64,000 nt of DNA from Acidobacteriota bacterium (GTDB lineage: Bacteria > Acidobacteriota > Terriglobia > Bryobacterales > Bryobacteraceae), in contig JACPNQ010000002.1 in the NCBI GenBank assembly GCA_016185425.1, positions 62,001 to 126,000 of the forward strand, written 5' to 3'. The notes below the pieces were generated by a model that saw nothing but the letters and a program-made list of their open reading frames with translations, did not search any database and was not told where the DNA came from. A program made the translations under genes and the position numbers. Of the stretch, positions 1-64,000 are shown in pieces. Numbering within the stretch: position 1 is the stretch's first letter; every line of letters begins with the position of its first letter.

Positions 1-1
1 G

Positions 2-610
2 TATCTAGGCCTCGGCCGGAATCTGCAGACACTACTCGGCGACAAGATGCGCGCGGGCGACATTTATACGCACTGTTATTCCGGGCACCGCGGTGAACTC
101 GGCGAGGATGGCAAAGTGAACCAGGCGTTTATCACCGGCCGCAAACGCGGCATCATCTTCGACGTGGGTCACGGAGCTGGAAGCTTCTACTGGAACATCG
201 CTTCGCCGATCACGGAACAGGGTTTTTGGCCGGACTCCATCTCGACCGACTTGCATACCGGCTCCATGAACGCCGGCATGAAGGATATGATCAACGTCAT
301 GTCGAAACTCCTAAACCTGGGAGCGTCGCTCGAGGACGTGATCCGCATGAGCACGTGGAATCCGGCGAAGGAGATCAAGCATCTCGAATTGGGCAATCTC
401 GATGAAGGCACCGAGGCAGATGTGGCTGTTCTTAAGCTGGAACAGGGTAAATTCGGCTTCGTCGATTCAGCGGGCGCCTCACGGAGCGGCGGCAAAAAAC
501 TCACGGCCGAATTAACCGTGCGCGCAGGACGCCTCGTGTGGGATCTAAATGGGCGCGCGGCCACAGACTGGAAATCGTTTAAGTATCAAAAGCGCGCGGC
601 GCGGCCCTAG
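2..610 (+). CDS. Amidohydrolase/deacetylase-family metallohydrolase, C-terminal part
   Basis: The reading frame is open to the left edge, so the gene begins before the window and only about 200 C-terminal residues are seen. The motif DIYTHCYSGH supplies a histidine of the amidohydrolase metal centre. STDLHTGSMN carries the aspartate that normally ends the barrel metal site. The segment from WNPAKEI onward is the small beta-sandwich typical of cyclic-amide hydrolases and deacetylases (aminoacylase/dihydroorotase-like). The substrate cannot be deduced. The stop overlaps the convergent DUF1501 gene by four bases. Family assignment is fairly sure; the exact function is unknown. Confidence 0.8.
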   Translation, partial: YLGLGRNLQTLLGDKMRAGDIYTHCYSGHRGELGEDGKVNQAFITGRKRGIIFDVGHGAGSFYWNIASPITEQGFWPDSISTDLHTGSMNAGMKDMINVMSKLLNLGASLEDVIRMSTWNPAKEIKHLELGNLDEGTEADVAVLKLEQGKFGFVDSAGASRSGGKKLTAELTVRAGRLVWDLNGRAATDWKSFKYQKRAARP

Positions 611-1854
611 AACATCTCCAGCACCGGCTTACCCTGATCGGTAATCGGCACGGGGCGGTCGCCGGCATAGAGGTTCTTGTGCGGGTCTATTCCCATGGCG
701 CAGTGGATCGTGGCGTGAAAGTCGGGAACCGTGATTGGCCGTTCCGCAACCTTCTTGCCCAATTCGTCCGTTGTGCCGATCGCCTGCCCGGTCTTCAATC
801 CGCCGCCCGCCAGCAGCATGGAGAATGCCTCGGACTGATGCCCGCGCCCGCCACCGGCGTCGAATTCCGGCGGCCGGCCGAACTCCGTGGCGATTACGAC
901 GAGCGTCGTGTCCAACATTTTGTTCTTTTCGAGATCCTGCAACAGCGTCGCGAACGATTGGTCCAAGTCCTGGATCAACAGGTGCTGCTTCAACTGGCCC
1001 TCATTGTGGGTGTCCCAGCCGCTGCCGTTCAGGAAGTTCAGGTTGTAGGAGACCTCGACAAAGCGCACGCCGGATTGCACCAACCGCCGCGCCAGCAGGC
1101 ATCGTTGGCCGAACTCACTGCCATAGGCCTGCCGGAGTGTCGAACTCTCGCGATTCAAATCGAATACACCCATGAAACGCGGCCCGGCCAATCGGAACGC
1201 CTGCCGTGAAACATCGGCTTGCGCCTGCACGACCACGTCGCCGGGATTCCGTTTCTGGTGCCCGTCGCGCATGGCGGCCAGAAGAGTCTCCCTACGATCC
1301 TGCCTCGCCGCATCCACATCGGGAGGGCGAACAAGACCATTGGGGCCGATGTCTACCTGCGTCAGATAGATATACCCGTATTTCGCTCCCAGGAATCCAG
1401 GATCGCGGGTAATGTTCGGGTAACCCATCACCACGTAGCTCGGCACCTCATCGGTCTTGGGTCCCAGTTGATGGGCCACTACGGATCCGATCGATGGATA
1501 CTGCAGCGTACCGCTCGGCATTCGTCCCGTATGCACCAGGTTCGCCGCGGCCGCGTGTTCGCTGACGATAGAGTGGGTGATCGTCCGCATCAGGACGCAG
1601 CGATCCAACAATGGGGCCGACTTCGATAAATGCTCGCAAACCCTCACGCCCCGGATCGCGGTATCGATGGCGTCGTAGTACGATCCTGCCTGCTTCTTCC
1701 CGTCCCCGCGCACCTTGGGGTCGAACGTATCTACCTGGGCCGCGCCGCCACCGAGCCAGAGGAAAATGCAGGCATCCGCTTTCCCTTTCGGCAACGCAGT
1801 CGCCGCCATAGCGGCCGCACTTGACTGAATGAATCCACGCCGGCTTAGTCTCAT
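607..1854 (-). CDS. DUF1501 family protein, Tat-exported (alkaline-phosphatase/sulfatase-like fold)
   Basis: About 415 residues. The start chosen is the ATG at 1854, which overlaps the TGA of the upstream DUF1549 gene in an ATGA arrangement; an earlier in-frame ATG lies inside that gene. The protein opens MRLSRRGFIQSSAAA, a twin-arginine signal. It continues with FLWLGGGAAQVDTFDPK, the hallmark opening of DUF1501 proteins, and has the late motif VIATEFGRPP. DUF1501 proteins resemble the sulfatase/phosphatase superfamily and are almost always coupled to DUF1549/DUF1553 proteins, as here. Their biochemical role is not established. It is the last gene of the minus-strand run that begins at 7737. 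Confidence 0.88.
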   Translation of the reverse strand: MRLSRRGFIQSSAAAMAATALPKGKADACIFLWLGGGAAQVDTFDPKVRGDGKKQAGSYYDAIDTAIRGVRVCEHLSKSAPLLDRCVLMRTITHSIVSEHAAAANLVHTGRMPSGTLQYPSIGSVVAHQLGPKTDEVPSYVVMGYPNITRDPGFLGAKYGYIYLTQVDIGPNGLVRPPDVDAARQDRRETLLAAMRDGHQKRNPGDVVVQAQADVSRQAFRLAGPRFMGVFDLNRESSTLRQAYGSEFGQRCLLARRLVQSGVRFVEVSYNLNFLNGSGWDTHNEGQLKQHLLIQDLDQSFATLLQDLEKNKMLDTTLVVIATEFGRPPEFDAGGGRGHQSEAFSMLLAGGGLKTGQAIGTTDELGKKVAERPITVPDFHATIHCAMGIDPHKNLYAGDRPVPITDQGKPVLEMF

Positions 1855-4415
1855 GGCACCATCGCAAATTCCGGCGAGTTGATCAACGCCCACAGCATGT
1901 CCTCATAACGTTCGCGGAAGTCTTTCGTCAGCCGCGCCGTCGGCTGGTCGCCGAATCGCAGCTTCCGCTCTTCCTCCATTCGAATCAGGCTCGCTTCCGC
2001 GCTAAGGTGATTCGACCAGGACACGCGGCCGTCACTCTCTCGCTTGGTGGATCGCGCCTTCGCTCCGGCAACGATCCGGCCCCTATACACCGGCTCCAAC
2101 AGCCTGGTAAACGACGCCCGCTCCTGGGCCTCCGGTGGACGCGACATCAACCGAAGGAATGTCTCTTCCACCAGCGTTGCTACAGGCCGGTTCGACAATG
2201 CCAGATCCGTAAACCACGAATCGTCCGAAAGCCGCGCCATCCTCGTGCCCAGGACACCGTTCGCCAGAATCAGCGTCTGCATCGCCGAAGCCGCGTCGTC
2301 CCGGTCCGTTGCCGGGCTTTGCCGTGACTGGCGCCATCCGAATGTGGTCATTACGTCGACGATCGACTGCGCAATGGGAAGCGCGAGGGCAGGGCGGTCC
2401 CGCTCATTCGAGAGCGCCGTCATCTGCCAGCCGCGCGCCGGGTTTCCCAGGTCCAGGAACTGCCGCGCAGGCCGGTCACCGGCCGGATTCAAGTTCATGC
2501 TCTCGCAATCGAATGGCTTCCCCGCAGCCAGGTGCAACGAATCGACAAGCTGCTCCGCCGTCATATTGCGATGCACGGGACCGGTGAAGAGGCGCTTACC
2601 GGCGCTCATCTGGTCCGCGGATAGTCCCACGGGCTTCCGCTGATAGGCATTCGAATTGAGAATCAGCTTTGCCAGATGCTTGATGTCATATCCCGATGCC
2701 ATGAACTCCCGGCTCAGGTAGGCAAGCAACTCCGGATGCGATGCTTTGCCGCGTGACCAATCGTCAGCGGGCTCTACAATGCCAACGCCCATGTAGCGCT
2801 TCCACACCCGATTCGCCACAACCTGCGCGAAGCGTTCATTCTCCGGCGAAATGATGTAGGCGGCCAGCTCGCGGCGCGTATCGACTTTGCTCGCCGCCGG
2901 CAGCGTATCGCCCTCCGCGTGCGCGACGAGCTTCGCGAATGGCCATGCCGGCGTGATGGTTTCTCCCGGTTTCAGGGCAGACGTCACCGCGGGCTTTCTG
3001 CCGCCTTCGCCCTGCGGCACGGTACTGGTGACCGGCAGCTTCACCGCCTTGCCTGCCAACATTGCGGCCATTGAGAACAGATCCTTCTGCTTAAACGGAT
3101 GGAACGGGGCGTCGTGACATCGAGCACAACTCATCTTTTGTCCAAGAAACGCCTGTCCGATGATGTCCGCCTTTGCCGCCATCGGCGCATCGTTCAGCGT
3201 TGCGAGGCCGAAGGATGCCGGTCCGCCCAGCGTGGCCGATCCCTCCATCTGCACCAGCTCCGCGGCAAACCGGTCAAAGGGGATGTTGTCAGTGAACGAT
3301 TGATGCATCCACCAGCGGAACGGACCCGTGTTATTCAGATCCGGCTTCAGAATGCCGGGATTCTCCGCCAGCACATCCTGCCAATAGCTCACCCAGTGGT
3401 CCGCCCACGATGGATCTTCGACGAGACGATCAATCGCTTTCCGCCGTCGAGTCGCGGCATCGTCCCGCAAGAACGCACGAACTTGATCGGGCGTTGGAAT
3501 AAGTCCAGTAGTGTCCAATGTCAAGCGCCGCAAAAACTCCAAATCCGTCAATGACGCCGCGGGCTTCGCTCCAGCTTCCTTCATGCGCGCATCAATGAAC
3601 CCATCGACGGTAGCGCCACCCGCCGGCGTACCTAACCGCTCCCGCAAGTTCTTGTGCCGTTCGTCCCATGCGGCAGTCACCTCCTGACTGACGGCACGGC
3701 GTCGGACTATGTCGGCGGCATAGTGCCGCGAGAACGAGGCCGCTGCGTATGCCTCCCAGGCGGGGTCCGTCAGCAGGGGAGATTCATCGGGGCCCAGCAG
3801 ATGATCCACCTCGCCGTTCCGCGACACTCCAACCGCCAACTCACCCGTCGAAGGAAAAAGGCCCTTTCCGCCCACAACAGCGATCAACTCAAACGCGTGC
3901 TCTCCGGCCGGCAAATCGACTGTGACAAGAGAATCCTGGTGCGGATATACAACTGGCCGCAATGGCGTATTCCCACGCTCTACGGGCGGCGGCACCGGGT
4001 CGTCGCTGGACGTGTTTGGTTTCTGCGGCTTTGTCTCAGCCACCATTTTCCCGTCGACGTAAAAACGGGCGGCACCGCGTGCACGGAGCCGAAACTGAAC
4101 ATTGCCCGTGAGGGAACGCCTGTAAGTCGCGCGCAGGTAATAAGGAGTCGAACGGTCTAACGGAACCGCGTTGGGCGCGAACTTGGCTGGGGTGTGAATA
4201 AACGCAAAGGCCGGCTCGCTGTACCGGTCCACGGCGGCCGCGGACGAAAGGTCGAACGTCTGACCGGGCGCAATGTCCTCGTAGATCTCCACTTGCACAG
4301 CGCCACCGGCGGGAAGGGGCGGTGCCGGCGCCCCGGGTAGGCAACATAACAGTACGAAGGGAAGTGTTGTGCGCACGATTTCTGCGCACAATCTATCACT
4401 TTTGCCTACTCCCAC
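1851..4415 (-). CDS. DUF1549/DUF1553 secreted protein with one CxxCH haem-type motif
   Basis: About 854 residues from a GTG at 4415 that overlaps the htrA-like stop. An internal GTG at 4376 gives a cleaner signal peptide (RTTLPFVLLCCLPGAPA) and may be the real start. Residues 40-200 look like a beta-rich carbohydrate- or PA14-like module. DUF1549 follows at about 270-470 with the motif CARCH at 430-434, the c-type haem signature often kept in this family. DUF1553 spans about 535-800 (NRVWKRYMGVGIVEP). These proteins are abundant in Planctomycetes and Acidobacteria next to DUF1501. Export and pairing are clear; function is unproven. Confidence 0.88.
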   Translation of the reverse strand: MGVGKSDRLCAEIVRTTLPFVLLCCLPGAPAPPLPAGGAVQVEIYEDIAPGQTFDLSSAAAVDRYSEPAFAFIHTPAKFAPNAVPLDRSTPYYLRATYRRSLTGNVQFRLRARGAARFYVDGKMVAETKPQKPNTSSDDPVPPPVERGNTPLRPVVYPHQDSLVTVDLPAGEHAFELIAVVGGKGLFPSTGELAVGVSRNGEVDHLLGPDESPLLTDPAWEAYAAASFSRHYAADIVRRRAVSQEVTAAWDERHKNLRERLGTPAGGATVDGFIDARMKEAGAKPAASLTDLEFLRRLTLDTTGLIPTPDQVRAFLRDDAATRRRKAIDRLVEDPSWADHWVSYWQDVLAENPGILKPDLNNTGPFRWWMHQSFTDNIPFDRFAAELVQMEGSATLGGPASFGLATLNDAPMAAKADIIGQAFLGQKMSCARCHDAPFHPFKQKDLFSMAAMLAGKAVKLPVTSTVPQGEGGRKPAVTSALKPGETITPAWPFAKLVAHAEGDTLPAASKVDTRRELAAYIISPENERFAQVVANRVWKRYMGVGIVEPADDWSRGKASHPELLAYLSREFMASGYDIKHLAKLILNSNAYQRKPVGLSADQMSAGKRLFTGPVHRNMTAEQLVDSLHLAAGKPFDCESMNLNPAGDRPARQFLDLGNPARGWQMTALSNERDRPALALPIAQSIVDVMTTFGWRQSRQSPATDRDDAASAMQTLILANGVLGTRMARLSDDSWFTDLALSNRPVATLVEETFLRLMSRPPEAQERASFTRLLEPVYRGRIVAGAKARSTKRESDGRVSWSNHLSAEASLIRMEEERKLRFGDQPTARLTKDFRERYEDMLWALINSPEFAMVP

Positions 4416-5761
4416 TCAAACTCTAAAAGCGCTACCTTTCCTGGACGTTCCACCTCGAAGACCACCGCATCGCCGGGCTGAAAGCTCCCCATCGCGGCGC
4501 GGAACGAGGTCAAATCCGGGATGAGTTTCCCATTGATCGCATAGACAACGTCACCCTGCTGGAGCGGCGTCTGTTGGCTGGAGACGGACGGCGCTCGCGC
4601 CGCCACGATTACGCCATATGGCCGTTTCAGCCCCGGAAGCATCTGCATCGTGGTTTCATCCACGTCTACGCAGAGAAGCCCGATCTGCGGCACCAGGTTC
4701 GTCTCTGCACTTACCTTCTTCGCCAATTGATTCGCCCCGTCGCTCCTCGCCAGGATGGCGCTCTGCATCTTCATCTCTTTTCCGTTCCGCACCACGCCCA
4801 GGTCTACAATCTCGCCTGCGCGGTGCCGGAAAATACCCATCGCGAATTGCGTCGCATTCTCCACTGGCTTGCCATCCAGGGACACAATGATGTCCTTCGG
4901 CTGCAAACCCGCGGCCGCCGCCGCTCCCTTGTCCGCGATGTCGGTAACGATTGCGCCCCAGTTCTGCCCGAGTCCCAAACCCGCGGCGAGACCTGGCGTC
5001 ATGTTTTGCAACGATGCGCCAATTTCACCGCGCTGCACCCGCCCGTTGGCTTTAAGCTGCAGATAGATCCCCGCGGCGGCGTTACTCGGAATGGCGAACC
5101 CCAATCCTTCACTTCCGCCGCCTTGCGTGAGGATGAACGTGTTGATACCGATCAGCCGGCCATCCAAATCCACCAGCGGTCCGCCACTATTGCCGGGATT
5201 GATCGGCGCATCCGTTTGCAGGTAGGTCATCGGATCTTCCTCCCGCAACTGCCGCTGTGCGGAGCTCAACACGCCCATGGTCATAGAATTGTTCAAGCCC
5301 ATCGGACTGCCCATTGCGACCACCATCTGGCCCTGTTTCAGCTTGTCCGAATTGCCAAACTCCAAGGCGGAAAGACCAGTACGTTCCACCTTCAAGAGCG
5401 CAAGGTCTGTTTCCTCGTCCTGGCCGATAATCTTTGCGTCCCACCAAGCCGTTCCGCGCCGTCCGCCGCGCTCCGGTATCGAAACGCGTACTCGTTGTGT
5501 GTTGGCCACCACATGCGCGTTCGTCAGTATGTAGCCATTCGGATCGACAACCACGCCCGACCCGGTGCTCCGATGCCGGCCGACCACGGCAACCTTCGTC
5601 ATCCCGCCATCCTGCAGAGGCCCGTACCCCGATGCCGCCACCTCCACTACAGCAGGAGACACCGACTCCGAGATTTTCTCCAGGCCCTCGCTCAAACCGC
5701 GCAACTCCACGCCAAACGCCATCGGAGCCAGCATGGAAACCACGAACAGTACCTTCATCAC
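4406..5761 (-). CDS. HtrA/DegP-like periplasmic serine protease with two PDZ domains
   Basis: 451 residues with an N-terminal signal (KVLFVVSMLAPMAFG). The trypsin-like domain spans about 25-235 with a full catalytic triad: His83 in TNAHVV, Asp119 in ETDLALLKV and Ser192 in GNSGGPLV. A first PDZ domain covers about 245-335 and a second, more divergent one about 355-451. This is the HtrA architecture for degrading or chaperoning misfolded envelope proteins. It precedes the DUF1549/DUF1501 pair with overlapping ends, so all three are probably co-transcribed. An AGGTG about eight bases before the ATG is a plausible ribosome binding site. Confidence 0.9.
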   Translation of the reverse strand: MMKVLFVVSMLAPMAFGVELRGLSEGLEKISESVSPAVVEVAASGYGPLQDGGMTKVAVVGRHRSTGSGVVVDPNGYILTNAHVVANTQRVRVSIPERGGRRGTAWWDAKIIGQDEETDLALLKVERTGLSALEFGNSDKLKQGQMVVAMGSPMGLNNSMTMGVLSSAQRQLREEDPMTYLQTDAPINPGNSGGPLVDLDGRLIGINTFILTQGGGSEGLGFAIPSNAAAGIYLQLKANGRVQRGEIGASLQNMTPGLAAGLGLGQNWGAIVTDIADKGAAAAAGLQPKDIIVSLDGKPVENATQFAMGIFRHRAGEIVDLGVVRNGKEMKMQSAILARSDGANQLAKKVSAETNLVPQIGLLCVDVDETTMQMLPGLKRPYGVIVAARAPSVSSQQTPLQQGDVVYAINGKLIPDLTSFRAAMGSFQPGDAVVFEVERPGKVALLEFEWE

Positions 5762-5823
5762 ATTGCACCTGTTTCTTCAGATGCGCGACAACGGATTCGC
5801 GTTTGTAACGAACTGTTAAGCCC

Positions 5824-6621
5824 TCACTGTGTTACCGCGCAGTGTAGCGCCGCGCGCACATGTGTGGCCGAAGGGCACGTCATCTGAATGAACATCCCCG
5901 CGAAGTAGGCGGAAACCGTGATGATCGTCAACGGGATCCAGGTCTTCCATAGCAGCCGTCCAGCCCATCCGGATTCAGGATTCTTCAACTGCTTCACCAA
6001 ACCGGCACCGATCGCGCACTCCAGCGCCACCTCCGGCAGGATTTCGGGAGCCATCCAGACAAGATAAGCGCCGGCGCCACAGATAACGGCAACCAGAATC
6101 GCCAGAAGCAGCACAATCCAAAATCCATCGTCCAGGTCGATGTCGAACCCGCCGCCTCCTCCGCCTCCGCCCCCGCTACTCGAAATCACAGGCGCATCAA
6201 ACAGGTCCGACGCACCACCACCGCCAGAATCGCCGCCGCCAAACCCGGCAAACTCCGCTTGGGCGCCTGTCCCCGCACCGCCGAAATCCGGAATGTCCAG
6301 CGCACTGGACCCTCCTGAAGACGACCGTGATTTCGATGAGGTAAAGTCGCCGAGCCCAACCTGCACGGCCACCCCCGCGGCGTACCAAATCCACATGCGG
6401 ACCAGGACGAAGAACACCCCATATGCACCCAGCACGGATAGTGCGTAACGCCAACCCATGCTGCCAAGGCCCAGCAGAAGGAAGAGCTTATCCAGTAGCA
6501 GCCCCGATGCAATCGCGGCGCCTAGAATCGCGCTCATATGCCAGCGCACAAAATACTTCTTCAGCAGCCGCTCCTGAAAAGTCAGCCCGAGTTGCTTCAG
6601 CCGTTGTTTCGGTTTGCCCAC
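5824..6621 (-). CDS. Unknown Gly-rich integral membrane protein
   Basis: 265 residues from a GTG start three bases after the stop of the upstream serine hydrolase. A basic N-terminus (KPKQRLKQLG) is followed by two membrane segments at about 30-80. A flexible low-complexity linker of Gly and Ser (about 120-165) includes an uninterrupted run of eight or more glycines. Two more membrane segments lie near 170-200 and 225-245. There is no catalytic motif and I do not recognise a family. The Gly-rich loop resembles TPM/YgcG-type membrane proteins, but the TPM domain itself is not visible. Position suggests co-expression with the envelope protease downstream. Confidence 0.6.
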   Translation of the reverse strand: MGKPKQRLKQLGLTFQERLLKKYFVRWHMSAILGAAIASGLLLDKLFLLLGLGSMGWRYALSVLGAYGVFFVLVRMWIWYAAGVAVQVGLGDFTSSKSRSSSGGSSALDIPDFGGAGTGAQAEFAGFGGGDSGGGGASDLFDAPVISSSGGGGGGGGGFDIDLDDGFWIVLLLAILVAVICGAGAYLVWMAPEILPEVALECAIGAGLVKQLKNPESGWAGRLLWKTWIPLTIITVSAYFAGMFIQMTCPSATHVRAALHCAVTQ

Positions 6622-6624
6622 GGC

Positions 6625-7737
6625 CTAGTTTGTCCCCGACGCCGCCTGCTGAAACGCCAATCGCACGGGCGAATCATCCGAGTTCTTGAAGTTCGTTCGC
6701 TGCACCATCAAGATGTAGGCAACGCCACTCCCCGGATCAATCCACGCTTGCGTCCCATATGCGCCGCCGTGTCCGAAAGTCCCCGGCTTCGACATCGCCG
6801 TCTGCCCTTGAGGTTCTTTTACAACACCGACGCCAAGTCCCCAGCCATGGCCGGGAAGAAATCCGGCCTTCAAGGACCGTGTGTGGATCGATGTCATCAG
6901 GTCGAACGAGGCCTTCGAAAGATACCGCTTTCCGTCCAATTCTCCGCCCCGCAATAGCATCCTGGCGAACCGTGCGTAGTCCGGCCCGGTCGAGAACAAT
7001 CCCCCGTTTGCTGCCGGATAGCGGTCATGCGAAGTGGGTGCCATGCCATTCAACAAACCGATCGGCGCATCGACCAAGGCATCGCCTTCCCTCCTCGCCG
7101 GCCGCACCCAGCGGTTCACCTGGCTCTCGCTCAGATAAAACGTTGTGTCACTCATATGTAGCGGTTTAAACAGGCGTTGTTCGAAAAACTGGTCGAGCGG
7201 CATCCCCGAGACAACTTCCACGACGCGGCCCAGCATGTTGATGCCAGCCTGGCAATACCGCCATTGGCTTCCGGGCGGAAACCCCAGCGGCTTCTTCGCA
7301 TAGATCGGTACCAGATCCGCGAGCGTATTTGCCGTGGCCAACTCCGCCTGCGTCGCCTCTCCCATGCCGGAAGTGTGCGTCAGCATCTCCTTGAGCGTCA
7401 CGCCGTTCGAGCCGAATTCCGGAATGTGCTTGCTCAACGGATCGTCAATGGAGAGTTTTCCCTCATCCACCAGCATCATGACCGCAACGGCGGTTACGGG
7501 CTTCGTCATCGAAGCAATCCAGAAGATCGAATCCTTGCGCAACGGAATCGTCTTCTCGGCATTCGCGTGTCCGATCACACCGATGTGCGAAATGCCGTCG
7601 CGGGTCGCCACCACGGTCACGGCGCCCGGCACCTCATTCTGGGCGATCGCCTCCCGCATTTTCGCGGCAATCGCCGAGTCCTGCTCCCCGGCGCATAATG
7701 CGCACACTACGGGCACAGCAAGCAGCCAGCTTTTCAT
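6625..7737 (-). CDS. Serine hydrolase, class C beta-lactamase family (penicillin-binding-protein-like esterase)
   Basis: 370 residues with a signal peptide (KSWLLAVPVVCALCAG). The catalytic SxxK motif is Ser76-Met-Thr-Lys79 in WIASMTKP. A Tyr follows in WRYCQAGINMLG at the usual place of the YxN motif, but the third residue is Gln, which favours an esterase or peptidase over a true lactamase. The third motif is HGG in GTFGHGGAYG. Many such genes in Acidobacteria are uncharacterised EstB-like hydrolases. It heads the minus-strand gene run and is divergent from the TonB receptor at 7801. Confidence 0.85.
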   Translation of the reverse strand: MKSWLLAVPVVCALCAGEQDSAIAAKMREAIAQNEVPGAVTVVATRDGISHIGVIGHANAEKTIPLRKDSIFWIASMTKPVTAVAVMMLVDEGKLSIDDPLSKHIPEFGSNGVTLKEMLTHTSGMGEATQAELATANTLADLVPIYAKKPLGFPPGSQWRYCQAGINMLGRVVEVVSGMPLDQFFEQRLFKPLHMSDTTFYLSESQVNRWVRPARREGDALVDAPIGLLNGMAPTSHDRYPAANGGLFSTGPDYARFARMLLRGGELDGKRYLSKASFDLMTSIHTRSLKAGFLPGHGWGLGVGVVKEPQGQTAMSKPGTFGHGGAYGTQAWIDPGSGVAYILMVQRTNFKNSDDSPVRLAFQQAASGTN

Positions 7738-7800
7738 AACGTAAGTCTACAATGCCAAAGCCCTGCCGGTTTTGGATATACTCGCGCGCCAGGAGCTATC

Positions 7801-10800
7801 ATGCCGGTTAAACTGCTTCCCGCTGTTCTACTGCTGACCCTTCCTGCCTTCGGCCAAACCACTTTCGCCACGCTGACAGGCACTGTCACCGATCCAGGCG
7901 GCGCCGTGGTTCCAAACGCGAACCTCACCGCGACCCACGTCGATAGCAACTATCAGTACACGGCAACATCCAATGACTCCGGCAACTACACGATTTCGCA
8001 GTTGCGAGAAGGCATCTATATCCTGCGCGTACAGGCGCCCGGTTTTAAAGAGTCTCGCGTTCAGAACATCAGTCTCGTCTCGCTGGACGTGCGCCGCGTG
8101 AACATCACACTCGAGATTGGCGCGGTCGACACAAAAGTGGAGGTTTCGGCCACCGCCTCGCTGATTGAAACAGAGACGGCTCGCATCAGCGACGCGAAGG
8201 GTTCGGACGCTCTCAAGACTCTTCCGATGAACACACGCTCCCTCTGGAATTTCGTTGGGCTTTCTCCCGGTGTGGTCCAGGCGGGCGGAGGCTCTTCCAC
8301 ACGGCGCTTCGCGGGCAGCCGCGCCAACCAGTCGGACGCTTCTGTCGACGGCATCACGATCAGCAATAACATCGACGGCACGCAGGTCTCGCCGCTCGTC
8401 AGTTACATCGAAAGTTTTGAAGAGGTCCGCGTCGATATGGCGAACAACACCTCGGAGTTCGGCTCTATCGGCCAAGTGACCATCGTCTCGAAGTCCGGCT
8501 CCAACCAACTCCACGGCAGCCTGTTCGACTACTACACCACTCCCTGGTTCCGCGCCCGCAATCCGTTCGCGGCCACTCGCAGCACAGGCATTCGCCACAA
8601 TCCCGGCGGCTCGGCCGGTGGGCCGGTCGTCATCCCGAAACTCTACGACGGCCACAACAAGACCTTCTTCTTTTTCTCCTACGAAACGTCGCGCGGCAGT
8701 GCCGTTCAACAACTGCTCAACCCCACAGTGCCGCTCGCTTCGTGGCGCGCCGGCGACTTCTCCAATACCTCGGCCATACGCGATCCGTTTGCTTCCAACG
8801 CGCCCTTCCCCGGCAACCGCCTTCCCGCGAATCGCATCTCGCCGGTTGCCCAGCGTATCCAGGAGCGCTTTTATCCCCTGCCAAACGTCGGCGATCCAAA
8901 CACCCTCATCAGCCAAAACTACCGTGAGCAAATCACGCGTCCCTTCGATCCGGATCTCTATTGGACAACCCGCATCGATCACCGGTTCTCACAAAAGGCG
9001 TTCGTGTTTGGGCGATACACCTGGAACAACTCTTACAGCCGGGGTTATGAAGGCAACCTTCCCACCATCGGACCGCTGTGGCAGATTCGCGATACGCGCG
9101 CCTTCAATGTCTCTTACACCCATACGTTTCGTTCGAACCTCATCAATGAGTTCCGTTTCGGCTTCGCCTACAATGACCAGCCGCGCAATGGCGCTGTGAA
9201 TGGAAATGAAATGGCGAAACAGCTCGGCCTGCAAGGACTCGCGCCGAATTTGCCCGACATCACTGGCATCCTAAAACTCACATTCTCGAACCTCAGTCTC
9301 ACCGGTCTCACGCAAACCGATTGGCGCCATCCCGGTTTCAAGAACTATCCGCGGCAATTCCAGGAACAACTCAGCTGGTTCCGCGGCCGTCACAACATCA
9401 AAGCGGGCGGGCAATTCAGTTTTGTCCGGTTCGAGGACAATCAGGCGCCGGCGAATCTCTTCGGCAGCGTCAACTTCTCGAACCGTTTCACCAACCACCC
9501 ATATGCCGATTTCCTTCTCGGAATTCCGACTACGGCCGCGCGAGCGTTTCCGCAGGCATACATTAATCGCACCAGGCCCAGCTATGACTTCTTCCTCACG
9601 GACGACTTCAAGGTAAGCCAGAAGCTCACCATCAACGCCGGCATTCGTTATGAACTTCACCCGGCGTGGACGGAGACAAATGGCCTCCAGTCGATTTTCG
9701 ACGTTGGCTCCGGTCAGATTGTAGTACCCGATGGGGCGTTAGGCAAAGTGAGTCCCATCTTCCCAAAGGGCTACGTTAACGTCGTTGAAGCGAAGACGCT
9801 CGGCCTCCCAGGCGGCACCCTGATCAAGACGGATAAGAACAATTGGGCGCCGCGCATCGGCCTCGCTTACCGTCCCTTCGGCAACAATACGGTGATTCGC
9901 GCCGGAATCGGAATCTTTTATGATATTGTCCCGCGATCCGTCTCCAACGGCGGCGCGCCGTTTACCGTCGCTGAGCCCAGCTTCACGAATCCCACGCCAA
10001 TCCCGACTTTGCTCTTCCCTCAGGTATTCCCCGCCACCGCCGGCAATCCGACAACAGTCAGCCTGCCCGGCGCTGTCCGGACCGATCTCCGGATGCCGTA
10101 TAGCATGCAGTATAACTTCACCATCGAGCATCAGCGTTGGAACACAGGCTTCCGCGCATCGTACATCGGAACCAACACACGACAGGGCGAGTGGGGCTAC
10201 AACATTAATCAGCCCATCGCCGACAACCGCCTGTTCGTCGACAAGCCGCGTCTTTTCCCGAACTATCCCGTGATCACATACACATCGAATGGAGCCGGCC
10301 ACCAGTACAACTCCCTTACCCTCGAAGCGGAGCGCCGTTTCCTCAGAGGCTTCTCGTATCAGCTCTCGTGGGTATACGCTCGCGACATTGGCGATCTTGA
10401 GCGCGGCGAGTCGCCCGAGGATGCCTATAATCGCCAACGCGAAAAGGCCGTATGGCTCGACATTCCCACACACCGTGTCACCGGCAGCATCATCTACGAA
10501 CTCCCATTCGGGCCCGGCAAGAAATATTTCAATCGTACAAACCGCCTCGCCCGGACCATCGCCGGCGGTTGGGAATTGAGCGTAATTTACAGCTCGTATT
10601 CAGGCCAGTTCCTCACGCCCATTTGGACCGGGCCGGATCCCACCGGTACCGCATACTCCACCAGCCGTACACCCGCGCAGGTAAGCATCCGGCCAGACGC
10701 CTTGCGCGATGCAAACCTGAGCGGCAGCGACCGCTCGGTCAATCGCTGGTTCGACGCCGCTGCCTTCGCCGCGCCCGCCGCCGGCCGCTTCGGGACGTCC

Positions 10801-11058
10801 GCAAAGGGCGTTATCAAAGGACCGGGCTCCGCCATTGTGAACACAGGCTTCTTCAAGCGGATCGAAATTACAGAACGCGTCCGGGTTCGTCTCGAGCTCA
10901 CGTCGACAAACTTCTTCAACCACCCGAACTGGGACAACCCCAACGTTACCGTTACCGCTGCCGTGGGTGTCGGCGTTATCACTGGCGTTGGCGGCCCTTC
11001 GGTTCTCGATTCGAGTGTCGCCCGCAGCTTCCGCAGCGGTATCCGCCTAGAGTGGTGA
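7801..11058 (+). CDS. TonB-dependent receptor-like outer-membrane protein with N-terminal carboxypeptidase-regulatory-like domain
   Basis: 1085 residues. A signal peptide ends near AFGQ (about residue 19). It is followed by an Ig-like carboxypeptidase-regulatory (Cna-B-like) domain, residues 22-105, starting with the typical TLTGTVTDPGGAVVPNA. A plug region spans about 110-230. The rest is a long beta-barrel with alternating aromatic strands ending SFRSGIRLEW. This architecture is hugely expanded in Solibacter-type Acidobacteria and is thought to take up plant- or microbe-derived polymers, but no ligand can be read from sequence. The AGGAG at 7791-7795, five bases before the ATG, fixes the start. 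The 3' end overlaps the convergent methyltransferase by 12 bases. Confidence 0.93.
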   Translation: MPVKLLPAVLLLTLPAFGQTTFATLTGTVTDPGGAVVPNANLTATHVDSNYQYTATSNDSGNYTISQLREGIYILRVQAPGFKESRVQNISLVSLDVRRVNITLEIGAVDTKVEVSATASLIETETARISDAKGSDALKTLPMNTRSLWNFVGLSPGVVQAGGGSSTRRFAGSRANQSDASVDGITISNNIDGTQVSPLVSYIESFEEVRVDMANNTSEFGSIGQVTIVSKSGSNQLHGSLFDYYTTPWFRARNPFAATRSTGIRHNPGGSAGGPVVIPKLYDGHNKTFFFFSYETSRGSAVQQLLNPTVPLASWRAGDFSNTSAIRDPFASNAPFPGNRLPANRISPVAQRIQERFYPLPNVGDPNTLISQNYREQITRPFDPDLYWTTRIDHRFSQKAFVFGRYTWNNSYSRGYEGNLPTIGPLWQIRDTRAFNVSYTHTFRSNLINEFRFGFAYNDQPRNGAVNGNEMAKQLGLQGLAPNLPDITGILKLTFSNLSLTGLTQTDWRHPGFKNYPRQFQEQLSWFRGRHNIKAGGQFSFVRFEDNQAPANLFGSVNFSNRFTNHPYADFLLGIPTTAARAFPQAYINRTRPSYDFFLTDDFKVSQKLTINAGIRYELHPAWTETNGLQSIFDVGSGQIVVPDGALGKVSPIFPKGYVNVVEAKTLGLPGGTLIKTDKNNWAPRIGLAYRPFGNNTVIRAGIGIFYDIVPRSVSNGGAPFTVAEPSFTNPTPIPTLLFPQVFPATAGNPTTVSLPGAVRTDLRMPYSMQYNFTIEHQRWNTGFRASYIGTNTRQGEWGYNINQPIADNRLFVDKPRLFPNYPVITYTSNGAGHQYNSLTLEAERRFLRGFSYQLSWVYARDIGDLERGESPEDAYNRQREKAVWLDIPTHRVTGSIIYELPFGPGKKYFNRTNRLARTIAGGWELSVIYSSYSGQFLTPIWTGPDPTGTAYSTSRTPAQVSIRPDALRDANLSGSDRSVNRWFDAAAFAAPAAGRFGTSAKGVIKGPGSAIVNTGFFKRIEITERVRVRLELTSTNFFNHPNWDNPNVTVTAAVGVGVITGVGGPSVLDSSVARSFRSGIRLEW

Positions 11059-11811
11059 GAAATAGGCGATATAGCCTGTGAATACAACGTGCCGCGGTGT
11101 TGTGCCAAACACAGGCGCAAGCGTCTCGCGGCACCATCCCCGGATTTCGTCCTCATCCACGCCGGCGCGAACGGCGCTAGCGACATTTGTCTCGGTCATG
11201 GCGTAGTCGACATAAAACGAATGGTCGAGCAGCAGCGTCTCTTCGTACCATTCAGATCCTGCGGGCCGGAAGCCATGCGCCAGAGGTGCAAGGGCGTCCG
11301 GCGTCAACGGCCTGCCTGAAAATGGCGGCGCCGGATACCGCTTCACAAATCTGTCGAACCACTCTTCCAGCGCCGGCGAATCCACCAGCCGCCTGCCCTG
11401 CGAGAAATCGTAGACGACTAGCGTCCCGCTCGATCCAAGCACGCGGCGCGCCTCCGGGAAAAACCTGTTCAGGTCGGCGTAGTTCAAGGACCCCGCGGCG
11501 GTCATCAAATCCGCGGCACCGTCCCGGACCGGAATCTCTTCGGCGCGGCCGACGGCGAAATGGGAGTCCGGCGCAACTTCTCGAGTCCATCCCAACATCG
11601 GCTCCAGTGGCTCTATGCCCAAGGCCGTCCGGGCGAGTTCCGTCAGCGGCCGCGTCGACAAGCCGGCGCCGCACCCGATGTCCACGGCGCAATCGACGCG
11701 TTCACTGATTCCCAGGTGTCCCCGCACACGCCGCAACACGCGCGGATGCACCGCGGGGCGCGATCGTGCATATCCGGCGGCTAGAGTTGGCGAGGCGAAG
11801 AGGGGTTCCAT
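11047..11811 (-). CDS. Class I SAM-dependent methyltransferase
   Basis: About 254 residues from the ATG at 11811; an in-frame start 48 bases upstream adds an unlikely tail (TIERFDRATLRDNAG). The protein starts MEPLFASPTLAAGYARSRP, a common beginning for UbiE/Methyltransf_11-type enzymes. SAM motif I is VDIGCGAGLSTRPL. Motif II is near GIEPLEPML, and DLMTAAGSLNYAD follows. The C-terminal part may form a substrate cap. The substrate is unknown. It is divergent from the galactose operon and convergent with the TonB receptor. Confidence 0.85.
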   Translation of the reverse strand: MEPLFASPTLAAGYARSRPAVHPRVLRRVRGHLGISERVDCAVDIGCGAGLSTRPLTELARTALGIEPLEPMLGWTREVAPDSHFAVGRAEEIPVRDGAADLMTAAGSLNYADLNRFFPEARRVLGSSGTLVVYDFSQGRRLVDSPALEEWFDRFVKRYPAPPFSGRPLTPDALAPLAHGFRPAGSEWYEETLLLDHSFYVDYAMTETNVASAVRAGVDEDEIRGWCRETLAPVFGTTPRHVVFTGYIAYFSPL

Positions 11812-11820
11812 CCCGGCATT

Positions 11821-11840
11821 ATCGCGCAGGGTGGCGCGAT
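11821..11840. repeat. 7-bp perfect inverted repeat in the divergent gap before the galactose operon
   Basis: ATCGCGC and GCGCGAT are separated by six bases, between the methyltransferase start (11811) and the mutarotase start (11898). It could be an operator for a regulator of either gene or a small hairpin. No regulator family can be named from it. Confidence 0.4.
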
Positions 11841-11878
11841 CAAATCTCTCAATTGTCAAACAGCCGATTCGCCGTCGA

Positions 11879-11897
11879 GGTAAGATACACCCTTACC
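11879..11897 (+). promoter_or_regulatory. Hairpin directly abutting the mutarotase start codon
   Basis: GGTAAG (11879-11884) pairs perfectly with CTTACC (11892-11897), leaving a seven-base loop. The right arm ends at the base before the ATG at 11898. The only Shine-Dalgarno-like string, GAGGT, is at the left arm. Folding would therefore affect initiation. The structure is seen in the sequence; a regulatory role is inferred. Confidence 0.4.
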
Positions 11898-13076
11898 ATG
11901 TCCTCGTTGACCTCCCGCCGCGAATGGCTCACCGCAGCGTCCTTCACCCTCGCGGGGTGCGCACCAGCCCCTAGCGCAACCGGATTCTCCATCGTCGAAA
12001 GCACTGAGACTCCCGGAGGCCAAAGAGCAATCACCCTCAAACGCTCTGTCCCTGCGTCCGGTGGCTCGCCAATGCTCCTCGAAGCGGACATCCTTCCCGG
12101 GCGCGGCTTCAACACCTGGCAGATCCGCGCCTACATCCCAGGCAAAGGCATCACGGACCTCATCGCGGCGCCGTCGCTAACCAATGCCGCGGCGCTAATG
12201 ACGGGAGGCGACAACGACTTCCGCGGGAACGAATCCTTCAAAAACGGCGGCGCCATCCTGATCCCGTATGCCAATCGCATCCGAGGCAAATTCGACGAAA
12301 AGCTGCGCACCATTGAGACGGCCGTCTCCGGCAAAACCATCAAGCTCCCGGCAAACTGGAAGGGCAAGAACCCCGGTGCCGAGCCCCACGCCATGCACGG
12401 TCTTCTGCTCGATCAGCCTGTAGAGATTACCCGCCGCGCGGCCGATGAGAACGCCGCAACGCTCGAAGCCATTTGGCAAAAGCCCTTCGGCAATCAATGG
12501 CCAGGATCGGCAAGAGTGGTGTTCCAAGCATCGCTCAATGCCAAAGCTTTCACTCTCAGAGTCGCCGTCGTAAATACTGGCTCGGATCCGCTTCCCATCG
12601 GCATCGGCTGGCATCCCTACTTCAACATCGTCAGCGGCGACCGCCGGCAAGCCAAGCTCAAAATCCCAACGAATACCCGCGCGCTCGTGGACAACTACGA
12701 CAACGTCTTCCCCACTGGTATCACCGAACCGGTGGCCGGCTCCAAATTCGATTTCCGCCAGGCCCGCACGATGAACGACCAATTTCTCGACGACTGTTTC
12801 TTCGACATCATCCGAGATGCCGGCGGCGCTGCTGTTGCCGAGATCCACGATCCCGCCGCCCACTTTGCCATCAAAGTCACCAGCACTTCCCCTTCGGTGA
12901 AGGCCTACCAGTGCTACGCCCCGCCCGACAAGCCGTTCATCGTCCTCGAACCCCAATTCAACATCGGCGATCCGTTCAATCGCGCGGTCTGGAAGGACCG
13001 CGACACTGGTGTCGTAACCCTCGCTCCGGGCCGCGAAGTCACTTACGACGCTTCCGTCGAGTTGGTGGGAATCTGA
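11898..13076 (+). CDS. galM: Exported aldose 1-epimerase (galactose mutarotase), Tat/lipoprotein signal
   Basis: 392 residues from the ATG at 11898; the longer open frame upstream overlaps the divergent methyltransferase and lacks similarity. The N-terminus SRREWLTAASFTLAGC combines a twin-arginine pair with a lipobox ending at Cys21, so the enzyme is probably anchored outside the cytoplasm. The GalM-type beta-sandwich follows: GAILIPYANRIRG (sugar-binding Asn-Arg), HAMHGLLLD (His) and GIGWHPYF (catalytic His). It interconverts alpha- and beta-galactose. It is the first gene of a galactose operon and ends one base before the symporter, so it may supply the anomer that is imported. Assignment to the aldose epimerase family is firm. 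Confidence 0.88.
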   Translation: MSSLTSRREWLTAASFTLAGCAPAPSATGFSIVESTETPGGQRAITLKRSVPASGGSPMLLEADILPGRGFNTWQIRAYIPGKGITDLIAAPSLTNAAALMTGGDNDFRGNESFKNGGAILIPYANRIRGKFDEKLRTIETAVSGKTIKLPANWKGKNPGAEPHAMHGLLLDQPVEITRRAADENAATLEAIWQKPFGNQWPGSARVVFQASLNAKAFTLRVAVVNTGSDPLPIGIGWHPYFNIVSGDRRQAKLKIPTNTRALVDNYDNVFPTGITEPVAGSKFDFRQARTMNDQFLDDCFFDIIRDAGGAAVAEIHDPAAHFAIKVTSTSPSVKAYQCYAPPDKPFIVLEPQFNIGDPFNRAVWKDRDTGVVTLAPGREVTYDASVELVGI

Positions 13077-13077
13077 T

Positions 13078-14784
13078 ATGGGCCGCCTCGTCCTCGCCCC
13101 CATCGACTACTCCATCCTTCTCACGTACACGGTGTTCGTGCTGGGCATCGGCTGGCTCCTAAAGGAGAAAACGAAGACCAGTGAAGATTTCTTCCACTCC
13201 GGCCACGGAGTCCCCGCCTGGATCGCCGGCCTTGCGTTTCTCTCCGCGAATCTCGGCGCTCAGGAAGTAATGGGCATGGCCGCCAGCGGCGCCAAATACG
13301 GAATCATGACCAGCCACTTCTACTGGGCCGGAGCCGTACCGGCCATGCTCTTCGTCGGCGTGTTCATGATGCCCTTCTACTATGGGTCCAAAGCGCGCAG
13401 CGTCCCCGAATATCTCCGGCTGCGATTTGACGAAAAGACTCGCGGTCTGAACGCGATCTCCTTCGCCGCGATGACCGTCTTCAGTTCCGGAGTTTCGCTC
13501 TACGCGCTTGGCCTTCTGCTCAGCGCCCTTCTCGGCTGGGGCTTTGATGTCTCCATCCTCACCGCCGCCTCTATCGTGCTTGTCTATGTCTTCTTTGGCG
13601 GCCTCACTTCCGCCATTTACAACGAAGTCCTCCAGTTCTTCCTTATCGTCGCTGGCTTTCTCCCTCTCGTTTTCGCGGGCCTGCGGGATGTCGGCGGCTG
13701 GGGCGGACTCGTCGAACGCCTCAATGGAGTTGCGGTCAAACAGGGCTTCGCCGCCGGCACCTACACGCAACTCTGGCAGAACACCGCCAACCCTGCCGCG
13801 AATCCCATGGGTATCGAATGGTTCGGCCTTGCGATGGGCCTTGGATTCGTTCTCAGTTTCGGTTACTGGTGTACGGATTTCCTCGTCGTGCAGCGCGCCA
13901 TGGCCGCGGAGTCGATGGACGCGGCTCGCCGCACGCCGCTCATCGCAGCCGTGCCCAAGATGATTTTCCCCGCCCTCGTCATCGTTCCCGGCCTTATTGC
14001 TATCGCACTGACCCTCGGCGGCAACACGAGCGGATTCAAGCTCCCGGCCAAGCCGGACGGAACGCTGAACTACGACATGACGATACCCATGATGCTCGCC
14101 CATTACTTTCCACCGGGGCTCCTCGGCCTCGGCCTGACGGCCCTTCTCGCCTCTTTCATGAGCGGGATGGCGGGCAATGTCACGGCGTTCAATACCGTAT
14201 TCACATACGACATCTACGGTGCCTACATCCGCCCCAATGCCCCCGAGACGCACTATCTGAAAGTCGGCCGTCTCACGACCGTCGCTGGCATCGTCGCCTC
14301 TATTCTCGCCGCCTACGCCGCTCTCCGGTTCAACAACATCATGGACCTGCTGCAACTGGTCTTCGCATTCGTTAACGCCCCGCTCTTCGCCACATTCCTG
14401 TTGGGTATGTTCTGGAAGCGTGCCACAGGTCACGGCGCATTTTCGGGCCTCCTCCTGGGCACTATCGCCGCGGCCGCCCATCACGGCGTCACGCTGCCGG
14501 CGCATTCCGTTGCCGGCTTGAAGGGTGGATGGTTGGGAATGGTCACGACGTATCCGAGCGAAATGGCGCAGAACTTCTGGACGGCGATCTGGGCGTTCTC
14601 TGTTTGCTTCGTCGCGACGTTTGTTATCAGTCTCGCGACGGCGCCACATCCCGATGAATCGCTGCGCGGTCTGGTCTACTCGCTCACCGATAAACCGCGC
14701 TCAGACGGTCGCGGACTACGGCCGGAGCTGGTTGCGATCTGCATCCTGGTTGCAGTCACAGCACTAAACATTATCTTCTGGTAG
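13078..14784 (+). CDS. Sodium:solute symporter (SSS family), probable galactose/glucose importer
   Basis: 568 residues with about 14 predicted membrane segments, the usual SSS/SGLT size. The segment from GYWCTDFLVVQRAMAAE is the sodium-symporter signature seen in vSGLT-type sugar transporters. The N-terminal DYSILLTYTVFVLGIG and the loop KTKTSEDFFHSG also fit the sugar subgroup. Its ATG follows the mutarotase stop by one base, and galK and galT lie downstream, so galactose or a galactoside-derived hexose is the inferred substrate. A 496-residue antisense open frame across this gene is a shadow of its biased codon use. Confidence 0.9.
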   Translation: MGRLVLAPIDYSILLTYTVFVLGIGWLLKEKTKTSEDFFHSGHGVPAWIAGLAFLSANLGAQEVMGMAASGAKYGIMTSHFYWAGAVPAMLFVGVFMMPFYYGSKARSVPEYLRLRFDEKTRGLNAISFAAMTVFSSGVSLYALGLLLSALLGWGFDVSILTAASIVLVYVFFGGLTSAIYNEVLQFFLIVAGFLPLVFAGLRDVGGWGGLVERLNGVAVKQGFAAGTYTQLWQNTANPAANPMGIEWFGLAMGLGFVLSFGYWCTDFLVVQRAMAAESMDAARRTPLIAAVPKMIFPALVIVPGLIAIALTLGGNTSGFKLPAKPDGTLNYDMTIPMMLAHYFPPGLLGLGLTALLASFMSGMAGNVTAFNTVFTYDIYGAYIRPNAPETHYLKVGRLTTVAGIVASILAAYAALRFNNIMDLLQLVFAFVNAPLFATFLLGMFWKRATGHGAFSGLLLGTIAAAAHHGVTLPAHSVAGLKGGWLGMVTTYPSEMAQNFWTAIWAFSVCFVATFVISLATAPHPDESLRGLVYSLTDKPRSDGRGLRPELVAICILVAVTALNIIFW

Positions 14785-14791
14785 TAGAAAC

Positions 14792-14971
14792 ATGGCACTC
14801 GATCTTCGCATCGTCATCGGCCGCCTGCTCCTCGCCATCGGGCTGCAGCTCGTCGTTTATGGGTTCCTCCACGATGGACGCGCCGCCTCCATGGATATCG
14901 CCTGGGGTAGCGGCATCACACTTGTCGGCGCCATCTTTCATCTCCTCCCTCGTCTGGTGAAAACGGCTTGA
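14792..14971 (+). CDS. 59-residue membrane protein between symporter and galactokinase
   Basis: A short gene starting at the ATG at 14792, seven bases after the symporter stop, and ending in the TTGA that also holds the galK start. The product starts MALDLRIVIGRLLLAIGLQL. It has two hydrophobic segments at about residues 7-24 and 37-52, separated by a short polar turn FLHDGRAASMD. The tight packing and even codon use in this frame support translation. No family is recognised. It may be a small partner of the symporter or a membrane anchor, but this is only an inference from position. Confidence 0.65.
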   Translation: MALDLRIVIGRLLLAIGLQLVVYGFLHDGRAASMDIAWGSGITLVGAIFHLLPRLVKTA

Positions 14972-16068
14972 ATTCTCTGTTATCCCGGCTTGTCTCGGAG
15001 TTTCATCGACGCTTCGGTAATCAGCCCCGCCTCTTCCGCGCGCCAGGACGCGTAAACCTCATCGGCGAACACACCGACTACAATGGCGGCTTCGTCTTTC
15101 CTGCCGCGATCGACCTTGCCACCTACGTCGCGATCGCTCCCCGCGCCGATCGCCGCCTCCACGCCGAATCTCTATCCTTTCCGGAAACACTCGACACGCC
15201 CATCGACCAGTGGCGGCAACCCGCCGGAAACTGGACAGACTACGTTCTCGGCGTCGCCACGCTTCTTGACATCCAAACCGGAGCCGACCTCCTCATCGCC
15301 ACCGAAGTTCCCATCGGCGGCGGCCTCAGTTCTTCCGCCGCCCTCGAGGTTGCAACCGCGCTGGCGCTCGGTGCCGGCAATCGTCCACGCGCCGAAATCG
15401 CCCGCCTCTGTCAGCGCGCTGAAAATGAATTCACCGGCATGCAGTGCGGCATCATGGACCCATTCACAAGCTGCCTTGGCGAAGAAGGCCGCGCGCTTCT
15501 CATCGACTGCCGCGACCTCACCTACCGGGCTGTCTCGATCCCACCCGGAATCCGCCTCGTTATCGCCAACACGATGGTGAAGCATGAACTCGCGGCCAGC
15601 GCCTATAACGACCGCCGCGCTGCGTGCGAGAGTGCCGCGTCGCGGCTCGGCGTCGCGTATCTTCGGGATATCGATTATTCATCGCTCGCCGGGACGGAAC
15701 TTCGCTGCGCCCGCCACGTTATCAGCGAAAACGCCCGCGTTCTGCAGTTCGAGCAGGCTCTGCTTGCCGGCGATCTCCACCAGGCCGGCGAGCAGATGTA
15801 CACCTCCCACGAGAGTCTTCGGACCGATTTTGAAGTTAGTTGCGAAGAGCTCGATACGATGGTGGCGATCGCCCGTACACTCCCCGGTGTCTACGGAGCC
15901 CGTATGACCGGCGGAGGCTTCGGCGGCTGCACCATCAACCTCGCCGCCGCGGATTCCGTCGACGCGGCGACCGGCGAGCTCCGTTCCCGTTATGCCGCCG
16001 CCACAGGCATTGATCCCCACATCTTCGTTTGCCGCCCTGCCGCTGGGGCGTCGGAGATGACGGCATGA
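14968..16068 (+). CDS. galK: Galactokinase
   Basis: 366 residues from a TTG start that overlaps the stop of the preceding small gene. All three GHMP-kinase motifs are present: the galactokinase signature GRVNLIGEHTDYNGG at about 27-41, the ATP-binding loop PIGGGLSSSAALE at about 115-127, and the late motif TGGGFGGCTINL. It phosphorylates galactose at C1, the second step of the Leloir route. Length matches bacterial GalK. galT follows with an ATGA overlap. galE is not in this window. Confidence 0.95.
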   Translation: MNSLLSRLVSEFHRRFGNQPRLFRAPGRVNLIGEHTDYNGGFVFPAAIDLATYVAIAPRADRRLHAESLSFPETLDTPIDQWRQPAGNWTDYVLGVATLLDIQTGADLLIATEVPIGGGLSSSAALEVATALALGAGNRPRAEIARLCQRAENEFTGMQCGIMDPFTSCLGEEGRALLIDCRDLTYRAVSIPPGIRLVIANTMVKHELAASAYNDRRAACESAASRLGVAYLRDIDYSSLAGTELRCARHVISENARVLQFEQALLAGDLHQAGEQMYTSHESLRTDFEVSCEELDTMVAIARTLPGVYGARMTGGGFGGCTINLAAADSVDAATGELRSRYAAATGIDPHIFVCRPAAGASEMTA

Positions 16069-17090
16069 ACGTTCACCGGCGTTGGAATCCGCTTGCTCGG
16101 CAATGGGTGCTTGTCTCCCCGCACCGCACACAGCGGCCGTGGCAAGGCCAAACGGAGTCCCGCCTCGAGCCGGAAGGCCTGGAATACGATCCCACCTGCT
16201 ATCTCTGTCCCGGCAACCGCCGCGCGAACGGCGAGACCAACTCGCAGTACGAAACAACATTTTCCTTTGAGAATGATTTTGCCGCACTTCTCCCACATCC
16301 GGAGCCGAAGCCGCCCCAATCGACGTCGCTCCTCCGTGCGGAGCCCGAAGCCGGTATCTGCCGCGTACTCTGTTACTCGCCACACCACAGTCTCTCCATG
16401 AGCCGTATGTCCATCGCGCAGACAACGGACGTCATTCGGCTCTGGCGGCGGGAACAAGCCGAGTTGGCTGCAGTCCCCTGGGTGCGCAGCGTTCAGATCT
16501 TCGAAAATCGCGGCGCCATGATGGGCGCCAGCAACCCGCATCCTCACGGCCAGATCTGGGCGAACGAGTCGCTGCCAAACGAGACGGTTGTCGAACTGGA
16601 ATCGCAGGGGGCACACTGGAATGCCACTGGCCAGTCCCTTCTCTCCGCCTGCCTGGCCGAAGAGTTGCAGAGTGGAGAGCGCTTAGTTTGTGCAAACTCC
16701 GCTTTTGTCGCTCTTGTTCCATTCTGGGCAGTCTGGCCGTTTGAAACGATTGTCATCCCTCGGCGCCACTACGGTTCCCTGCTCGAGCAGACGCCAGGGG
16801 AAGACGACGCCCTTGCCGCTCTCCTCAAGGAACTGACTATACGCTACGACAACCTCTTCGAGACGCCGTTTCCATACTCTCTCGGCCTCCATCAGCCACC
16901 TGTCAACAGCGGCCCTTATCCCGGCTGGCATTTCCACATCCACTTCTATCCGCCGCTTCTCCGAAGCGCCACCGTGCGCAAGTTCCTCGTGGGCTATGAA
17001 ATGTTTGCGCAGGCGCAACGCGACATTACTGCCGAATCGGCGGCGCTCCGCCTCCGCCAGGCTGGGAGTGATCCTTACTGGGAACGGTGA
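16065..17090 (+). CDS. galT: Galactose-1-phosphate uridylyltransferase
   Basis: 341 residues from the ATG at 16065, which overlaps the galK stop (ATGA); an upstream ATG at 16029 lies inside galK. Cys45 and Cys48 in CYLCPGN match the zinc/iron site. The active-site motif NPHPHGQIW has His159-Pro-His161-Gly-Gln, with His161 as the uridylylated nucleophile. The C-terminal HFHIHFYPPLLRS is the second HIT-like half. It transfers UMP from UDP-glucose to galactose-1-phosphate. It lies directly downstream of galK in the same operon. Confidence 0.95.
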   Translation: MNVHRRWNPLARQWVLVSPHRTQRPWQGQTESRLEPEGLEYDPTCYLCPGNRRANGETNSQYETTFSFENDFAALLPHPEPKPPQSTSLLRAEPEAGICRVLCYSPHHSLSMSRMSIAQTTDVIRLWRREQAELAAVPWVRSVQIFENRGAMMGASNPHPHGQIWANESLPNETVVELESQGAHWNATGQSLLSACLAEELQSGERLVCANSAFVALVPFWAVWPFETIVIPRRHYGSLLEQTPGEDDALAALLKELTIRYDNLFETPFPYSLGLHQPPVNSGPYPGWHFHIHFYPPLLRSATVRKFLVGYEMFAQAQRDITAESAALRLRQAGSDPYWER

Positions 17091-17135
17091 GAATAATCCC
17101 TCGCGCCGGCCACTTAATGTTAGAGGGCTGTTAGA

Positions 17136-17774
17136 TTGCCGTTGCAACCGTTCCCAGGGCTCGATGAATACAGCCGCGTTGCGCTTCGCCGCCTCGCCTC
17201 GAACTGGCGCGAGTCGCCAACGCGCCCGTCCGTTGCCGGAAGCGACGCGATCCGCTGGCACAGCACCGTCGAGGATTGGGTTCGCGATCGCAATATGCCC
17301 CTGCTCATCCGGCGCCCGCGCTGCGGTCGCGGATGCGAGATCACGCATCGCAGCGGACGAATGCTCGTTCCAGCCGACAATAGCGCCGCAATGTACATGC
17401 TCTCGCTGGCGATGGAGCGCCGCGAGCCCAGCCTACATATACTCCGCAACGGGCTTTTGACCGGCCGCATGCCGGTCGCCGTTTCCCTCACCGGCCAGGA
17501 ACGCCGTCAGGCTCGCTATACCGGCACCGTGAGTGAAATGGATGCTCCGAACCTCTTCGGACTCGGGTATGCGGTGTGCCACGTCACACAGGTCGGCCTC
17601 CGGCGCGTGCCCATCGAGGACCGCACCGAAATCGAGCTCATCGCTCACTCCCTGCTTTTTCTCAGCCCGCTCAACATGTTCGTCGTTCCCAAGGAATACG
17701 CCGGCCTCGGCGAACTTCCCGAGTTCATTGACGAAATGGACGACGTCCGCGCCTTTGCGGCGTACCGCAACTAG
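17136..17774 (+). CDS. Unknown protein at the end of the galactose operon
   Basis: 212 residues, from a TTG at 17136 with AGAGGG nine bases upstream; no ATG fits better. It contains CGRGCEITHRSGRMLVP at about 64-80, a Cys-x3-Cys-x3-His string, and a mid-region without transmembrane segments, so it is probably cytosolic. The C-terminus is acidic (ELPEFIDEMDDVRAF). I recognise no family. It lies 45 bases after galT and convergent with the HEAT gene (gap of three bases). Codon use matches its neighbours, which supports a real gene. Confidence 0.6.
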   Translation: MPLQPFPGLDEYSRVALRRLASNWRESPTRPSVAGSDAIRWHSTVEDWVRDRNMPLLIRRPRCGRGCEITHRSGRMLVPADNSAAMYMLSLAMERREPSLHILRNGLLTGRMPVAVSLTGQERRQARYTGTVSEMDAPNLFGLGYAVCHVTQVGLRRVPIEDRTEIELIAHSLLFLSPLNMFVVPKEYAGLGELPEFIDEMDDVRAFAAYRN

Positions 17775-17777
17775 CCG

Positions 17778-19064
17778 CTATTTCAATCGCGAACGCAATG
17801 TCCGCAGTGCACGCACCGACTCGCCGGCTACTACCGCATCCGGGTCTTTCGATAGCGTCTCGAGCGGTTCAACCGAATCCTTGCCGCCCTTTTCGCCGAG
17901 TATGTCAATCAGTCCCAGTTTTTCTTCCCGGTTCGCTTGGAGCAGCGCGCTATGCAGCGAGTAGCGCACCGTCGTGTTCGGGGCAAGATCCTTCAGGAAA
18001 CCCTTCGCAACTCCCTTGTAGGAAGCATGGTTCAACGTGTTGATCAGATACTGCAACGGGCTCAACGGCTCCACTTCGCGCCGCCCCAGCGCCACCAGCG
18101 CAAACGCCAGCGAGAGCCGGGGCCGGATCTTCCGTTCCCCCTCCCACAACGTCTCCATTCGCGCCCGATCCTCGGTCTTCCCCAGACGCCCCAAGCCTTC
18201 GGCCGCGCCGGCACGCATCATCTCATCCTGGTCAAGCAGATACTTCTCAAACAAAGGACGGTTGGACTCGTCCGGAAGCATCGCCATCGCTTCCAGCAGC
18301 GCGCGCCGTACGCGATCGCTCTTCGTCCGTTCCCAGGCTTCCCGCAACGGCGGGTTCGCTTCTTTGTTGCCGAGCACCGAGACAGTCTGGATGGCAGCCA
18401 CCTGCACCCTTTCATCCGGATCTCGCAGCATATAGAACAGACGCGGCGCCACGTCTGGGTTACGGATCTTTTCAAACGCCGTCAGCACCTCGTACAGCAC
18501 GGCCGTATTCTTCGTCAGCAGTGCAGTCAGCAACTGATCACCGGCCTCCCGCGCGCGCAGCACGCCCAGCGCGCGCGCGGCCGCCGCCCGGCCATCCATT
18601 GATGTCGATTCCGCGGTGACTTTTCCCAGTGCCGCGACAATCTCCGGGCGCGCCGTCACGTAGTCCGGCACCACAGGCTCATCAACAGACCGAAACCGGT
18701 CTAATACCGTGTCCGCGCCGCGTTTGAGTCTACCTTTCCAGCCAGTCTGGTAATAGCCGGGCAGATAAAAATTCACCAGCCCGATAGCCGCCATGCGCTG
18801 CACTTCCCCATCGCCGTCCGTCAGCGAATACGTTAAGGGCTCCAGTGTCTGCTGCCCGCCGATCACCACCAGAGCATCCACGGCGGCTCGCCGCACATTT
18901 ACGTCGTTATCGCTCAATAGCGGCTTCAGTTTCTCTGCGCCCGGCGCTCCGGCCTTCGCAAACGCACGCGCTGCCTTTGCCCTCTGTTTCGGGTCGGCGG
19001 ACGAGGGGTCCTGCGCCCATACGAACACCGTCGCTATCGTCACGGACAGGATCGTCAATCGCAT
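17778..19064 (-). CDS. Secreted HEAT-repeat protein
   Basis: 428 residues with a signal peptide (RLTILSVTIATVFVWAQ). At least eight helical repeats of about 30 residues follow, with the typical pattern of V-R-x-A-A and G-x-x-x-A, for example DNDVNVRRAAVDALVVIG, DGEVQRMAAIGL and DPDAVVAGESVRALRTL. Such alpha-solenoids are protein-binding scaffolds without catalysis. It probably acts in the periplasm or outer envelope. Neighbours give no clear functional partner; mqnD upstream is on the same strand but 42 bases away. Confidence 0.85.
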   Translation of the reverse strand: MRLTILSVTIATVFVWAQDPSSADPKQRAKAARAFAKAGAPGAEKLKPLLSDNDVNVRRAAVDALVVIGGQQTLEPLTYSLTDGDGEVQRMAAIGLVNFYLPGYYQTGWKGRLKRGADTVLDRFRSVDEPVVPDYVTARPEIVAALGKVTAESTSMDGRAAAARALGVLRAREAGDQLLTALLTKNTAVLYEVLTAFEKIRNPDVAPRLFYMLRDPDERVQVAAIQTVSVLGNKEANPPLREAWERTKSDRVRRALLEAMAMLPDESNRPLFEKYLLDQDEMMRAGAAEGLGRLGKTEDRARMETLWEGERKIRPRLSLAFALVALGRREVEPLSPLQYLINTLNHASYKGVAKGFLKDLAPNTTVRYSLHSALLQANREEKLGLIDILGEKGGKDSVEPLETLSKDPDAVVAGESVRALRTLRSRLK

Positions 19065-19106
19065 ACTCTTGGTGGGACGCTCCGCGCGTCCGAAAAGTCG
19101 GCCGCT

Positions 19107-19943
19107 TTAGCGGACGACCTCCAACTCCACTTTCCGCGGAATCAGTCCGATTGCATGCCCCAGGTCCAGCAGCTTCTGTGCTGCCTTCGGGATAATCTCC
19201 CCGCAATCGACTGTGTAGTGGTTCACGTACATGCCGACGAACTTGTTCGCCAACTCCGGCTCCATGTCGCGTGCAAACTGCATCGCATAGTCCAGAGCTT
19301 CGGAATGGTTATCCAGCGAGTACTGGATGCTGTCCCGCATCAACCGGCACGCTTCCGTCCGTACTTCCGGCGTCAAGTCCCGCCGCAGCACGTTGCAACC
19401 GAGCGGCAACGGCATTTCGTACTCTTTCTTCCACCACTTGCCGAGATCCAGAATGTTGTGGAAACCGGTCTTTGAATACGTCAACTGTGCTTCATGGATC
19501 ACCAGACCCACATCCGCCACACCCTCTTTTACCGCGTCCAGGATCTTGTCGAAGGGAACTTCCACGGGAACGAAATCCGGCTGCAGAATGTTCAACGTCA
19601 GGTAGGCGGTCGTCAACTTTCCGGGAATGGCGATTCTCTTCCCCTTCAGGTCATCGATCCCAAGAGGATGAAGCGCCACCAGCATCGGACCATAGCCATC
19701 TCCGACACTGGAACCCGAGGCCATCACGAAGTACTTATCCGCAACGTACGGATAGGCATGGTACGAAATCGCCGTCAGCTCATATTCTCCGCGCATCGCT
19801 CGCTGGTTTAGCGATTGGATATCTTCCAACTGGTGACGAAAGTTAAGTATTTTGGATCTGACCTTCCGTGTGGCCAGTCCGTAAAACATATACGCGTCAT
19901 CGGAATCCGGACTGTGCGCGCAAACAATTTCCTGAAGATCCAT
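19107..19943 (-). CDS. mqnD: 1,4-dihydroxy-6-naphthoate synthase (futalosine pathway)
   Basis: 278 residues, the usual MqnD length. The N-terminal HSPDSDDAYMFYGL is the signature of this periplasmic-binding-protein-fold enzyme, followed by LNQRAMRGEYELTAISYHAYPYV and GYGPMLVA. It cleaves cyclic dehypoxanthine futalosine to 1,4-dihydroxy-6-naphthoate in the chorismate-futalosine route to menaquinone. This shows that the organism uses the futalosine rather than the classical Men pathway. The other mqn genes are not in the window. An extended -10 element lies just upstream. Confidence 0.92.
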   Translation of the reverse strand: MDLQEIVCAHSPDSDDAYMFYGLATRKVRSKILNFRHQLEDIQSLNQRAMRGEYELTAISYHAYPYVADKYFVMASGSSVGDGYGPMLVALHPLGIDDLKGKRIAIPGKLTTAYLTLNILQPDFVPVEVPFDKILDAVKEGVADVGLVIHEAQLTYSKTGFHNILDLGKWWKKEYEMPLPLGCNVLRRDLTPEVRTEACRLMRDSIQYSLDNHSEALDYAMQFARDMEPELANKFVGMYVNHYTVDCGEIIPKAAQKLLDLGHAIGLIPRKVELEVVR

Positions 19944-19960
19944 ACTAATAGGGTCTTCCC

Positions 19961-19969
19961 ACTATAGCA
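19961..19969 (-). promoter_or_regulatory. Probable extended -10 promoter of mqnD
   Basis: Read on the minus strand the sequence is TGCTATAGT, a TGn element joined to a near-consensus -10. It lies 18 bases before the mqnD ATG, implying a very short leader. No good -35 is seen, as is usual for extended -10 promoters. Confidence 0.4.
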
Positions 19970-19998
19970 AAGCGGGGGTGAAAACCGCCTGTAAAACC

Positions 19999-20355
19999 CT
20001 ACGCTTCGGCTAAGACGACTAGCGCCGAATGAATATGAGCCAGCGCACAGGCAAGCCGGTCTATACAAGGCTCCAGCGACTCTAAATCGCCCGCGCGCCC
20101 CTTCTTTTCCAGTGCAAATGCAGCCTGGTAGACGCCCTCGGCGCCGAAGTTGGACACGGAACCCTTCATGCTGTGCGCCGCCCGCTGCAACGCCTCGGCG
20201 TCTCGTGTCGATGCCGCCGTCCGGATCTCTTTCATCAGCATCGGATATTCGTCCAGGAACAGAATAGCCACCTCACGCAGAAGTTCCTCATCCCCTCCGA
20301 GGCGTTCCAAGGCCACGGCACAATCGAGTTTTGCCAGCTCGCTGGAAAACTTCAT
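19999..20355 (-). CDS. Stand-alone histidine phosphotransfer (Hpt) domain protein
   Basis: 118 residues. The start is the ATG at 20355 because a strong GGGAGGAG lies just before it; the longer frame from 20400 has no such site. The four-helix Hpt domain fills the protein, with the phospho-accepting His61 in RAAHSMKGSVSNFGA. Hpt proteins relay phosphate between response-regulator receiver domains in phosphorelays. No kinase or receiver gene is nearby, so its partners lie elsewhere. The gene sits between a beta-propeller protein and mqnD, with its own extended -10 promoter candidate. Confidence 0.9.
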   Translation of the reverse strand: MKFSSELAKLDCAVALERLGGDEELLREVAILFLDEYPMLMKEIRTAASTRDAEALQRAAHSMKGSVSNFGAEGVYQAAFALEKKGRAGDLESLEPCIDRLACALAHIHSALVVLAEA

Positions 20356-20418
20356 ACGAACTCCTCCCGACGATGTCCTAGCGGACACCTCCCCGGACAT
20401 GCTTCCGCAGACGGCCCC

Positions 20419-20427
20419 ATTGTAGCA
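20419..20427 (-). promoter_or_regulatory. Probable extended -10 promoter of the Hpt gene
   Basis: The minus strand reads TGCTACAAT, a TGn element followed by a five-of-six -10 match, 64 bases before the Hpt start. The rest of 20428-20589 holds no gene or terminator that I can identify. Confidence 0.4.
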
Positions 20428-20589
20428 GAATCGATAACCAGTAGCTTCAGTACCATCAGTAACTACTAATCTCTTATCGCCATTTCGCGCAGAACCTTTA
20501 GTCCTTTACTGTCGGCAGCCGCCCCAGCACATCAATAAACACCAAAATACTCTCGACGTTTCGCCACCGTCGCCTCGGGCAGCCGGAAA

Positions 20590-21684
20590 CTACGTATTCT
20601 CTTCCGTCTCCTCGATCAGCCGGTCCACCGCCATCGAATAAATCACCAGGTTCTTATGACGGTCCGTCAGAAACGCCACGCGGGACGAATTGGGAGAAAA
20701 CACTGCCCGGGAAAGCCGCGCATCCGAACAACGGTGCTCACAAATCGTCAGTTCCCGCTTTACCGATCTCAGCAGCAGCAGTAGATGCGGGGAAGCCACG
20801 CTCGCACTGGCGCCTAGAAACACCGACGCATCGCTATTTCGTTGAAAATGCACGTATTGCGAAGTCTTTGTTACCGGCGAATCCTTGTTCCCGTCCGGCA
20901 CGATCTCCCGAATTTCCGTCAACTTACCCGTAGCCGCCGGCTTGAGCAGGTACAGGATTGACCCGCCGTCCGCTGTCCAATACGCCGACAACACTTCGCC
21001 CGGCGCCGTTTGCAACGTCGCGGCCTTCTTCGTATCCAGCGTCAGAAGGCGAAGTTGACCGCCTGCAACATAGGACACCGCGGCGCGCTTCGGCCGCAGG
21101 CATAGGGTGCCGATGTCGCCCTCACGCTCCTCCGCCGTCGCTCCCGCACGGCCCGCCAGCATGATCTTCGTTTTCGTGCCGTTGTACGCCGACACCACAA
21201 TCACCTGCCCGTCTTCGCTTGCCGTCATCCGCGGGCTCTCCGCCCAAGTGTCCGGCAGCTCGTAAATCAGCCGCTCCCGGCCGCTTCCGCTCTGCAGGAG
21301 CTTACGCCCGTCGAAATACATCAGCAAACGGTCGGACCCGATCCACGTGAACGTATTCGTGTTCAGCTTCTCCGCCTCGGTGAGTTGCCTGAGCTTGTTG
21401 CCCCTGAAGTCGTGCCGGTACAACTGCGGTTTCCCGCTCGCGTCGGAGGCGAACAGCAACGCATCCCCGTGACGCGTAAAGGCGCGGTTCGATGCGATCG
21501 GGAGCCACGCGTTGTGCTCGACACCCGAAACGCGCAGCACTTCAAACTCCGTGGCCGGATCCAGGAATTTCTTCGCCTCTCCTGGTCCATCTTGGCCTCT
21601 TGCCGCATACACCGCGGAGCCCGCCGCCGCGCCGAGTACTGCGCGCCGCGTCCACTGGCGAACGGAGGACGAGGCCACCTTCAT
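20590..21684 (-). CDS. Tat-exported beta-propeller (TolB/WD40-like) protein
   Basis: 364 residues. The N-terminus has a twin-arginine signal, TRRAVLGAAAGSAVYAARG. The body is built of repeated short blades with the pattern of TolB-like or oligogalacturonide-lyase-like propellers, for example HGDALLFASDASGKPQLYRHD, GSDRLLMYFDGRKLL and SPNSSRVAFLTDRHKNLVIY. The resemblance to periplasmic PelL-type propellers is general, and no catalytic histidine pattern is obvious. It lies alone between the Hpt and DUF3500 genes on the same strand. Confidence 0.8.
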   Translation of the reverse strand: MKVASSSVRQWTRRAVLGAAAGSAVYAARGQDGPGEAKKFLDPATEFEVLRVSGVEHNAWLPIASNRAFTRHGDALLFASDASGKPQLYRHDFRGNKLRQLTEAEKLNTNTFTWIGSDRLLMYFDGRKLLQSGSGRERLIYELPDTWAESPRMTASEDGQVIVVSAYNGTKTKIMLAGRAGATAEEREGDIGTLCLRPKRAAVSYVAGGQLRLLTLDTKKAATLQTAPGEVLSAYWTADGGSILYLLKPAATGKLTEIREIVPDGNKDSPVTKTSQYVHFQRNSDASVFLGASASVASPHLLLLLRSVKRELTICEHRCSDARLSRAVFSPNSSRVAFLTDRHKNLVIYSMAVDRLIEETEENT

Positions 21685-21738
21685 ACCCTCACTCTAGCAT
21701 GGCCCCGCCGCGCCCTCCCGCGCTCAACCTGTTACTTA

Positions 21739-22761
21739 CTAATGGCTCGTCTGGTAGTGATTCCCCAGCAAATCGTAGCCGAAATCGCCGTTGTAATCGC
21801 GCCAAACGGAGTGCACGTGATTGTTGCCGTTCTGCGTATTGTCGTACTCCACCAGGAATGTCGGAGCCTGCACACGGTAGTAGTGGCCCTCGCCGCGTTC
21901 CGACCCTCCCGTCCATGCGAACAGCAGATTGGTGCCGGCCTTCTTAATCTGCTCACGGCGCGCCGACGCGCCCTGCTCCGGAATGTTGTTCGCGTACTCT
22001 TCCAACAGGTTCTGCAGCAATTGGCGTTGCGCGGCCGTCATCTTTGCCGCCGACAGACCCGAGGGCTGTCCTTCCAGCGCGGCCTTCCGCGACGCCATGG
22101 TGATGATGTCCTTCAGCGCCACTTCCGCCACCACCGCCACCTTCTTTTGTTCCGGCGTCAACGATTTCAGCAGCGTGCGGGCCAAGTCCTCTTCGTTGCC
22201 CAGCACGCGCAATCCCTTACGTGGCCCGTCCTTCACTTCCGCGGGATTCGTTCCAAAGAACATCGGGCTTGACGCGACCTTGTTGTCCACAATCGTGAAG
22301 TTCATCGCCACGTGGTGTCCCTCGAAGCGGAAGCCCCACGTGCCCGATTCCGACGGCGTGCCGAAAATCGAGAAGAAGTAGTTCTCCGGATCGCGCCGCC
22401 CCGGGGGCGTGTTCTTCTCCTGAATCTTCAGGATCTCTTCCAGGCTCATAATGCTCGAAGCTTTGATAAAGCCCTGCTGGCTTAGGCTTGCGTTCAACAG
22501 CGCCAGCGCCAGTGGCCGCTGCTCCACCGTCATCAGCCTATAACTCAACCCTTTCCGCTCACGCGGAATGAAGTGCCAGTTCAGCCGCTCTTCATCATTG
22601 AACTTAAACACGGCGTTCGCCTTCTGGTCCGCGTTCAACGAGCTTAGAAAAGCATTCGCGGCATTCGACATTACAGCCGGCGTGTGCGAGCGGGTTCCCG
22701 CGGCAATCAAAAGTAGTGCGCCTGCGGCGGCGGCAAGAATACGGATACGTACGGGTGACAT
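21739..22761 (-). CDS. DUF3500 family secreted protein
   Basis: 340 residues with a signal peptide (VRIRILAAAAGALLLIAAG). The body matches DUF3500 throughout: FLSSLNADQKANAVFKFNDEE, NWHFIPRERKGL, the His-rich GFRFEGHHVAMNFT, and the C-terminal YDNTQNGNNHVHSVWRD followed by GGDFG-like residues. Conserved His and Asp residues suggest a metal-dependent function, but no activity is established for this family. GAGGATTCC lies before the ATG. A strong inverted repeat stands between this gene and the M23 peptidase gene upstream. Confidence 0.88.
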   Translation of the reverse strand: MSPVRIRILAAAAGALLLIAAGTRSHTPAVMSNAANAFLSSLNADQKANAVFKFNDEERLNWHFIPRERKGLSYRLMTVEQRPLALALLNASLSQQGFIKASSIMSLEEILKIQEKNTPPGRRDPENYFFSIFGTPSESGTWGFRFEGHHVAMNFTIVDNKVASSPMFFGTNPAEVKDGPRKGLRVLGNEEDLARTLLKSLTPEQKKVAVVAEVALKDIITMASRKAALEGQPSGLSAAKMTAAQRQLLQNLLEEYANNIPEQGASARREQIKKAGTNLLFAWTGGSERGEGHYYRVQAPTFLVEYDNTQNGNNHVHSVWRDYNGDFGYDLLGNHYQTSH

Positions 22762-22779
22762 GGAGGAATCCTCTTCATT

Positions 22780-22810
22780 CCACTGGCCCGCTTACGGGAC
22801 CAGTGGTCCC
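22780..22810 (-). promoter_or_regulatory. Two mutually exclusive hairpins between the M23 and DUF3500 genes
   Basis: CCACTGG-CCCG (22780-22790) pairs with CGGG-CCAGTGG (22795-22806), giving 11 pairs, a four-base loop and one bulge. The right arm also belongs to a second perfect hairpin, GGGACCACTGGTCCC (22796-22810). Both cannot form together. No T-run follows, so it is not a simple terminator. It begins 19 bases upstream of the DUF3500 start. Confidence 0.5.
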
Positions 22811-22820
22811 AAGCATTGTA

Positions 22821-23714
22821 TTAGAACGGAAGGTCTTTTTGCACGGGCGCATTGCCCAGAATAATGGAACGCGCCAAATATTTATACGGATTCACCGGCG
22901 CGCCGCCCTGGCGCACCTCATAGTGCAAATGCGGTGAGGTCACGCGGCCCGTGCCGCCCGACTTTCCGATCACCTGCGAGCGGCGTACTTCCTGCCCCGG
23001 AATCACATCGAACGCGCTCAAATGTGCGTAGTACGATTCGATCCCGCCGCCATGATCGATGACCACCAGCTTTCCATACGCGCCCGACCACTCCGCCGAT
23101 TTCACTATGCCATCCGCCGTGCACCGCACCGAGGTTCCTGTCGATGCGGAAATGTCGACACCTGAATGGAACGCGCTGCCGCCCGTAAATGGATCGCTGC
23201 GCGAGCCAAAACTCGACAGCAACCGTCCTGACACCGGCCACAAGCTCGGCACAATGTTGGTCTGCCACGTCCGGTTGATTCGCCGTGTACCGGTGGAATA
23301 CAACCGTGCGGTACGCAGCAAATCAAACCGCTCAAGCGACTGCTGGTATGTCGGAATCAGCCGGCTTTCGTTCGAAATGGAGGAAGGTCCTTCCAGCCTT
23401 TCCTTGATTCCATAGGCCGAAGTCACTTCGGATGCCAGCAACTGCAGCGTCGCCAACTGCTCCTTCGTCTGCTCGTTCGTCCGCGCCAGCGCTTGATACT
23501 TCTGTTGCAGCGTGGAAACCTCATCACGAAGATGATTATAGTTGGCCACTTTCCAGGCCATTCTCGCGTAACTAGTCAGGAAGCCCGCTACCGTGAACCC
23601 GCCCACCAGCGCCAACGCCAGCACCGTATACATTACCGTGTGCGAAAGGTGCATTCGGCGCAAACGGCCATGGACGGAATGGGCGAGGACGAGTACAAAG
23701 TAGGGCTGATTCAT
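22821..23714 (-). CDS. M23 family metallopeptidase (LytM-like), membrane-anchored with coiled coil
   Basis: 297 residues. A single membrane segment (about 27-49) follows a short cytoplasmic tail, then a coiled coil of about 55-100 (LRDEVSTLQQKYQALARTN). The LytM domain at about 165-285 keeps all zinc and catalytic residues: HSGVD, and SPHLHYEV with the HxH pair. It either cuts peptidoglycan cross-links or acts as an amidase activator; intact residues favour hydrolysis. It has its own consensus promoter and a structured leader of about 150 bases, which is uncommon for the family. Confidence 0.92.
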   Translation of the reverse strand: MNQPYFVLVLAHSVHGRLRRMHLSHTVMYTVLALALVGGFTVAGFLTSYARMAWKVANYNHLRDEVSTLQQKYQALARTNEQTKEQLATLQLLASEVTSAYGIKERLEGPSSISNESRLIPTYQQSLERFDLLRTARLYSTGTRRINRTWQTNIVPSLWPVSGRLLSSFGSRSDPFTGGSAFHSGVDISASTGTSVRCTADGIVKSAEWSGAYGKLVVIDHGGGIESYYAHLSAFDVIPGQEVRRSQVIGKSGGTGRVTSPHLHYEVRQGGAPVNPYKYLARSIILGNAPVQKDLPF

Positions 23715-23803
23715 CGGCTCTCTCAGGCTTGCCTAGTTCTTTTGACTGTCACTATCAAGCGGGGGGACTGGAAACGACCGGCACCTGCTCAAGAACCGAA
23801 GTA

Positions 23804-23833
23804 CCTGAATCCAATCAGGCCGGGGGAGCCCGG
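23804..23833 (-). promoter_or_regulatory. Two adjacent hairpins in the M23 gene leader
   Basis: CCTGA-n6-TCAGG (23804-23819) is followed without gap by CCGGG-n4-CCCGG (23820-23833). They could stack end to end in the mRNA leader of the peptidase gene. This resembles a structured regulatory RNA, but I do not recognise a known riboswitch class in it. Confidence 0.4.
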
Positions 23834-23848
23834 TTCCACGTGTTGCAC

Positions 23849-23872
23849 TTCCGCCTCATCAGTGTGGCGGAA
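23849..23872 (-). promoter_or_regulatory. Perfect 7-bp inverted repeat at the predicted M23 transcription start
   Basis: TTCCGCC and GGCGGAA flank a ten-base loop. The symmetry extends outward as TGTTG (23841-23845) and CAACA (23876-23880) after a three-base mismatch, giving a 40-base imperfect palindrome that overlaps the -10 element. It could be a DNA operator or the first leader hairpin. Confidence 0.5.
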
Positions 23873-23877
23873 TCACA

Positions 23878-23907
23878 ACAGTATCAGCCTGGACACACCT
23901 ATGTCAA
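23878..23907 (-). promoter_or_regulatory. Sigma-70-type promoter of the M23 peptidase gene
   Basis: On the minus strand a perfect -35, TTGACA (23902-23907), is separated by 18 bases from TACTGT (23878-23883). Transcription should start near 23871, giving a leader of about 155 bases before the ATG at 23714. It lies right after the terminator of the pyrimidine operon. Confidence 0.55.
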
Positions 23908-23910
23908 GGC

Positions 23911-23927
23911 AAAACGCCGGTCCGGCG
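23911..23927 (-). terminator. Intrinsic terminator of the pyrimidine-degradation operon
   Basis: On the minus strand CGCCG-GAC-CGGCG is followed by TTTT, about 80 bases after the mmsA stop (24006). The stem is all G-C. The T-run is short, so efficiency may be moderate. Positions 23928-24005 show nothing else recognisable. Confidence 0.55.
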
Positions 23928-24005
23928 AAGAGAGAGCGAAGACGCTCCAACAGGCGCTGGAAGCCCCTTTTCATTAGGTTTGGTGCGCCGCATTGGGCGA
24001 CCGTT

Positions 24006-25514
24006 TCAGCGCATTTGAGGAAATCCAAGGTCCACCTTACTCGTCCCGGGATCGGGCCACCGGCTCGTCACCACTTTGGCCTTGGTGTAAAACTGTATCC
24101 CCTCTGGGCCGTACATATGAAGGTCGCCGAATAGCGAGCTCTTCCATCCGCCAAAACTGTAATAGGCAACTGGCACCGGAATGGGCACGTTGATGCCCAC
24201 CATTCCCGCGTCCGCGTCAAATTGGAACTGCCGCGCCGCGCCCCCGTCACGGGTGAAGATGGCCGTCCCGTTCCCGTATGGATTCTCATTGATCAGCCGC
24301 AACGCCTCGTCATAAGTATTGACCCGCACCACCCCGAGCACCGGGCCAAAAATCTCGTCCTCATAACAACGCATCCCCGGTTTCACGTTGTCGATCAGCG
24401 AGGTACCCAGGAAGAAGCCGCTACGCCGCGACGACGCATCCTCCCGCCCGTCCACTATCACTGACGCCCCTTCACCCGCCGCGTCCGCAACATAGGAGGC
24501 CACTCGATCCCGATGCTCCCGCGTAATCAGCGGTCCCATCTCCACGCCCTCTTCATCTCCCGACCCGACTTTGATCTTCGCCATCCGCTCCCGAATCGCG
24601 CCGATCAGAGGCTCCGCAACGTTCCCAACCGCGAGCACCACCGAAATCGCCATGCAGCGCTCCCCGGCAGACCCATACGCCGCCGAAACGGCCGCGTCCG
24701 CCGCCATATCGATATCGGCATCCGGCAGCACCAGCATGTGATTCTTCGCCCCACCCAACGCCTGGACACGCTTCCCGTTCCTCGTCGCGGTTTCATAGAT
24801 GTACTTCGCCACGGGTGTCGACCCGACGAAGCTCACCGCCTTCACACTCGGGTGATCCAAGAGGCGATCCACGGCCACTTTGTCGCCCTGCACGACGTTG
24901 AATACACCATCCGGCAGCCCGGCGCGTTGCAATAGCTCGGCGATAAACAAACTTGGCGAAGGATCTTTCTCCGATGGCTTCAGCACGAACGTGTTCCCGC
25001 AGGCAATCGCGTTGGCGAACATCCACATCGGCACCATCGCCGGAAAATTAAACGGGGTAATCCCCGCGACTACTCCCAGCGGTTGGCGGATCTGGTAGAC
25101 GTCCACTCCGCGGCTCGCCTGCTCGGAGAATCCACCCTTCAACAACTGCGGCACGCCGCACGCAAACTCAATATTCTCGAGCCCCCGCGCTACCTCGCCC
25201 ATCGCGTCGGCTATGGTCTTGCCGTGCTCGCTGGACAGCAGCCGCGCTATCTCGCGCCGGTTTGCGTCCACCAGCTCGCGCAGCTTAAACAGAATCTCGG
25301 AGCGCCGCGAGAGTGCCGTCGCCCGCCAGGGCGGAAACGCCGCCTCTGCCGCCGCGACGACACGGTCGACCTCCTCCGCGCTCGCAAAGTCAACATGTGC
25401 CTGCGGCTCCCCCGTCGCCGGATTCCACACCACTCCCGTCCGCCCGGAAGTCGAAGCAACTCGTTGCCCCGTCACCCAGTGATTCACGCTCCGCAAACCA
25501 GCCGCAACTGTCAT
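24006..25514 (-). CDS. mmsA: Methylmalonate-semialdehyde dehydrogenase (CoA-acylating)
   Basis: 502 residues, an aldehyde dehydrogenase of the MMSDH subfamily. GITPFNFP (151-158) and QALGGAKNH (251-259) are subfamily hallmarks; the usual ALDH general-base Glu is replaced, as in MMSDH. The catalytic Cys287 is in GSAGERCMA. It converts methylmalonate semialdehyde to propionyl-CoA, and malonate semialdehyde to acetyl-CoA, using NAD and CoA. As the last gene of the pyrimidine operon it supplies the final step for both thymine (propionyl-CoA) and uracil (acetyl-CoA). It begins 15 bases after the amidohydrolase gene. Confidence 0.93.
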   Translation of the reverse strand: MTVAAGLRSVNHWVTGQRVASTSGRTGVVWNPATGEPQAHVDFASAEEVDRVVAAAEAAFPPWRATALSRRSEILFKLRELVDANRREIARLLSSEHGKTIADAMGEVARGLENIEFACGVPQLLKGGFSEQASRGVDVYQIRQPLGVVAGITPFNFPAMVPMWMFANAIACGNTFVLKPSEKDPSPSLFIAELLQRAGLPDGVFNVVQGDKVAVDRLLDHPSVKAVSFVGSTPVAKYIYETATRNGKRVQALGGAKNHMLVLPDADIDMAADAAVSAAYGSAGERCMAISVVLAVGNVAEPLIGAIRERMAKIKVGSGDEEGVEMGPLITREHRDRVASYVADAAGEGASVIVDGREDASSRRSGFFLGTSLIDNVKPGMRCYEDEIFGPVLGVVRVNTYDEALRLINENPYGNGTAIFTRDGGAARQFQFDADAGMVGINVPIPVPVAYYSFGGWKSSLFGDLHMYGPEGIQFYTKAKVVTSRWPDPGTSKVDLGFPQMR

Positions 25515-25529
25515 TTTGCACCTCGCCGA

Positions 25530-26780
25530 CTATGATACGCGCTCCCGCACAATCCAATCGACCGTCTGTTCGGCCAGCTTCCCCATTGCCTCCACGGCCA
25601 TCTCCAGATGGTCCTCACCCGTGTTCTCAATCTTGTTGTGGCTGATCCCGCCGAGCGACTGCACAAACATCATCACCGCCGGAATCCCGGACCGCGAAAC
25701 CTCCGCCGCATCATGCAGGGGCCCTGACGGCAAGCGCCGCGTAGCACCCGCTACAGCCGCAGTCGCCGACTCACAAAATGAAATCAATTGCGGATGGAAC
25801 GGTACTGGCTCGATACTCCATATCCGCGACCATTCCACCGTGCACCCTTCCTCCGCCGCGAATCGCTCGCTCGCGTCCCGAGCCGCCCGATACATCTCCG
25901 CCAGCACGTCCGCATCCAAGTCGCGCTGATCCAGCGTCGCCTCGCACCTTCCGGCCACTGCCGTTACGATACCTGGAAACGTCTTCACGCTCCCCACGGT
26001 GCACACCGAATCCGAGTGCCGAGCCGCAATCGGTCGAATCTCCAGAGCCAGCTTCGCCGCCGCCGCAAGCGCATCGCGCCGCACCTTCATCGGTGTCGAT
26101 CCCGAGTGCGCCTCCTGCCCGTGAAACGTTACCGCATGACGTTCCACCCCTTTGGTTCCTAACACCACTCCCAGCGGCAGCCCCAACCCCTCCAAAACCG
26201 GTCCCTGTTCAATGTGTAATTCCAAATAGGCCGCGGCATTCTTCCGTTCCCTCTCCGCATCCGGGAACCGGTCGATCTCGACACCACACCGCCGCAGCGC
26301 GTCCTCCAAACGAATCCCGTCTTTGTCGACCCGTCCCCGGTCCGCCCCGATGGAATGTGTCCCGGCAAACGCGGACGACCCCAACAAACTGCGCCCGAAA
26401 CGCGCGCCCTCCTCATCGGCAAAATCCACCAGCCGGATCGTCACCGGCGGCCGGCCGTTATACCTTGCGGCAAATCCGCGCAGCAACTCCAAACTCGTCA
26501 TCACTCCGAGGCACCCGTCCAGCCACCCGCCGTTAGGCACCGAGTCCAAATGACTCCCCAACAACAGAGCCCGTTCGCTTTCCCCCTGCAATGTAATCCA
26601 CCGGTTCCCCGCGGCGTCGTAATGGTCCTCCACTGGCAACTCCGACAGCTTCCCCGTAAACCATTCCCGCGACCTCAGCCACATATCGGTCCATGCCACG
26701 CGCTGCGCCCCGTTCTCGTCGGAAGTCAACGCGCGCAGTTCCTTCAAGTCCGCAATCACCCGCTTCGCATCCAGCTTCAT
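25530..26780 (-). CDS. N-carbamoyl-beta-amino-acid amidohydrolase (M20-type, hydantoinase/carbamoylase family)
   Basis: 416 residues of the Zn-dependent amidase/hydantoinase/carbamoylase family. Metal ligands are visible: His77 in GSHLDSV, Asp88 in GWLDGCLG, Glu123/124 in ADEEGARFG and the His of ELHIEQGPVLE. QEAHSGSTPM lies in the dimerisation lid. The family also includes allantoate amidohydrolase and L-carbamoylase; context decides for beta-ureidopropionase, which releases beta-alanine or beta-aminoisobutyrate with CO2 and ammonia. Its ATG overlaps the dihydropyrimidinase stop (TGATG). Confidence 0.88.
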   Translation of the reverse strand: MKLDAKRVIADLKELRALTSDENGAQRVAWTDMWLRSREWFTGKLSELPVEDHYDAAGNRWITLQGESERALLLGSHLDSVPNGGWLDGCLGVMTSLELLRGFAARYNGRPPVTIRLVDFADEEGARFGRSLLGSSAFAGTHSIGADRGRVDKDGIRLEDALRRCGVEIDRFPDAERERKNAAAYLELHIEQGPVLEGLGLPLGVVLGTKGVERHAVTFHGQEAHSGSTPMKVRRDALAAAAKLALEIRPIAARHSDSVCTVGSVKTFPGIVTAVAGRCEATLDQRDLDADVLAEMYRAARDASERFAAEEGCTVEWSRIWSIEPVPFHPQLISFCESATAAVAGATRRLPSGPLHDAAEVSRSGIPAVMMFVQSLGGISHNKIENTGEDHLEMAVEAMGKLAEQTVDWIVRERVS

Positions 26781-28156
26781 CAGTAGATCGCCTCTCGCTT
26801 TAACATCCGTCCTCTCCCGCGTTCGCCAACAAACTTCCCGTCCCGCACCTGCACCTGCCCTCGCACTGTCACCGCCGACGGCCGCCCCTCAATCTCCATT
26901 CCCTCAAAACCGCTGTAGTCGCAGTTGGCGTGCTGGGTCGATGCTGACAGAACGCCGCGGTACTCGGGATCGTAAATCACCAGATCCGCATCGCTCCCTA
27001 CTGCGATCGCTCCCTTCCGCGGAAACAATCCAAACAATTTCGCGGCCTGCGTGCTCGCGGCATCCACGAAACGATGCAACCCCAACCCGCCGCGCTTCAC
27101 TCCATACGTGTACAGCAGGTTCACACGCTCCTCAATTCCCGGAATTCCGTTGGGAATCTGCGTAAACGCCTCCAGGCCCATTCGCTTCTGCGCCACATCG
27201 AACGGACAATGGTCGGTGCCAACGGTGTCAACGAAACCGGCCCGCAGCGCGTCCCACAAAGCCACCTGATTCCCCCGCTCTCGCAGCGGCGGCGACATAA
27301 CGTGCTTCATCCCCTCCACGCCAGGCCGCTCCGCGAAGCTCTTATCCAAAAGAAAGTGTGGAATCACGGACTCCACCCACAAGCGCACACCCTTCGCCTT
27401 CGCTGCCAGTGCCTTCTCTAATGCCGCGCGGCAGGAAAGATGCACCACATACCCCGCCGCGCCGGTCGCCTCGAGAAATGTCGCGAAGTGGTGCGTTCCC
27501 TCCGCCTCCACTGCCTCCGGCCGGCTCGGCTCATGCCATTCCGGCCCTGTCCTCCCCTCCGCCAGCAACCCCTGTTGTAGCCGCGCCACAAGCTCCGCAT
27601 TCTCGCAGTGCGCCGTCACGATCACACCCATCTTCCGCGCCAGGGCCAACGTCTGGTACAACTCCCCATCGTCGATCCCGAAGAAGTTCTTGTACGCCAG
27701 AAACACCTTGAACGACGAGATCCCATCGGCGGCAATCTCCCGGAGCTGCCCCTCGGTCCGCTCCCCAAATTGCGTCACCGACATGTGGAACGTGTAGTCG
27801 CAAGCGCTATTCCCTTCCGCCTTGCTCTTCCACAACTGATACCCTTCGAGCGGATCGTCCAACCGCGAAGGGCAGCACATCTCAATAAATGTCGTCGTGC
27901 CCCCAACCAGCGCCGCAATAGATCCCGTCTCATGCGTGTCTTTCGCGAACGTCGACATGAACGGCAGATAGATGTGCACGTGCGGATCGATAAAGCCCGG
28001 AAACACCATCTTGCCCGAGGCATCGATCACCTCAACCCCCGGCGGCGCGTCCAGGCCGCGTCCGATGCGGGTGACCGTCTCGTCCTCCACCCAAATATCG
28101 CCGCGGAACCGCGAGTCCGCCGTCACAATATCCCCATTGCGAATCAATAGCGCCAT
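26780..28156 (-). CDS. Dihydropyrimidinase
   Basis: 458 residues, a cyclic amidohydrolase. Metal-site residues: His59 and His61 in DPHVHIYLPF, Lys150 (carboxylated in the family) in SFKVFLAYKN, His183 in TAHCEN, a His in VVHLSC and the Asp of GTDHCPF. The substrate-stabilising Tyr lies in FLAYKN. It opens 5,6-dihydrouracil or dihydrothymine to the N-carbamoyl beta-amino acid. The match to hydantoinase/dihydropyrimidinase is strong, and PreA/PreT upstream make pyrimidine the substrate. It lies nine bases after preA. Confidence 0.93.
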   Translation of the reverse strand: MALLIRNGDIVTADSRFRGDIWVEDETVTRIGRGLDAPPGVEVIDASGKMVFPGFIDPHVHIYLPFMSTFAKDTHETGSIAALVGGTTTFIEMCCPSRLDDPLEGYQLWKSKAEGNSACDYTFHMSVTQFGERTEGQLREIAADGISSFKVFLAYKNFFGIDDGELYQTLALARKMGVIVTAHCENAELVARLQQGLLAEGRTGPEWHEPSRPEAVEAEGTHHFATFLEATGAAGYVVHLSCRAALEKALAAKAKGVRLWVESVIPHFLLDKSFAERPGVEGMKHVMSPPLRERGNQVALWDALRAGFVDTVGTDHCPFDVAQKRMGLEAFTQIPNGIPGIEERVNLLYTYGVKRGGLGLHRFVDAASTQAAKLFGLFPRKGAIAVGSDADLVIYDPEYRGVLSASTQHANCDYSGFEGMEIEGRPSAVTVRGQVQVRDGKFVGERGRGRMLKREAIY

Positions 28157-28165
28157 AACCCTCCA

Positions 28166-29551
28166 CTAATGCACATGGATGCCGTGTTTTTCACGGTACG
28201 CCTTCATCGCCTCCCAATCTTCCCCGAGCTCCGGGTTCGATTGCATCAACTCATCCCAAGTCACCGATTCGCGCCCGCTGGGCGCATCCACCATGGCAAT
28301 ACACTTCTCCACCGGACACACGTTGTAGCAAAGCCGGCATCCAACGCAATCGTCCTCCCGCACCCGCGGCTGTGGGCGCTTCGACACCGCCTCGTCCTTC
28401 CCATTCGACCGCACGTCGTACCCATACGGCACGACCGCGGCGCCGCTACTGTCAATCAGGTCAATACACTGATGCGCCGTATCGTTGCACGCCACATAGC
28501 AAAGGTTGCATTTAATGCACTTCGCCTCGTCGATCCGCGCCACGGCGCGATACGACAGATCGAAATCCTTGAAGTCCGAGACTCGCGGCAGGCTCTTCCC
28601 AATGACATCGCCAATCGTCGCCAACCCCTTCTCGTCCATCCAGTTCGACAGCCCGTCGCAGAGGTCCTCCACAATCCGGAACCCGTAATGCATCACGGCC
28701 GTGCACACTTGCACCGAACTCGCTCCCAGCAGCAGGAACTCGGCGGCATCCTGCCAAGTAGTAATCCCGCCCATTCCCGATATCGGGAGACCTGATTTCC
28801 CCACCACGCTGTCCGCCCCCAACGCCGCCAGCATGTTCAACGCCACTGGCTTCACTGCCGGTCCCGCATATCCACCGTGCCCGCCTTTCCCTCCGATACT
28901 CGGCGTGAGCTCGAACGTATTCAGGTCCACCGCCGCGATTGAGTTGATTGTGTTAATCAACGACAGTGCACTCGCCCCACCCGCGATCGCCGCTCGCGCC
29001 GGGACCACAATATTCGTAATGTTCGGAGTCAGCTTCACTATCACCGGAATCTTTGCCACCGCCGTCACCCAGCTCGTGATCTCCTGGCAATAGCCCGGGT
29101 CCTGCCCGACGGCGGCGCCCATCCCGCGCTCGCTCATCCCGTGTGGGCAACCGTAGTTCAATTCCATCCCGTCGGCGCCCGTGTCCTCCACACGGCGAAC
29201 AATTTCGTGCCACGCCTCCGGCTTCGACTCCACCATCACCGACGCAATCACCGCCCGGTCCGGCCATGCGCGCTTCACCTCGGTGATCTCGCGCAGGTTC
29301 ACTTCCAGAGGCCGGTCCGAAATCAGCTCCACGTTGTTGATCGCCAGCATCCGCTGCCCGCCATAGTGCCACGCCCCATACCTGTTTGAGACGTTCAACA
29401 CCGGCGGCCCAATCGTCTTCCACACCGCACCGCCCCACCCAGCCTCAAAGGCCCGATGCACCTGCGACCCTGAGTTGGAAGGCGGTGCCGACGCCAGCCA
29501 GAAGGGATTCGGCGAGCGAACACCCGCAAACGTTGTCGTCAAGTCCGCCAT
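28166..29551 (-). CDS. preA: NAD-dependent dihydropyrimidine dehydrogenase, PreA subunit
   Basis: 461 residues. The N-terminal two-thirds is an FMN-binding dihydroorotate-dehydrogenase-like barrel (NPFWLASAPPSNSG, ELNYGCPHGMSERGMG, GMGGITTWQDA). The C-terminus carries two ferredoxin clusters: CIKCNLCYVAC and CVGCRLCYNVCPVEKC. It reduces uracil and thymine to the dihydro forms with electrons passed from PreT. The pair is equivalent to the two halves of mammalian DPD. preT is directly upstream, one base apart. Confidence 0.95.
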   Translation of the reverse strand: MADLTTTFAGVRSPNPFWLASAPPSNSGSQVHRAFEAGWGGAVWKTIGPPVLNVSNRYGAWHYGGQRMLAINNVELISDRPLEVNLREITEVKRAWPDRAVIASVMVESKPEAWHEIVRRVEDTGADGMELNYGCPHGMSERGMGAAVGQDPGYCQEITSWVTAVAKIPVIVKLTPNITNIVVPARAAIAGGASALSLINTINSIAAVDLNTFELTPSIGGKGGHGGYAGPAVKPVALNMLAALGADSVVGKSGLPISGMGGITTWQDAAEFLLLGASSVQVCTAVMHYGFRIVEDLCDGLSNWMDEKGLATIGDVIGKSLPRVSDFKDFDLSYRAVARIDEAKCIKCNLCYVACNDTAHQCIDLIDSSGAAVVPYGYDVRSNGKDEAVSKRPQPRVREDDCVGCRLCYNVCPVEKCIAMVDAPSGRESVTWDELMQSNPELGEDWEAMKAYREKHGIHVH

Positions 29552-29552
29552 C

Positions 29553-30851
29553 TCAATTCGCTCCTTCCGTAATTCGCTGATGAATCGCAGCCGCCGCTAA
29601 CTTTCCATCCTGCACAGCCATAACAGTCGACGCTGTCCCGCGCGCCCGAATGCAATCGCCTCCCGCAAACACCCCGCGGAGGCTCGTCTCAAACTCCTCG
29701 TTCACCGAAATGAATCCCTTGGCCCGCGCCAGCCCCAGCGCCGCCCAAGGCTTCTCTTGCCCGACAGCCTTCACCACCTGGTCCGTCTCAATCGTGAACT
29801 CCGAACCGGGCACCATCCGCGGCGCGCGCCGGCCCGACGCATCCGCTTCCCCCAACTCCATCCGCACGCAATCCAGCCCGGTAACATGCCCGCCAGGCGC
29901 TAGCACCCGAACCGGCTGCGTCAGGAATCGGAATTCCACACCTTCATTCTTGATGAACTCATACTCGTGCAGATAGGCCGTCATCTCCTCCGCCGTCCGC
30001 CTGTAAATCATCGTCACCCGTTCCGCGCCCAATCGCACCGCGACTGTCGCGCAATCGATCGCCGTGTTCCCTGCCCCGATCACCGCCACATGCCGGCCAA
30101 TCTTCATCCCGCCCGGATTCAGCTTGCTGTCCTCGATGTAGGCCAGTCCGTCCAGCACAAACTCTTCGCCCGGAATCGTCATCTCCGGTGTTGTGCCAAG
30201 TCCAACGCTGAGAAAAACGGCATCGAACCGTCCCTGCAAATCGGCCAGAACAAAATCGCGCCCCAGCGCCTGATTGGTCTCCACACGCACACCCAGCCCC
30301 TCGATCATCCGCACTTCGCCAAGCGACGTCTCCACCGGCTCTCGCAGCCCGATAATGCCATACGTCGACAGTCCGCCCGCAAGGTCGCGCTTCTCGAAGA
30401 CCGTCACCGCGTGTCCCCGTTTCGCTAACTCTCCCGCGCACGACAATCCCGCCGGGCCCGCGCCCACAACGGCCACTTGCCTTCCGCTCGGCCCCGCAAC
30501 CGGTATCATCGAACGCCCGCGGTCGTTCACTGAATCCATCGCGTGCCGCTGTAAACGGCCAATCGCAATCGGCTTGTGTTCCGCCCCAAGCACGCACGCG
30601 CCTTCGCAAAGCTCCTGCACCGGACAAACGCGAGCGCAAGTCGCGCCCAACAGATTCGCCTCCAGAATCGTCCGCGCCGACCCGCGCAAATTCTCCGTCG
30701 CGATCTTCTTGATGAACCGCGGAATATCGATGTGCGTCGGACAGGCATGCATGCACGGCGCGTCGAAACAGTACAAGCATCGATTCGCCTCCACCAACGC
30801 CTCATGCGCCGTTAAAGGAGGATGTGTCTCTTGCAGCCCCTTGCTATCCAT
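29553..30851 (-). CDS. preT: NAD-dependent dihydropyrimidine dehydrogenase, PreT subunit
   Basis: 432 residues. The N-terminal iron-sulfur region has Cys-rich motifs CLYCFDAPCMHACPTH (about 25-40) and CARVCPVQELCEGAC (about 72-86). A FAD-binding motif (VAVVGAGPAGLSCAGELAKRG) and an NAD-binding motif (AVIGAGNTAIDCA) follow. It is a glutamate-synthase-small-subunit-like oxidoreductase that feeds electrons from NADH to PreA. Its ATG overlaps the permease stop by eight bases, so the permease, preT and preA form one transcript. Confidence 0.94.
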   Translation of the reverse strand: MDSKGLQETHPPLTAHEALVEANRCLYCFDAPCMHACPTHIDIPRFIKKIATENLRGSARTILEANLLGATCARVCPVQELCEGACVLGAEHKPIAIGRLQRHAMDSVNDRGRSMIPVAGPSGRQVAVVGAGPAGLSCAGELAKRGHAVTVFEKRDLAGGLSTYGIIGLREPVETSLGEVRMIEGLGVRVETNQALGRDFVLADLQGRFDAVFLSVGLGTTPEMTIPGEEFVLDGLAYIEDSKLNPGGMKIGRHVAVIGAGNTAIDCATVAVRLGAERVTMIYRRTAEEMTAYLHEYEFIKNEGVEFRFLTQPVRVLAPGGHVTGLDCVRMELGEADASGRRAPRMVPGSEFTIETDQVVKAVGQEKPWAALGLARAKGFISVNEEFETSLRGVFAGGDCIRARGTASTVMAVQDGKLAAAAIHQRITEGAN

Positions 30852-32253
30852 CCTGTCCTCCCTGCATCAACATGACATACAATACGGCGGAAACGGCGAA
30901 TCCAACGAACCAGGCATAGTCATACAGCCATCGCATCGGTGCGGCCGCCAACCCGAACAGCGCCACGATCACGCCCGCGGCCAGGCTGACCACCGCCAGC
31001 CGGTTCCACCCGCCCTTGTACTCATACGTCCCGCCCCGGTGATACAAATCGTCGACGTTGAGCACCTGCTTACGCACAATAAAATAATCGGCGATCATCA
31101 CTCCCGCAATAGGGCCGAGCAGGCCGGAATACCCCACCAACCATCCGAAAATATACGCATTGAAGTCGCTCAGCAGTTTCCATGGCATCATGGCGATCCC
31201 AATCACACCGGTGATCAACCCGCCTGTACGAAACGAAATCAAGCTCGGCTTCAAATTCGAAAAATCGTTTGACGGCGACACCACGTTCGCGGCGACATTC
31301 GTGTTCAATGTCGCAATCAATATGGCGATGAGCGCAATCAACGCAATCGCCGGCTGATTGAACCGGCCAACGAGCAGCACCGGATCCCAAATTGCCTCCC
31401 CAAACAGCACGGCCGACGCCGACGTTACCGCTACGCCGATAAACGAATAGAGCGTCATCGCCAGCGGCAGCCCCATCGCCTGTCCCACCGCCTGTGCCCT
31501 CTGGCTCTCGGCATACCGCGTAAAGTCCGGAATATTCAGCGCCACCGTCGCCCAGAACCCCACCATCGCCGTCAACGATGGAATAAAGAACGGAAGGAAC
31601 TCTCTCACACTGTGAAACTTCCCGGGCGACGACAATACCGGCCCCAACCCTCCCGCCTTTCCCGTAATCCACCACAAGAGCAACAAGCCAACACCCAGCA
31701 TGAACGGCGCCCCAACGCCCTCCAGAAAACGAATCGTCTCGATCCCCCGCCAGATCACGTACATGTTCAGCAGCCAGAACGCGAAGAAGCACACCCATAC
31801 CACCCAGGCTTCTCCCGCCGCCGGCCACAAAATCTTCAGCATCGAATGAATGGCCTGCCCACCGATCCAGGTCTGAATCCCGAACCATCCGCACGCCACT
31901 AGCGCCCGCAGCACCGCCGGCAGATTCGCGCCCTTCACTCCAAATGACGCCCGCACCAGCACCGGAAATGGAATGCCGTACTTCGTCCCGGCATGCGCGT
32001 TCAGCAGCATCGGCACCAGCACAATCAGATTCCCCAGCAGAATCGTGCCCACGGCCTGCCACCAGTTCATGCCGCCCGCGATCAGTCCCGACGCCAGCAT
32101 ATAAGTCGGAATGCAGACACTCATCGCCACCCATAACGACGCGTAACTGTACATACCCCAAGTCCGTCGAGCCGCGGGCACCGGCGCCAGATCTTCGTTA
32201 TAAAGGCTCGGATCTTTGATTTTGCGATTCTCCCATACATTCAGCCAACGCAA
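30844..32253 (-). CDS. NCS1-family permease for uracil, thymine or related bases
   Basis: About 470 residues with 12 membrane segments. SLYNEDLAPVPAARRTWGMYSYASLWV is the standard NCS1 entry sequence, and the GFWATVALNIPDFTRYA loop is another family marker. The open frame runs on to 32397 but overlaps the divergent aminotransferase; the TTG at 32253 gives a usual-length N-terminus, though no Shine-Dalgarno sequence is clear. In this operon the substrate is most likely uracil or thymine; hydantoin and allantoin are family alternatives. Start position is uncertain, family is firm. Confidence 0.9.
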   Translation of the reverse strand: MRWLNVWENRKIKDPSLYNEDLAPVPAARRTWGMYSYASLWVAMSVCIPTYMLASGLIAGGMNWWQAVGTILLGNLIVLVPMLLNAHAGTKYGIPFPVLVRASFGVKGANLPAVLRALVACGWFGIQTWIGGQAIHSMLKILWPAAGEAWVVWVCFFAFWLLNMYVIWRGIETIRFLEGVGAPFMLGVGLLLLWWITGKAGGLGPVLSSPGKFHSVREFLPFFIPSLTAMVGFWATVALNIPDFTRYAESQRAQAVGQAMGLPLAMTLYSFIGVAVTSASAVLFGEAIWDPVLLVGRFNQPAIALIALIAILIATLNTNVAANVVSPSNDFSNLKPSLISFRTGGLITGVIGIAMMPWKLLSDFNAYIFGWLVGYSGLLGPIAGVMIADYFIVRKQVLNVDDLYHRGGTYEYKGGWNRLAVVSLAAGVIVALFGLAAAPMRWLYDYAWFVGFAVSAVLYVMLMQGGQDG

Positions 32254-32268
32254 TACAATCGGAGGATC

Positions 32269-33555
32269 GTGACCAAAGACGAAATCATCCTGGCAAACAA
32301 AGACTGCTTGTTCCCTTCTGTCTTTCATTACTTCCGCGAGCCCCTCGTCATCAGCCGTGCCAAGGATCAATTCGTCTGGGATGCCGATGACAATCAATAC
32401 CTCGACTTCTTCGGCGGTATCCTCACTATCTCAGTCGGCCACTGCAACGACAGGGTCAATGCCGCCATTCACACCCAGCTCGACAAGCTGCAACACGTCT
32501 CCACCGTCTTCGCCACCGAGCCGCAGGCCTCCCTGGCCCGTACGATTTCCGGCATCGCCCCCGGCGAGCACTGGAAGTCGTTCTTCACCACAAGCGGTAC
32601 GGAGGCTAACGAAATGGCCATCCTCGCCGCCCGCTGCTACACCGGGTCATCGGAAATCGTCGCCCTCCGGCACTCCTACCACGGCCGTTCTTCCCTCGCC
32701 ATGGGCATCACGGGCCAGGGTGCGTGGAAACTCGGTCCCGTCATGCAGCCCGGCATCACCTTCGCCCATAATGCCTACTGCTACCGCTGCCCGTTCGGAC
32801 TCACTTATCCCAACTGCGGCGTAAAGTGCGCTCACGATCTCAAGGAGGTCATTCAAACTACCACCTCGGGGCGCATCGCCGGCATGATCGCCGAACCCAT
32901 CCAGGGCGTCGGCGGCTTCATCACTCCGCCCAAGGAGTACTTCGGCATCGTCGCCTCGATCGTTCGTGAGCACGGCGGCATCTTCATTAGCGACGAGGTC
33001 CAAACCGCCTGGGGCCGCACCGGCTCCAAGATGTGGGGCATCGAACAGTGGGACGTCACCCCCGATATGCTCACCAGCGCGAAGGGTCTCGGCAACGGCC
33101 TGCCTATCGGGCTAACTTCCGCTAGGCCCGAAGTTGCCGATGCCCTGAAAGGACTCACGATCTCCACCTTCGGCGGCGGGCCCATCCCCACCACTGCGGC
33201 CAAGGCAGTCATCGACCTCATTCAGCAAGAGAACCTTGCCGCCAACGCCGCGGAAACCGGAGCCTACCTGCGCGGCAAGCTGGAAGATCTCCAACAGAAG
33301 TACAAGCTAATTGGAGAGGTGCGCGGCATGGGCCTCATGCAGGCCCTCGAACTGGTTCAGGATCGCGACTCGAAAGCCCCCGCACCGGTTGAAACCGGGC
33401 GGCTGATGGAGGCGGCCAGGCAAAACCGCATCCTGATTGGCAAAGGCGGGCTCTATGGAAACGTGCTCCGCATCTCCCCGCCCCTCAACATCCGGCGGAC
33501 GGACGTCGACGAGTTCATCCGCCTCCTCGACGCCAGCTTTGCGGCCGTAAGCTAA
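32269..33555 (+). CDS. Class III aminotransferase, probable beta-alanine/beta-aminoisobutyrate transaminase
   Basis: 428 residues of the PLP fold-type I, class III (alanine-glyoxylate/ornithine-like) family. The GTG at 32269 follows GGAGGA and gives the expected opening TKDEIILANKDCLFPS. Key features: the cofactor lysine in TSAKGLGNGLPIG, the aspartate in FISDEVQTAWGRTG, and the phosphate-binding TTSGTEANEMA. It lies divergent from the pyrimidine operon. Inferred role: moving the amino group of beta-alanine or beta-aminoisobutyrate to an oxo-acid, giving semialdehydes for MmsA. The exact amino acceptor is unknown. Confidence 0.9.
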   Translation: MTKDEIILANKDCLFPSVFHYFREPLVISRAKDQFVWDADDNQYLDFFGGILTISVGHCNDRVNAAIHTQLDKLQHVSTVFATEPQASLARTISGIAPGEHWKSFFTTSGTEANEMAILAARCYTGSSEIVALRHSYHGRSSLAMGITGQGAWKLGPVMQPGITFAHNAYCYRCPFGLTYPNCGVKCAHDLKEVIQTTTSGRIAGMIAEPIQGVGGFITPPKEYFGIVASIVREHGGIFISDEVQTAWGRTGSKMWGIEQWDVTPDMLTSAKGLGNGLPIGLTSARPEVADALKGLTISTFGGGPIPTTAAKAVIDLIQQENLAANAAETGAYLRGKLEDLQQKYKLIGEVRGMGLMQALELVQDRDSKAPAPVETGRLMEAARQNRILIGKGGLYGNVLRISPPLNIRRTDVDEFIRLLDASFAAVS

Positions 33556-33773
33556 GTCACCATCCACTTCATGCCCTTGCCAACAGCCTTCACGCCCTTC
33601 CCAACGCCATAAATCGTGTGGTCCGTGGCTCGCGCCGTGCCCTTGGCGACAGTCTTTACACCCTTTTCGGTGTAGTGCGGCGTTTCCTTCCGCACCTTCC
33701 GCGGCTTCGCCGCCCAAACGCTGACAGGCATACAAAAAATCGCAATTGCGGCAAGAAAACGAGTCGGCATCAT
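33552..33773 (-). CDS. Small basic secreted protein with Gly/Lys-rich repeats
   Basis: 73 residues from the ATG at 33773, chosen because AGAGGAAAG lies just before it. The signal peptide MMPTRFLAAIAIFCMPVSVWA is followed by a short basic region, then two related repeats of Gly-Val-Lys-x-Val-x-Lys-Gly type (GVKTVAKGTARATDHTIYGV and GVKAVGKGMKWMVT). No cysteine, no known domain. The stop overlaps the convergent aminotransferase by four bases. Function unknown. Confidence 0.65.
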   Translation of the reverse strand: MMPTRFLAAIAIFCMPVSVWAAKPRKVRKETPHYTEKGVKTVAKGTARATDHTIYGVGKGVKAVGKGMKWMVT

Positions 33774-33804
33774 ACTTTCCTCTTTACTTGTGGATGCGCG
33801 CGCG

Positions 33805-33821
33805 GATGTAATCGTTACATC
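33805..33821. repeat. Perfect palindrome in the divergent 135-base gap
   Basis: GATGTAA and TTACATC are separated by TCG, between the small secreted protein (start 33773) and the NTF2-like gene (start 33909). Its place and symmetry suit a dimeric regulator binding site controlling either gene. No specific regulator is recognised. Confidence 0.45.
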
Positions 33822-33888
33822 GGGTGCCGTAACCATCTTAACGCCCCCACGCGCGCCGGTCGCGCAAAATCATAAATCCAACCCGTCC

Positions 33889-33908
33889 GCTCTTCCGTAA
33901 AGAAGAGC
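33889..33908 (+). promoter_or_regulatory. Hairpin masking the ribosome binding site of the NTF2-like gene
   Basis: GCTCTTC (33889-33895) pairs with GAAGAGC (33902-33908), a perfect 7-bp stem with a six-base loop. The right arm contains the Shine-Dalgarno sequence and ends at the base before the ATG at 33909. Translation should be low unless the hairpin opens. Confidence 0.5.
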
Positions 33909-34301
33909 ATGAACACACCCACCGAACTAGTCCAAGCCCTATTCTCCGCCTTCGGCCGCGGAGACATCGCGTTCATCCTGAACCACGTCGCCGGCAGCGC
34001 CACCTGGATCTCCCCCGGCACCGGCATCCCCGCGTCCGGAAAATACTCCGGTCCTGCAGGCGCCGCCCAATTCTTCCAGAACCTCGCTGCTTCCGAGGAA
34101 ATCACGCGCTTCGAGCCCCGTGAATTCGTCGCCGCCGGCAACAACGTCATTGCCCTCGGCTACGAGGAATGTACTTCCCGCGCCACAGGCAAGAAAGCGG
34201 CCACCAATTGGGCCATGCTTTTCCGCGTCGACGGCGGCAAAGTCACGCATTGGGAAGCGTTCTACGACACCTCCGCCTACGCCATCGCTCACGCTGCTTA
34301 A
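33909..34301 (+). CDS. NTF2-like/SnoaL-fold protein
   Basis: 130 residues, full-length for a single NTF2-like cone. The pattern is typical: an N-terminal helix (TELVQALFSAFGRGDIAFILNHV), then ATWISPGTGIPASGKYSG and a C-terminal sheet TNWAMLFRVDGGKVTHWEAFYDT. The family includes ketosteroid-isomerase-like and limonene-epoxide-hydrolase-like enzymes and many binding proteins, so the reaction cannot be named. Start follows AAGAAGAG in a hairpin. It is tail-to-tail with the UxuA-like gene with a three-base gap. Confidence 0.82.
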   Translation: MNTPTELVQALFSAFGRGDIAFILNHVAGSATWISPGTGIPASGKYSGPAGAAQFFQNLAASEEITRFEPREFVAAGNNVIALGYEECTSRATGKKAATNWAMLFRVDGGKVTHWEAFYDTSAYAIAHAA

Positions 34302-34304
34302 GCG

Positions 34305-35354
34305 CTAGCCCACTTCTTCATTCGCCCGCAACAGCAACCCGCGCATCTGCGCGATGCAGTACGCAACGCCAGCGCGGTGCATCCCCTTGTCGCCCGCAAA
34401 CTCCGGCACATGGTCGGGTACAATTGTCCCGTTAAACCGCACCTGCCGAAGCGCCTTCATCACCGCGTACATATCCATGTACCCATCTTCCGGAAACGTC
34501 TCATAGAACCGCGGCAGCGGCGAGGAGACGTTTCGGAAATGGACGTCGACAATCTTCCCCCGCCCACCGAAGTCCTTGATCATCCCGAACACATCTTTTC
34601 CCATCTGCGTCCCGCCCTCGGACCAGGTGCCAACGCAGAACGTCAGGCCCCAGTGCTTCGAACTCCCCGCGATTTTTTCCGCTCGCGCGTACCCGTCATA
34701 GTGCGTCAGCACCTTCGCCACGCCGTTCATTTTCGCCAGGGGCGGATCGTCCGGATGCAGCGCCAGCTTCACGTTCGCCTTCTCCGCCACAGGCAGAACG
34801 GCCTTCATAAAGTATGTGTACGCCGCCCAGATCTCCTCCGCCGAATACTCCCGGTCGAACGCCTGCTTTTCGACCTTTTTCCGAAAATCGTCCACGGAGA
34901 ACTCGCGCGTTCGATACCCGCGCGGCGAATCGATCATCGCGGTCGTGTAGGTATTCGCCGGATGCCAGTCGTAGTTCGCCACAGGGATTCCCAGCCGTCC
35001 GCAATCCCGCAGAAACTGGCAATAGGTCTCAATCACTTCATCGCGCTTTCCCTTCCCCAACTGCACATCCAGGTTTCGGTAGGCATAGTGAACGCCCGAG
35101 AAGATTTTCATGTGGAACCGTGCCAAACGGTCCACCGTTGCCTTCATGAAATCGTACGGCGCCGATTCCCCGAATTCGATCCGGCACCACCGGATTCCCA
35201 ACTGCTGCAGGAATTGCAGGTCCTCATCGCTCAGCGAGCGGATCACCATCCGATGCGACAGTTTGATGTTCGCCGGATCGTGCTCATCGATCTTCGGCTT
35301 CGCAAACGCCAGCGCCGATAGGGCGGGAAGAGAGAGAAAGCCGCGGCGGTTCAT
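34305..35354 (-). CDS. UxuA-like (mannonate dehydratase family) protein with export signal
   Basis: 349 residues of the xylose-isomerase-like TIM-barrel superfamily. LALHPDDPP, FCVGTWSEGG, VHFRNVS and the late PDHVP are mannonate-dehydratase (UxuA) signatures with metal-binding Cys, His and Asp residues. Unusually, it starts NRRGFLSLPALSALAFA, a Tat-like signal absent from cytosolic UxuA. It may therefore be a periplasmic dehydratase of a sugar acid. The true substrate is open. TerC follows downstream on the same strand. Confidence 0.82.
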   Translation of the reverse strand: MNRRGFLSLPALSALAFAKPKIDEHDPANIKLSHRMVIRSLSDEDLQFLQQLGIRWCRIEFGESAPYDFMKATVDRLARFHMKIFSGVHYAYRNLDVQLGKGKRDEVIETYCQFLRDCGRLGIPVANYDWHPANTYTTAMIDSPRGYRTREFSVDDFRKKVEKQAFDREYSAEEIWAAYTYFMKAVLPVAEKANVKLALHPDDPPLAKMNGVAKVLTHYDGYARAEKIAGSSKHWGLTFCVGTWSEGGTQMGKDVFGMIKDFGGRGKIVDVHFRNVSSPLPRFYETFPEDGYMDMYAVMKALRQVRFNGTIVPDHVPEFAGDKGMHRAGVAYCIAQMRGLLLRANEEVG

Positions 35355-35368
35355 GCGCCGCTACACTA

Positions 35369-36046
35369 TCACACAGCCTGCTCGCCTCGCGACGCCAGAA
35401 ACTTGCCCAGTGCCACCACCAGTAACGCCCCCGCCGCCTGCACCGCGATCTCCACCGCCGTCGACGGATGCAGTGCCGCGTGGACAACGGGATCGGTAAT
35501 CATCATCTCCGCGCCAACACGCCCAAGAATCGCCGCGCCGATCCAAACGACGATCGGATACTTGTCCATAATCGTCGACAACAACGTACTTGTGAATACC
35601 ACGAACGGAATGCTCAGCCCAAGCCCGAACAACAGCAGCGGAAAACTCCCTTTCGAAGTACCCGCAACAGCCAGGATATTATCGGTCGACATCGTCACAT
35701 CGGCCACTAGGATGTACCAAACTGCCGACCACAAACTATGCGCATGATGATGCCCGCTCTGCTCCTCCGCCGCATCGGTCAGTAACTTGATCGCAATCCA
35801 GAAAATCAGCAGCCCGCCGATCAGCTTGATCCACGGCGTTAACATCAGTTGCGCCGCGAAGAACGTCAGTCCGATCCGCAGCGCCACCGCAACCGCCGCG
35901 CCAATCGCAATCCCCAGCTTCCTCTCCCGGCGCTCCAGCGACTTCACGGCCATTGCGATCACCACCGCGTTATCACCGGCCAACAACAGGTCAATCAGTA
36001 TGATCGCGAAAACGTCCAACAGCGTCTGAACAGAAAATTCCGGCAT
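35369..36046 (-). CDS. TerC family integral membrane protein (YjbE-like)
   Basis: 225 residues and seven probable membrane segments. The family hallmark is DLLLAGDNAVVIAMA near residue 20, with a second acidic motif in TMSTDNILAVAGTSKG. These aspartates in membrane helices are typical of TerC proteins, which have been linked to tellurite resistance and to manganese export. The gene stands between the GNAT and UxuA-like genes and may be in one transcript with GNAT. The metal specificity cannot be told from sequence. Confidence 0.9.
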   Translation of the reverse strand: MPEFSVQTLLDVFAIILIDLLLAGDNAVVIAMAVKSLERRERKLGIAIGAAVAVALRIGLTFFAAQLMLTPWIKLIGGLLIFWIAIKLLTDAAEEQSGHHHAHSLWSAVWYILVADVTMSTDNILAVAGTSKGSFPLLLFGLGLSIPFVVFTSTLLSTIMDKYPIVVWIGAAILGRVGAEMMITDPVVHAALHPSTAVEIAVQAAGALLVVALGKFLASRGEQAV

Positions 36047-36058
36047 ATCCAGGCAGAA

Positions 36059-36535
36059 TCACGAAGATACCACGCCTCGCGTTAGCACCCCATCGACCTC
36101 AAACATCCGGTACACCGTCTCACTCATCCCGCAGCGCCGGTACGTCGCCTGCGCGCGCTCGTTGTGCGCCTCCACATAGAGCCGCAACCCGCAAACGCCG
36201 CCCGCATTCCTCGCCCGCTCCTGCACCGCCGAATACAGCGCCTTGAATACGCCGAGCCCCCTATGCTCAGGCACTGTGTAGACACTCTGAATCCACCAGA
36301 AGACGCCGTTCCGCCAATCGGACCACTCGTATGTGATCATCATCTGCCCCGCCCGCTCGCCATCCGCTTCCGCGATCAGATAGAATCCGCGCGCCGCATC
36401 GGCGAACACGGCCTCCACACCGGCGCGCAGCCGCTCCCGGTCCAGGACAATATTCTCGGTCTCCAACGCCATCCGCGCATTCCCGTCAACCAGGAATGCC
36501 ACATCCTCCCGGTTCGCCTCTCGTACCGCAATCAC
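36059..36535 (-). CDS. GNAT family N-acetyltransferase
   Basis: 158 residues starting at a GTG (36535) that overlaps the fucosidase stop in a GTGA; a start at 36556 would extend into that gene. The GNAT fold is complete, with the acetyl-CoA loop in VYTVPEHRGLGVFKALYSAVQ (Q/RxxGxG/A-type) and C-terminal YRRCGMSETVYRMFEV. Many such enzymes acetylate small amines or antibiotics; the substrate is unknown. It is likely co-transcribed with the upstream fucosidase. Confidence 0.88.
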   Translation of the reverse strand: MIAVREANREDVAFLVDGNARMALETENIVLDRERLRAGVEAVFADAARGFYLIAEADGERAGQMMITYEWSDWRNGVFWWIQSVYTVPEHRGLGVFKALYSAVQERARNAGGVCGLRLYVEAHNERAQATYRRCGMSETVYRMFEVDGVLTRGVVSS

Positions 36536-37986
36536 CGGCTCACCTTCAGTACCCACATCGGCTGTGCCAACAACGCCTCAGGCACCGCCGGCAAGCTTAC
36601 TGTCACTCCGCCCCTCTGGGGTTTGTAAGCCAGTGTTCCCTCCGCGCCCAATAGCGCAACCGATTTCACCCCATCAATCCCCTTCCAATGAAAACTGCGC
36701 CCCGGCCACCGTGGCAATATCGCGTACACATCCTTCCCCTTCGCGGTGAAAAACGCCTCTATCGAAGCCTTCCCGCCTTCGGGCTTTCCCACCATCTTCG
36801 TCACATCGTAGGAAGTGGAAAACTCTTTGTTGTACTCCACCTTTGGCACTTCCCCCGCGCTCCACTGCCGCGTCTCCTTCCACGGCTTCGTCCCATAAAT
36901 CGCCTCGCCATTCACGCGCAGCCAGTCCCCAATCTGCAACAGCCGCTCCTCCATCACCACCGGAATCGTCCCGTCGCCATCCGGCCCGATATCCAGCAAC
37001 AGATTCCCGCCCCGGCTCACCAGGTCCACCAGCATAATCACCAGCTCCCGCCCCGTGTGATAGTGCTCAATCCGCTCCGCCCGGTTATACCCGTAACTGA
37101 ACCCCATTCCGCGGCTCTCCTCCCACGGATGGTCCATCCCGCTCATCCCCGGCGTGTACTCCGTCGTCCAATACCCGCCATGCTTGTGCCGCGAATCCTT
37201 TCCCCACCGATCGTTGATCACCACATCATTCTTCACCGCCGTCTCATTAAACAACCACGCCAGTAGTTCCGGACTTCCCCAATCCGCCGATGGCAAGTCC
37301 CACTCCCCATCCGAAAAAATAATCGACGGCTCGTATCGCGTCACCAGGTCCTTAAACTGCGGAATCATATGTTCGCGGATGTAGCGCGGCCGGTCGCTTA
37401 ACCACAACGGATTGAACCACTCATATAGGGAGTAGTAAAAGCCCATCTTCAATCCCCTCCGCCGCACCGCCGCGGTCAGATCCCCCAGCACATCGCGCTT
37501 CGGCCCCGTCTCCACCGCGTTCCAGGGCCGGCCCCACGTCGCCGACGCTTCTTTGCTCGGCCATAAGGCAAACCCCTCGTGATGCTTCGATGTCAGCGCC
37601 ACATATTTCGCTCCGGACCGCGCAAACACATCGGCCCAATGGTCCGGGTCGAACAACTCCGCGCGAAACTGCGGTGCAAAATTCTGATACGGATAATCGG
37701 CGCCATACTGCCTCTGGTGATAGTCCCAGGTCCCCGTCTGAATCGGATTCGCCTTGGGGTCCTGCCCCCGCGTCATCGCGTTCCAATACCACTCCGCATA
37801 CGCGAGCTTTCCCGGAATCACGGGCGCATACGCAGGCACCGAGTACACACCCCAATGGATGAAGATTCCGAACTTCGCGTCCGTAAACCACGCCGGCGTC
37901 GGCCGCTTGTCGATCGATTCCCAGGTCGGCTGAAACGCCTGTCCAACCAATGCCACAGCACCAGCAAGTAACAGCAGCACTCTCAT
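36532..37986 (-). CDS. Secreted alpha-L-fucosidase (GH29)
   Basis: About 484 residues from the ATG at 37986, giving a clean signal peptide (RVLLLLAGAVALVGQ); the longer frame adds only an unlikely tail. The GH29 barrel is recognisable: WFTDAKFGIFIHWGVYSVPAY, KYVALTSKHHEGFALWPS, FYYSLYEWFNP and the nucleophile Asp in IIFSDGEWD. A small beta-sandwich lies at the C-terminus. It releases L-fucose from glycans in the periplasm or outside. The exact linkage is not predictable. Confidence 0.92.
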   Translation of the reverse strand: MRVLLLLAGAVALVGQAFQPTWESIDKRPTPAWFTDAKFGIFIHWGVYSVPAYAPVIPGKLAYAEWYWNAMTRGQDPKANPIQTGTWDYHQRQYGADYPYQNFAPQFRAELFDPDHWADVFARSGAKYVALTSKHHEGFALWPSKEASATWGRPWNAVETGPKRDVLGDLTAAVRRRGLKMGFYYSLYEWFNPLWLSDRPRYIREHMIPQFKDLVTRYEPSIIFSDGEWDLPSADWGSPELLAWLFNETAVKNDVVINDRWGKDSRHKHGGYWTTEYTPGMSGMDHPWEESRGMGFSYGYNRAERIEHYHTGRELVIMLVDLVSRGGNLLLDIGPDGDGTIPVVMEERLLQIGDWLRVNGEAIYGTKPWKETRQWSAGEVPKVEYNKEFSTSYDVTKMVGKPEGGKASIEAFFTAKGKDVYAILPRWPGRSFHWKGIDGVKSVALLGAEGTLAYKPQRGGVTVSLPAVPEALLAQPMWVLKVSR

Positions 37987-38012
37987 AATGCATCTACAAT
38001 ACCAACCGGGCC

Positions 38013-39446
38013 ATGACGGAAATCTCATACGGCGATCTCACCTTTTACGACACTCATCCCGGCGTCATCGCCGCCATGGGGGCACTCGTGGGCCTCCAAC
38101 CACCACCGGTCGAAACCTCCCGCGTGCTCGAGCTCGGCTGTGGCACCGGCTTCAATCTTCTGGCCATCGCGCTATCTCTCCCGCAAGCCCGCGTCACTGG
38201 TGTCGACATCAGCGAAGCGCACGTCCAACGTGCTCGCGAGGCGGCGCGCGCTGCCGGCGTCACGAACGCCGAATTCCAATGTCTCTCCATAGATGATTTC
38301 CCCGCCGCGGAAAACTCCTTCGATTACGTCATCGCGCATGGCGTCTATTCCTGGGTGCCGGAAGCCACACGGGACGCCATTCTCGCGATCGCCGCCCGAT
38401 CCATCGCACCCAACGGCCTCGCCTATATCAGCTACAACATCAATCCAGGTTGGCGCCTGCGCATCCTCGTTCGCGATACTCTCCGCTACTTCGAAGGCGC
38501 TTCCATCCCGGACGCCCGCGCGCGTGTCAACGCTCTCGCGGCCGCCCTTCCGAATCCGGACTCCGCCTACTCCCGCGCCCTCCGCTCGGAGCTCGCCAAT
38601 CTCGATGGCGCGCCCGATTATTACATCGCGCACGAACACCTCGTCCCCTTCCTCACTCCCGTTTTCTTCGAGGAATTCGTCAACCACGCCGCCGCGCACG
38701 GCCTGCAATTCGCCGTCGAGTCCCGCCTCGATTCCAACCTCTTCGCCCGGCCTGACGCCACGCAGACTCACATCGAAGAAGCGGCCGGCGGCGGTTATAT
38801 CCGCCGCGAACAATATCTCGACCTTCTCCTCGGCCGCTATTTCCGGCGCTCTATCCTCTGCCGTGACGGCCTTCCTATCAACCGCGACATCGATCCCCTC
38901 TCCCTGCTCGATCGCAACTTCACACTCACCGTCACCCCAACCGCCAGCACCCCGGAATCCCTTCAGGTCCGCTCCGCCTGGGGCGACAATCTCACCGTCA
39001 CCGACCCCGTCGACATCGAACTGCTCCACCAATGGACCAGCGCCGGTCCGATCCCGGTGTCTGCACAATGGCTCGCGGGAATTGTTCGCAAGGAGTTGGA
39101 TCTCGACGGCGCAGGCGAAGCCGCCGATCCCCTGGTCGCCTCGGTACTTTGGAACGGGGCTCGCGAAGGCCTCTGGTCCATTCGCGATCACATCCCGCCC
39201 GTCGTCAACGTCGTCAGCAGCCACCCTATCGCCAACCCGCTCGCCCGCCTGCAAGCCCCTGACGCGGCCGAATGCACCAACTGCCTCCATCGCCGCATCA
39301 TCCTTACACCTGCCCAGCAGCATATCGTTCCGCTGCTCGACGGCTCTCGCACCGCCGCCGCCATTGCCGGCGAAATGCAATGCGAGCCGGCGGAAGCCGA
39401 GAAGGTAATCATTCAACTCGCCGGGCTCGGATTCCTAATCGCGTAA
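38013..39446 (+). CDS. SAM methyltransferase with methyltransferase-regulatory domain
   Basis: 477 residues. The class I methyltransferase core (about 1-190) has motif I VLELGCGTGFNLLAIAL, motif II TGVDISEAHV and DYVIAHGVYSWVPEATR. The part from about 215 to 300 (PDYYIAHEHLVPFLTPVFFEEFVNHAA) matches the regulatory domain that follows such cores in bacterial methyltransferases. A C-terminal stretch includes CTNCLHRRI. The target is unknown; related genes occur with secretion or surface-modification loci. It starts 26 bases from the divergent fucosidase. Confidence 0.88.
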   Translation: MTEISYGDLTFYDTHPGVIAAMGALVGLQPPPVETSRVLELGCGTGFNLLAIALSLPQARVTGVDISEAHVQRAREAARAAGVTNAEFQCLSIDDFPAAENSFDYVIAHGVYSWVPEATRDAILAIAARSIAPNGLAYISYNINPGWRLRILVRDTLRYFEGASIPDARARVNALAAALPNPDSAYSRALRSELANLDGAPDYYIAHEHLVPFLTPVFFEEFVNHAAAHGLQFAVESRLDSNLFARPDATQTHIEEAAGGGYIRREQYLDLLLGRYFRRSILCRDGLPINRDIDPLSLLDRNFTLTVTPTASTPESLQVRSAWGDNLTVTDPVDIELLHQWTSAGPIPVSAQWLAGIVRKELDLDGAGEAADPLVASVLWNGAREGLWSIRDHIPPVVNVVSSHPIANPLARLQAPDAAECTNCLHRRIILTPAQQHIVPLLDGSRTAAAIAGEMQCEPAEAEKVIIQLAGLGFLIA

Positions 39447-39447
39447 G

Positions 39448-39705
39448 CTACACGTACCGCACTGTGACTGTTGCCGTCTAACTCGCGCCTGTCCGATCCG
39501 TAACTGTCACCGTGAACTGGTAGGTCCCTCGCAGCGAAAATTGAATCAGCCGTGTCGCGGTGTTCGCATTCAAAATCGCCGCCTGCGGATAACCCGGGGC
39601 TGTTGCCCACGCGTACGTCAGCCCGCCGGTATTCGGCGAAATCGATCCCGTCGCACGCGGACCCATCCGTTTCACCTCAATGACGCCGCGATGAAAATCG
39701 GACTA
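39448..39705 (-). pseudogene. Decayed fragment of a PKD/Ig-like-domain secreted protein
   Basis: Directly after the TAG of the enolase-superfamily gene the same frame continues without an initiation site: GVIEVKRMGPRATGSISPNTG and then TYAWATAPGYPQAAILNAN. This strand pattern is typical of Ig-like PKD domains in Acidobacteria. The frame hits an internal TAG after TVTVTDRTGAS, then resumes TATVTVRYV and a proper TAG at 39448. The interrupted ending and lack of a start suggest a remnant of a larger gene, truncated at both sides. Stops at 39703 and 39478 are visible. Confidence 0.55.
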
Positions 39706-40941
39706 CCAGTTCGTGTAAGACCCGTCCGGACGCCGCAACATCGGTGTCAGCACATACCGCTCTTTGTAATCCCCGATCATCTGCAGCTTCGACGTATCCA
39801 CTTCCACGCCTAACCCCGGGCGATCGTTCGGCCACAGTTTTCCATTCTTCAAGTCATAGTGGGCGTTCAAATACGGCCACGGCCGCGTCCCGCCCATCAC
39901 CATCTCCATCAGCGCCGGACCCGGAAACGCCGCGCAGCAATGCACCATGGCCGCCTCGGAAATCGGCCCCGTAAAATGCGGTACCAACCCCACGTAGTGC
40001 GTCTCGCACATCGCGGCAATCTTCTGAAACTCAGTGATGCCGCCTACGTTGGGGATCGTCGCCCGCGCATAGTCGATCAGATGCGATTCGATCAGTTCAT
40101 TCCAATCCCACTTCGGTCCGAACTGCTCACCCACGGCGATCGGAACTTTCACTTGGTGCCGTAACGTCCGGTACACCCCCGGATTCTCACTCCGGACAAG
40201 GTCTTCCACGAAGTACGGCCGCAGCGGTTCGATCTGGTTTGCCAGCGCCACCGCATCCGGCATGTCCAGTTCCGTGTGGAAGTCGATGCACCACGCGCCG
40301 TCTTTGCCCACACCTTCCCGCACTTCCTTGCACAGCTCATAAACGCGATTCACCGTCGCGAAGCGGTCCATCACACTGCCGCGCGTGTCCGTCGAAATGC
40401 GGTACGCCCGGAACCCGGCATCCACGCAGGCCTTCGCCACCTCCCTCGGCGTCCCCTGCGCCGGATACCCCGTCGAGTAGCATTCCACGTACTCGCGCGA
40501 CTGCCCGCCCAGCAACTGATACACCGGCACGCCCAGCGCCTTCCCCTTCAAATCCCAAAGCGCCACGTCCAACGCGCCCAGCGCATGTACCTTCTCTCGC
40601 CCCGCCGGATAAAAATACGCCCGGAACATCGACTGCCACAAGCGGTCAGTCCGGAACGGATCTTCCCCGATCAGTAGGCCCGAGCACTGCTCCATCGTGT
40701 TATCGGCGCCGCCTTCACCAATACCCACCAGCCCCGAATCTGTCTCAACCAGAACGACGTTCGTGCTCTGATTGAACAACGGTTGCCGGTTATTCGGCCG
40801 CCCCGCCGCGTCGGTCGGTGTTTTGAAATAACGGATCCGGGTGATCTTAGTCTTCGGCAGTCCGGCTGCATCCGCGCGATCGGCCAAACTCACGGCGCCG
40901 GCCGCACCGGCAACAGCCCGCAAAAACGCTCGACGGTTCAT
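39703..40941 (-). CDS. Enolase-superfamily (mandelate racemase/muconate lactonizing type) dehydratase, Tat-exported
   Basis: 412 residues. A twin-arginine signal (NRRAFLRAVAGAAGAVSLA) is followed by the alpha/beta capping domain and the barrel. Metal ligands Asp220 (CIDFH), Glu246 (YFVEDL) and Glu272 (AVGEQFG) stand 26 residues apart, as required for catalysis. The closest subgroup by appearance is sugar-acid dehydratases of the RspA/galactonate type. Export is unusual for the superfamily but frequent in Acidobacteria and Planctomycetes. Substrate not predictable. Confidence 0.9.
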   Translation of the reverse strand: MNRRAFLRAVAGAAGAVSLADRADAAGLPKTKITRIRYFKTPTDAAGRPNNRQPLFNQSTNVVLVETDSGLVGIGEGGADNTMEQCSGLLIGEDPFRTDRLWQSMFRAYFYPAGREKVHALGALDVALWDLKGKALGVPVYQLLGGQSREYVECYSTGYPAQGTPREVAKACVDAGFRAYRISTDTRGSVMDRFATVNRVYELCKEVREGVGKDGAWCIDFHTELDMPDAVALANQIEPLRPYFVEDLVRSENPGVYRTLRHQVKVPIAVGEQFGPKWDWNELIESHLIDYARATIPNVGGITEFQKIAAMCETHYVGLVPHFTGPISEAAMVHCCAAFPGPALMEMVMGGTRPWPYLNAHYDLKNGKLWPNDRPGLGVEVDTSKLQMIGDYKERYVLTPMLRRPDGSYTNW

Positions 40942-41010
40942 CCCGGCATCATATCAACGCGCGCCATTGGCTTCCGGCCCAGCGCCACCTCCAACGCCTC
41001 TGACGCTTGT

Positions 41011-41055
41011 CCCCGCAGCCGCCGTATTCTCTGACGGATACGGCGAACCGCGGGG
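41011..41055. repeat. 45-base imperfect palindrome in a divergent intergenic region
   Basis: An inner 8-bp perfect stem, CGCCGTAT/ATACGGCG, with a ten-base loop is surrounded by an outer 6-bp stem, CCCCGC/GCGGGG. It sits between the dehydratase (start 40941) and the regulator (start 41225). It could be a large operator, a hairpin or a repetitive palindromic element. Confidence 0.5.
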
Positions 41056-41126
41056 AGCCGCGACATGCGTCCGAGTTTTCGGGTCTATTCGCTTGGACGC
41101 TTCCTCCAAACGACAATCAATATCGC

Positions 41127-41156
41127 TTGTCTAAACATTTCCATAGAGATTAGAAT
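41127..41156 (+). promoter_or_regulatory. Probable promoter of the winged-helix/propeller gene
   Basis: TTGTCT (-35) and TAGAAT (-10) are 18 bases apart, about 70 bases upstream of the ATG at 41225. Both boxes are near consensus. The rest of the 283-base gap contains the palindrome described separately. Confidence 0.4.
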
Positions 41157-41224
41157 CGGTCAGGCAGATCCGAACCTGTCCTAAAAAAGATCTAAAAATC
41201 TTCTGAAAGCGTGCTCAACACCGG

Positions 41225-43279
41225 ATGTTCTACGATTTTGGACCATTCCGCGTGGATACCGCCGAGCGTCAGCTCTGGCAGGATGGTGTACGCCATTCGC
41301 TCGGTCCCAAGGTCTTCGACCTGCTCATCGTCTTTCTGGAGAATCCCGGCAAGCTGCTGCGAAAGCGCGAACTGGTCGATCGGGTATGGTCGCAAGCCTT
41401 CGTCGAAGATTCCAACGTCGCTCAGCATGTCGCCATCCTACGCAAGGCCCTCGGCGATGTCTCGGAGGATCACCAGTTCATCGTCACTGTGCCCAAGGAA
41501 GGATACCGGTTCGTCTGCCCCGTCGTCGCGTCCACGGCCGCGCCGGAATCCCCGCCGCCCGCGCCCAACCACGCAAAGCCGCGGAAACTGGCCGCGGCTG
41601 TAGCTGCATGCGTCCTCCTCGGCGTGCTGAGCGTCAGATTTCTCACAAACAGCGACACCTCGCGTGCGCCCGTTCCCGTCACCAGCCTTCCCGGCCTCGA
41701 GCTCTTCCCATCCATCTCGCCCGATGGCCTGCGCGTAACTTTTGCCGGCCTCGATCCATCAGGCACCGCGAGCCACATCTATGTAAACGACTTGGCCGGA
41801 GATAAGCTCCCCAAGCTTCTCACGCCTCTCGAATTCTCTGACACTTGCCCGGCGTGGTCGCCTGATAACAACACGATCGCCTTCCTTCGTCACCCCGGCC
41901 CCAACGCCGAAGTGCGCATCATTCCCGCCCAGGGCGGTGCCTCTCGCCAAATTGGCGTAACTTCGGGAATGGTCCTCGCGTGGTGGCCAGACTCAAAATC
42001 GGTCATCATCGCGGATCCCGCGTCCACCGGGCAGCCATTCGCGCTGTTCCGCGTCGACATTGCCACCGGCGCCCGCACCAAAATCACATCTCCCACCGCA
42101 GGCATCGGTGACATCGCCGCCGCAGTCTCCTTCGATGCCCGCAGCCTGGCCTTCGTGCGCTGGTCCTCCGAGTCCGGCTATCAGATCCTCGTCCGGCCGC
42201 TCGATGCCGATACTCCCAGAGTCGTCGTCCGTGATGCCAAGCCCATCTACGGTCTCGCCTGGTCGCCCACCGATCGTGATCTCATCTACTCCACCTCGCG
42301 CGACAGCAAGCCGAAACTCTGGCGTATCGCCGCCGATGCCTCGCCCGCAACGGACCCCCAGCGAATCCCCAATATCGAGGGCGCCGCCCTCACGCCCGCT
42401 GTCGCTCGTCGCAATGGCAGGCTTGTTTACACGCAGTTTCAAGAGGACGTGAGTATTCGACGGTGGAATTTTCCTTTGCAGGGACCTCCCGTCCAAATCG
42501 CGCAGTCCACCCGAATAGACCTCGACCCCGCCATCTCCCCCGACGGCGAATCCATCGCCCTGTCGTCGGATCGCGGAGGCGCATATGAAATCTGGGTCTG
42601 CGATAAAAACGGAGCCGGCCTGCATCAAGTCACTCATTTCCATTTGGGTACCGCCGGCTCTCCCCGCTGGTCCGCCGATGGCCGGAGAATCGTCTTCGAC
42701 TACTCCCTCTCTGGCAAGAACGCCATCTATGTCGTTAACGCCGACGGCTCCGGACTCACCGAAGTCCCCACTGGTACTCGTAGTGCCTCGCGCCCAAGCT
42801 GGTCCATCGATGGCCGTTCCATCTATTTCCGTTGCTCTCTTCCCGATAGCAGCCAGATCTGCAAAGTCGGTGCTGCGGGAGGACCTGTGCTGCAGCTCAC
42901 AAAAAACGGCGGCGCCGAAGCTTACGAATCCCGCGATGGCAAGACCGTCTTCTTTGTTAAATCCGTCGACCAACCCGGACTATGGCGCATCCCGACCGAA
43001 GGGGGTCCCGAGTCGTTGGTCAACGAAGGAGTGTGGCAGGGATATTGGGGCGTCGGAAATGAAGATATCTACTTCGCGGCAATACGCCAGGCATCCATGG
43101 CCTACTCGCTCTCGGCGATCCACTTGAAGGACAACCAGGCCCGTTCCCTGCTCCCTCTGAATACCAAGCTCGTGCCGTTGACTCCGGGCTTCTCAATCAC
43201 CCCGGATGGCAGCACGCTTCTGCTGCTCCAGGTCGATAGAAACGAAGCCGACATCATGATGATTGACAGGATTAACTAG
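41225..43279 (+). CDS. Membrane-anchored winged-helix regulator with TolB-like beta-propeller (CadC-type)
   Basis: 684 residues. Residues 1-100 form an OmpR/CadC-type winged-helix DNA-binding domain (LGPKVFDLLIVFLENPGKLLRKRELVDRVW, VPKEGYRF). A proline-rich linker leads to one membrane segment (about 121-140). The remainder is a periplasmic six- or seven-bladed propeller with recurring WSPDN and SPDGE motifs. This is a one-component sensor: the propeller detects a signal outside and the winged helix acts on DNA at the membrane. Targets are unknown. The design is common in Acidobacteria. Confidence 0.9.
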   Translation: MFYDFGPFRVDTAERQLWQDGVRHSLGPKVFDLLIVFLENPGKLLRKRELVDRVWSQAFVEDSNVAQHVAILRKALGDVSEDHQFIVTVPKEGYRFVCPVVASTAAPESPPPAPNHAKPRKLAAAVAACVLLGVLSVRFLTNSDTSRAPVPVTSLPGLELFPSISPDGLRVTFAGLDPSGTASHIYVNDLAGDKLPKLLTPLEFSDTCPAWSPDNNTIAFLRHPGPNAEVRIIPAQGGASRQIGVTSGMVLAWWPDSKSVIIADPASTGQPFALFRVDIATGARTKITSPTAGIGDIAAAVSFDARSLAFVRWSSESGYQILVRPLDADTPRVVVRDAKPIYGLAWSPTDRDLIYSTSRDSKPKLWRIAADASPATDPQRIPNIEGAALTPAVARRNGRLVYTQFQEDVSIRRWNFPLQGPPVQIAQSTRIDLDPAISPDGESIALSSDRGGAYEIWVCDKNGAGLHQVTHFHLGTAGSPRWSADGRRIVFDYSLSGKNAIYVVNADGSGLTEVPTGTRSASRPSWSIDGRSIYFRCSLPDSSQICKVGAAGGPVLQLTKNGGAEAYESRDGKTVFFVKSVDQPGLWRIPTEGGPESLVNEGVWQGYWGVGNEDIYFAAIRQASMAYSLSAIHLKDNQARSLLPLNTKLVPLTPGFSITPDGSTLLLLQVDRNEADIMMIDRIN

Positions 43280-43286
43280 CAGCCGC

Positions 43287-44183
43287 CTATTTGAAATTGA
43301 ACCCTGCCACGACAGCCACACGAATCTTGCCGTCATTCCAGGACGCGCTGATTCCTCCCAAGACCTTCGTAGGCGCGCCTTTTTTTGTCAGGAAGATTCC
43401 CACGCCGCCGTCAATCGATCTCCGCGCCGGCGCCGCGTCGGACCTCGTAAACCCGTCGATGCCGATCTGGTTGTCGAATCCAGGCAAATGCACTTTCGGC
43501 GGAAGCACAAACAGTAGGTCCGTGTAGATCGGCGCGGCGGTGTAGTCCCGATAGTTGCCGTAAAACCCAGTCTTCGTTTTCACTACGCTATTGGGCCCGG
43601 ACGGAGGAGTCAACGCCGTTTGAAACGTAGCATTCTGAAGATCGTCCAAATTGTTTCTTCGTTCCGCTCCGGCTGCCACGCCAAATAGTACGGCTCCATT
43701 CACCAAGGCGTTATACGCTCCCATAAACCTGTAGCGGTCAAAGTAGCGCGTAGCGTACGTCGTCTGCCCGGTCTCGGCGATGTTAAATCCCGCCCTCGAA
43801 TACCCGAAGTCAGCCACAAGCCAATCCTCCGCCAACTTGCCTTCCCCCAATGGTCCGGCGCTTAATTTGAAGGGATTGTATTTTCCGATGATGAACGAGG
43901 CGCCGCCTTCCGGAACTTTCGGTTTGTCCGAATAGAGAGTCAACGTTCCGCTCGAAGCCTTCGCGAAAGCCTCGTAGCCATAAAACAACGGCGCGGTAGT
44001 GCCGGCCCGCAGCCGGTTTGTGTACGCGACGCTGATCTTTGTCTCGGCAAAGTTAAAGATCGTCGCGCCCGCATCGAGATAGAGGCTCGTTTGCCCATCT
44101 CCCGATTGATAAGCCGACTTCTGCGCCATTAGGAGACCGCCGCCAACCGCGGCGAAAATCAAGACGGTAAATATGCGATACAT
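43287..44183 (-). CDS. Unknown secreted protein, probable outer-membrane beta-barrel
   Basis: 298 residues with a signal peptide (YRIFTVLIFAAVGGGLLMA). The rest alternates hydrophobic and polar residues with many Tyr, Phe and Gly, for example TLYSDKPKV, FGYSRAGFNIAE and a terminal strand IRVAVVAGFNFK ending in Phe-x-Phe. This is the look of a small outer-membrane barrel, but I recognise no named family. It follows the next gene by one base and shares its direction, so the two may act together. Confidence 0.7.
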   Translation of the reverse strand: MYRIFTVLIFAAVGGGLLMAQKSAYQSGDGQTSLYLDAGATIFNFAETKISVAYTNRLRAGTTAPLFYGYEAFAKASSGTLTLYSDKPKVPEGGASFIIGKYNPFKLSAGPLGEGKLAEDWLVADFGYSRAGFNIAETGQTTYATRYFDRYRFMGAYNALVNGAVLFGVAAGAERRNNLDDLQNATFQTALTPPSGPNSVVKTKTGFYGNYRDYTAAPIYTDLLFVLPPKVHLPGFDNQIGIDGFTRSDAAPARRSIDGGVGIFLTKKGAPTKVLGGISASWNDGKIRVAVVAGFNFK

Positions 44184-44184
44184 G

Positions 44185-44502
44185 TTAGTCCCCGCAAGGA
44201 TTATCTGGAATGTCTACTTGGCGGTCGATCCTGGACCTGCCCGACGAAGGAACAACTCCGTCCTTCGACAGCAGTGAAACGGAACTCGCCGGACACGCAA
44301 TGGAGACATCCGCTTTCCACACCGTGCCCTGCAGCCCAACCACGCCGATTTGCACCCGCGCCGTCGCCCCGGCCCGAATCTTCTTCCTACCGCCAAATGT
44401 GTCCCCGTTTCGCTGCAGCGGAATGAGGTCGTCATCGATTTTACAGGCGGCGGATATAGCCGATTCGCTCTTTATAGTGCATGAAAATGTTAGCTCGGGC
44501 AT
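44185..44502 (-). CDS. Unknown small protein upstream of the barrel gene
   Basis: 105 residues with a very strong ribosome binding site (GGGAGGAGG, five bases before the ATG). It has no signal peptide. The pattern is beta-rich (ELTFSCTIKSESAISAACKID, ARVQIGVVGLQGTVWKADVSI), suggesting a small beta-sandwich. Several cysteines (four) are spread without a clear metal motif. No family is recognised. One base separates its stop from the start of the outer-membrane protein gene. Confidence 0.6.
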   Translation of the reverse strand: MPELTFSCTIKSESAISAACKIDDDLIPLQRNGDTFGGRKKIRAGATARVQIGVVGLQGTVWKADVSIACPASSVSLLSKDGVVPSSGRSRIDRQVDIPDNPCGD

Positions 44503-44606
44503 TTGGCCTCCTCCCTAGCAAGCGGAATCAATCGCGCGAGCGGGACACACCTCGTTCCGCACGTTTAACAATTCAAAACCGGCCGCGTCCACATAATGTC
44601 TATTGA

Positions 44607-45254
44607 TTGACTCCTTCACGGACTGAGTTCGCCGGGCTGATCGTCGAGGAACACATTTTCCTCAGGGCGGTTGACTTGTGTCTGGCAGGCATCGGCTTGG
44701 TTCTACTGTCGCCGGTGATGATCGCTGTCGGACTGGTAGTTGCGGCTCTCTCCCGCCGTTCGCCGTTCGTCTCTCATTTGCGAGTAGGGAAGAGCGGCGT
44801 CCCTTTCTGGATGTTGAAGTTCCGAACGATGTGGGACGGCCGGCCGGCGCGAAACTTTTGCTGGGTCGAACGGCTGCAAGGCGGGGAGCCAAACGATATC
44901 AAGCCTCCGCAAGATCCACGGGTCCGTAGCGGGTTTGCGCGATTTTGCCGGACTTATTCGCTGGACGAGTTGCCGCAACTGCTCCACGCATTGAGCGGAC
45001 GCATGTCGCTTGTGGGGCCCAGGCCGCTAACGAGTGGGGAATTGGACAGATACTACGGCCCCAGCCAGGCGGAGATTCTGGCGATTGCGCCGGGACTGAC
45101 CGGGCTTTGGCAGATCAAAGGCCGAAATGCTCTGACTTATCGCGAGCGCGTTCGCTTTGATCGATTCCTCGCACGGAACTACTCGTGGCGGCTCTATTGG
45201 TATGTGTTGGTTCGCACCATTCCTCTCGTTCTGAGCGGCAAGGGCGCGTGGTGA
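44607..45254 (+). CDS. Initiating sugar transferase (undecaprenyl-phosphate sugar phosphotransferase)
   Basis: 215 residues, the short catalytic-only form of the bacterial sugar transferase (WcaJ/PglC-like) family. One N-terminal membrane helix (FLRAVDLCLAGIGLVLLSPVM) precedes the core, with KFRTMW, SLDELPQLLHALSGRMSLVGPRPL and PGLTGLWQIKGRN. It transfers a sugar-1-phosphate onto undecaprenyl phosphate to start a polysaccharide repeat unit. The start is a TTG at 44607 with no good Shine-Dalgarno sequence. It opens the exopolysaccharide locus. Confidence 0.92.
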   Translation: MTPSRTEFAGLIVEEHIFLRAVDLCLAGIGLVLLSPVMIAVGLVVAALSRRSPFVSHLRVGKSGVPFWMLKFRTMWDGRPARNFCWVERLQGGEPNDIKPPQDPRVRSGFARFCRTYSLDELPQLLHALSGRMSLVGPRPLTSGELDRYYGPSQAEILAIAPGLTGLWQIKGRNALTYRERVRFDRFLARNYSWRLYWYVLVRTIPLVLSGKGAW

Positions 45255-45262
45255 CGCGGACG

Positions 45263-46057
45263 CTAAAGCGTAACCGCCATCGTTGTGGTGTTGGGCGAAG
45301 CAATCCCACTCACCTGCCACTGCAACGGGTGCGCGCTGCCGGCGCCCGCCGCGGCCGGAACGAACGCGTTCACCTGATAAACACCCACAAAATCCGGCGA
45401 GATCCCCGCGAAGAGCAATTGCGCCGACATGCCGTTCACCAGAACTTGCGGTGGAGTAACCACGTTGCGCAGCTTGTCAGTCGAGTTTCTGCCGTTGGCC
45501 ACTTCAGAATCGAGTGCCCCGAGGCCGCTGCCCAGGATGATCACGTAGTCCCCGGCTTTTGCGGGACGGCAGTTGATGCCTTGAATGGCCCCAACGGGCT
45601 GTGCGAGCGTCCCGTCCGGGTTAATGGCGATGGCAAGATTTCGCACCGCATAGATACCGGGCGAAAACGGAGCGAGCGATACGGGCTTCGGCGCCGACGC
45701 GACACCGTTCCTCGTCACTACAACATTCGCGGTGCCGGTAAGTGTTCCGGCGGGTAGCGTGTTCCACGGAATCTGCGCGTTGATTTGGCCGGGTGAAACG
45801 AACAGGAGAGGTGCGGGAACGTTGTTGAATGTAACGGAGACGTTCGCTAGCGAAGTGGAGAGGGGAATGGAATCAGCCTGTGCTAATCCGGCGGCGAGAT
45901 TGCTTCCGAAAATGGAGACCAGCGAGCCCGGAGTCACGGCCTGGCCGGTAGCAAAGGTGGCTGCATTCAAAACGCCGCCGTCGGCGACCGCGGGGCCTTG
46001 GCAGAGCGCCGTCCACGATAGCGTCAACAGAATAGACACCCGGTAGACCCAATGCAT
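45263..46057 (-). CDS. TIGR03437-type secreted protein of Solibacter-like bacteria
   Basis: 264 residues with a signal peptide (HWVYRVSILLTLSWTALC). GVLNAATFATGQAVTPGSLVSIFGSNLA is the opening of the TIGR03437 domain, followed by VTFNNVPAPLLFVSPGQINAQIPW, which is the most diagnostic part. The domain is built of Ig/TIG-like sheets and is nearly exclusive to Solibacter-type Acidobacteria. Its role is unknown, perhaps adhesion. It lies tail-to-tail with the sugar transferase, eight bases apart. Confidence 0.88.
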   Translation of the reverse strand: MHWVYRVSILLTLSWTALCQGPAVADGGVLNAATFATGQAVTPGSLVSIFGSNLAAGLAQADSIPLSTSLANVSVTFNNVPAPLLFVSPGQINAQIPWNTLPAGTLTGTANVVVTRNGVASAPKPVSLAPFSPGIYAVRNLAIAINPDGTLAQPVGAIQGINCRPAKAGDYVIILGSGLGALDSEVANGRNSTDKLRNVVTPPQVLVNGMSAQLLFAGISPDFVGVYQVNAFVPAAAGAGSAHPLQWQVSGIASPNTTTMAVTL

Positions 46058-46102
46058 AGCACCCTAATCGTACCAGAGGAGCGGCGCGAGGCGGTTGTTA
46101 CA

Positions 46103-47914
46103 TTATTGGCTTCCGGACGAGAGTTTTCTGAGCGTTTCATTGACCTCTGGGAGCGCACCACCACTCCGTTCGACGGCCGCGGCCGCTTCTGCGGCGGCTT
46201 CGGCGCGTCGTCCTCCGGCGTCGAGCACCTGGGCAAGGATCCAATGAGGCTTGAACCAGTTGGGGGCGGAGCGGATCGCGCCGCGCAAACTCTCCTCCGC
46301 GTCGCGCCGATCGTTCACGCCGGCGTAGAGGCTCGCCAGGTAGTAGTAGGCGTTATGGGGATCTTCGCCGAACTGCGTTGCGCGGATAGCGGCCTGCACG
46401 GATTCCTGCCATCCCTTGACGGCGAATAACAGGTCCGGCTGGCGGCGGACGTTCGCGTGCATGACGCGGGAGTAGTAGAGATCGGAGTTCACTCCCGGCG
46501 GCTGCCACTGCCGCGCGCGCTCGTAAGTCTGTGAGGCCTGGACGACATCGCCTTTCTCCAGCATGCTCTTGACTTGAAGCAGCAGATAATCCGCGATACA
46601 CAGCTTGACGGCGAAGGCAACGAAAAGGATCGACAGCGCGGGAGCGGCGATCCACTGCCATTTCGGACGAGGGGAGGGCGGCGTCACGTCGTCGCCTGTA
46701 CGCATCAGGAAAAGGCCGGTAACAAAGTAGAAGTAGGCGGTAACTAGGACGAAGGCATTGAACTGCAGGCTGAACGTGGCGGCGATAAAAGCGGCTCCGA
46801 TCGGCGCGTCGCGCGAGTGCCCAAGCGCGCGCCACGCAGCCGCGAACGCCAATGCGCACCACCCGAGAAAGCAGGCGGCGGCCGGGAATCCCTTGCCCGC
46901 CGCCTCATCGAGAAAAATGTTGTGCGGCGATTCGTGATAGAAGTCCGGGTAGGCCTGCGCCAGCGCGAGCGATTGAAACTGGGGAAATTGTGCCGAAAAT
47001 GTTTCGGGTCCCCAACCTGTGACGGGCCGCTCCGCCGCCATGTGCAGCGAATCCTTCCACAGATAAAGCCGCGAGCCGCCACGCGGATCCTCCATATACC
47101 AGCGGGTCCGGCCCCTGAGTTTTAGCCCCCACGGCGAGTAATAGAACGCGGCCATTATGGCGGTGGCCGCGATTGCGAGCGCGGCCAGACGGCGAACGGG
47201 CAGCCGGCGCCTCATTGCAAGGAGACTGGCACCCAGCAAGAGTCCAAGAATGGCGGATCTGGTGCCGCTCAGGACGATCGCGAAACCACCGAGCGCCGCC
47301 GCGCCCGCCCCGGCCCATTGCCATCGCCGTTCCGCTTCGCGCACCAGAAGAGAACCGCCGAGGAAGACCGTGAAGAGCAGATAGCAGCCGAGATAGTCGG
47401 CGTGTCCGATTGTTGCTGGGGGACGAACGATAGTCCATTCGCCCTCGCCGATGTGATACGCGGCGGAAGGGAGCAGCAGGTCATAGCCGAAGTACTGCGC
47501 AATGGCGTAGACGGCGATCGCGATTCCGGATACCGCGATCGCTCGAAGCGCTCTTCGACTCAACAAACCAGCGCTCTGCCTTGCCAGGATCGCGAGAAGC
47601 AGGAGAACGAATAAAGCGAGTTGAGTAACCAGGCCGAAGCGGCGCCAGTTACTTCCGCTGAATGAGAGGGCGGGGTGCGTGGAAGTGGCGGTGGCGATCG
47701 AGAGGAAGACAATCTGCAGGCCAACCAGGAGCGCGGCACGGCGGTCTTTGCTGTCCAGTGCGCGCCATCCGGATTGCGCCGGAATCAGCCAGCAGCCCGC
47801 CGCAACACCTGTTAACAGCACGGCGGCTTTGGGCGTGATATCGAAATAGAAGAACCAAAAGGGAAGTGCTAGGATTGGGATCAACACTGCAAGCAGGGCC
47901 GACAAGTTTGCCAT
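46103..47914 (-). CDS. O-antigen ligase/polymerase-like membrane protein with C-terminal TPR
   Basis: 603 residues. The N-terminal 430 residues have about 11-12 membrane segments with the long periplasmic loop of the Wzy/WaaL family (GWGPETFSAQFP, YHESPHNIFLDEAAGKG). The loop carries the conserved Arg and His seen in ligases. Residues about 450-600 are TPR helices (NAYYYLASLYAGVNDRRDAEESLRGAIR), a frequent addition. It polymerises or transfers lipid-linked polysaccharide in the periplasm. The 5' end overlaps the divergent Wzz-like gene. Confidence 0.88.
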   Translation of the reverse strand: MANLSALLAVLIPILALPFWFFYFDITPKAAVLLTGVAAGCWLIPAQSGWRALDSKDRRAALLVGLQIVFLSIATATSTHPALSFSGSNWRRFGLVTQLALFVLLLLAILARQSAGLLSRRALRAIAVSGIAIAVYAIAQYFGYDLLLPSAAYHIGEGEWTIVRPPATIGHADYLGCYLLFTVFLGGSLLVREAERRWQWAGAGAAALGGFAIVLSGTRSAILGLLLGASLLAMRRRLPVRRLAALAIAATAIMAAFYYSPWGLKLRGRTRWYMEDPRGGSRLYLWKDSLHMAAERPVTGWGPETFSAQFPQFQSLALAQAYPDFYHESPHNIFLDEAAGKGFPAAACFLGWCALAFAAAWRALGHSRDAPIGAAFIAATFSLQFNAFVLVTAYFYFVTGLFLMRTGDDVTPPSPRPKWQWIAAPALSILFVAFAVKLCIADYLLLQVKSMLEKGDVVQASQTYERARQWQPPGVNSDLYYSRVMHANVRRQPDLLFAVKGWQESVQAAIRATQFGEDPHNAYYYLASLYAGVNDRRDAEESLRGAIRSAPNWFKPHWILAQVLDAGGRRAEAAAEAAAAVERSGGALPEVNETLRKLSSGSQ

Positions 47915-49008
47915 TATCTATCCAGGAACCGAGTGGGACATCGCCTGACTTCGATGCCAGGGATTTCGCCCTTCACCTGCGAAGGCATTGGAAGTTTTGC
48001 GCCATGGTATGCGCGGTCGCGGGAGCGCTGACGCTCGCCTATTGCCTGTTGACGCCTCCCCGCTATACGTCCACTGCGAGCATATTAATCGAAGCCCCCG
48101 CCGGGAACGACTCTCGCATAGCGACATCGGTGAGCCCAGTCTACCTCGAATCCCTAAAAACCTACGAGGTTCTGGCGGGCAGCGAAGGCCTCTTTTTACA
48201 AGCTGTGAATAAATTCCATCTCCGCGGCGGAAATAGCGAGCAAACGCTGGAGGCCTTGAAGGCGCGCATATTGAAAGTGAACAAGCTGCGGGACACAAAG
48301 GTGATGCAGATCGCGGTGACGCTGAAGAACGCCGCCGATGCGCAAGCCGTTGCCCAATACCTTGCGGAAGAGACCGTGAAATCGAGCGATGCCATCGCTA
48401 ACGATTCCGGCGCCGGTTTGGTGGAAGAGGCGCGCAGACAGGCGGACTTGGCCAAGGCCGCAGCCGATGAAGCGCGGATGGCGATGGCGAAGGCGATGGC
48501 GGCGCAACCGGTTGAATCGCTCAGGACCGGGCTCGAGGCGATGGTGGAACTGCAGTATCGCTTGAAGCGCAACCAGGCGGAGGCGGACACCGACGCCGCC
48601 GAATATGAATCGCGTGCCATGGCGTCCGGCCGTGCGAACCGCGATGAGGATTTGCGAATGGGAGCGTCCATGCGGGCGCGAGCCGCGCGGGCAGAAAAGC
48701 TCGCGGGAGAGCTTGAGGGAAAGATCGCCTCGGCGAGCAGGTTGCTGGCGGAGCGAACGGCTAACCTGCAGAGATTCGAGGCGGCCCTGCAGGGCGCCCA
48801 AAAGACCTATGATGCCGAAGCGAAGCGCGTGCTCGACTTGAAAGCGGCTCTGGGGATGAGCGGGGAGCGATTGCGGGTAATCGACCGCGGCGCCGTTCCA
48901 GAGCGGCCAAGCGAACCGAAAACAGCGCTGCTGGTTGGCGCGGCGATAGGGTTGGCTATGCTGGCGAGCGTCGTTTATTTGAGCATTACGTTTGGCTTCC
49001 GCGCATGA
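47866..49008 (+). CDS. Wzz-like polysaccharide chain-length/co-polymerase protein
   Basis: 380 residues from the upstream GTG at 47866; the TTG at 47908 is another candidate start, giving a shorter overlap with the divergent ligase. Membrane segments flank a long periplasmic region: TM1 at about 43-62 (FCAMVCAVAGALTLAYCLLT) and TM2 at about 353-375. Between them runs a coiled-coil-rich domain of Ala, Glu and Lys (about 165-340). PERPSEPKT is the proline motif before TM2. There is no C-terminal kinase domain. It is expected to control polymer length with the neighbouring ligase-like proteins. Confidence 0.85.
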   Translation: MLGLGSTLQAGPTSLPLSIQEPSGTSPDFDARDFALHLRRHWKFCAMVCAVAGALTLAYCLLTPPRYTSTASILIEAPAGNDSRIATSVSPVYLESLKTYEVLAGSEGLFLQAVNKFHLRGGNSEQTLEALKARILKVNKLRDTKVMQIAVTLKNAADAQAVAQYLAEETVKSSDAIANDSGAGLVEEARRQADLAKAAADEARMAMAKAMAAQPVESLRTGLEAMVELQYRLKRNQAEADTDAAEYESRAMASGRANRDEDLRMGASMRARAARAEKLAGELEGKIASASRLLAERTANLQRFEAALQGAQKTYDAEAKRVLDLKAALGMSGERLRVIDRGAVPERPSEPKTALLVGAAIGLAMLASVVYLSITFGFRA

Positions 49009-50423
49009 CCGGCCCGGCGCATACCGGCCGCGCGATTCTTCTGGGTTGCTATGCGGCGGGTGTGGCGCTGGCGCCCAGTTGGACGCTGCGCGCGGCGGGC
49101 GCGGCGCTGCTGTTCGCGCTCCCGGCGTCATGGTGGATTCTGAGCGGAGCGAACCACTGGATCAGCGCCTTTCTCGCGGCGGCAATCCTGCTTCCGCCCC
49201 TGCCGATTCCGATCGGCAACTCCGGCCCCCATCCGTCGCTGCTGGTTGCCGCGAGCGGTCTTGTCGTTGGGATTCTCAGGGCGCGCGAATGGACGATTCG
49301 CTTTGACAGGCTGGCAGCGTCTTTTTTGGTGTTTTTTTCGATTCTACTCGCGAGCACCGCGAGCGCCGCATTCATTTCCGGCGGTGGGACGGCGCTGGGA
49401 AGCATTGTCCGTGTGATGCTTTTCGGCATCTCCCTGTACGTGTATTTCTACACCGTTTACGGGCCTGGCCGCGCCGGCATGGGAAGCGAGATACGCGCCG
49501 TCCGATGGCTGTCTGGCGCGGCAATCCTCGCTGCTCTGTTCGCCTGGGTGGATTTCTATTTTCAGTTCCCCGCGCCGGCTGGCTATGGCGCCCAGTTCGT
49601 CTGGCTGGCGAGCGGAGTATTCCGGCGCGCGCAAGGTCTGTTCTACGAGGCCAGCACACTAGGAAATTTCAGCGCGTTTTTTCTGGTCCTGATCGCGGTG
49701 CTGATACCGGACGCGAAGCGATGGCCGGTGTTGCCTCGAGCCGTTATGATCCCGGCCGGAGCGGTGCTATTCGCGGCGCTCATGCTTTCCTATTCGCGCG
49801 CATCAATCGCGGCGCTCATGGCCGCAATCGGGACTCTCGTCTTTCTGCAAGCGAAACGATCCGGCGTCCGTTACGGAATCATTCTGATTCCGTTCTCTCT
49901 CGCCGCCGGGGCGCTGGTCCTGCTGCTACTTCTTCCGGAGTTCACGCAGATCTATCTCCGGCGGATGACGGGCTCATTCGAGTATTTTTTCTCCGATACC
50001 AACGCCATCCTCTCCGGCCGGTTGGAAAGCTGGCGCGCGGTGTTGAGGCTGCTAGAGGACAATCCGCACTACCTGCTTACCGGCATTGGATACAAAACAC
50101 TTCCGTACACGAATCTCGCCGGACGGCCGCTTGTGGCCGACAACATGTATCTCAGCTTGCTCATCGAGACCGGCGTTGCGGGGCTGGCGGCGTTCGTTTG
50201 GATGAACATCTGCATACTGCGCGCGAGCTATGCGGCCGCCGTCCAATCGAATCGAAACGGCGCACTGTTGGGCACATGGTTCTTCTGCTTTTGGGTGGGA
50301 GAACTATTCCAGATGTTGTCCGGCGACCTGCTGACGTACTGGCGCGTGCTGCCGATTTACTTCTGGGTGCTGGCCGCCGCTCTTCGAAGCACCTCGCCCA
50401 CGTATGAACATCCTCTTCGTTGA
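49005..50423 (+). CDS. Second O-antigen ligase/polymerase-like membrane protein
   Basis: 472 residues, about 12 membrane segments. The ATG overlaps the Wzz-like stop (ATGA). It has the family loop with YSRASIAALMAAIGTL, and a longer periplasmic loop near residue 340 (ESWRAVLRLLEDNPHYLLTGIGYKTLPY) with the conserved Arg and Gly-rich GIGYK motif. It lacks the TPR part of the divergent homologue. Two such proteins in one locus suggest one polymerase and one ligase. Confidence 0.87.
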   Translation: MTGPAHTGRAILLGCYAAGVALAPSWTLRAAGAALLFALPASWWILSGANHWISAFLAAAILLPPLPIPIGNSGPHPSLLVAASGLVVGILRAREWTIRFDRLAASFLVFFSILLASTASAAFISGGGTALGSIVRVMLFGISLYVYFYTVYGPGRAGMGSEIRAVRWLSGAAILAALFAWVDFYFQFPAPAGYGAQFVWLASGVFRRAQGLFYEASTLGNFSAFFLVLIAVLIPDAKRWPVLPRAVMIPAGAVLFAALMLSYSRASIAALMAAIGTLVFLQAKRSGVRYGIILIPFSLAAGALVLLLLLPEFTQIYLRRMTGSFEYFFSDTNAILSGRLESWRAVLRLLEDNPHYLLTGIGYKTLPYTNLAGRPLVADNMYLSLLIETGVAGLAAFVWMNICILRASYAAAVQSNRNGALLGTWFFCFWVGELFQMLSGDLLTYWRVLPIYFWVLAAALRSTSPTYEHPLR

Positions 50424-51453
50424 TCAGTTCGGCGACCTGGGAGGCGCGCAGCTTTGCCTGCTCGAACTCATACCGGAAACGTTGCGGCGAGGGTGGAAGC
50501 CATTCGCGGTCGTGCCCGGTCAGGGATTGCTCGCGGAACGATTGGAGGCATTAGGCGTCGTTGTGACACGATTCGCGGGAAGCCGGACCGGGGGCGCTCC
50601 TGGACACTTGATTGAAAGTGCTAGGCTGGCAAGCTTGCTGCGAGAGTTATGCAGCCCGGAGAGGTTTCAACTCCTCTACGTCAACGGTCCGCGCGTGCTG
50701 CCCGCCGTGGCGTTACGGCCGCCGGGCTTTCCAGTGCTGTTCCATGCGCATAGCGTGCCAAACGGACTGGCCCGCAAAGCAGTGCGCTGGGCCGTCAAAC
50801 GTAGTAATGCCAGAACAGTCGCGGTGTCGCAGTTCACCGCAAACGAACTATTTCCCGGACGCCAATCGGCTGTGGTCGCAAACGGCGTCGGCGATCTCCG
50901 CCTGCCGCGCACGGAAAATGGTGTGCCGCGAATCGGGATCATCGGGCGAATTGCGCCGGAAAAGGGCCAGCTTGCCTTCGTGGAAGCGGCCCGCCTGCTC
51001 CCACAGTATCGGTATGTCGTCTGCGGCGCGCCGTGGGTGTCGCAAGACGGTTACGCCGAGCGCGTGAAGCGTGGTGCGGCGGGATTGCCCGTTACCTTCC
51101 TCGGGTGGAGGGAAGATATCGGAGCCGTTCTTGCCGGTCTTGATCTTCTGGTCGTTCCTTCCATCGGGCCGGAGGCCTTCGGCCGCACAGTGATTGAAGC
51201 TTTTTCTGCGATGGTTCCGGTCGTGGCGTTTCCGTCGGGCGGGATCGCGGAGATTATTGATGACGGCCGGAACGGGTACCTGGTGGATCCACAGACGCCT
51301 GAAGCGCTCGCTCGGCGTATTGACGAAGTGCTTGCCGACGCCGCTGGCCGGCAGCGGGTTGCAGACAACGCCCGCGCCGACTGGCAGACGCGCTACACAC
51401 TCGACCGTTATGTCGCCGGAATTATGGAGCAGATTGTTCTCGCAGTAAGCTGA
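50404..51453 (+). CDS. GT-B glycosyltransferase (group 1/GT4-like)
   Basis: 349 residues. NILFVDQFGDLGGAQLCLLEL is the donor-independent N-terminal Rossmann half with the Gly-Gly-Ala-Gln loop. The second half has GIIGRIAPEKGQLAFVEAARLLPQYRYVVCG, followed by the EX7E motif in GPEAFGRTVIEAFSAM. It transfers a sugar from a nucleotide donor to a lipid-linked oligosaccharide. It overlaps the ligase gene by 20 bases at its start. The stop overlaps the convergent fusion gene by 32 bases. Confidence 0.92.
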   Translation: MNILFVDQFGDLGGAQLCLLELIPETLRRGWKPFAVVPGQGLLAERLEALGVVVTRFAGSRTGGAPGHLIESARLASLLRELCSPERFQLLYVNGPRVLPAVALRPPGFPVLFHAHSVPNGLARKAVRWAVKRSNARTVAVSQFTANELFPGRQSAVVANGVGDLRLPRTENGVPRIGIIGRIAPEKGQLAFVEAARLLPQYRYVVCGAPWVSQDGYAERVKRGAAGLPVTFLGWREDIGAVLAGLDLLVVPSIGPEAFGRTVIEAFSAMVPVVAFPSGGIAEIIDDGRNGYLVDPQTPEALARRIDEVLADAAGRQRVADNARADWQTRYTLDRYVAGIMEQIVLAVS

Positions 51454-53794
51454 AGAACAGAAAAGCCGCCAGCGCCGTCAGCACCGCGGCCGCCAGCAAC
51501 ATGGGCTGATATCCCATTCTGGCGATTACCTGGCCGGCCAGCGCCGCGGCGATTGCGTGCGTCGCAAACATAACGACGAAATTCCAGGCCGACGCGCTGG
51601 TCCGGCCCTCCTCCGGCACGCCCTTCATCAAGAGGCTGAAAATGCCTGGCTCGCTCATATACTGGAACGCCGTAAATGCGCAGTAGACGCCTCCGAGCAT
51701 CACCGCCGGAGCAACGCCTAATGTCGCGAGGCAGATCGCGGTTCCGGCTTGCATCAAAGCGATGCCCGGCACCAGCTCGAATCTGCGAAGCGCCAACGGC
51801 GCCAGCAGCATCGCCACGACTTGCGCAAACCGGGCAAGGGAGAAGACCAGGCCGACTTGTGCGGTCGTCATGTGAACGACTTTGGCGAAATAGACGTTAA
51901 AGAACGGTTCAAGCGATCCTGTGGCGACACCCCACACGGCCATGGCCGCCAGAAAGCGGAGAAGAAACGGACTGGGACGGAAGAACTGGCGCGCTTCCAC
52001 ACGGGACTCGAGCGGGATCCGAAGTAACGGCAGAGCCGCGAGCGGAGCAAATGCGCATCCGAACCAGATGGCGTTACGGATGGAGCCGAAGACGGTCGGG
52101 AGCCACCCATCCACCGCGCCGGCGATAATGCCCAGCGTGATGGAGGAAGAGAAAAACAGGCTGAAGACGAAAGAGCGGTTCCGCTCCGTCGTCAGTTGCG
52201 CGATCGACGGCGAGAGGCACACCGCCCACAGCGATTGGCACATTCCGCCCGTGAAGGCGAGGGCGAGCAGCCAGGTCTTGCCCAACAGGAGAAGGCGGAG
52301 CGCGAGAATGAATCCCGTCACGGCGAAGCAGGCGATGAGGCTGCGGCGGAGCCCGATCTTCCCGATCAACGCGTTGGCCGAGAAACTGCCGGCTAAGCTG
52401 CCCGCCGCCATCGCACTGCCTATCAACCCCAGGAAATCCTCCCTGTATCCAGCCTCGGCGAGGTAGAGGTTGTAGAGCAGATAAAACGTGAACAGCGCGA
52501 AATGGAAGAACATCGAAGCGCCGTAGAAACGCCAATAGGCGCTCGAAATCTCCCGTCGGCCGAACCACCAACCCAGCCCGCTCCACAACGTGGGAATCAA
52601 AACGCGTGCGTGAAGGCTGAACCGCGCGAAGACAAATCGCAGATACAGCCATCGATCGTGAGCCCGGCGCCGCCATGTCCGCTGCGCCGCTGGGACGTGG
52701 ACCGCCCCTACCGGCCCCGGCGGCCGCATAGGAAGCAGGCGGCGGCGCAATACAGCCAGCTTCGCGGCGCTGGACTTGAGGAGGCCGAGGTGCAGCCAAA
52801 GCTCGTCCTTATTGGGATGGAATGGCGATTCCAGCGGAGAGCGCCCCCAGCGTGCCGCCCATGTTTTCACGGATGCGGGTAAGCCATCCACGGCGGCTTG
52901 CGCCTGCGGGGGAACTCGGCACCCGAACCACATTTGCGCCAATAGGAAACAAATGCCCTGTATTTCGATCGACGCCTCGTCCCGCGCAGCGCCCCATTGC
53001 TCCTCAAATGAGCGGTCCCAACTGTGATGCAGGAACCAGGCGGCTTCATAGAGATGCACAGGACACGAGTCACCGCGGAGGAGATGGCGGAGCGCATGCC
53101 GGCATGTGTAATCCAGCGCCGCCAACCTGCCGAGCACGGGCATGGAGGTGCCGCCTATCTCGCGCAGCACTCGCCCATCCCAGAACTCGGTGGAAGATTC
53201 AGGACCGAACCGTTCGGTCTTGCGGTCCCAGAACTGAAAGTGAATCTCTATGGCGATAGGAATCTCAATATCGAAGAAATCTCCTTTCCATTCCCACCCC
53301 GTCTTGCGGATCATGACCGGCAAGTGGTCTGTAGGAAACTCCTTCATCTCCTCAAGTGCCTCGTATCCGAGACCACGGAGCGTTGAAACCGCGCCCGCCA
53401 ACGAATCGGCAGGGCAGAAGAGATCGAGATCGTATTGTGTCCGGCAGGACAACTCCGCGACGAAATCCGGCCATTGCGCGGGACCCTTAAGAATCAGGCA
53501 TTCGACGCCAGCCGCGGCAAACTGCTTTAGCACCTCGGCGGACAGATCCAGCAAACGATTCAGCCTCTCGCGGTTGGCGTTCGCACTTACAGTGAAACGC
53601 TCACGTACCCAGGCGGGCAGGTTTTCGTCCTGTATGGCGGAAAACCAGCGCAGTGTGATCCTGTTTCGATCGCAGTAAGAAATGGCTTCCCGCCAGTCCT
53701 TATCGGTTAACGTTGCGATGCAGGTGCGGTCGGTGCAGTCAAAGCGGAGAGTCTTAAGGACAGCCGCCGGACCCGCGGGGAGAATGCGCGGCAT
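51422..53794 (-). CDS. Fusion of nucleotidyltransferase-like domain (NTP_transf_5 type) and MFS transporter
   Basis: 790 residues from the ATG at 53794 (GAAGGG before it); a TTG at 53812 overlaps the previous stop. Residues 1-325 resemble the uncharacterised nucleotidyltransferase family: ECLILKGPAQWPDFVAEL and TQYDLDLF with Asp122 and Asp124, then IAIEIHFQFWD and a His-rich helix (CRHALRHLL). A basic linker (about 340-415) leads to an MFS of about 12 helices from about 420 to the end (SSAYWRFYGASMFFHFALF; GLRRSLIACFAV between helices 2 and 3). Family members without the MFS are seen next to HPr-kinase-like genes, as here. Role unknown. Confidence 0.82.
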   Translation of the reverse strand: MPRILPAGPAAVLKTLRFDCTDRTCIATLTDKDWREAISYCDRNRITLRWFSAIQDENLPAWVRERFTVSANANRERLNRLLDLSAEVLKQFAAAGVECLILKGPAQWPDFVAELSCRTQYDLDLFCPADSLAGAVSTLRGLGYEALEEMKEFPTDHLPVMIRKTGWEWKGDFFDIEIPIAIEIHFQFWDRKTERFGPESSTEFWDGRVLREIGGTSMPVLGRLAALDYTCRHALRHLLRGDSCPVHLYEAAWFLHHSWDRSFEEQWGAARDEASIEIQGICFLLAQMWFGCRVPPQAQAAVDGLPASVKTWAARWGRSPLESPFHPNKDELWLHLGLLKSSAAKLAVLRRRLLPMRPPGPVGAVHVPAAQRTWRRRAHDRWLYLRFVFARFSLHARVLIPTLWSGLGWWFGRREISSAYWRFYGASMFFHFALFTFYLLYNLYLAEAGYREDFLGLIGSAMAAGSLAGSFSANALIGKIGLRRSLIACFAVTGFILALRLLLLGKTWLLALAFTGGMCQSLWAVCLSPSIAQLTTERNRSFVFSLFFSSSITLGIIAGAVDGWLPTVFGSIRNAIWFGCAFAPLAALPLLRIPLESRVEARQFFRPSPFLLRFLAAMAVWGVATGSLEPFFNVYFAKVVHMTTAQVGLVFSLARFAQVVAMLLAPLALRRFELVPGIALMQAGTAICLATLGVAPAVMLGGVYCAFTAFQYMSEPGIFSLLMKGVPEEGRTSASAWNFVVMFATHAIAAALAGQVIARMGYQPMLLAAAVLTALAAFLFFSLLREQSAP

Positions 53795-53801
53795 GTTCCC
53801 T

Positions 53802-54770
53802 TCAACCTGCAAACTCTTCCAGGCAAGCTGCCGCCTCGCCCGTGTCTGAAAAGGTCAGCGTCAGCACCGCGCCGGACAGAACCCGGCGGAGCGATTGCAC
53901 ACACTCGGCTTGGGTGGCCGGCCTTCCGTAATGATTGGTCGCCGCCAGTCGCTGCAGGGCTTCGCTCACTGGAACGGGGCTTAGGCGTGCACCGCCCGTC
54001 TCCCGGCGGTCCAGGAATATCACCGAATGCACGGCAATGCGGTCCGCGGTCGAAGGGAGATGCAAATCCGCCGTCTTTACTTCAATCGTCATCTTCCCAT
54101 TCGGAGTCTCCACCGGCACCAAGCCGGCCAACTCGGGGAAGAGGTCCCGGGCGGCCGGCCGGAACCGGATGCGATCTGGATTGCCCGCAATGACGCTATC
54201 GGACGCACGCCGGATCAGAAAGCTGGCGTCGTCGGAAACATAAGTCCAGCCGCGTTTCGCCAGTGTGTACGCCAGGCAGGACTTCCCATGTCCGGCTTCA
54301 CCGCATAGCAAAATGCCGTGGCCTTTCCACGCGAGGCAGGCGGCGTGAATTCCGGTCAGATGCCGCTCCGCCACCAGACAAAAGCTCGCCGATTCGAGAA
54401 AATGAAAACGCAGGAGCGCTGTGTCGCTGAAGACTTTGGGCGTAAGCCATGCGATCCCCGTCCCGGTATGAAAGTCGCAGGCGGCAAAGTGGTGGCCGTC
54501 GCTGACGAACCAGATCAGGTGATCCTGCGACCGCACGACTGGCGCTGGCGGAAACTGGCCCGTCTCTTCTCCCACGATCGCGACATCCAGACGGAGAGGG
54601 GCGGCCCGCTCGTGCTGAAGAAAGTTCCCCAACCCTTCCTGCGCGGCGTGCAGAACACGCACATCGTTTGTGCGGATGCGGAGAGGAAATCCATAGGGGA
54701 AGTAAAGTTCCTCCAGCGGGAATTCGAATAAATGGAGTAGTGGATCCCGTTCTTGCAATGCAGCGCTCAT
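53802..54770 (-). CDS. HPr-kinase-like protein with Walker A motif
   Basis: About 322 residues from the ATG at 54770 (AAGG before it; an ATG at 54788 is possible and would overlap the flippase stop). The N-terminal half is unrecognised. The second half has a P-loop GEAGHGKS (157-164) and YVSDDASFL, with the Asp pair near 180, as in HprK-related kinases. Such proteins occur in lasso-peptide and polysaccharide clusters beside the nucleotidyltransferase family found in the next gene, seven bases away. It probably phosphorylates a small molecule or peptide rather than HPr. Confidence 0.85.
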   Translation of the reverse strand: MSAALQERDPLLHLFEFPLEELYFPYGFPLRIRTNDVRVLHAAQEGLGNFLQHERAAPLRLDVAIVGEETGQFPPAPVVRSQDHLIWFVSDGHHFAACDFHTGTGIAWLTPKVFSDTALLRFHFLESASFCLVAERHLTGIHAACLAWKGHGILLCGEAGHGKSCLAYTLAKRGWTYVSDDASFLIRRASDSVIAGNPDRIRFRPAARDLFPELAGLVPVETPNGKMTIEVKTADLHLPSTADRIAVHSVIFLDRRETGGARLSPVPVSEALQRLAATNHYGRPATQAECVQSLRRVLSGAVLTLTFSDTGEAAACLEEFAG

Positions 54771-54777
54771 GCCCGCC

Positions 54778-56133
54778 TTAGGGCGCATTGCAGTCTAACA
54801 CGCGCCGCGTTGGCATCCTCTTCCGGATTTCAAAGATAACAAGTATGAACGCCGCGGCCATCGCCAGAGTACTGGCAAGCGCGATTCCGGGAACTCCCAT
54901 CCACCGCATCAGGAAGTAGTCCCCGGCCGCGTTCAACACGGCGGTTACCAACGCCACACGAAGCAGCAGCGCATTCGCACCCATGGCCGATACCAGCCGC
55001 AAAGCCATCGCAAGCAGGAGCGCCACGGGCACCTGGGGCAGCGAGTACCGTTGCGTGGAAGCGATCAGTTGCGCCGTATCTGTCGTGAATACGTTTCGCT
55101 GAAAAACCAATGCCACGAGTTCGGAAGAAAACAGGATCATCGTTGCACAGAGCGGGATCGAGATCAGCAGTATCAGCCTGCTTTGTTCTTGCAGCGTCTC
55201 GCGGATCGCGCTCCAGTTCCCGGCGGAGACCAGGCGCGAGAACACAGGCAGGATGGCCGTCCCCAATGCGCCCCCTGCGACCGCGGCAATCACGGCGGCC
55301 AGCTTTATTCCGTAATTCAACGCCGATACGCTCCCGCCGGGCAGAGTTGCGGCCATCGCCTGGTCCAGCATCAGGTTCCCGCCGCTGATCGCTGCGGCCG
55401 CGATCAGGGGAAGGTACTGCTCCATCACAGACGCGATCGCGCTGTCCCTTCCCTTCCACCGGGGCAGGAGCCGTATCCCGGCCCGCCGAACCGCTCCACC
55501 CAGCACCAGAAGCTCCAGCATCACGCCGGCAAGGGTCGCCCACACAAGGATCCACACGTTCGCGCCCGGCTTGGCGAACAACAAGGCGAACACGGTGGTC
55601 AAAGGAGTGATTCCCACGGCCAGCGAACTCGCCTTGAACCGTTCCTCGGAGATGAGCGCCGCCCGCCACATGACAGCCAATCCGCCACATGGGACGAGAA
55701 GTAGCAGCCAGCAAAACATCTCCAGGGACAAGGCCCGCTTCCCTTCCTCGAAGCCGGAGGCGATCAACCCGACGAATAGCGGCGCGCCAATCGCCAGAAC
55801 CACCGCCGTGCCCGCCAGCAGAGAGAGCACAAGTAGCGTGACGCTGCCGTGGAGGCGTTCCATCGCCGCCCTGCCGCGAGACTCGCGCGCGGCGATCAAC
55901 GCGGGAACCAGCGCCGCCGGGAGCGAACCGGCAACGACATCGGAAAAGAAGGCCGGCAGCGAGAATGCCGCCAGAAACGCGTCCAGTTGATCGCCCGCGC
56001 CAAACCGGCTCGCCATCAACACGATCTTCACCGCGCCGGCAAGTTTGGCCGCGGCGAGAAATCCGCCTACGACAAGCGTCTGCGTAAATAATCTCGACTG
56101 CCCATTTACCGTGCGTTTTATCGCGGCGAACAT
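54778..56133 (-). CDS. MurJ/MviN-like lipid flippase of the exopolysaccharide locus
   Basis: About 451 residues from the ATG at 56133 (AGGA eight bases before); an upstream ATG gives an unlikely tail. Twelve or more membrane segments. AAKLAGAVKIVLMASRFGAGDQLDAFLAAFSLP is the MurJ-type first repeat, and the QRYSLPQVPVALLLAMALRLVSAMG pattern repeats later. In this cluster it most likely exports the lipid-linked repeat unit in place of a Wzx protein. The GT gene diverges from it 27 bases away. Confidence 0.87.
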   Translation of the reverse strand: MFAAIKRTVNGQSRLFTQTLVVGGFLAAAKLAGAVKIVLMASRFGAGDQLDAFLAAFSLPAFFSDVVAGSLPAALVPALIAARESRGRAAMERLHGSVTLLVLSLLAGTAVVLAIGAPLFVGLIASGFEEGKRALSLEMFCWLLLLVPCGGLAVMWRAALISEERFKASSLAVGITPLTTVFALLFAKPGANVWILVWATLAGVMLELLVLGGAVRRAGIRLLPRWKGRDSAIASVMEQYLPLIAAAAISGGNLMLDQAMAATLPGGSVSALNYGIKLAAVIAAVAGGALGTAILPVFSRLVSAGNWSAIRETLQEQSRLILLISIPLCATMILFSSELVALVFQRNVFTTDTAQLIASTQRYSLPQVPVALLLAMALRLVSAMGANALLLRVALVTAVLNAAGDYFLMRWMGVPGIALASTLAMAAAFILVIFEIRKRMPTRRVLDCNAP

Positions 56134-56160
56134 TCGAGAAATCCTGTACACTCCTTCGGC

Positions 56161-57231
56161 ATGCGTGTGGCGATCGTTCACTATTGGCTGGTCAATATGC
56201 GGGGCGGTGAGAAGGTCATTGAAGCTCTCTGCCGATTGTTCCCCGAAGCCGAACTGTTCACACTTTTCTATGAACCGGACCGTGTGTCGCCGCTAATTCG
56301 CTCCCGCCGGGTCACCGCATCGTTCCTGAATCCACTCCGCAAGCATTATCGCGCTGTGCTGCCGTTAATGCCACTTGCGCTGGAGTCGTTCGATCTTCGA
56401 AAGTTCGATCTCGTGATCAGCAGCGAGTCCGGGCCCGCGAAGGGGATCGTCACCTCCGCCTCGACTCGCCACATCTGTTATTGCCATACACCCATGCGTT
56501 ATTTATGGGATCTCTATCCGGACTATCTTCACGAGTGGACCTCGAACCCGTTGAAGCGGGCAGCCATAGCCCTGTTCGGCAACTATCTTAGGATTTGGGA
56601 TTACGCCGCATCCGCCCGCGTCGACAACTTCATCGCCAACAGCGCGAATGTGCAGCGGCGGATACAGAAGGCGTACCGGCGGGAATCGACGGTGATTCAC
56701 CCGCCTGTCGACGTCGCGGCATTCTCCTGGCAACCGGCGGAAGACTACTATTTGATCGTGTCCGAACTGGTGGCTTACAAGCGAATTGAACTCGCCTTGC
56801 GGGTATGTAGCCGAATGGGGCGGCGGTTGGTGGTCGTTGGGGACGGACCGGAGCGGCGGCGTCTTTCGGCACTCACCTCCAGCGGCATTTCGTTTCGCGG
56901 CAGAGTTTCAGATGAGGAACTACGCGGCCTATACTCGCGATGCCGCGCGCTGATCGTTCCGGGAGAGGAAGATTTCGGAATTACGGCGGTTGAGGCGCTG
57001 GCGAGCGGGAAGCCCGTTGTCGCTCTCGGACGTGGTGGAGTGCTCGAGATTGCGACGGTGCCCGGTGCCGGATACTTCTTCGATGAGCCGTCGGAATCCG
57101 GATTGGAAAGCGCCCTGATTCAATTTGAGGAGTCCGAAGTGGACCGGGAGGCTTTGCAGGCCCACGCCAGCCAGTTTTCCGAAGAGGTGTTCCGGGAGAA
57201 GGTCTCCTCGTTGTTGTTGACACCCGGATGA
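56161..57231 (+). CDS. GT-B glycosyltransferase, WbaZ/mannosyltransferase-like
   Basis: 356 residues. RVAIVHYWLVNMRGGEKVIEALCRLFPEA is the opening typical of mannosyltransferase-like GT4 enzymes, followed by VTSASTRHICYCHTPMRYLWDLYPDYLHE. The second half has LIVSELVAYKRIELALRVCSRMG and the EX7E motif in GEEDFGITAVEALASGKPV. It probably adds mannose or a related hexose to the lipid-linked unit; the sugar is inferred. It starts at an ATG at 56161 and ends the exopolysaccharide locus. Confidence 0.9.
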   Translation: MRVAIVHYWLVNMRGGEKVIEALCRLFPEAELFTLFYEPDRVSPLIRSRRVTASFLNPLRKHYRAVLPLMPLALESFDLRKFDLVISSESGPAKGIVTSASTRHICYCHTPMRYLWDLYPDYLHEWTSNPLKRAAIALFGNYLRIWDYAASARVDNFIANSANVQRRIQKAYRRESTVIHPPVDVAAFSWQPAEDYYLIVSELVAYKRIELALRVCSRMGRRLVVVGDGPERRRLSALTSSGISFRGRVSDEELRGLYSRCRALIVPGEEDFGITAVEALASGKPVVALGRGGVLEIATVPGAGYFFDEPSESGLESALIQFEESEVDREALQAHASQFSEEVFREKVSSLLLTPG

Positions 57232-57760
57232 TATCCCCGATCGAGCGAGGTTAGACATAGCACGGCTAGCGAGGCTTTTTGCGCCGGTGACGCGCCGGTC
57301 TTTGACCGGTCGGCCGTATATCTGCCGGACAAGTCCGCGCCAAACGTCTGGCTTCTCCTCGGCAGTCGCTGGCCTGCCCGCGAAGATGATTTTGTCGACG
57401 TAGTCCCACTCCAGCGCCTCCTGATTCTCGTCCGGTCGTAGTTCCGTGGAGTGACTGCCTTTCGCGTCGCCCAATACCAGAATGGGCCGGTGCAAGCCAT
57501 GTTTTCGGATTGCCACGGCTGGTGTTTCGTCATACCAAACCATAGTCCTCATCACTCCGATTCGCATGGAGACAATCGTACACCTCGCGGGGTCTCGATT
57601 TAATGCCGGAAAAGGCAAAACGACCATCGGCGGAATACCGGCTATTGGCTTCGAGGAATTGTTGCGGCGCTAACAACGCGCGGCAAATATGGTCCAGGGG
57701 TCTAATTAACGCAGCGAGATTGGCCGATGTATCTCTTAGGTGCCCGAAGCTGGTAATCTT
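57232..57760. other. Gene-poor stretch after the exopolysaccharide locus
   Basis: No confident gene. A 6-bp hairpin, CCGGTC-TTT-GACCGG, lies at 57295-57309 and might end transcripts of the glycosyltransferase, but no T-run follows. The minus strand has a long open frame from 57627 with no clear start, which runs into the glycosyltransferase in antisense; I do not accept it as a gene. Codon use there is less even than in neighbours. Confidence 0.5.
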
Positions 57761-58030
57761 ATGTTCCACCTGAGACTCAGCCACCAAGATAGACCGCGTG
57801 CAATCCAGGTCGAATCCGCCCACGAAGCCGCAATCAGATACATAATCGCCGTAAATGGCCGGCGCGGCTCTCACCTGCCGCGCTGCCTGCCGGGCTCCTT
57901 CATAGACGTAACTGGACCGGATGGGAGGCTCGTGTCAGTGACCTACGAACAGGCATGGGCGTGGTTGCGGTGCGAGCAGGAGTGGCTGGAGCGCGGTGAT
58001 CCTTCCGCCGTGCACGGCAACTCGAACTAA
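57761..58030 (+). CDS. Unknown small protein
   Basis: 89 residues from the ATG at 57761. It starts MFHLRLSHQDRPRAIQ and includes IRYIIAVNGRRG, FIDVTGPDG and VSVTYEQAWAWLRCEQEWLE, which look like protein-coding sequence. There is no clear ribosome binding site, no signal peptide and no recognised family. It might be a remnant. The 237 bases between it and the next gene hold a palindrome but no gene. Confidence 0.35.
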   Translation: MFHLRLSHQDRPRAIQVESAHEAAIRYIIAVNGRRGSHLPRCLPGSFIDVTGPDGRLVSVTYEQAWAWLRCEQEWLERGDPSAVHGNSN

Positions 58031-58049
58031 TCCGCCTTACCAACCGCGC

Positions 58050-58064
58050 AACTGACGGTCAGTT
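58050..58064. repeat. 15-base perfect palindrome
   Basis: AACTGAC and GTCAGTT are separated by one base. It lies about 200 bases upstream of the small secreted protein gene at 58268. It could bind a dimeric regulator; no -10/-35 pair next to it is convincing. Confidence 0.35.
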
Positions 58065-58267
58065 ACTCGCTTGCTCACTTGTGGCTGCGGTCTCCGGTAC
58101 TGAGTCGCGAAGGCCGTGAACTGCTCCATTGCATCAAGCTCACGCGGACATAGTAATTCGCGAGGTATGATGCCAGTTGGCGTTTACTCCGCTGGATCGG
58201 AGTCACTGAAGTCGCGACGGCAAGAAGCCGATAGAGTTATGAGACCCGAACATCCAGGAGACCGATC

Positions 58268-58735
58268 ATGAGAAATGCTATCGCCGTCGCGCTCTGTCTA
58301 GTGCTGCCGGCGGCTTCCTTCCCCGCCAATGGGGGTCACAAAGTCAATTATGATGGCGGCTCGATTTCGAGCGTCAAGCCGGGAACCAACCTCCGCATCT
58401 TTGTCAGCGGCGAGTCGATCCGGCTGATGAAAGACGATATGCACGTTGCAACGATTCCGCCGGCGGCAGTCACCGAGCTCAGCTATGGCCAGGACGTTCA
58501 CCGCCGCGTCGGCGCCGCAATCGGATTGGCCGTTGTCTCGTTCGGGATCGGCGCGTTGATGGCGCTCGCCAAGTCCAAGAAACACTATATCGGCCTCACG
58601 TGGGATGACAAAGGGAAGAAGGGCGGTATTGCGTTCCAGGCCAATAAGGACGATTATCGCGGGCTGCTCGCCGGACTGGAGGGAGTGACCGGAAAGAAGG
58701 CAGTCAATACGGATGCGATGACGGTAAAGAATTAG
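58268..58735 (+). CDS. Small secreted/membrane protein of unknown function
   Basis: 155 residues with a signal peptide (RNAIAVALCLVLPAASFPANG) and a second hydrophobic segment at about 83-101 (AIGLAVVSFGIGALMALA). AGGAG lies before the ATG. The N-terminal half is beta-rich (KVNYDGGSISSVKPGTNLRI), resembling a PH-like or Bet-v-like small sheet, and the C-terminal part is charged. No family is recognised. The HNH-like gene follows seven bases later, so the two may be co-transcribed. Confidence 0.7.
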   Translation: MRNAIAVALCLVLPAASFPANGGHKVNYDGGSISSVKPGTNLRIFVSGESIRLMKDDMHVATIPPAAVTELSYGQDVHRRVGAAIGLAVVSFGIGALMALAKSKKHYIGLTWDDKGKKGGIAFQANKDDYRGLLAGLEGVTGKKAVNTDAMTVKN

Positions 58736-58742
58736 GGGCGCT

Positions 58743-59171
58743 ATGGAATCAGGTCTGTTGCGACGAGTTTCAATTTCGATTCTGTCATTACTGTTGCTCT
58801 TTGGCTTGAATCCGTTCGCGGAGGCGAAAGGCCGGGCGTCCGGCTCTAGCCCGCGTATCCGGTCCGCCACTCCGGGAGCGCGGCGCAGCTCAGCAGTCAA
58901 GTCCACTCGAACAAGCGCAAAGACGGCTCGCCCCTCCGGTAAGTGCCACAACTGCTCACGCGATGACAAAGGGCGTATTCGACGAACGAGCGCCGCACGC
59001 ACTGCTTTCCGAAAATCCAATCCTTGTCCGTCGACCGGTCGAACCTCCGGCCGCTGTCCAGGCTATGTTATCGATCACCGAAAGGCTCTTAAACGCGGCG
59101 GGCCGGATTCGCCGGAGAACATGCAGTGGCAGACAAAGGCTGCTGCAAAGGCGAAGGATCGGATCGAATAA
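58743..59171 (+). CDS. Secreted HNH-endonuclease-like protein
   Basis: 142 residues. A signal peptide (RRVSISILSLLLLFGLNPFAEA) is followed by a basic, low-complexity region to about residue 65. The C-terminal 75 residues form an HNH-like zinc-bound fold: Cys68-x2-Cys71, Cys95, Cys105, YVIDHRKALKRGG with Asp111-His112, and Asn126 in SPENMQWQT. Such small HNH proteins are commonly phage or plasmid linked and cut DNA. Here the signal peptide would carry it out of the cytoplasm. The function is not known. Confidence 0.75.
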   Translation: MESGLLRRVSISILSLLLLFGLNPFAEAKGRASGSSPRIRSATPGARRSSAVKSTRTSAKTARPSGKCHNCSRDDKGRIRRTSAARTAFRKSNPCPSTGRTSGRCPGYVIDHRKALKRGGPDSPENMQWQTKAAAKAKDRIE

Positions 59172-59228
59172 ACGTGAGGAACGCTAGACCCACGTTAGGC
59201 ATAAGCCCTGCATAATCAATAAATAAAG

Positions 59229-59304
<76 letters not shown>

Positions 59305-59316
59305 ACGAACAAAACT

Positions 59317-60831
<1,515 letters not shown>

Positions 60832-60843
60832 GCAGTTATCGTA

Positions 60844-61842
60844 TCAAGGCAGCTTGATGCGGACCTGCGCCGTCACGCCCGGTTTAATCGCCGGGTCCGG
60901 GCTCCCGAACATCACATACACGCGCCCTTTTTCAATCCGGCTGATCTCCGCGTTCAACGGTTCCGACGCAAACTCGGCTAGGATCACCAGCGCCGCCTGC
61001 CCCGGCTGCAGCTTCGCCAGCACCGGCGGCTCCAGCTCCAAAACCACCTGCAACTGCCCCAGGTCGGTCCCGATACGGAAGACGTTATCCTCGCCCGTCT
61101 TCACGTCCACGCCCGCCTCGCCCTTCCGCTCCAGCACCACGCCGTCCACCGGCGAATGCATCTGCGTCGCCTGCAAATTACTGTCCGCTTCCTCCAACTC
61201 CGCGCTCCTCTCCTCCGCCGTCTTCTTCGCCGACTCTATCTCCTTCGTCAACGCAGCCACCCGCGCCTCCGCTAACTTAGCCCGCGCCGACGCGCTCTCA
61301 TGCTCCGCCTTCGCTGTCGCAAAGTCTTTCACGGCTTTCTCCCATGTCAGCCGCGGCGTCGCCCCCTGTGCGTGCAGCATCTCCTGCCGTTGCGCCAGCC
61401 GCTCCGTCCGTGAGTAATCGTCGTGAATCCGCGCAAGCTCCGCCTGCCCGCGCGAGGCGTCCAGCCGTGCCGCCAGCATCTGGCTCTCCAACACATTCAC
61501 CCTCTCCTGCGCTTTGTCCGCTATCTCCCTTGCCTTCTCTTGCGCCCCCTGCAGCGACGGATTCGCAACCCGCGCAATTAACTGCCCCTCGAAAACTTCC
61601 TCTCCCACCATCACCAGGTACTCCGCGATCGTCCCGTCGCTCGGTGCCTGCACGCCCACAACTTCCCTCGCCTCCACCTTCCCCGGCAAGCTCAACTCCG
61701 TTCCCGATGCCAGCGCCGGCGGGGGCGTCACAGGCGCCTGTTGCACTGGTGCCGGAGCCTGCCGTTTCCATACGGCAATTGCCCCCGCCGCGACGGCTAA
61801 CAGGATGACAATTCCACCGAAGAGTGCCCATTTGCCGCGCAT
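60844..61842 (-). CDS. HlyD/RND-type membrane-fusion (efflux adaptor) protein
   Basis: 332 residues. One N-terminal membrane anchor (FGGIVILLAVAAGAIAVW) is followed by a lipoyl/barrel-sandwich part (SLPGKVEAREVVGVQAPSDGTIAEYLV), a long coiled coil of about 105-220 and the matching second sandwich and beta-barrel (MHSPVDGVVLERKGEAGV). It would bridge an inner-membrane pump to an outer-membrane channel. No pump gene is adjacent in the window, so its partner is elsewhere or lies with a distant operon. It is divergent from the chromate transporter genes. Confidence 0.88.
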   Translation of the reverse strand: MRGKWALFGGIVILLAVAAGAIAVWKRQAPAPVQQAPVTPPPALASGTELSLPGKVEAREVVGVQAPSDGTIAEYLVMVGEEVFEGQLIARVANPSLQGAQEKAREIADKAQERVNVLESQMLAARLDASRGQAELARIHDDYSRTERLAQRQEMLHAQGATPRLTWEKAVKDFATAKAEHESASARAKLAEARVAALTKEIESAKKTAEERSAELEEADSNLQATQMHSPVDGVVLERKGEAGVDVKTGEDNVFRIGTDLGQLQVVLELEPPVLAKLQPGQAALVILAEFASEPLNAEISRIEKGRVYVMFGSPDPAIKPGVTAQVRIKLP

Positions 61843-61868
61843 AAACCCATGGTACAGTAGCGGCGTTC

Positions 61869-62396
61869 ATGGTCTCCTGGGCTCAATTCCTCTCCGAATT
61901 CGCACGCGCCGGCAACCTCACTCTCGGCGGCGGCCAGCCTATGATAGCGGAGCTGCAACGCCGCATCATGCACGAGCGCCGCTGGCTTCCGGCCGAAGAT
62001 TTCGGCCTCCTCTACTCCATCGCGCGTCTCACGCCTGGTACCAACATTCTCGCCTTCATCGCCGCCACGGCCACACGCTTGAAGGGCCCCGCCGGCGGTG
62101 TCATTGCGGTTATCGCCGGCACACTCCCAGCCGCACTGGTTATCTGGCTGATGACGCTTTTCTTCGATGCCTGGAGTTCGAATAGATGGGTCGCAACGGC
62201 CTTCATCGGCGCGATGGCCGCCGTCGTGGCCTTAATCGCTGCTAGCGCCTGGCAGCTCCTCGGTCCGCACCGCAACAATGTGCTCATACTCGTCCTCTTC
62301 TTCGCCGCCTTGACTCTCGGGCTCTCCAACACCGCCGGACCTGTGACCATCCTCTTAAGCGCCGCCGCCATCGGCGCATGCAGGCCCCCAAAATGA
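61869..62396 (+). CDS. chrA: Chromate transporter, N-terminal-type half
   Basis: 175 residues. This is a short (single-domain) CHR protein: FARAGNLTLGGGQPMIAELQRRI carries the Gly-rich motif, and LTPGTNILAFIAATATRLKGPAGG the P-G motif usually written PGP. About six membrane segments. Two half-size proteins make a functional exporter in many bacteria. The second half follows with an ATGA overlap (62393). Presumed to export chromate; the family may also carry other anions. It diverges from the HlyD-type gene by 26 bases. Confidence 0.88.
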   Translation: MVSWAQFLSEFARAGNLTLGGGQPMIAELQRRIMHERRWLPAEDFGLLYSIARLTPGTNILAFIAATATRLKGPAGGVIAVIAGTLPAALVIWLMTLFFDAWSSNRWVATAFIGAMAAVVALIAASAWQLLGPHRNNVLILVLFFAALTLGLSNTAGPVTILLSAAAIGACRPPK

Positions 62397-62923
62397 ACGT
62401 CTTCACGTTATACCTCCTCCTCGTAAAGGCCACCCTAACCTCCTTCACAGGCGGCACTTCCCTCCCCTCCATTCGGCAGGATCTCGTCGTCGACCGCCAC
62501 GCCATCACGGACGCCCAGCTCTCTACCGCGGTCGCCATCTCCCGCATCGGCCCTGGTCCCAACGGATCGTATGTAATCTGCATCGGCCACTACATCGCTG
62601 GGCCCGCTGGCGCCGTGGCCGGCTACCTCGCGATGATCACGCCGGCCTTCCTCGCGATTCTCTTCTTGAAGCTCCTGGAGGGCCGAACCGGCCACCCCCG
62701 CGCCCGTGGAGCAATTCTAGGTCTGACAGCCGCCGCTGCCGGGCTGATGCTGGCCAACGGCTGGCCAATCGCCAGGCTAGCAATCACCTCGCCATTCCAG
62801 CTTTTCCTCTTTGCCGCCGCTCTCGCGGCTTTCCTATACAGGCGGATAGAATCTATCTGGGTAGTCCTTGTCGCTGGGCTGCTTTCCGTGGTGCAAATGT
62901 TATACTTGCAACTGCATGCGTGA
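62393..62923 (+). CDS. chrA: Chromate transporter, second half
   Basis: 176 residues from the ATG at 62393 (overlapping the previous stop). LLVKATLTSFTGGTSLPSIRQD and ISRIGPGPNGSYVICIGHYIAGPAG hold the paired motifs of the CHR family, with PGP present here. Six membrane segments in opposite topology to the first half, as expected for an inverted-repeat dimer. The stop overlaps the small zinc-ribbon gene by eight bases. Confidence 0.88.
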   Translation: MNVFTLYLLLVKATLTSFTGGTSLPSIRQDLVVDRHAITDAQLSTAVAISRIGPGPNGSYVICIGHYIAGPAGAVAGYLAMITPAFLAILFLKLLEGRTGHPRARGAILGLTAAAAGLMLANGWPIARLAITSPFQLFLFAAALAAFLYRRIESIWVVLVAGLLSVVQMLYLQLHA

Positions 62924-63134
62924 AGTGCGCCTGGGCGATATCCTCGACGATTACTGCGTGAAATGTAAGCGCATCACCAACCACGCCGTCGTCTCGCTGA
63001 TGAACGAAAAACCAGCCAAAGTCCGCTGCTGCTCCTGCTATAAGGAACACGACTTCTCCGACTGTGTCGTCCCTCCCACCAAGCGCGAGCTAAAGCTCAT
63101 GCAGCAAGCCGCCGCCGAAAAGGCGTCGAAGTAG
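62916..63134 (+). CDS. Small zinc-ribbon-like protein
   Basis: 72 residues from the ATG at 62916; a longer frame from 62868 lies inside the transporter. Two metal-binding knuckles are visible: Cys14-Val-Lys-Cys17 and Cys38-Cys-Ser-Cys41, separated by about 20 residues (RITNHAVVSLMNEKPAKVR). The C-terminus is a charged helix (PTKRELKLMQQAAAEKASK). It looks like a zinc-ribbon that might bind nucleic acid or a protein partner. It overlaps the chromate transporter stop by eight bases, so it is probably translated with it. Confidence 0.7.
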   Translation: MREVRLGDILDDYCVKCKRITNHAVVSLMNEKPAKVRCCSCYKEHDFSDCVVPPTKRELKLMQQAAAEKASK

Positions 63135-63174
63135 CTCGCCGCTCCTCCGTTAGGCGCACAAGCTCGTTTCTCTT

Positions 63175-63543
63175 TTAACAAATCGGCAGTCTTCGCATTC
63201 GGATCGAGGCCGAATCGACAGAAAGGGCGACTCCGTCCTCAATTTCTGCTTCGCAATCGGTCCATATTTTTTCGAGCAGCCCCGCCTGCGCGACCGCTTT
63301 CAATCCCTCAATTCGGACAAATATCACCGACGGTCCGGCCGACCTCGCTCGTGCGAGTGGGCGTGAAAATCGTGATCGAGCGTGACGCAAACACGGCCGT
63401 CGATTCTAGCGAAATCGAGAATCTCAAAATCGCTAGCGCCGTCCAACCCCCACGTCGGCCACGTGCACGGCATCCCAACCGTGGGAGCGTAGAGTCTTCG
63501 GCGCAAGAGGTGACAATCCTTGGTCCAGCAGAACGCGTCTCAT
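63175..63543 (-). pseudogene. DUF5615 PIN-like toxin gene with two compensating frameshifts
   Basis: The ATG at 63543 overlaps the DUF433 stop (ATGA). The frame reads RRVLLDQGLSPLAPKTLRSHG and DAVHVADVG, then runs to a TAG because one extra G seems to be in the run at 63447-63451. In the next frame it continues GLDGASDFEILDFARIDGR and VCVTLDHDFHAH, which is the DUF5615 core. A missing base near 63357-63360 restores frame one: LARARSAGPSVIFVRIEGL. The total of 369 bases is a multiple of three. Full length would be about 122 residues. Either decayed toxin or sequencing error. Confidence 0.75.
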
Positions 63544-63782
63544 GCGACGCGGTCGAAATCGCGAACCTCATCGTCAACGGCCACAGCCGCGAAATGGAGG
63601 GCCTGCCGCAAATCCTCTTCTTCCAGAAACGGATACTCGAGGAAAATATCTTCCCTCCCATCATAAGTCGCCAGTATTTCTAAGACCCTGCGGACCGTTA
63701 CCCGCATCCCGCGAATGCACGGCTTTCCGCCGCACTTGCCCGGATCGACGATGATTCGATCAAAACCTGGGACTTGAGGCAT
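63540..63782 (-). CDS. DUF433 family antitoxin-like protein
   Basis: 80 residues from the ATG at 63782 (a start at 63809 adds nine residues without similarity). GFDRIIVDPGKCGGKPCIRGMRVTVRRVLEIL is the DUF433 signature, a winged-helix-type domain, followed by FLEYPFLEEEDLRQALHFAA. DUF433 genes are commonly paired with DUF5615 PIN-like toxins, as here. The stop overlaps the toxin start by four bases. Confidence 0.88.
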   Translation of the reverse strand: MPQVPGFDRIIVDPGKCGGKPCIRGMRVTVRRVLEILATYDGREDIFLEYPFLEEEDLRQALHFAAVAVDDEVRDFDRVA

Positions 63783-63905
63783 AAGCCCATGATAGCCAAC
63801 GCCGCGCACCGTGAGGTAGCCGACCTAGACCCTCCGGCTCGTCAGTTTTCGGTCTGGACTGATAATCTCCATCGAAGGCGGATGCCGCGGCTGCGGCGAC
63901 TGCTC

Positions 63906-63998
63906 TCACGCGAGCTCAATTCGCCGAGCCAACTCGTCGCTGCCAATTTTCGGCGACATCCCCGTGGCCAGCCGCGACGCCTTCAACCACTCCGCCGT
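63906..63998 (-). CDS. C-terminal end of a gene leaving the right edge
   Basis: Thirty residues before the stop at 63906 are seen: TAEWLKASRLATGMSPKIG and SDELARRIELA. The frame is open to the right edge and the other two frames are closed. Codon use fits a real gene. Too little is visible to name a family. The gap 63783-63905 holds no gene. Confidence 0.45.
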   Translation of the reverse strand, partial: TAEWLKASRLATGMSPKIGSDELARRIELA

Positions 63999-64000
63999 CT

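Follow-up and report, generated by a model that had tools for sequence, protein, structure and literature searches.

What does a membrane transporter gain from carrying a nucleotidyltransferase-like domain, and why does it stand beside an HprK-type kinase among exopolysaccharide genes? The question is raised by a protein encoded in a 64,000-nucleotide stretch of DNA from an Acidobacteriota bacterium (hereafter the window), in which an NTP_transf_5 domain (NTase) and an MFS transporter share one reading frame. The reading favored here, plausible if tentative, is a transport-coupled tagging unit in which the kinase and the NTase would act in turn on a small molecule X that is either made or taken up.

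The fusion is encoded on the minus strand. An open frame without internal stop spans positions 51422–53812, and its best ATG at 53794 gives a gene at 51422..53794 and a protein of 790 residues, an assignment based on the frame, Pfam, relatives, and a structure model. The NTP_transf_5 domain takes up residues 31–267 (52994..53704, minus strand) and scores 95.5 bits against Pfam PF14907 (cut-off 31.2). The C-terminal MFS part, residues 418–786 (51437..52543, minus strand), scores 68.5 bits against MFS_1 (PF07690, cut-off 33.4) and has 12 helices in the model. On the 795-residue reading the Pfam spans are 36–272 and 431–750, respectively, from which five is subtracted for ATG numbering. These profile searches and the model bear out the earlier note on this DNA, which had joined an NTP_transf_5-like part to about 12 MFS helices in a single 790-residue frame. 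The note had also singled out Asp122 and Asp124 within the motif YDLDLF (about 53423–53431, minus strand), and K103, G104, R118, D122, and D124 are indeed invariant across 27 aligned fusions. The family motif, which we take to be LKG ... R ... DxD plus a third acidic residue, is completed by a D or E two residues before His185 in 17 aligned rows.

The AlphaFold2 model of the fusion, built with 27 aligned sequences (mean pLDDT 88.8, pTM 0.79), starts with the NTase domain, which is followed by a helical part, an Arg- and aromatic-rich juxtamembrane helix of 40 residues (374–413; 52556..52675, minus strand), and the 12 membrane helices. The juxtamembrane helix is also recognized in the tails of unfused NTases, many of which stop just past it. 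Both ends of the MFS part are predicted to lie inside, and its assignment draws on Pfam, the model, a charge count, and fold matches. With the N-terminus inside, 20 Lys/Arg residues fall in inner loops vs 6 in outer loops, and the NTase part is for this reason predicted to be cytoplasmic. The top fold matches of the MFS part are MFS proteins of mixed function (NorA as the best, VMAT, AmpG, G6PT, FucP, and MelB); model-based matches of this kind indicate neither substrate nor transport direction. When solved structures were searched by sequence, the MFS part gave one weak match, OCT2, and no relative of the NTase was found; a match of the NTase to a coiled-coil protein (E 0.0053 over 65 positions) looks like chance. 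A viral structure library returned MFS matches, and its LicD-type matches were all nonsignificant (best E 0.15). Pfam still labels NTP_transf_5 an “uncharacterised nucleotidyltransferase,” and nucleotidyl transfer is the activity predicted for this part of the fusion. The window’s genome contains one NTP_transf_5 gene.

The kinase gene lies directly upstream (53802..54788, minus strand), with its stop codon 7 bases from the fusion ATG; an alternative, second ATG at 54770 is the gene end that the earlier note had used. The note had described a P-loop protein of HprK type, and this holds: the protein passes the Hpr_kinase_C cut-off (35.7 bits vs 33.3), carries the P-loop GEAGHGKS (about 54279–54302, minus strand), and yields a model (pLDDT 91.9) with PEP carboxykinase as the first fold match and HPr kinase structures next, which together place it in the Hpr_kinase_C fold. 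K169 is invariant in 30 aligned rows. The kinase scores 36.3 bits against the true HPr kinase/phosphorylase model TIGR00679 (cut-off 240). It shares a P-loop kinase core with HprK-related kinase A, HprK-related kinase B, and ScmC, but stays far under the cut-offs of all three (TIGR04352, 39.6 bits vs 200; TIGR04355, 38.1 bits vs 200; ScmC, 20.7 bits vs 125).

Kinase and fusion are flanked on both sides by exopolysaccharide genes, a setting that had been recognized from the letters alone. The start of the kinase gene is overlapped by a MurJ-like flippase gene (54778..56181, minus strand; 179.6 bits for PF03023 and 187.5 bits for TIGR01695, under the latter’s cut-off of 235.55), next to which lies a GT4-type glycosyltransferase gene of the exopolysaccharide locus (56161..57231, plus strand). 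A convergent GT4-type glycosyltransferase gene (50404..51453, plus strand) overlaps the 3′ end of the fusion. Toward lower positions follow genes for a Wzy_C protein (Wzy49; 49005..50423, plus strand; Pfam 57.3 bits), a Wzz-type chain-length protein (47866..49008, plus strand; Pfam 31.0 bits, cut-off 25.5), a Wzy_C protein with a weak TPR match (WzyTPR; 46103..47914, minus strand; Pfam 76.1 bits), and the initiating sugar-phosphate transferase (Bac_transf; 44607..45254, plus strand; Pfam 145.5 bits). Also encoded in this region are a Trans_reg_C protein with PD40 repeats (41225–43279) and a TIG-domain protein (45263–46057), the latter recurrent among related exopolysaccharide loci. A lasso peptide cluster was considered and dropped: no lasso genes were present among 11 window proteins scanned, and neither a leader peptidase nor a cyclase was found among the 9 scanned at 44.6–57.2 kb, short precursor peptides being outside the scope of the scan.

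The NTase goes together with one particular exopolysaccharide locus. In a set of 151 genomes, which are in part related and hence not independent, a relative of Wzy49 occurs in 30, all 30 of which contain the NTase, vs 7 of the other 121. A WzyTPR relative occurs in 32 genomes, with the NTase in 29 of them and in 8 of the remaining 119. The Wzy49 relative and the NTase lie on different contigs in 10 of the 30 genomes, as draft assemblies may split one locus. The genome lists behind these counts and behind the SPASM–MFS counts given below were copied by hand. The window’s whole locus is atypical of its genus: the NTase and both Wzy-like genes are absent from 18 of 18 other genomes of the genus, three of which have weak kinase matches only.

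The fusion itself is widespread. Its profile matches 38 of the 151 genomes (the window’s own is among the 151), and both halves share one frame in 18 of those 38, one of which is truncated by a contig end. A scan of an 84,980-species collection with two short NTase patterns, which distant fusions can escape, gave 43 loci, all Acidobacteriota by title. With the window added, the 44 loci comprise 27 single-frame fusions, three with an adjacent MFS in another frame (L090, L094, L107), and 14 without an MFS within 3 kb. Among 398 genomes from a second family the NTase was found in 18, with three in-frame fusions (L131, L134, L144). This recurrence rules out a sequencing or assembly artefact. A single clade of fusions was rejected, because the fused state needs nine changes on the unrooted NTase tree (at least five of them on well-supported branches), where gain and loss are indistinguishable. 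We read this as an old fusion that has probably been split or lost repeatedly, which an unrooted tree cannot prove. In L119 (=L128) and L120 (=L135), two loci from different genera, a stretch of nine T within the first membrane helix marks a change of frame; this junction may be a split fusion or a slippage site that still yields the fused protein. The frame of L136 is broken at the same place, with no MFS match before its contig end. An apparent kinase–NTase fusion in one genome (G035) was discarded, as the 717-residue frame merely overruns the kinase by chance and the kinase lies in another frame.

Gene order is conserved as well. The recurrent order across the 44 loci is glycosyltransferase, MurJ-like gene (in some loci), HprK, TonB-dependent transporter (in some loci), NTase–MFS, glycosyltransferase, Wzy, Wzz, and Wzy-TPR. 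HprK lies within 5 kb upstream in 30 of the 33 loci having more than 4.5 kb of upstream DNA; the others are L097, where the kinase is on the other strand, L098, and L099. In Acidobacteriaceae-like genomes the TonB-dependent transporter, HprK, MFS, and NTase are separate adjoining genes (L052, L119–L122). The first three adjoin as separate genes in L052, L121, L122, L124, and L125, and L124 and L125 show the order transporter–HprK–MFS with no NTase nearby. That some lineages encode these proteins as separate genes and others as a fusion makes it probable that they function jointly. In L124 the next gene encodes a glycerophosphodiester phosphodiesterase with HEAT repeats.

The TonB-dependent transporter was beyond the reach of the earlier note, as it is absent from the window, where the 7-base gap leaves no room between kinase and fusion; the same holds for 8 of the 30 loci with MFS. 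In the other 22 it stands before the NTase, vs none of 12 loci without MFS (42 of the 44 loci were counted; L091 and L092 have too little upstream DNA). When a wider set is counted, 25 of 35 loci with MFS have it next to the unit, vs 1 of 24 without, and for this sole case (L062) a kinase and an MFS sit on another contig of the same genome (L127). The protein in the relatives consists of a CarboxypepD_reg domain and an outer-membrane barrel (PF25183, 705 and 696 bits in two loci), and we liken it to Oar of Myxococcus. It shares these parts with Oar-type transporters but sits within the kinase–NTase unit in the relatives. Barrels of this type are common, with 172 pieces in the window’s genome matching Oar-type relatives; the fixed position of the transporter and its split by MFS nevertheless exceed chance. 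After correction for kinship, 4.9 of 8 independent pairs change MFS and outer-membrane transporter in the same direction and none in opposite directions (median p 0.0625, range 0.031–0.25); a smaller set gives 3.4 of 5 (median p 0.25).

Loci without MFS differ in another way. Near HprK and NTase they often encode several B12-binding radical-SAM proteins, methyltransferases, an amidohydrolase, and a SPASM radical-SAM protein, for which the closest named models (BchE, HpnJ, PTO1314, NirJ) all score far below cut-off. Examples beside HprK and/or NTase are L053, L056, L098, L109, and L123. Within 9 kb of the NTase, parts of this cluster were seen at none of 35 loci with MFS but at 13 of 24 without, counts that leave out two duplicates (L058, L059) and four loci without NTase (L124–L127). 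When only loci with at least 6.5 kb upstream are taken, the numbers are 0 of 24 and 11 of 18. At the genome level the SPASM gene occurs in 12 of the 151 genomes, all of them among the 15 that have the NTase but not the MFS; none of the 22 genomes with both, and none of the 114 without NTase, carries it (37 of the 38 NTase genomes were kept; G131, with the MFS half only, was dropped). Two of the three SPASM-free NTase genomes without MFS (G066, G091, G139) have other cluster genes at the locus (G091 in L091, G139 in L066). The Fisher value for SPASM vs MFS over the 151 genomes, 2.5e-7, ignores kinship. Independent pairs on supported branches, drawn from those 40 of the 59 tree rows that have genome-level data, change in opposite directions in 5.0 of 8 cases and in the same direction in none (p 0.0625), and locus-level pairs of MFS vs cluster give 4.5 of 8 (median p 0.125). 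The kinship-corrected tests are steady in direction, count few events, and miss significance.

In a sample of 396 genomes from the phylum, 23 match the fusion profile: 14 with NTase only, 8 with an MFS match, and the window’s own genome. Of the whole sample, 34 genomes carry the SPASM gene, including 11 of the 14 NTase-only genomes and 1 of the 8 with an MFS match; in this one (G393) the MFS has no adjoining kinase or NTase. The other 22 SPASM genomes have no fusion-profile match at E 1e-20. Some of their SPASM matches are low-scoring distant relatives and others are strong (e.g., G377, G514), so that, over the phylum as a whole, no tie between the SPASM gene and a close NTase is seen.

How these parts would work together can be outlined as follows. 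The HprK-type kinase would phosphorylate a hydroxyl of X, and the NTP_transf_5 enzyme would next attach a nucleotidyl or sugar group. X may come from one of two sources: local synthesis by the radical-SAM/B12/SPASM/methyltransferase cluster, or uptake via the Oar-type TonB-dependent transporter and the MFS permease. In the window’s lineage the NTase would be attached to the permease on the cytoplasmic side, where X would encounter it on entry. The tagged product would be used with the window-type exopolysaccharide or, in Acidobacteriaceae-like genomes, perhaps with a cytochrome/cupredoxin set. The inward direction is suggested by the loci themselves: a biosynthetic cluster and a two-membrane transport set that exclude each other beside the same enzyme pair would both supply its substrate. 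A bolder version, rather unlikely as it stands, is that X is a diffusible metabolite made by some Acidobacteriota with the radical-SAM/B12/SPASM genes and acquired by others by means of the TonB-dependent transporter and the NTase-bearing permease, with import, phosphorylation, and nucleotidylation coupled and the product used with exopolysaccharide. The 22 SPASM genomes without a matching NTase slightly lower its probability.

The main rival to import is export, in which kinase and NTase would modify a cell-made molecule, the fused MFS would move the product over the inner membrane, and the Oar-type protein would take it over the outer. Export is a common role of MFS proteins, the best fold match is NorA, and tailoring precedes export in lasso loci. 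Oar of Myxococcus is needed for protease secretion (PMC6434023). Export would, however, leave the radical-SAM loci in need of an exporter too, yet this MFS is missing from them (none of the 35 MFS loci has cluster parts), and none of the 22 genomes with NTase and MFS has the SPASM gene. The earlier note had proposed that the pair modifies a small molecule which the same protein then moves across the membrane; modification stays the best reading, and the exclusion of MFS and outer-membrane transporter by the radical-SAM cluster suggests precursor uptake rather than product export, which we consider unlikely. Flipping or export of a lipid-linked or sugar intermediate of the exopolysaccharide by the MFS, with kinase and NTase decorating the repeat unit, would account for the NTase in 30 of 30 genomes with the Wzy-like gene and for the conserved gene order, and no Wzx-like protein was seen among the genes of L067 scanned (four, and those recognized in the locus comparison). 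The same exopolysaccharide genes are found without MFS, however (e.g., L093, L098, L102, L104), and MFS units occur without this locus in L119–L122. A MurJ-like gene is present in 5 of the 44 loci and always with MFS, so that mutual substitution of the two was rejected. This makes the flipping model improbable.

Two further explanations change what the exclusion or the enzymes mean. The MFS and radical-SAM branches might serve different substrates, with the exclusion as a product of lineage history, and the small number of independent contrasts (5 of 8 pairs, p 0.0625) is in keeping with this. The exclusion recurs in two families, f1 and f11 (in the latter L119–L122 and L052 vs L123 and L053), which renders separate substrates quite improbable. 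Most improbable is a regulatory pair, in which the target of kinase or NTase is a protein controlling the exopolysaccharide and the MFS is a sensor: true HPr kinases act on proteins, and two-component genes lie beside several related loci, but the unit contains no partner protein and the exclusion of the biosynthetic cluster would stay unexplained.

The proposed tagging unit can be compared to several known systems. The earlier note had stated that the two soluble families co-occur in lasso-peptide and polysaccharide loci, and for lasso peptides a link between an HPr-kinase homologue and a protein annotated as a nucleotidyltransferase is in print: the C-terminal serine is first phosphorylated by the HprK-like kinase, after which the second protein attaches hexoses (PMC8498205, PMC9266682). 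One review holds that the latter may be a glycosyltransferase, or a nucleotidyltransferase aided by a host enzyme (PMC8498205, PMC9266682). The likeness to this pseudomycoidin-type tailoring lies in an HPr-kinase homologue (PsmK) and a nucleotidyltransferase by annotation (PsmN) acting successively on one hydroxyl; the window differs in its MFS-fused NTase, its exopolysaccharide locus, and the lack of lasso genes in the scan described above.

In the LicABC system, choline is taken up, phosphorylated, and nucleotidylated for a surface polymer. By analogy, this outline of uptake, phosphorylation, and nucleotidylation would resemble the proposed unit; LicD (PF04991) has no match in the window’s genome at E 0.001. 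LplT-Aas type fusions join an MFS transporter to an enzyme that acts on its cargo, but the enzyme is an acyltransferase/acyl-ACP synthetase and the domain order is different. The individual parts of the unit are of known kinds. The open-access literature searched, to which most subscription papers do not belong, yielded no account of a permease–NTase fusion accompanied by such a kinase, an outer-membrane transporter, and an alternative radical-SAM cluster; the earlier note had likewise known of no system with this fusion.

Should the shared-metabolite version be true, the fused permease and NTase would represent a new way of capturing a compound as it enters the cell, and soil communities would hold the metabolite in common. 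The Acidobacteriota, an abundant group that is difficult to culture, would then have an undescribed entry-and-tagging route for a shared small molecule. The conserved joining to a permease, the constant kinase neighbor, the outer-membrane transporter, and the alternative cluster make the substrate of NTP_transf_5 testable, as the radical-SAM product should equal the transporter cargo.

Some related loci show additional genes around the unit. A porin-like outer-membrane protein (about 357 aa, no Pfam match), a small cytochrome c, a cupredoxin, and a cytochrome c are encoded beside the kinase–NTase unit in L052, L119–L123, and L066 (parts in L053), often with two-component genes alongside. In L044, which shares its contig with L089, a tandem pair of HprK-like genes precedes the TonB-dependent transporter and the fusion. 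In L063, L064, and L065 an HprK-like gene of 676–707 aa is followed by NTase and exopolysaccharide genes; it seems to encode two kinase domains, as two stretches are matched in L063.
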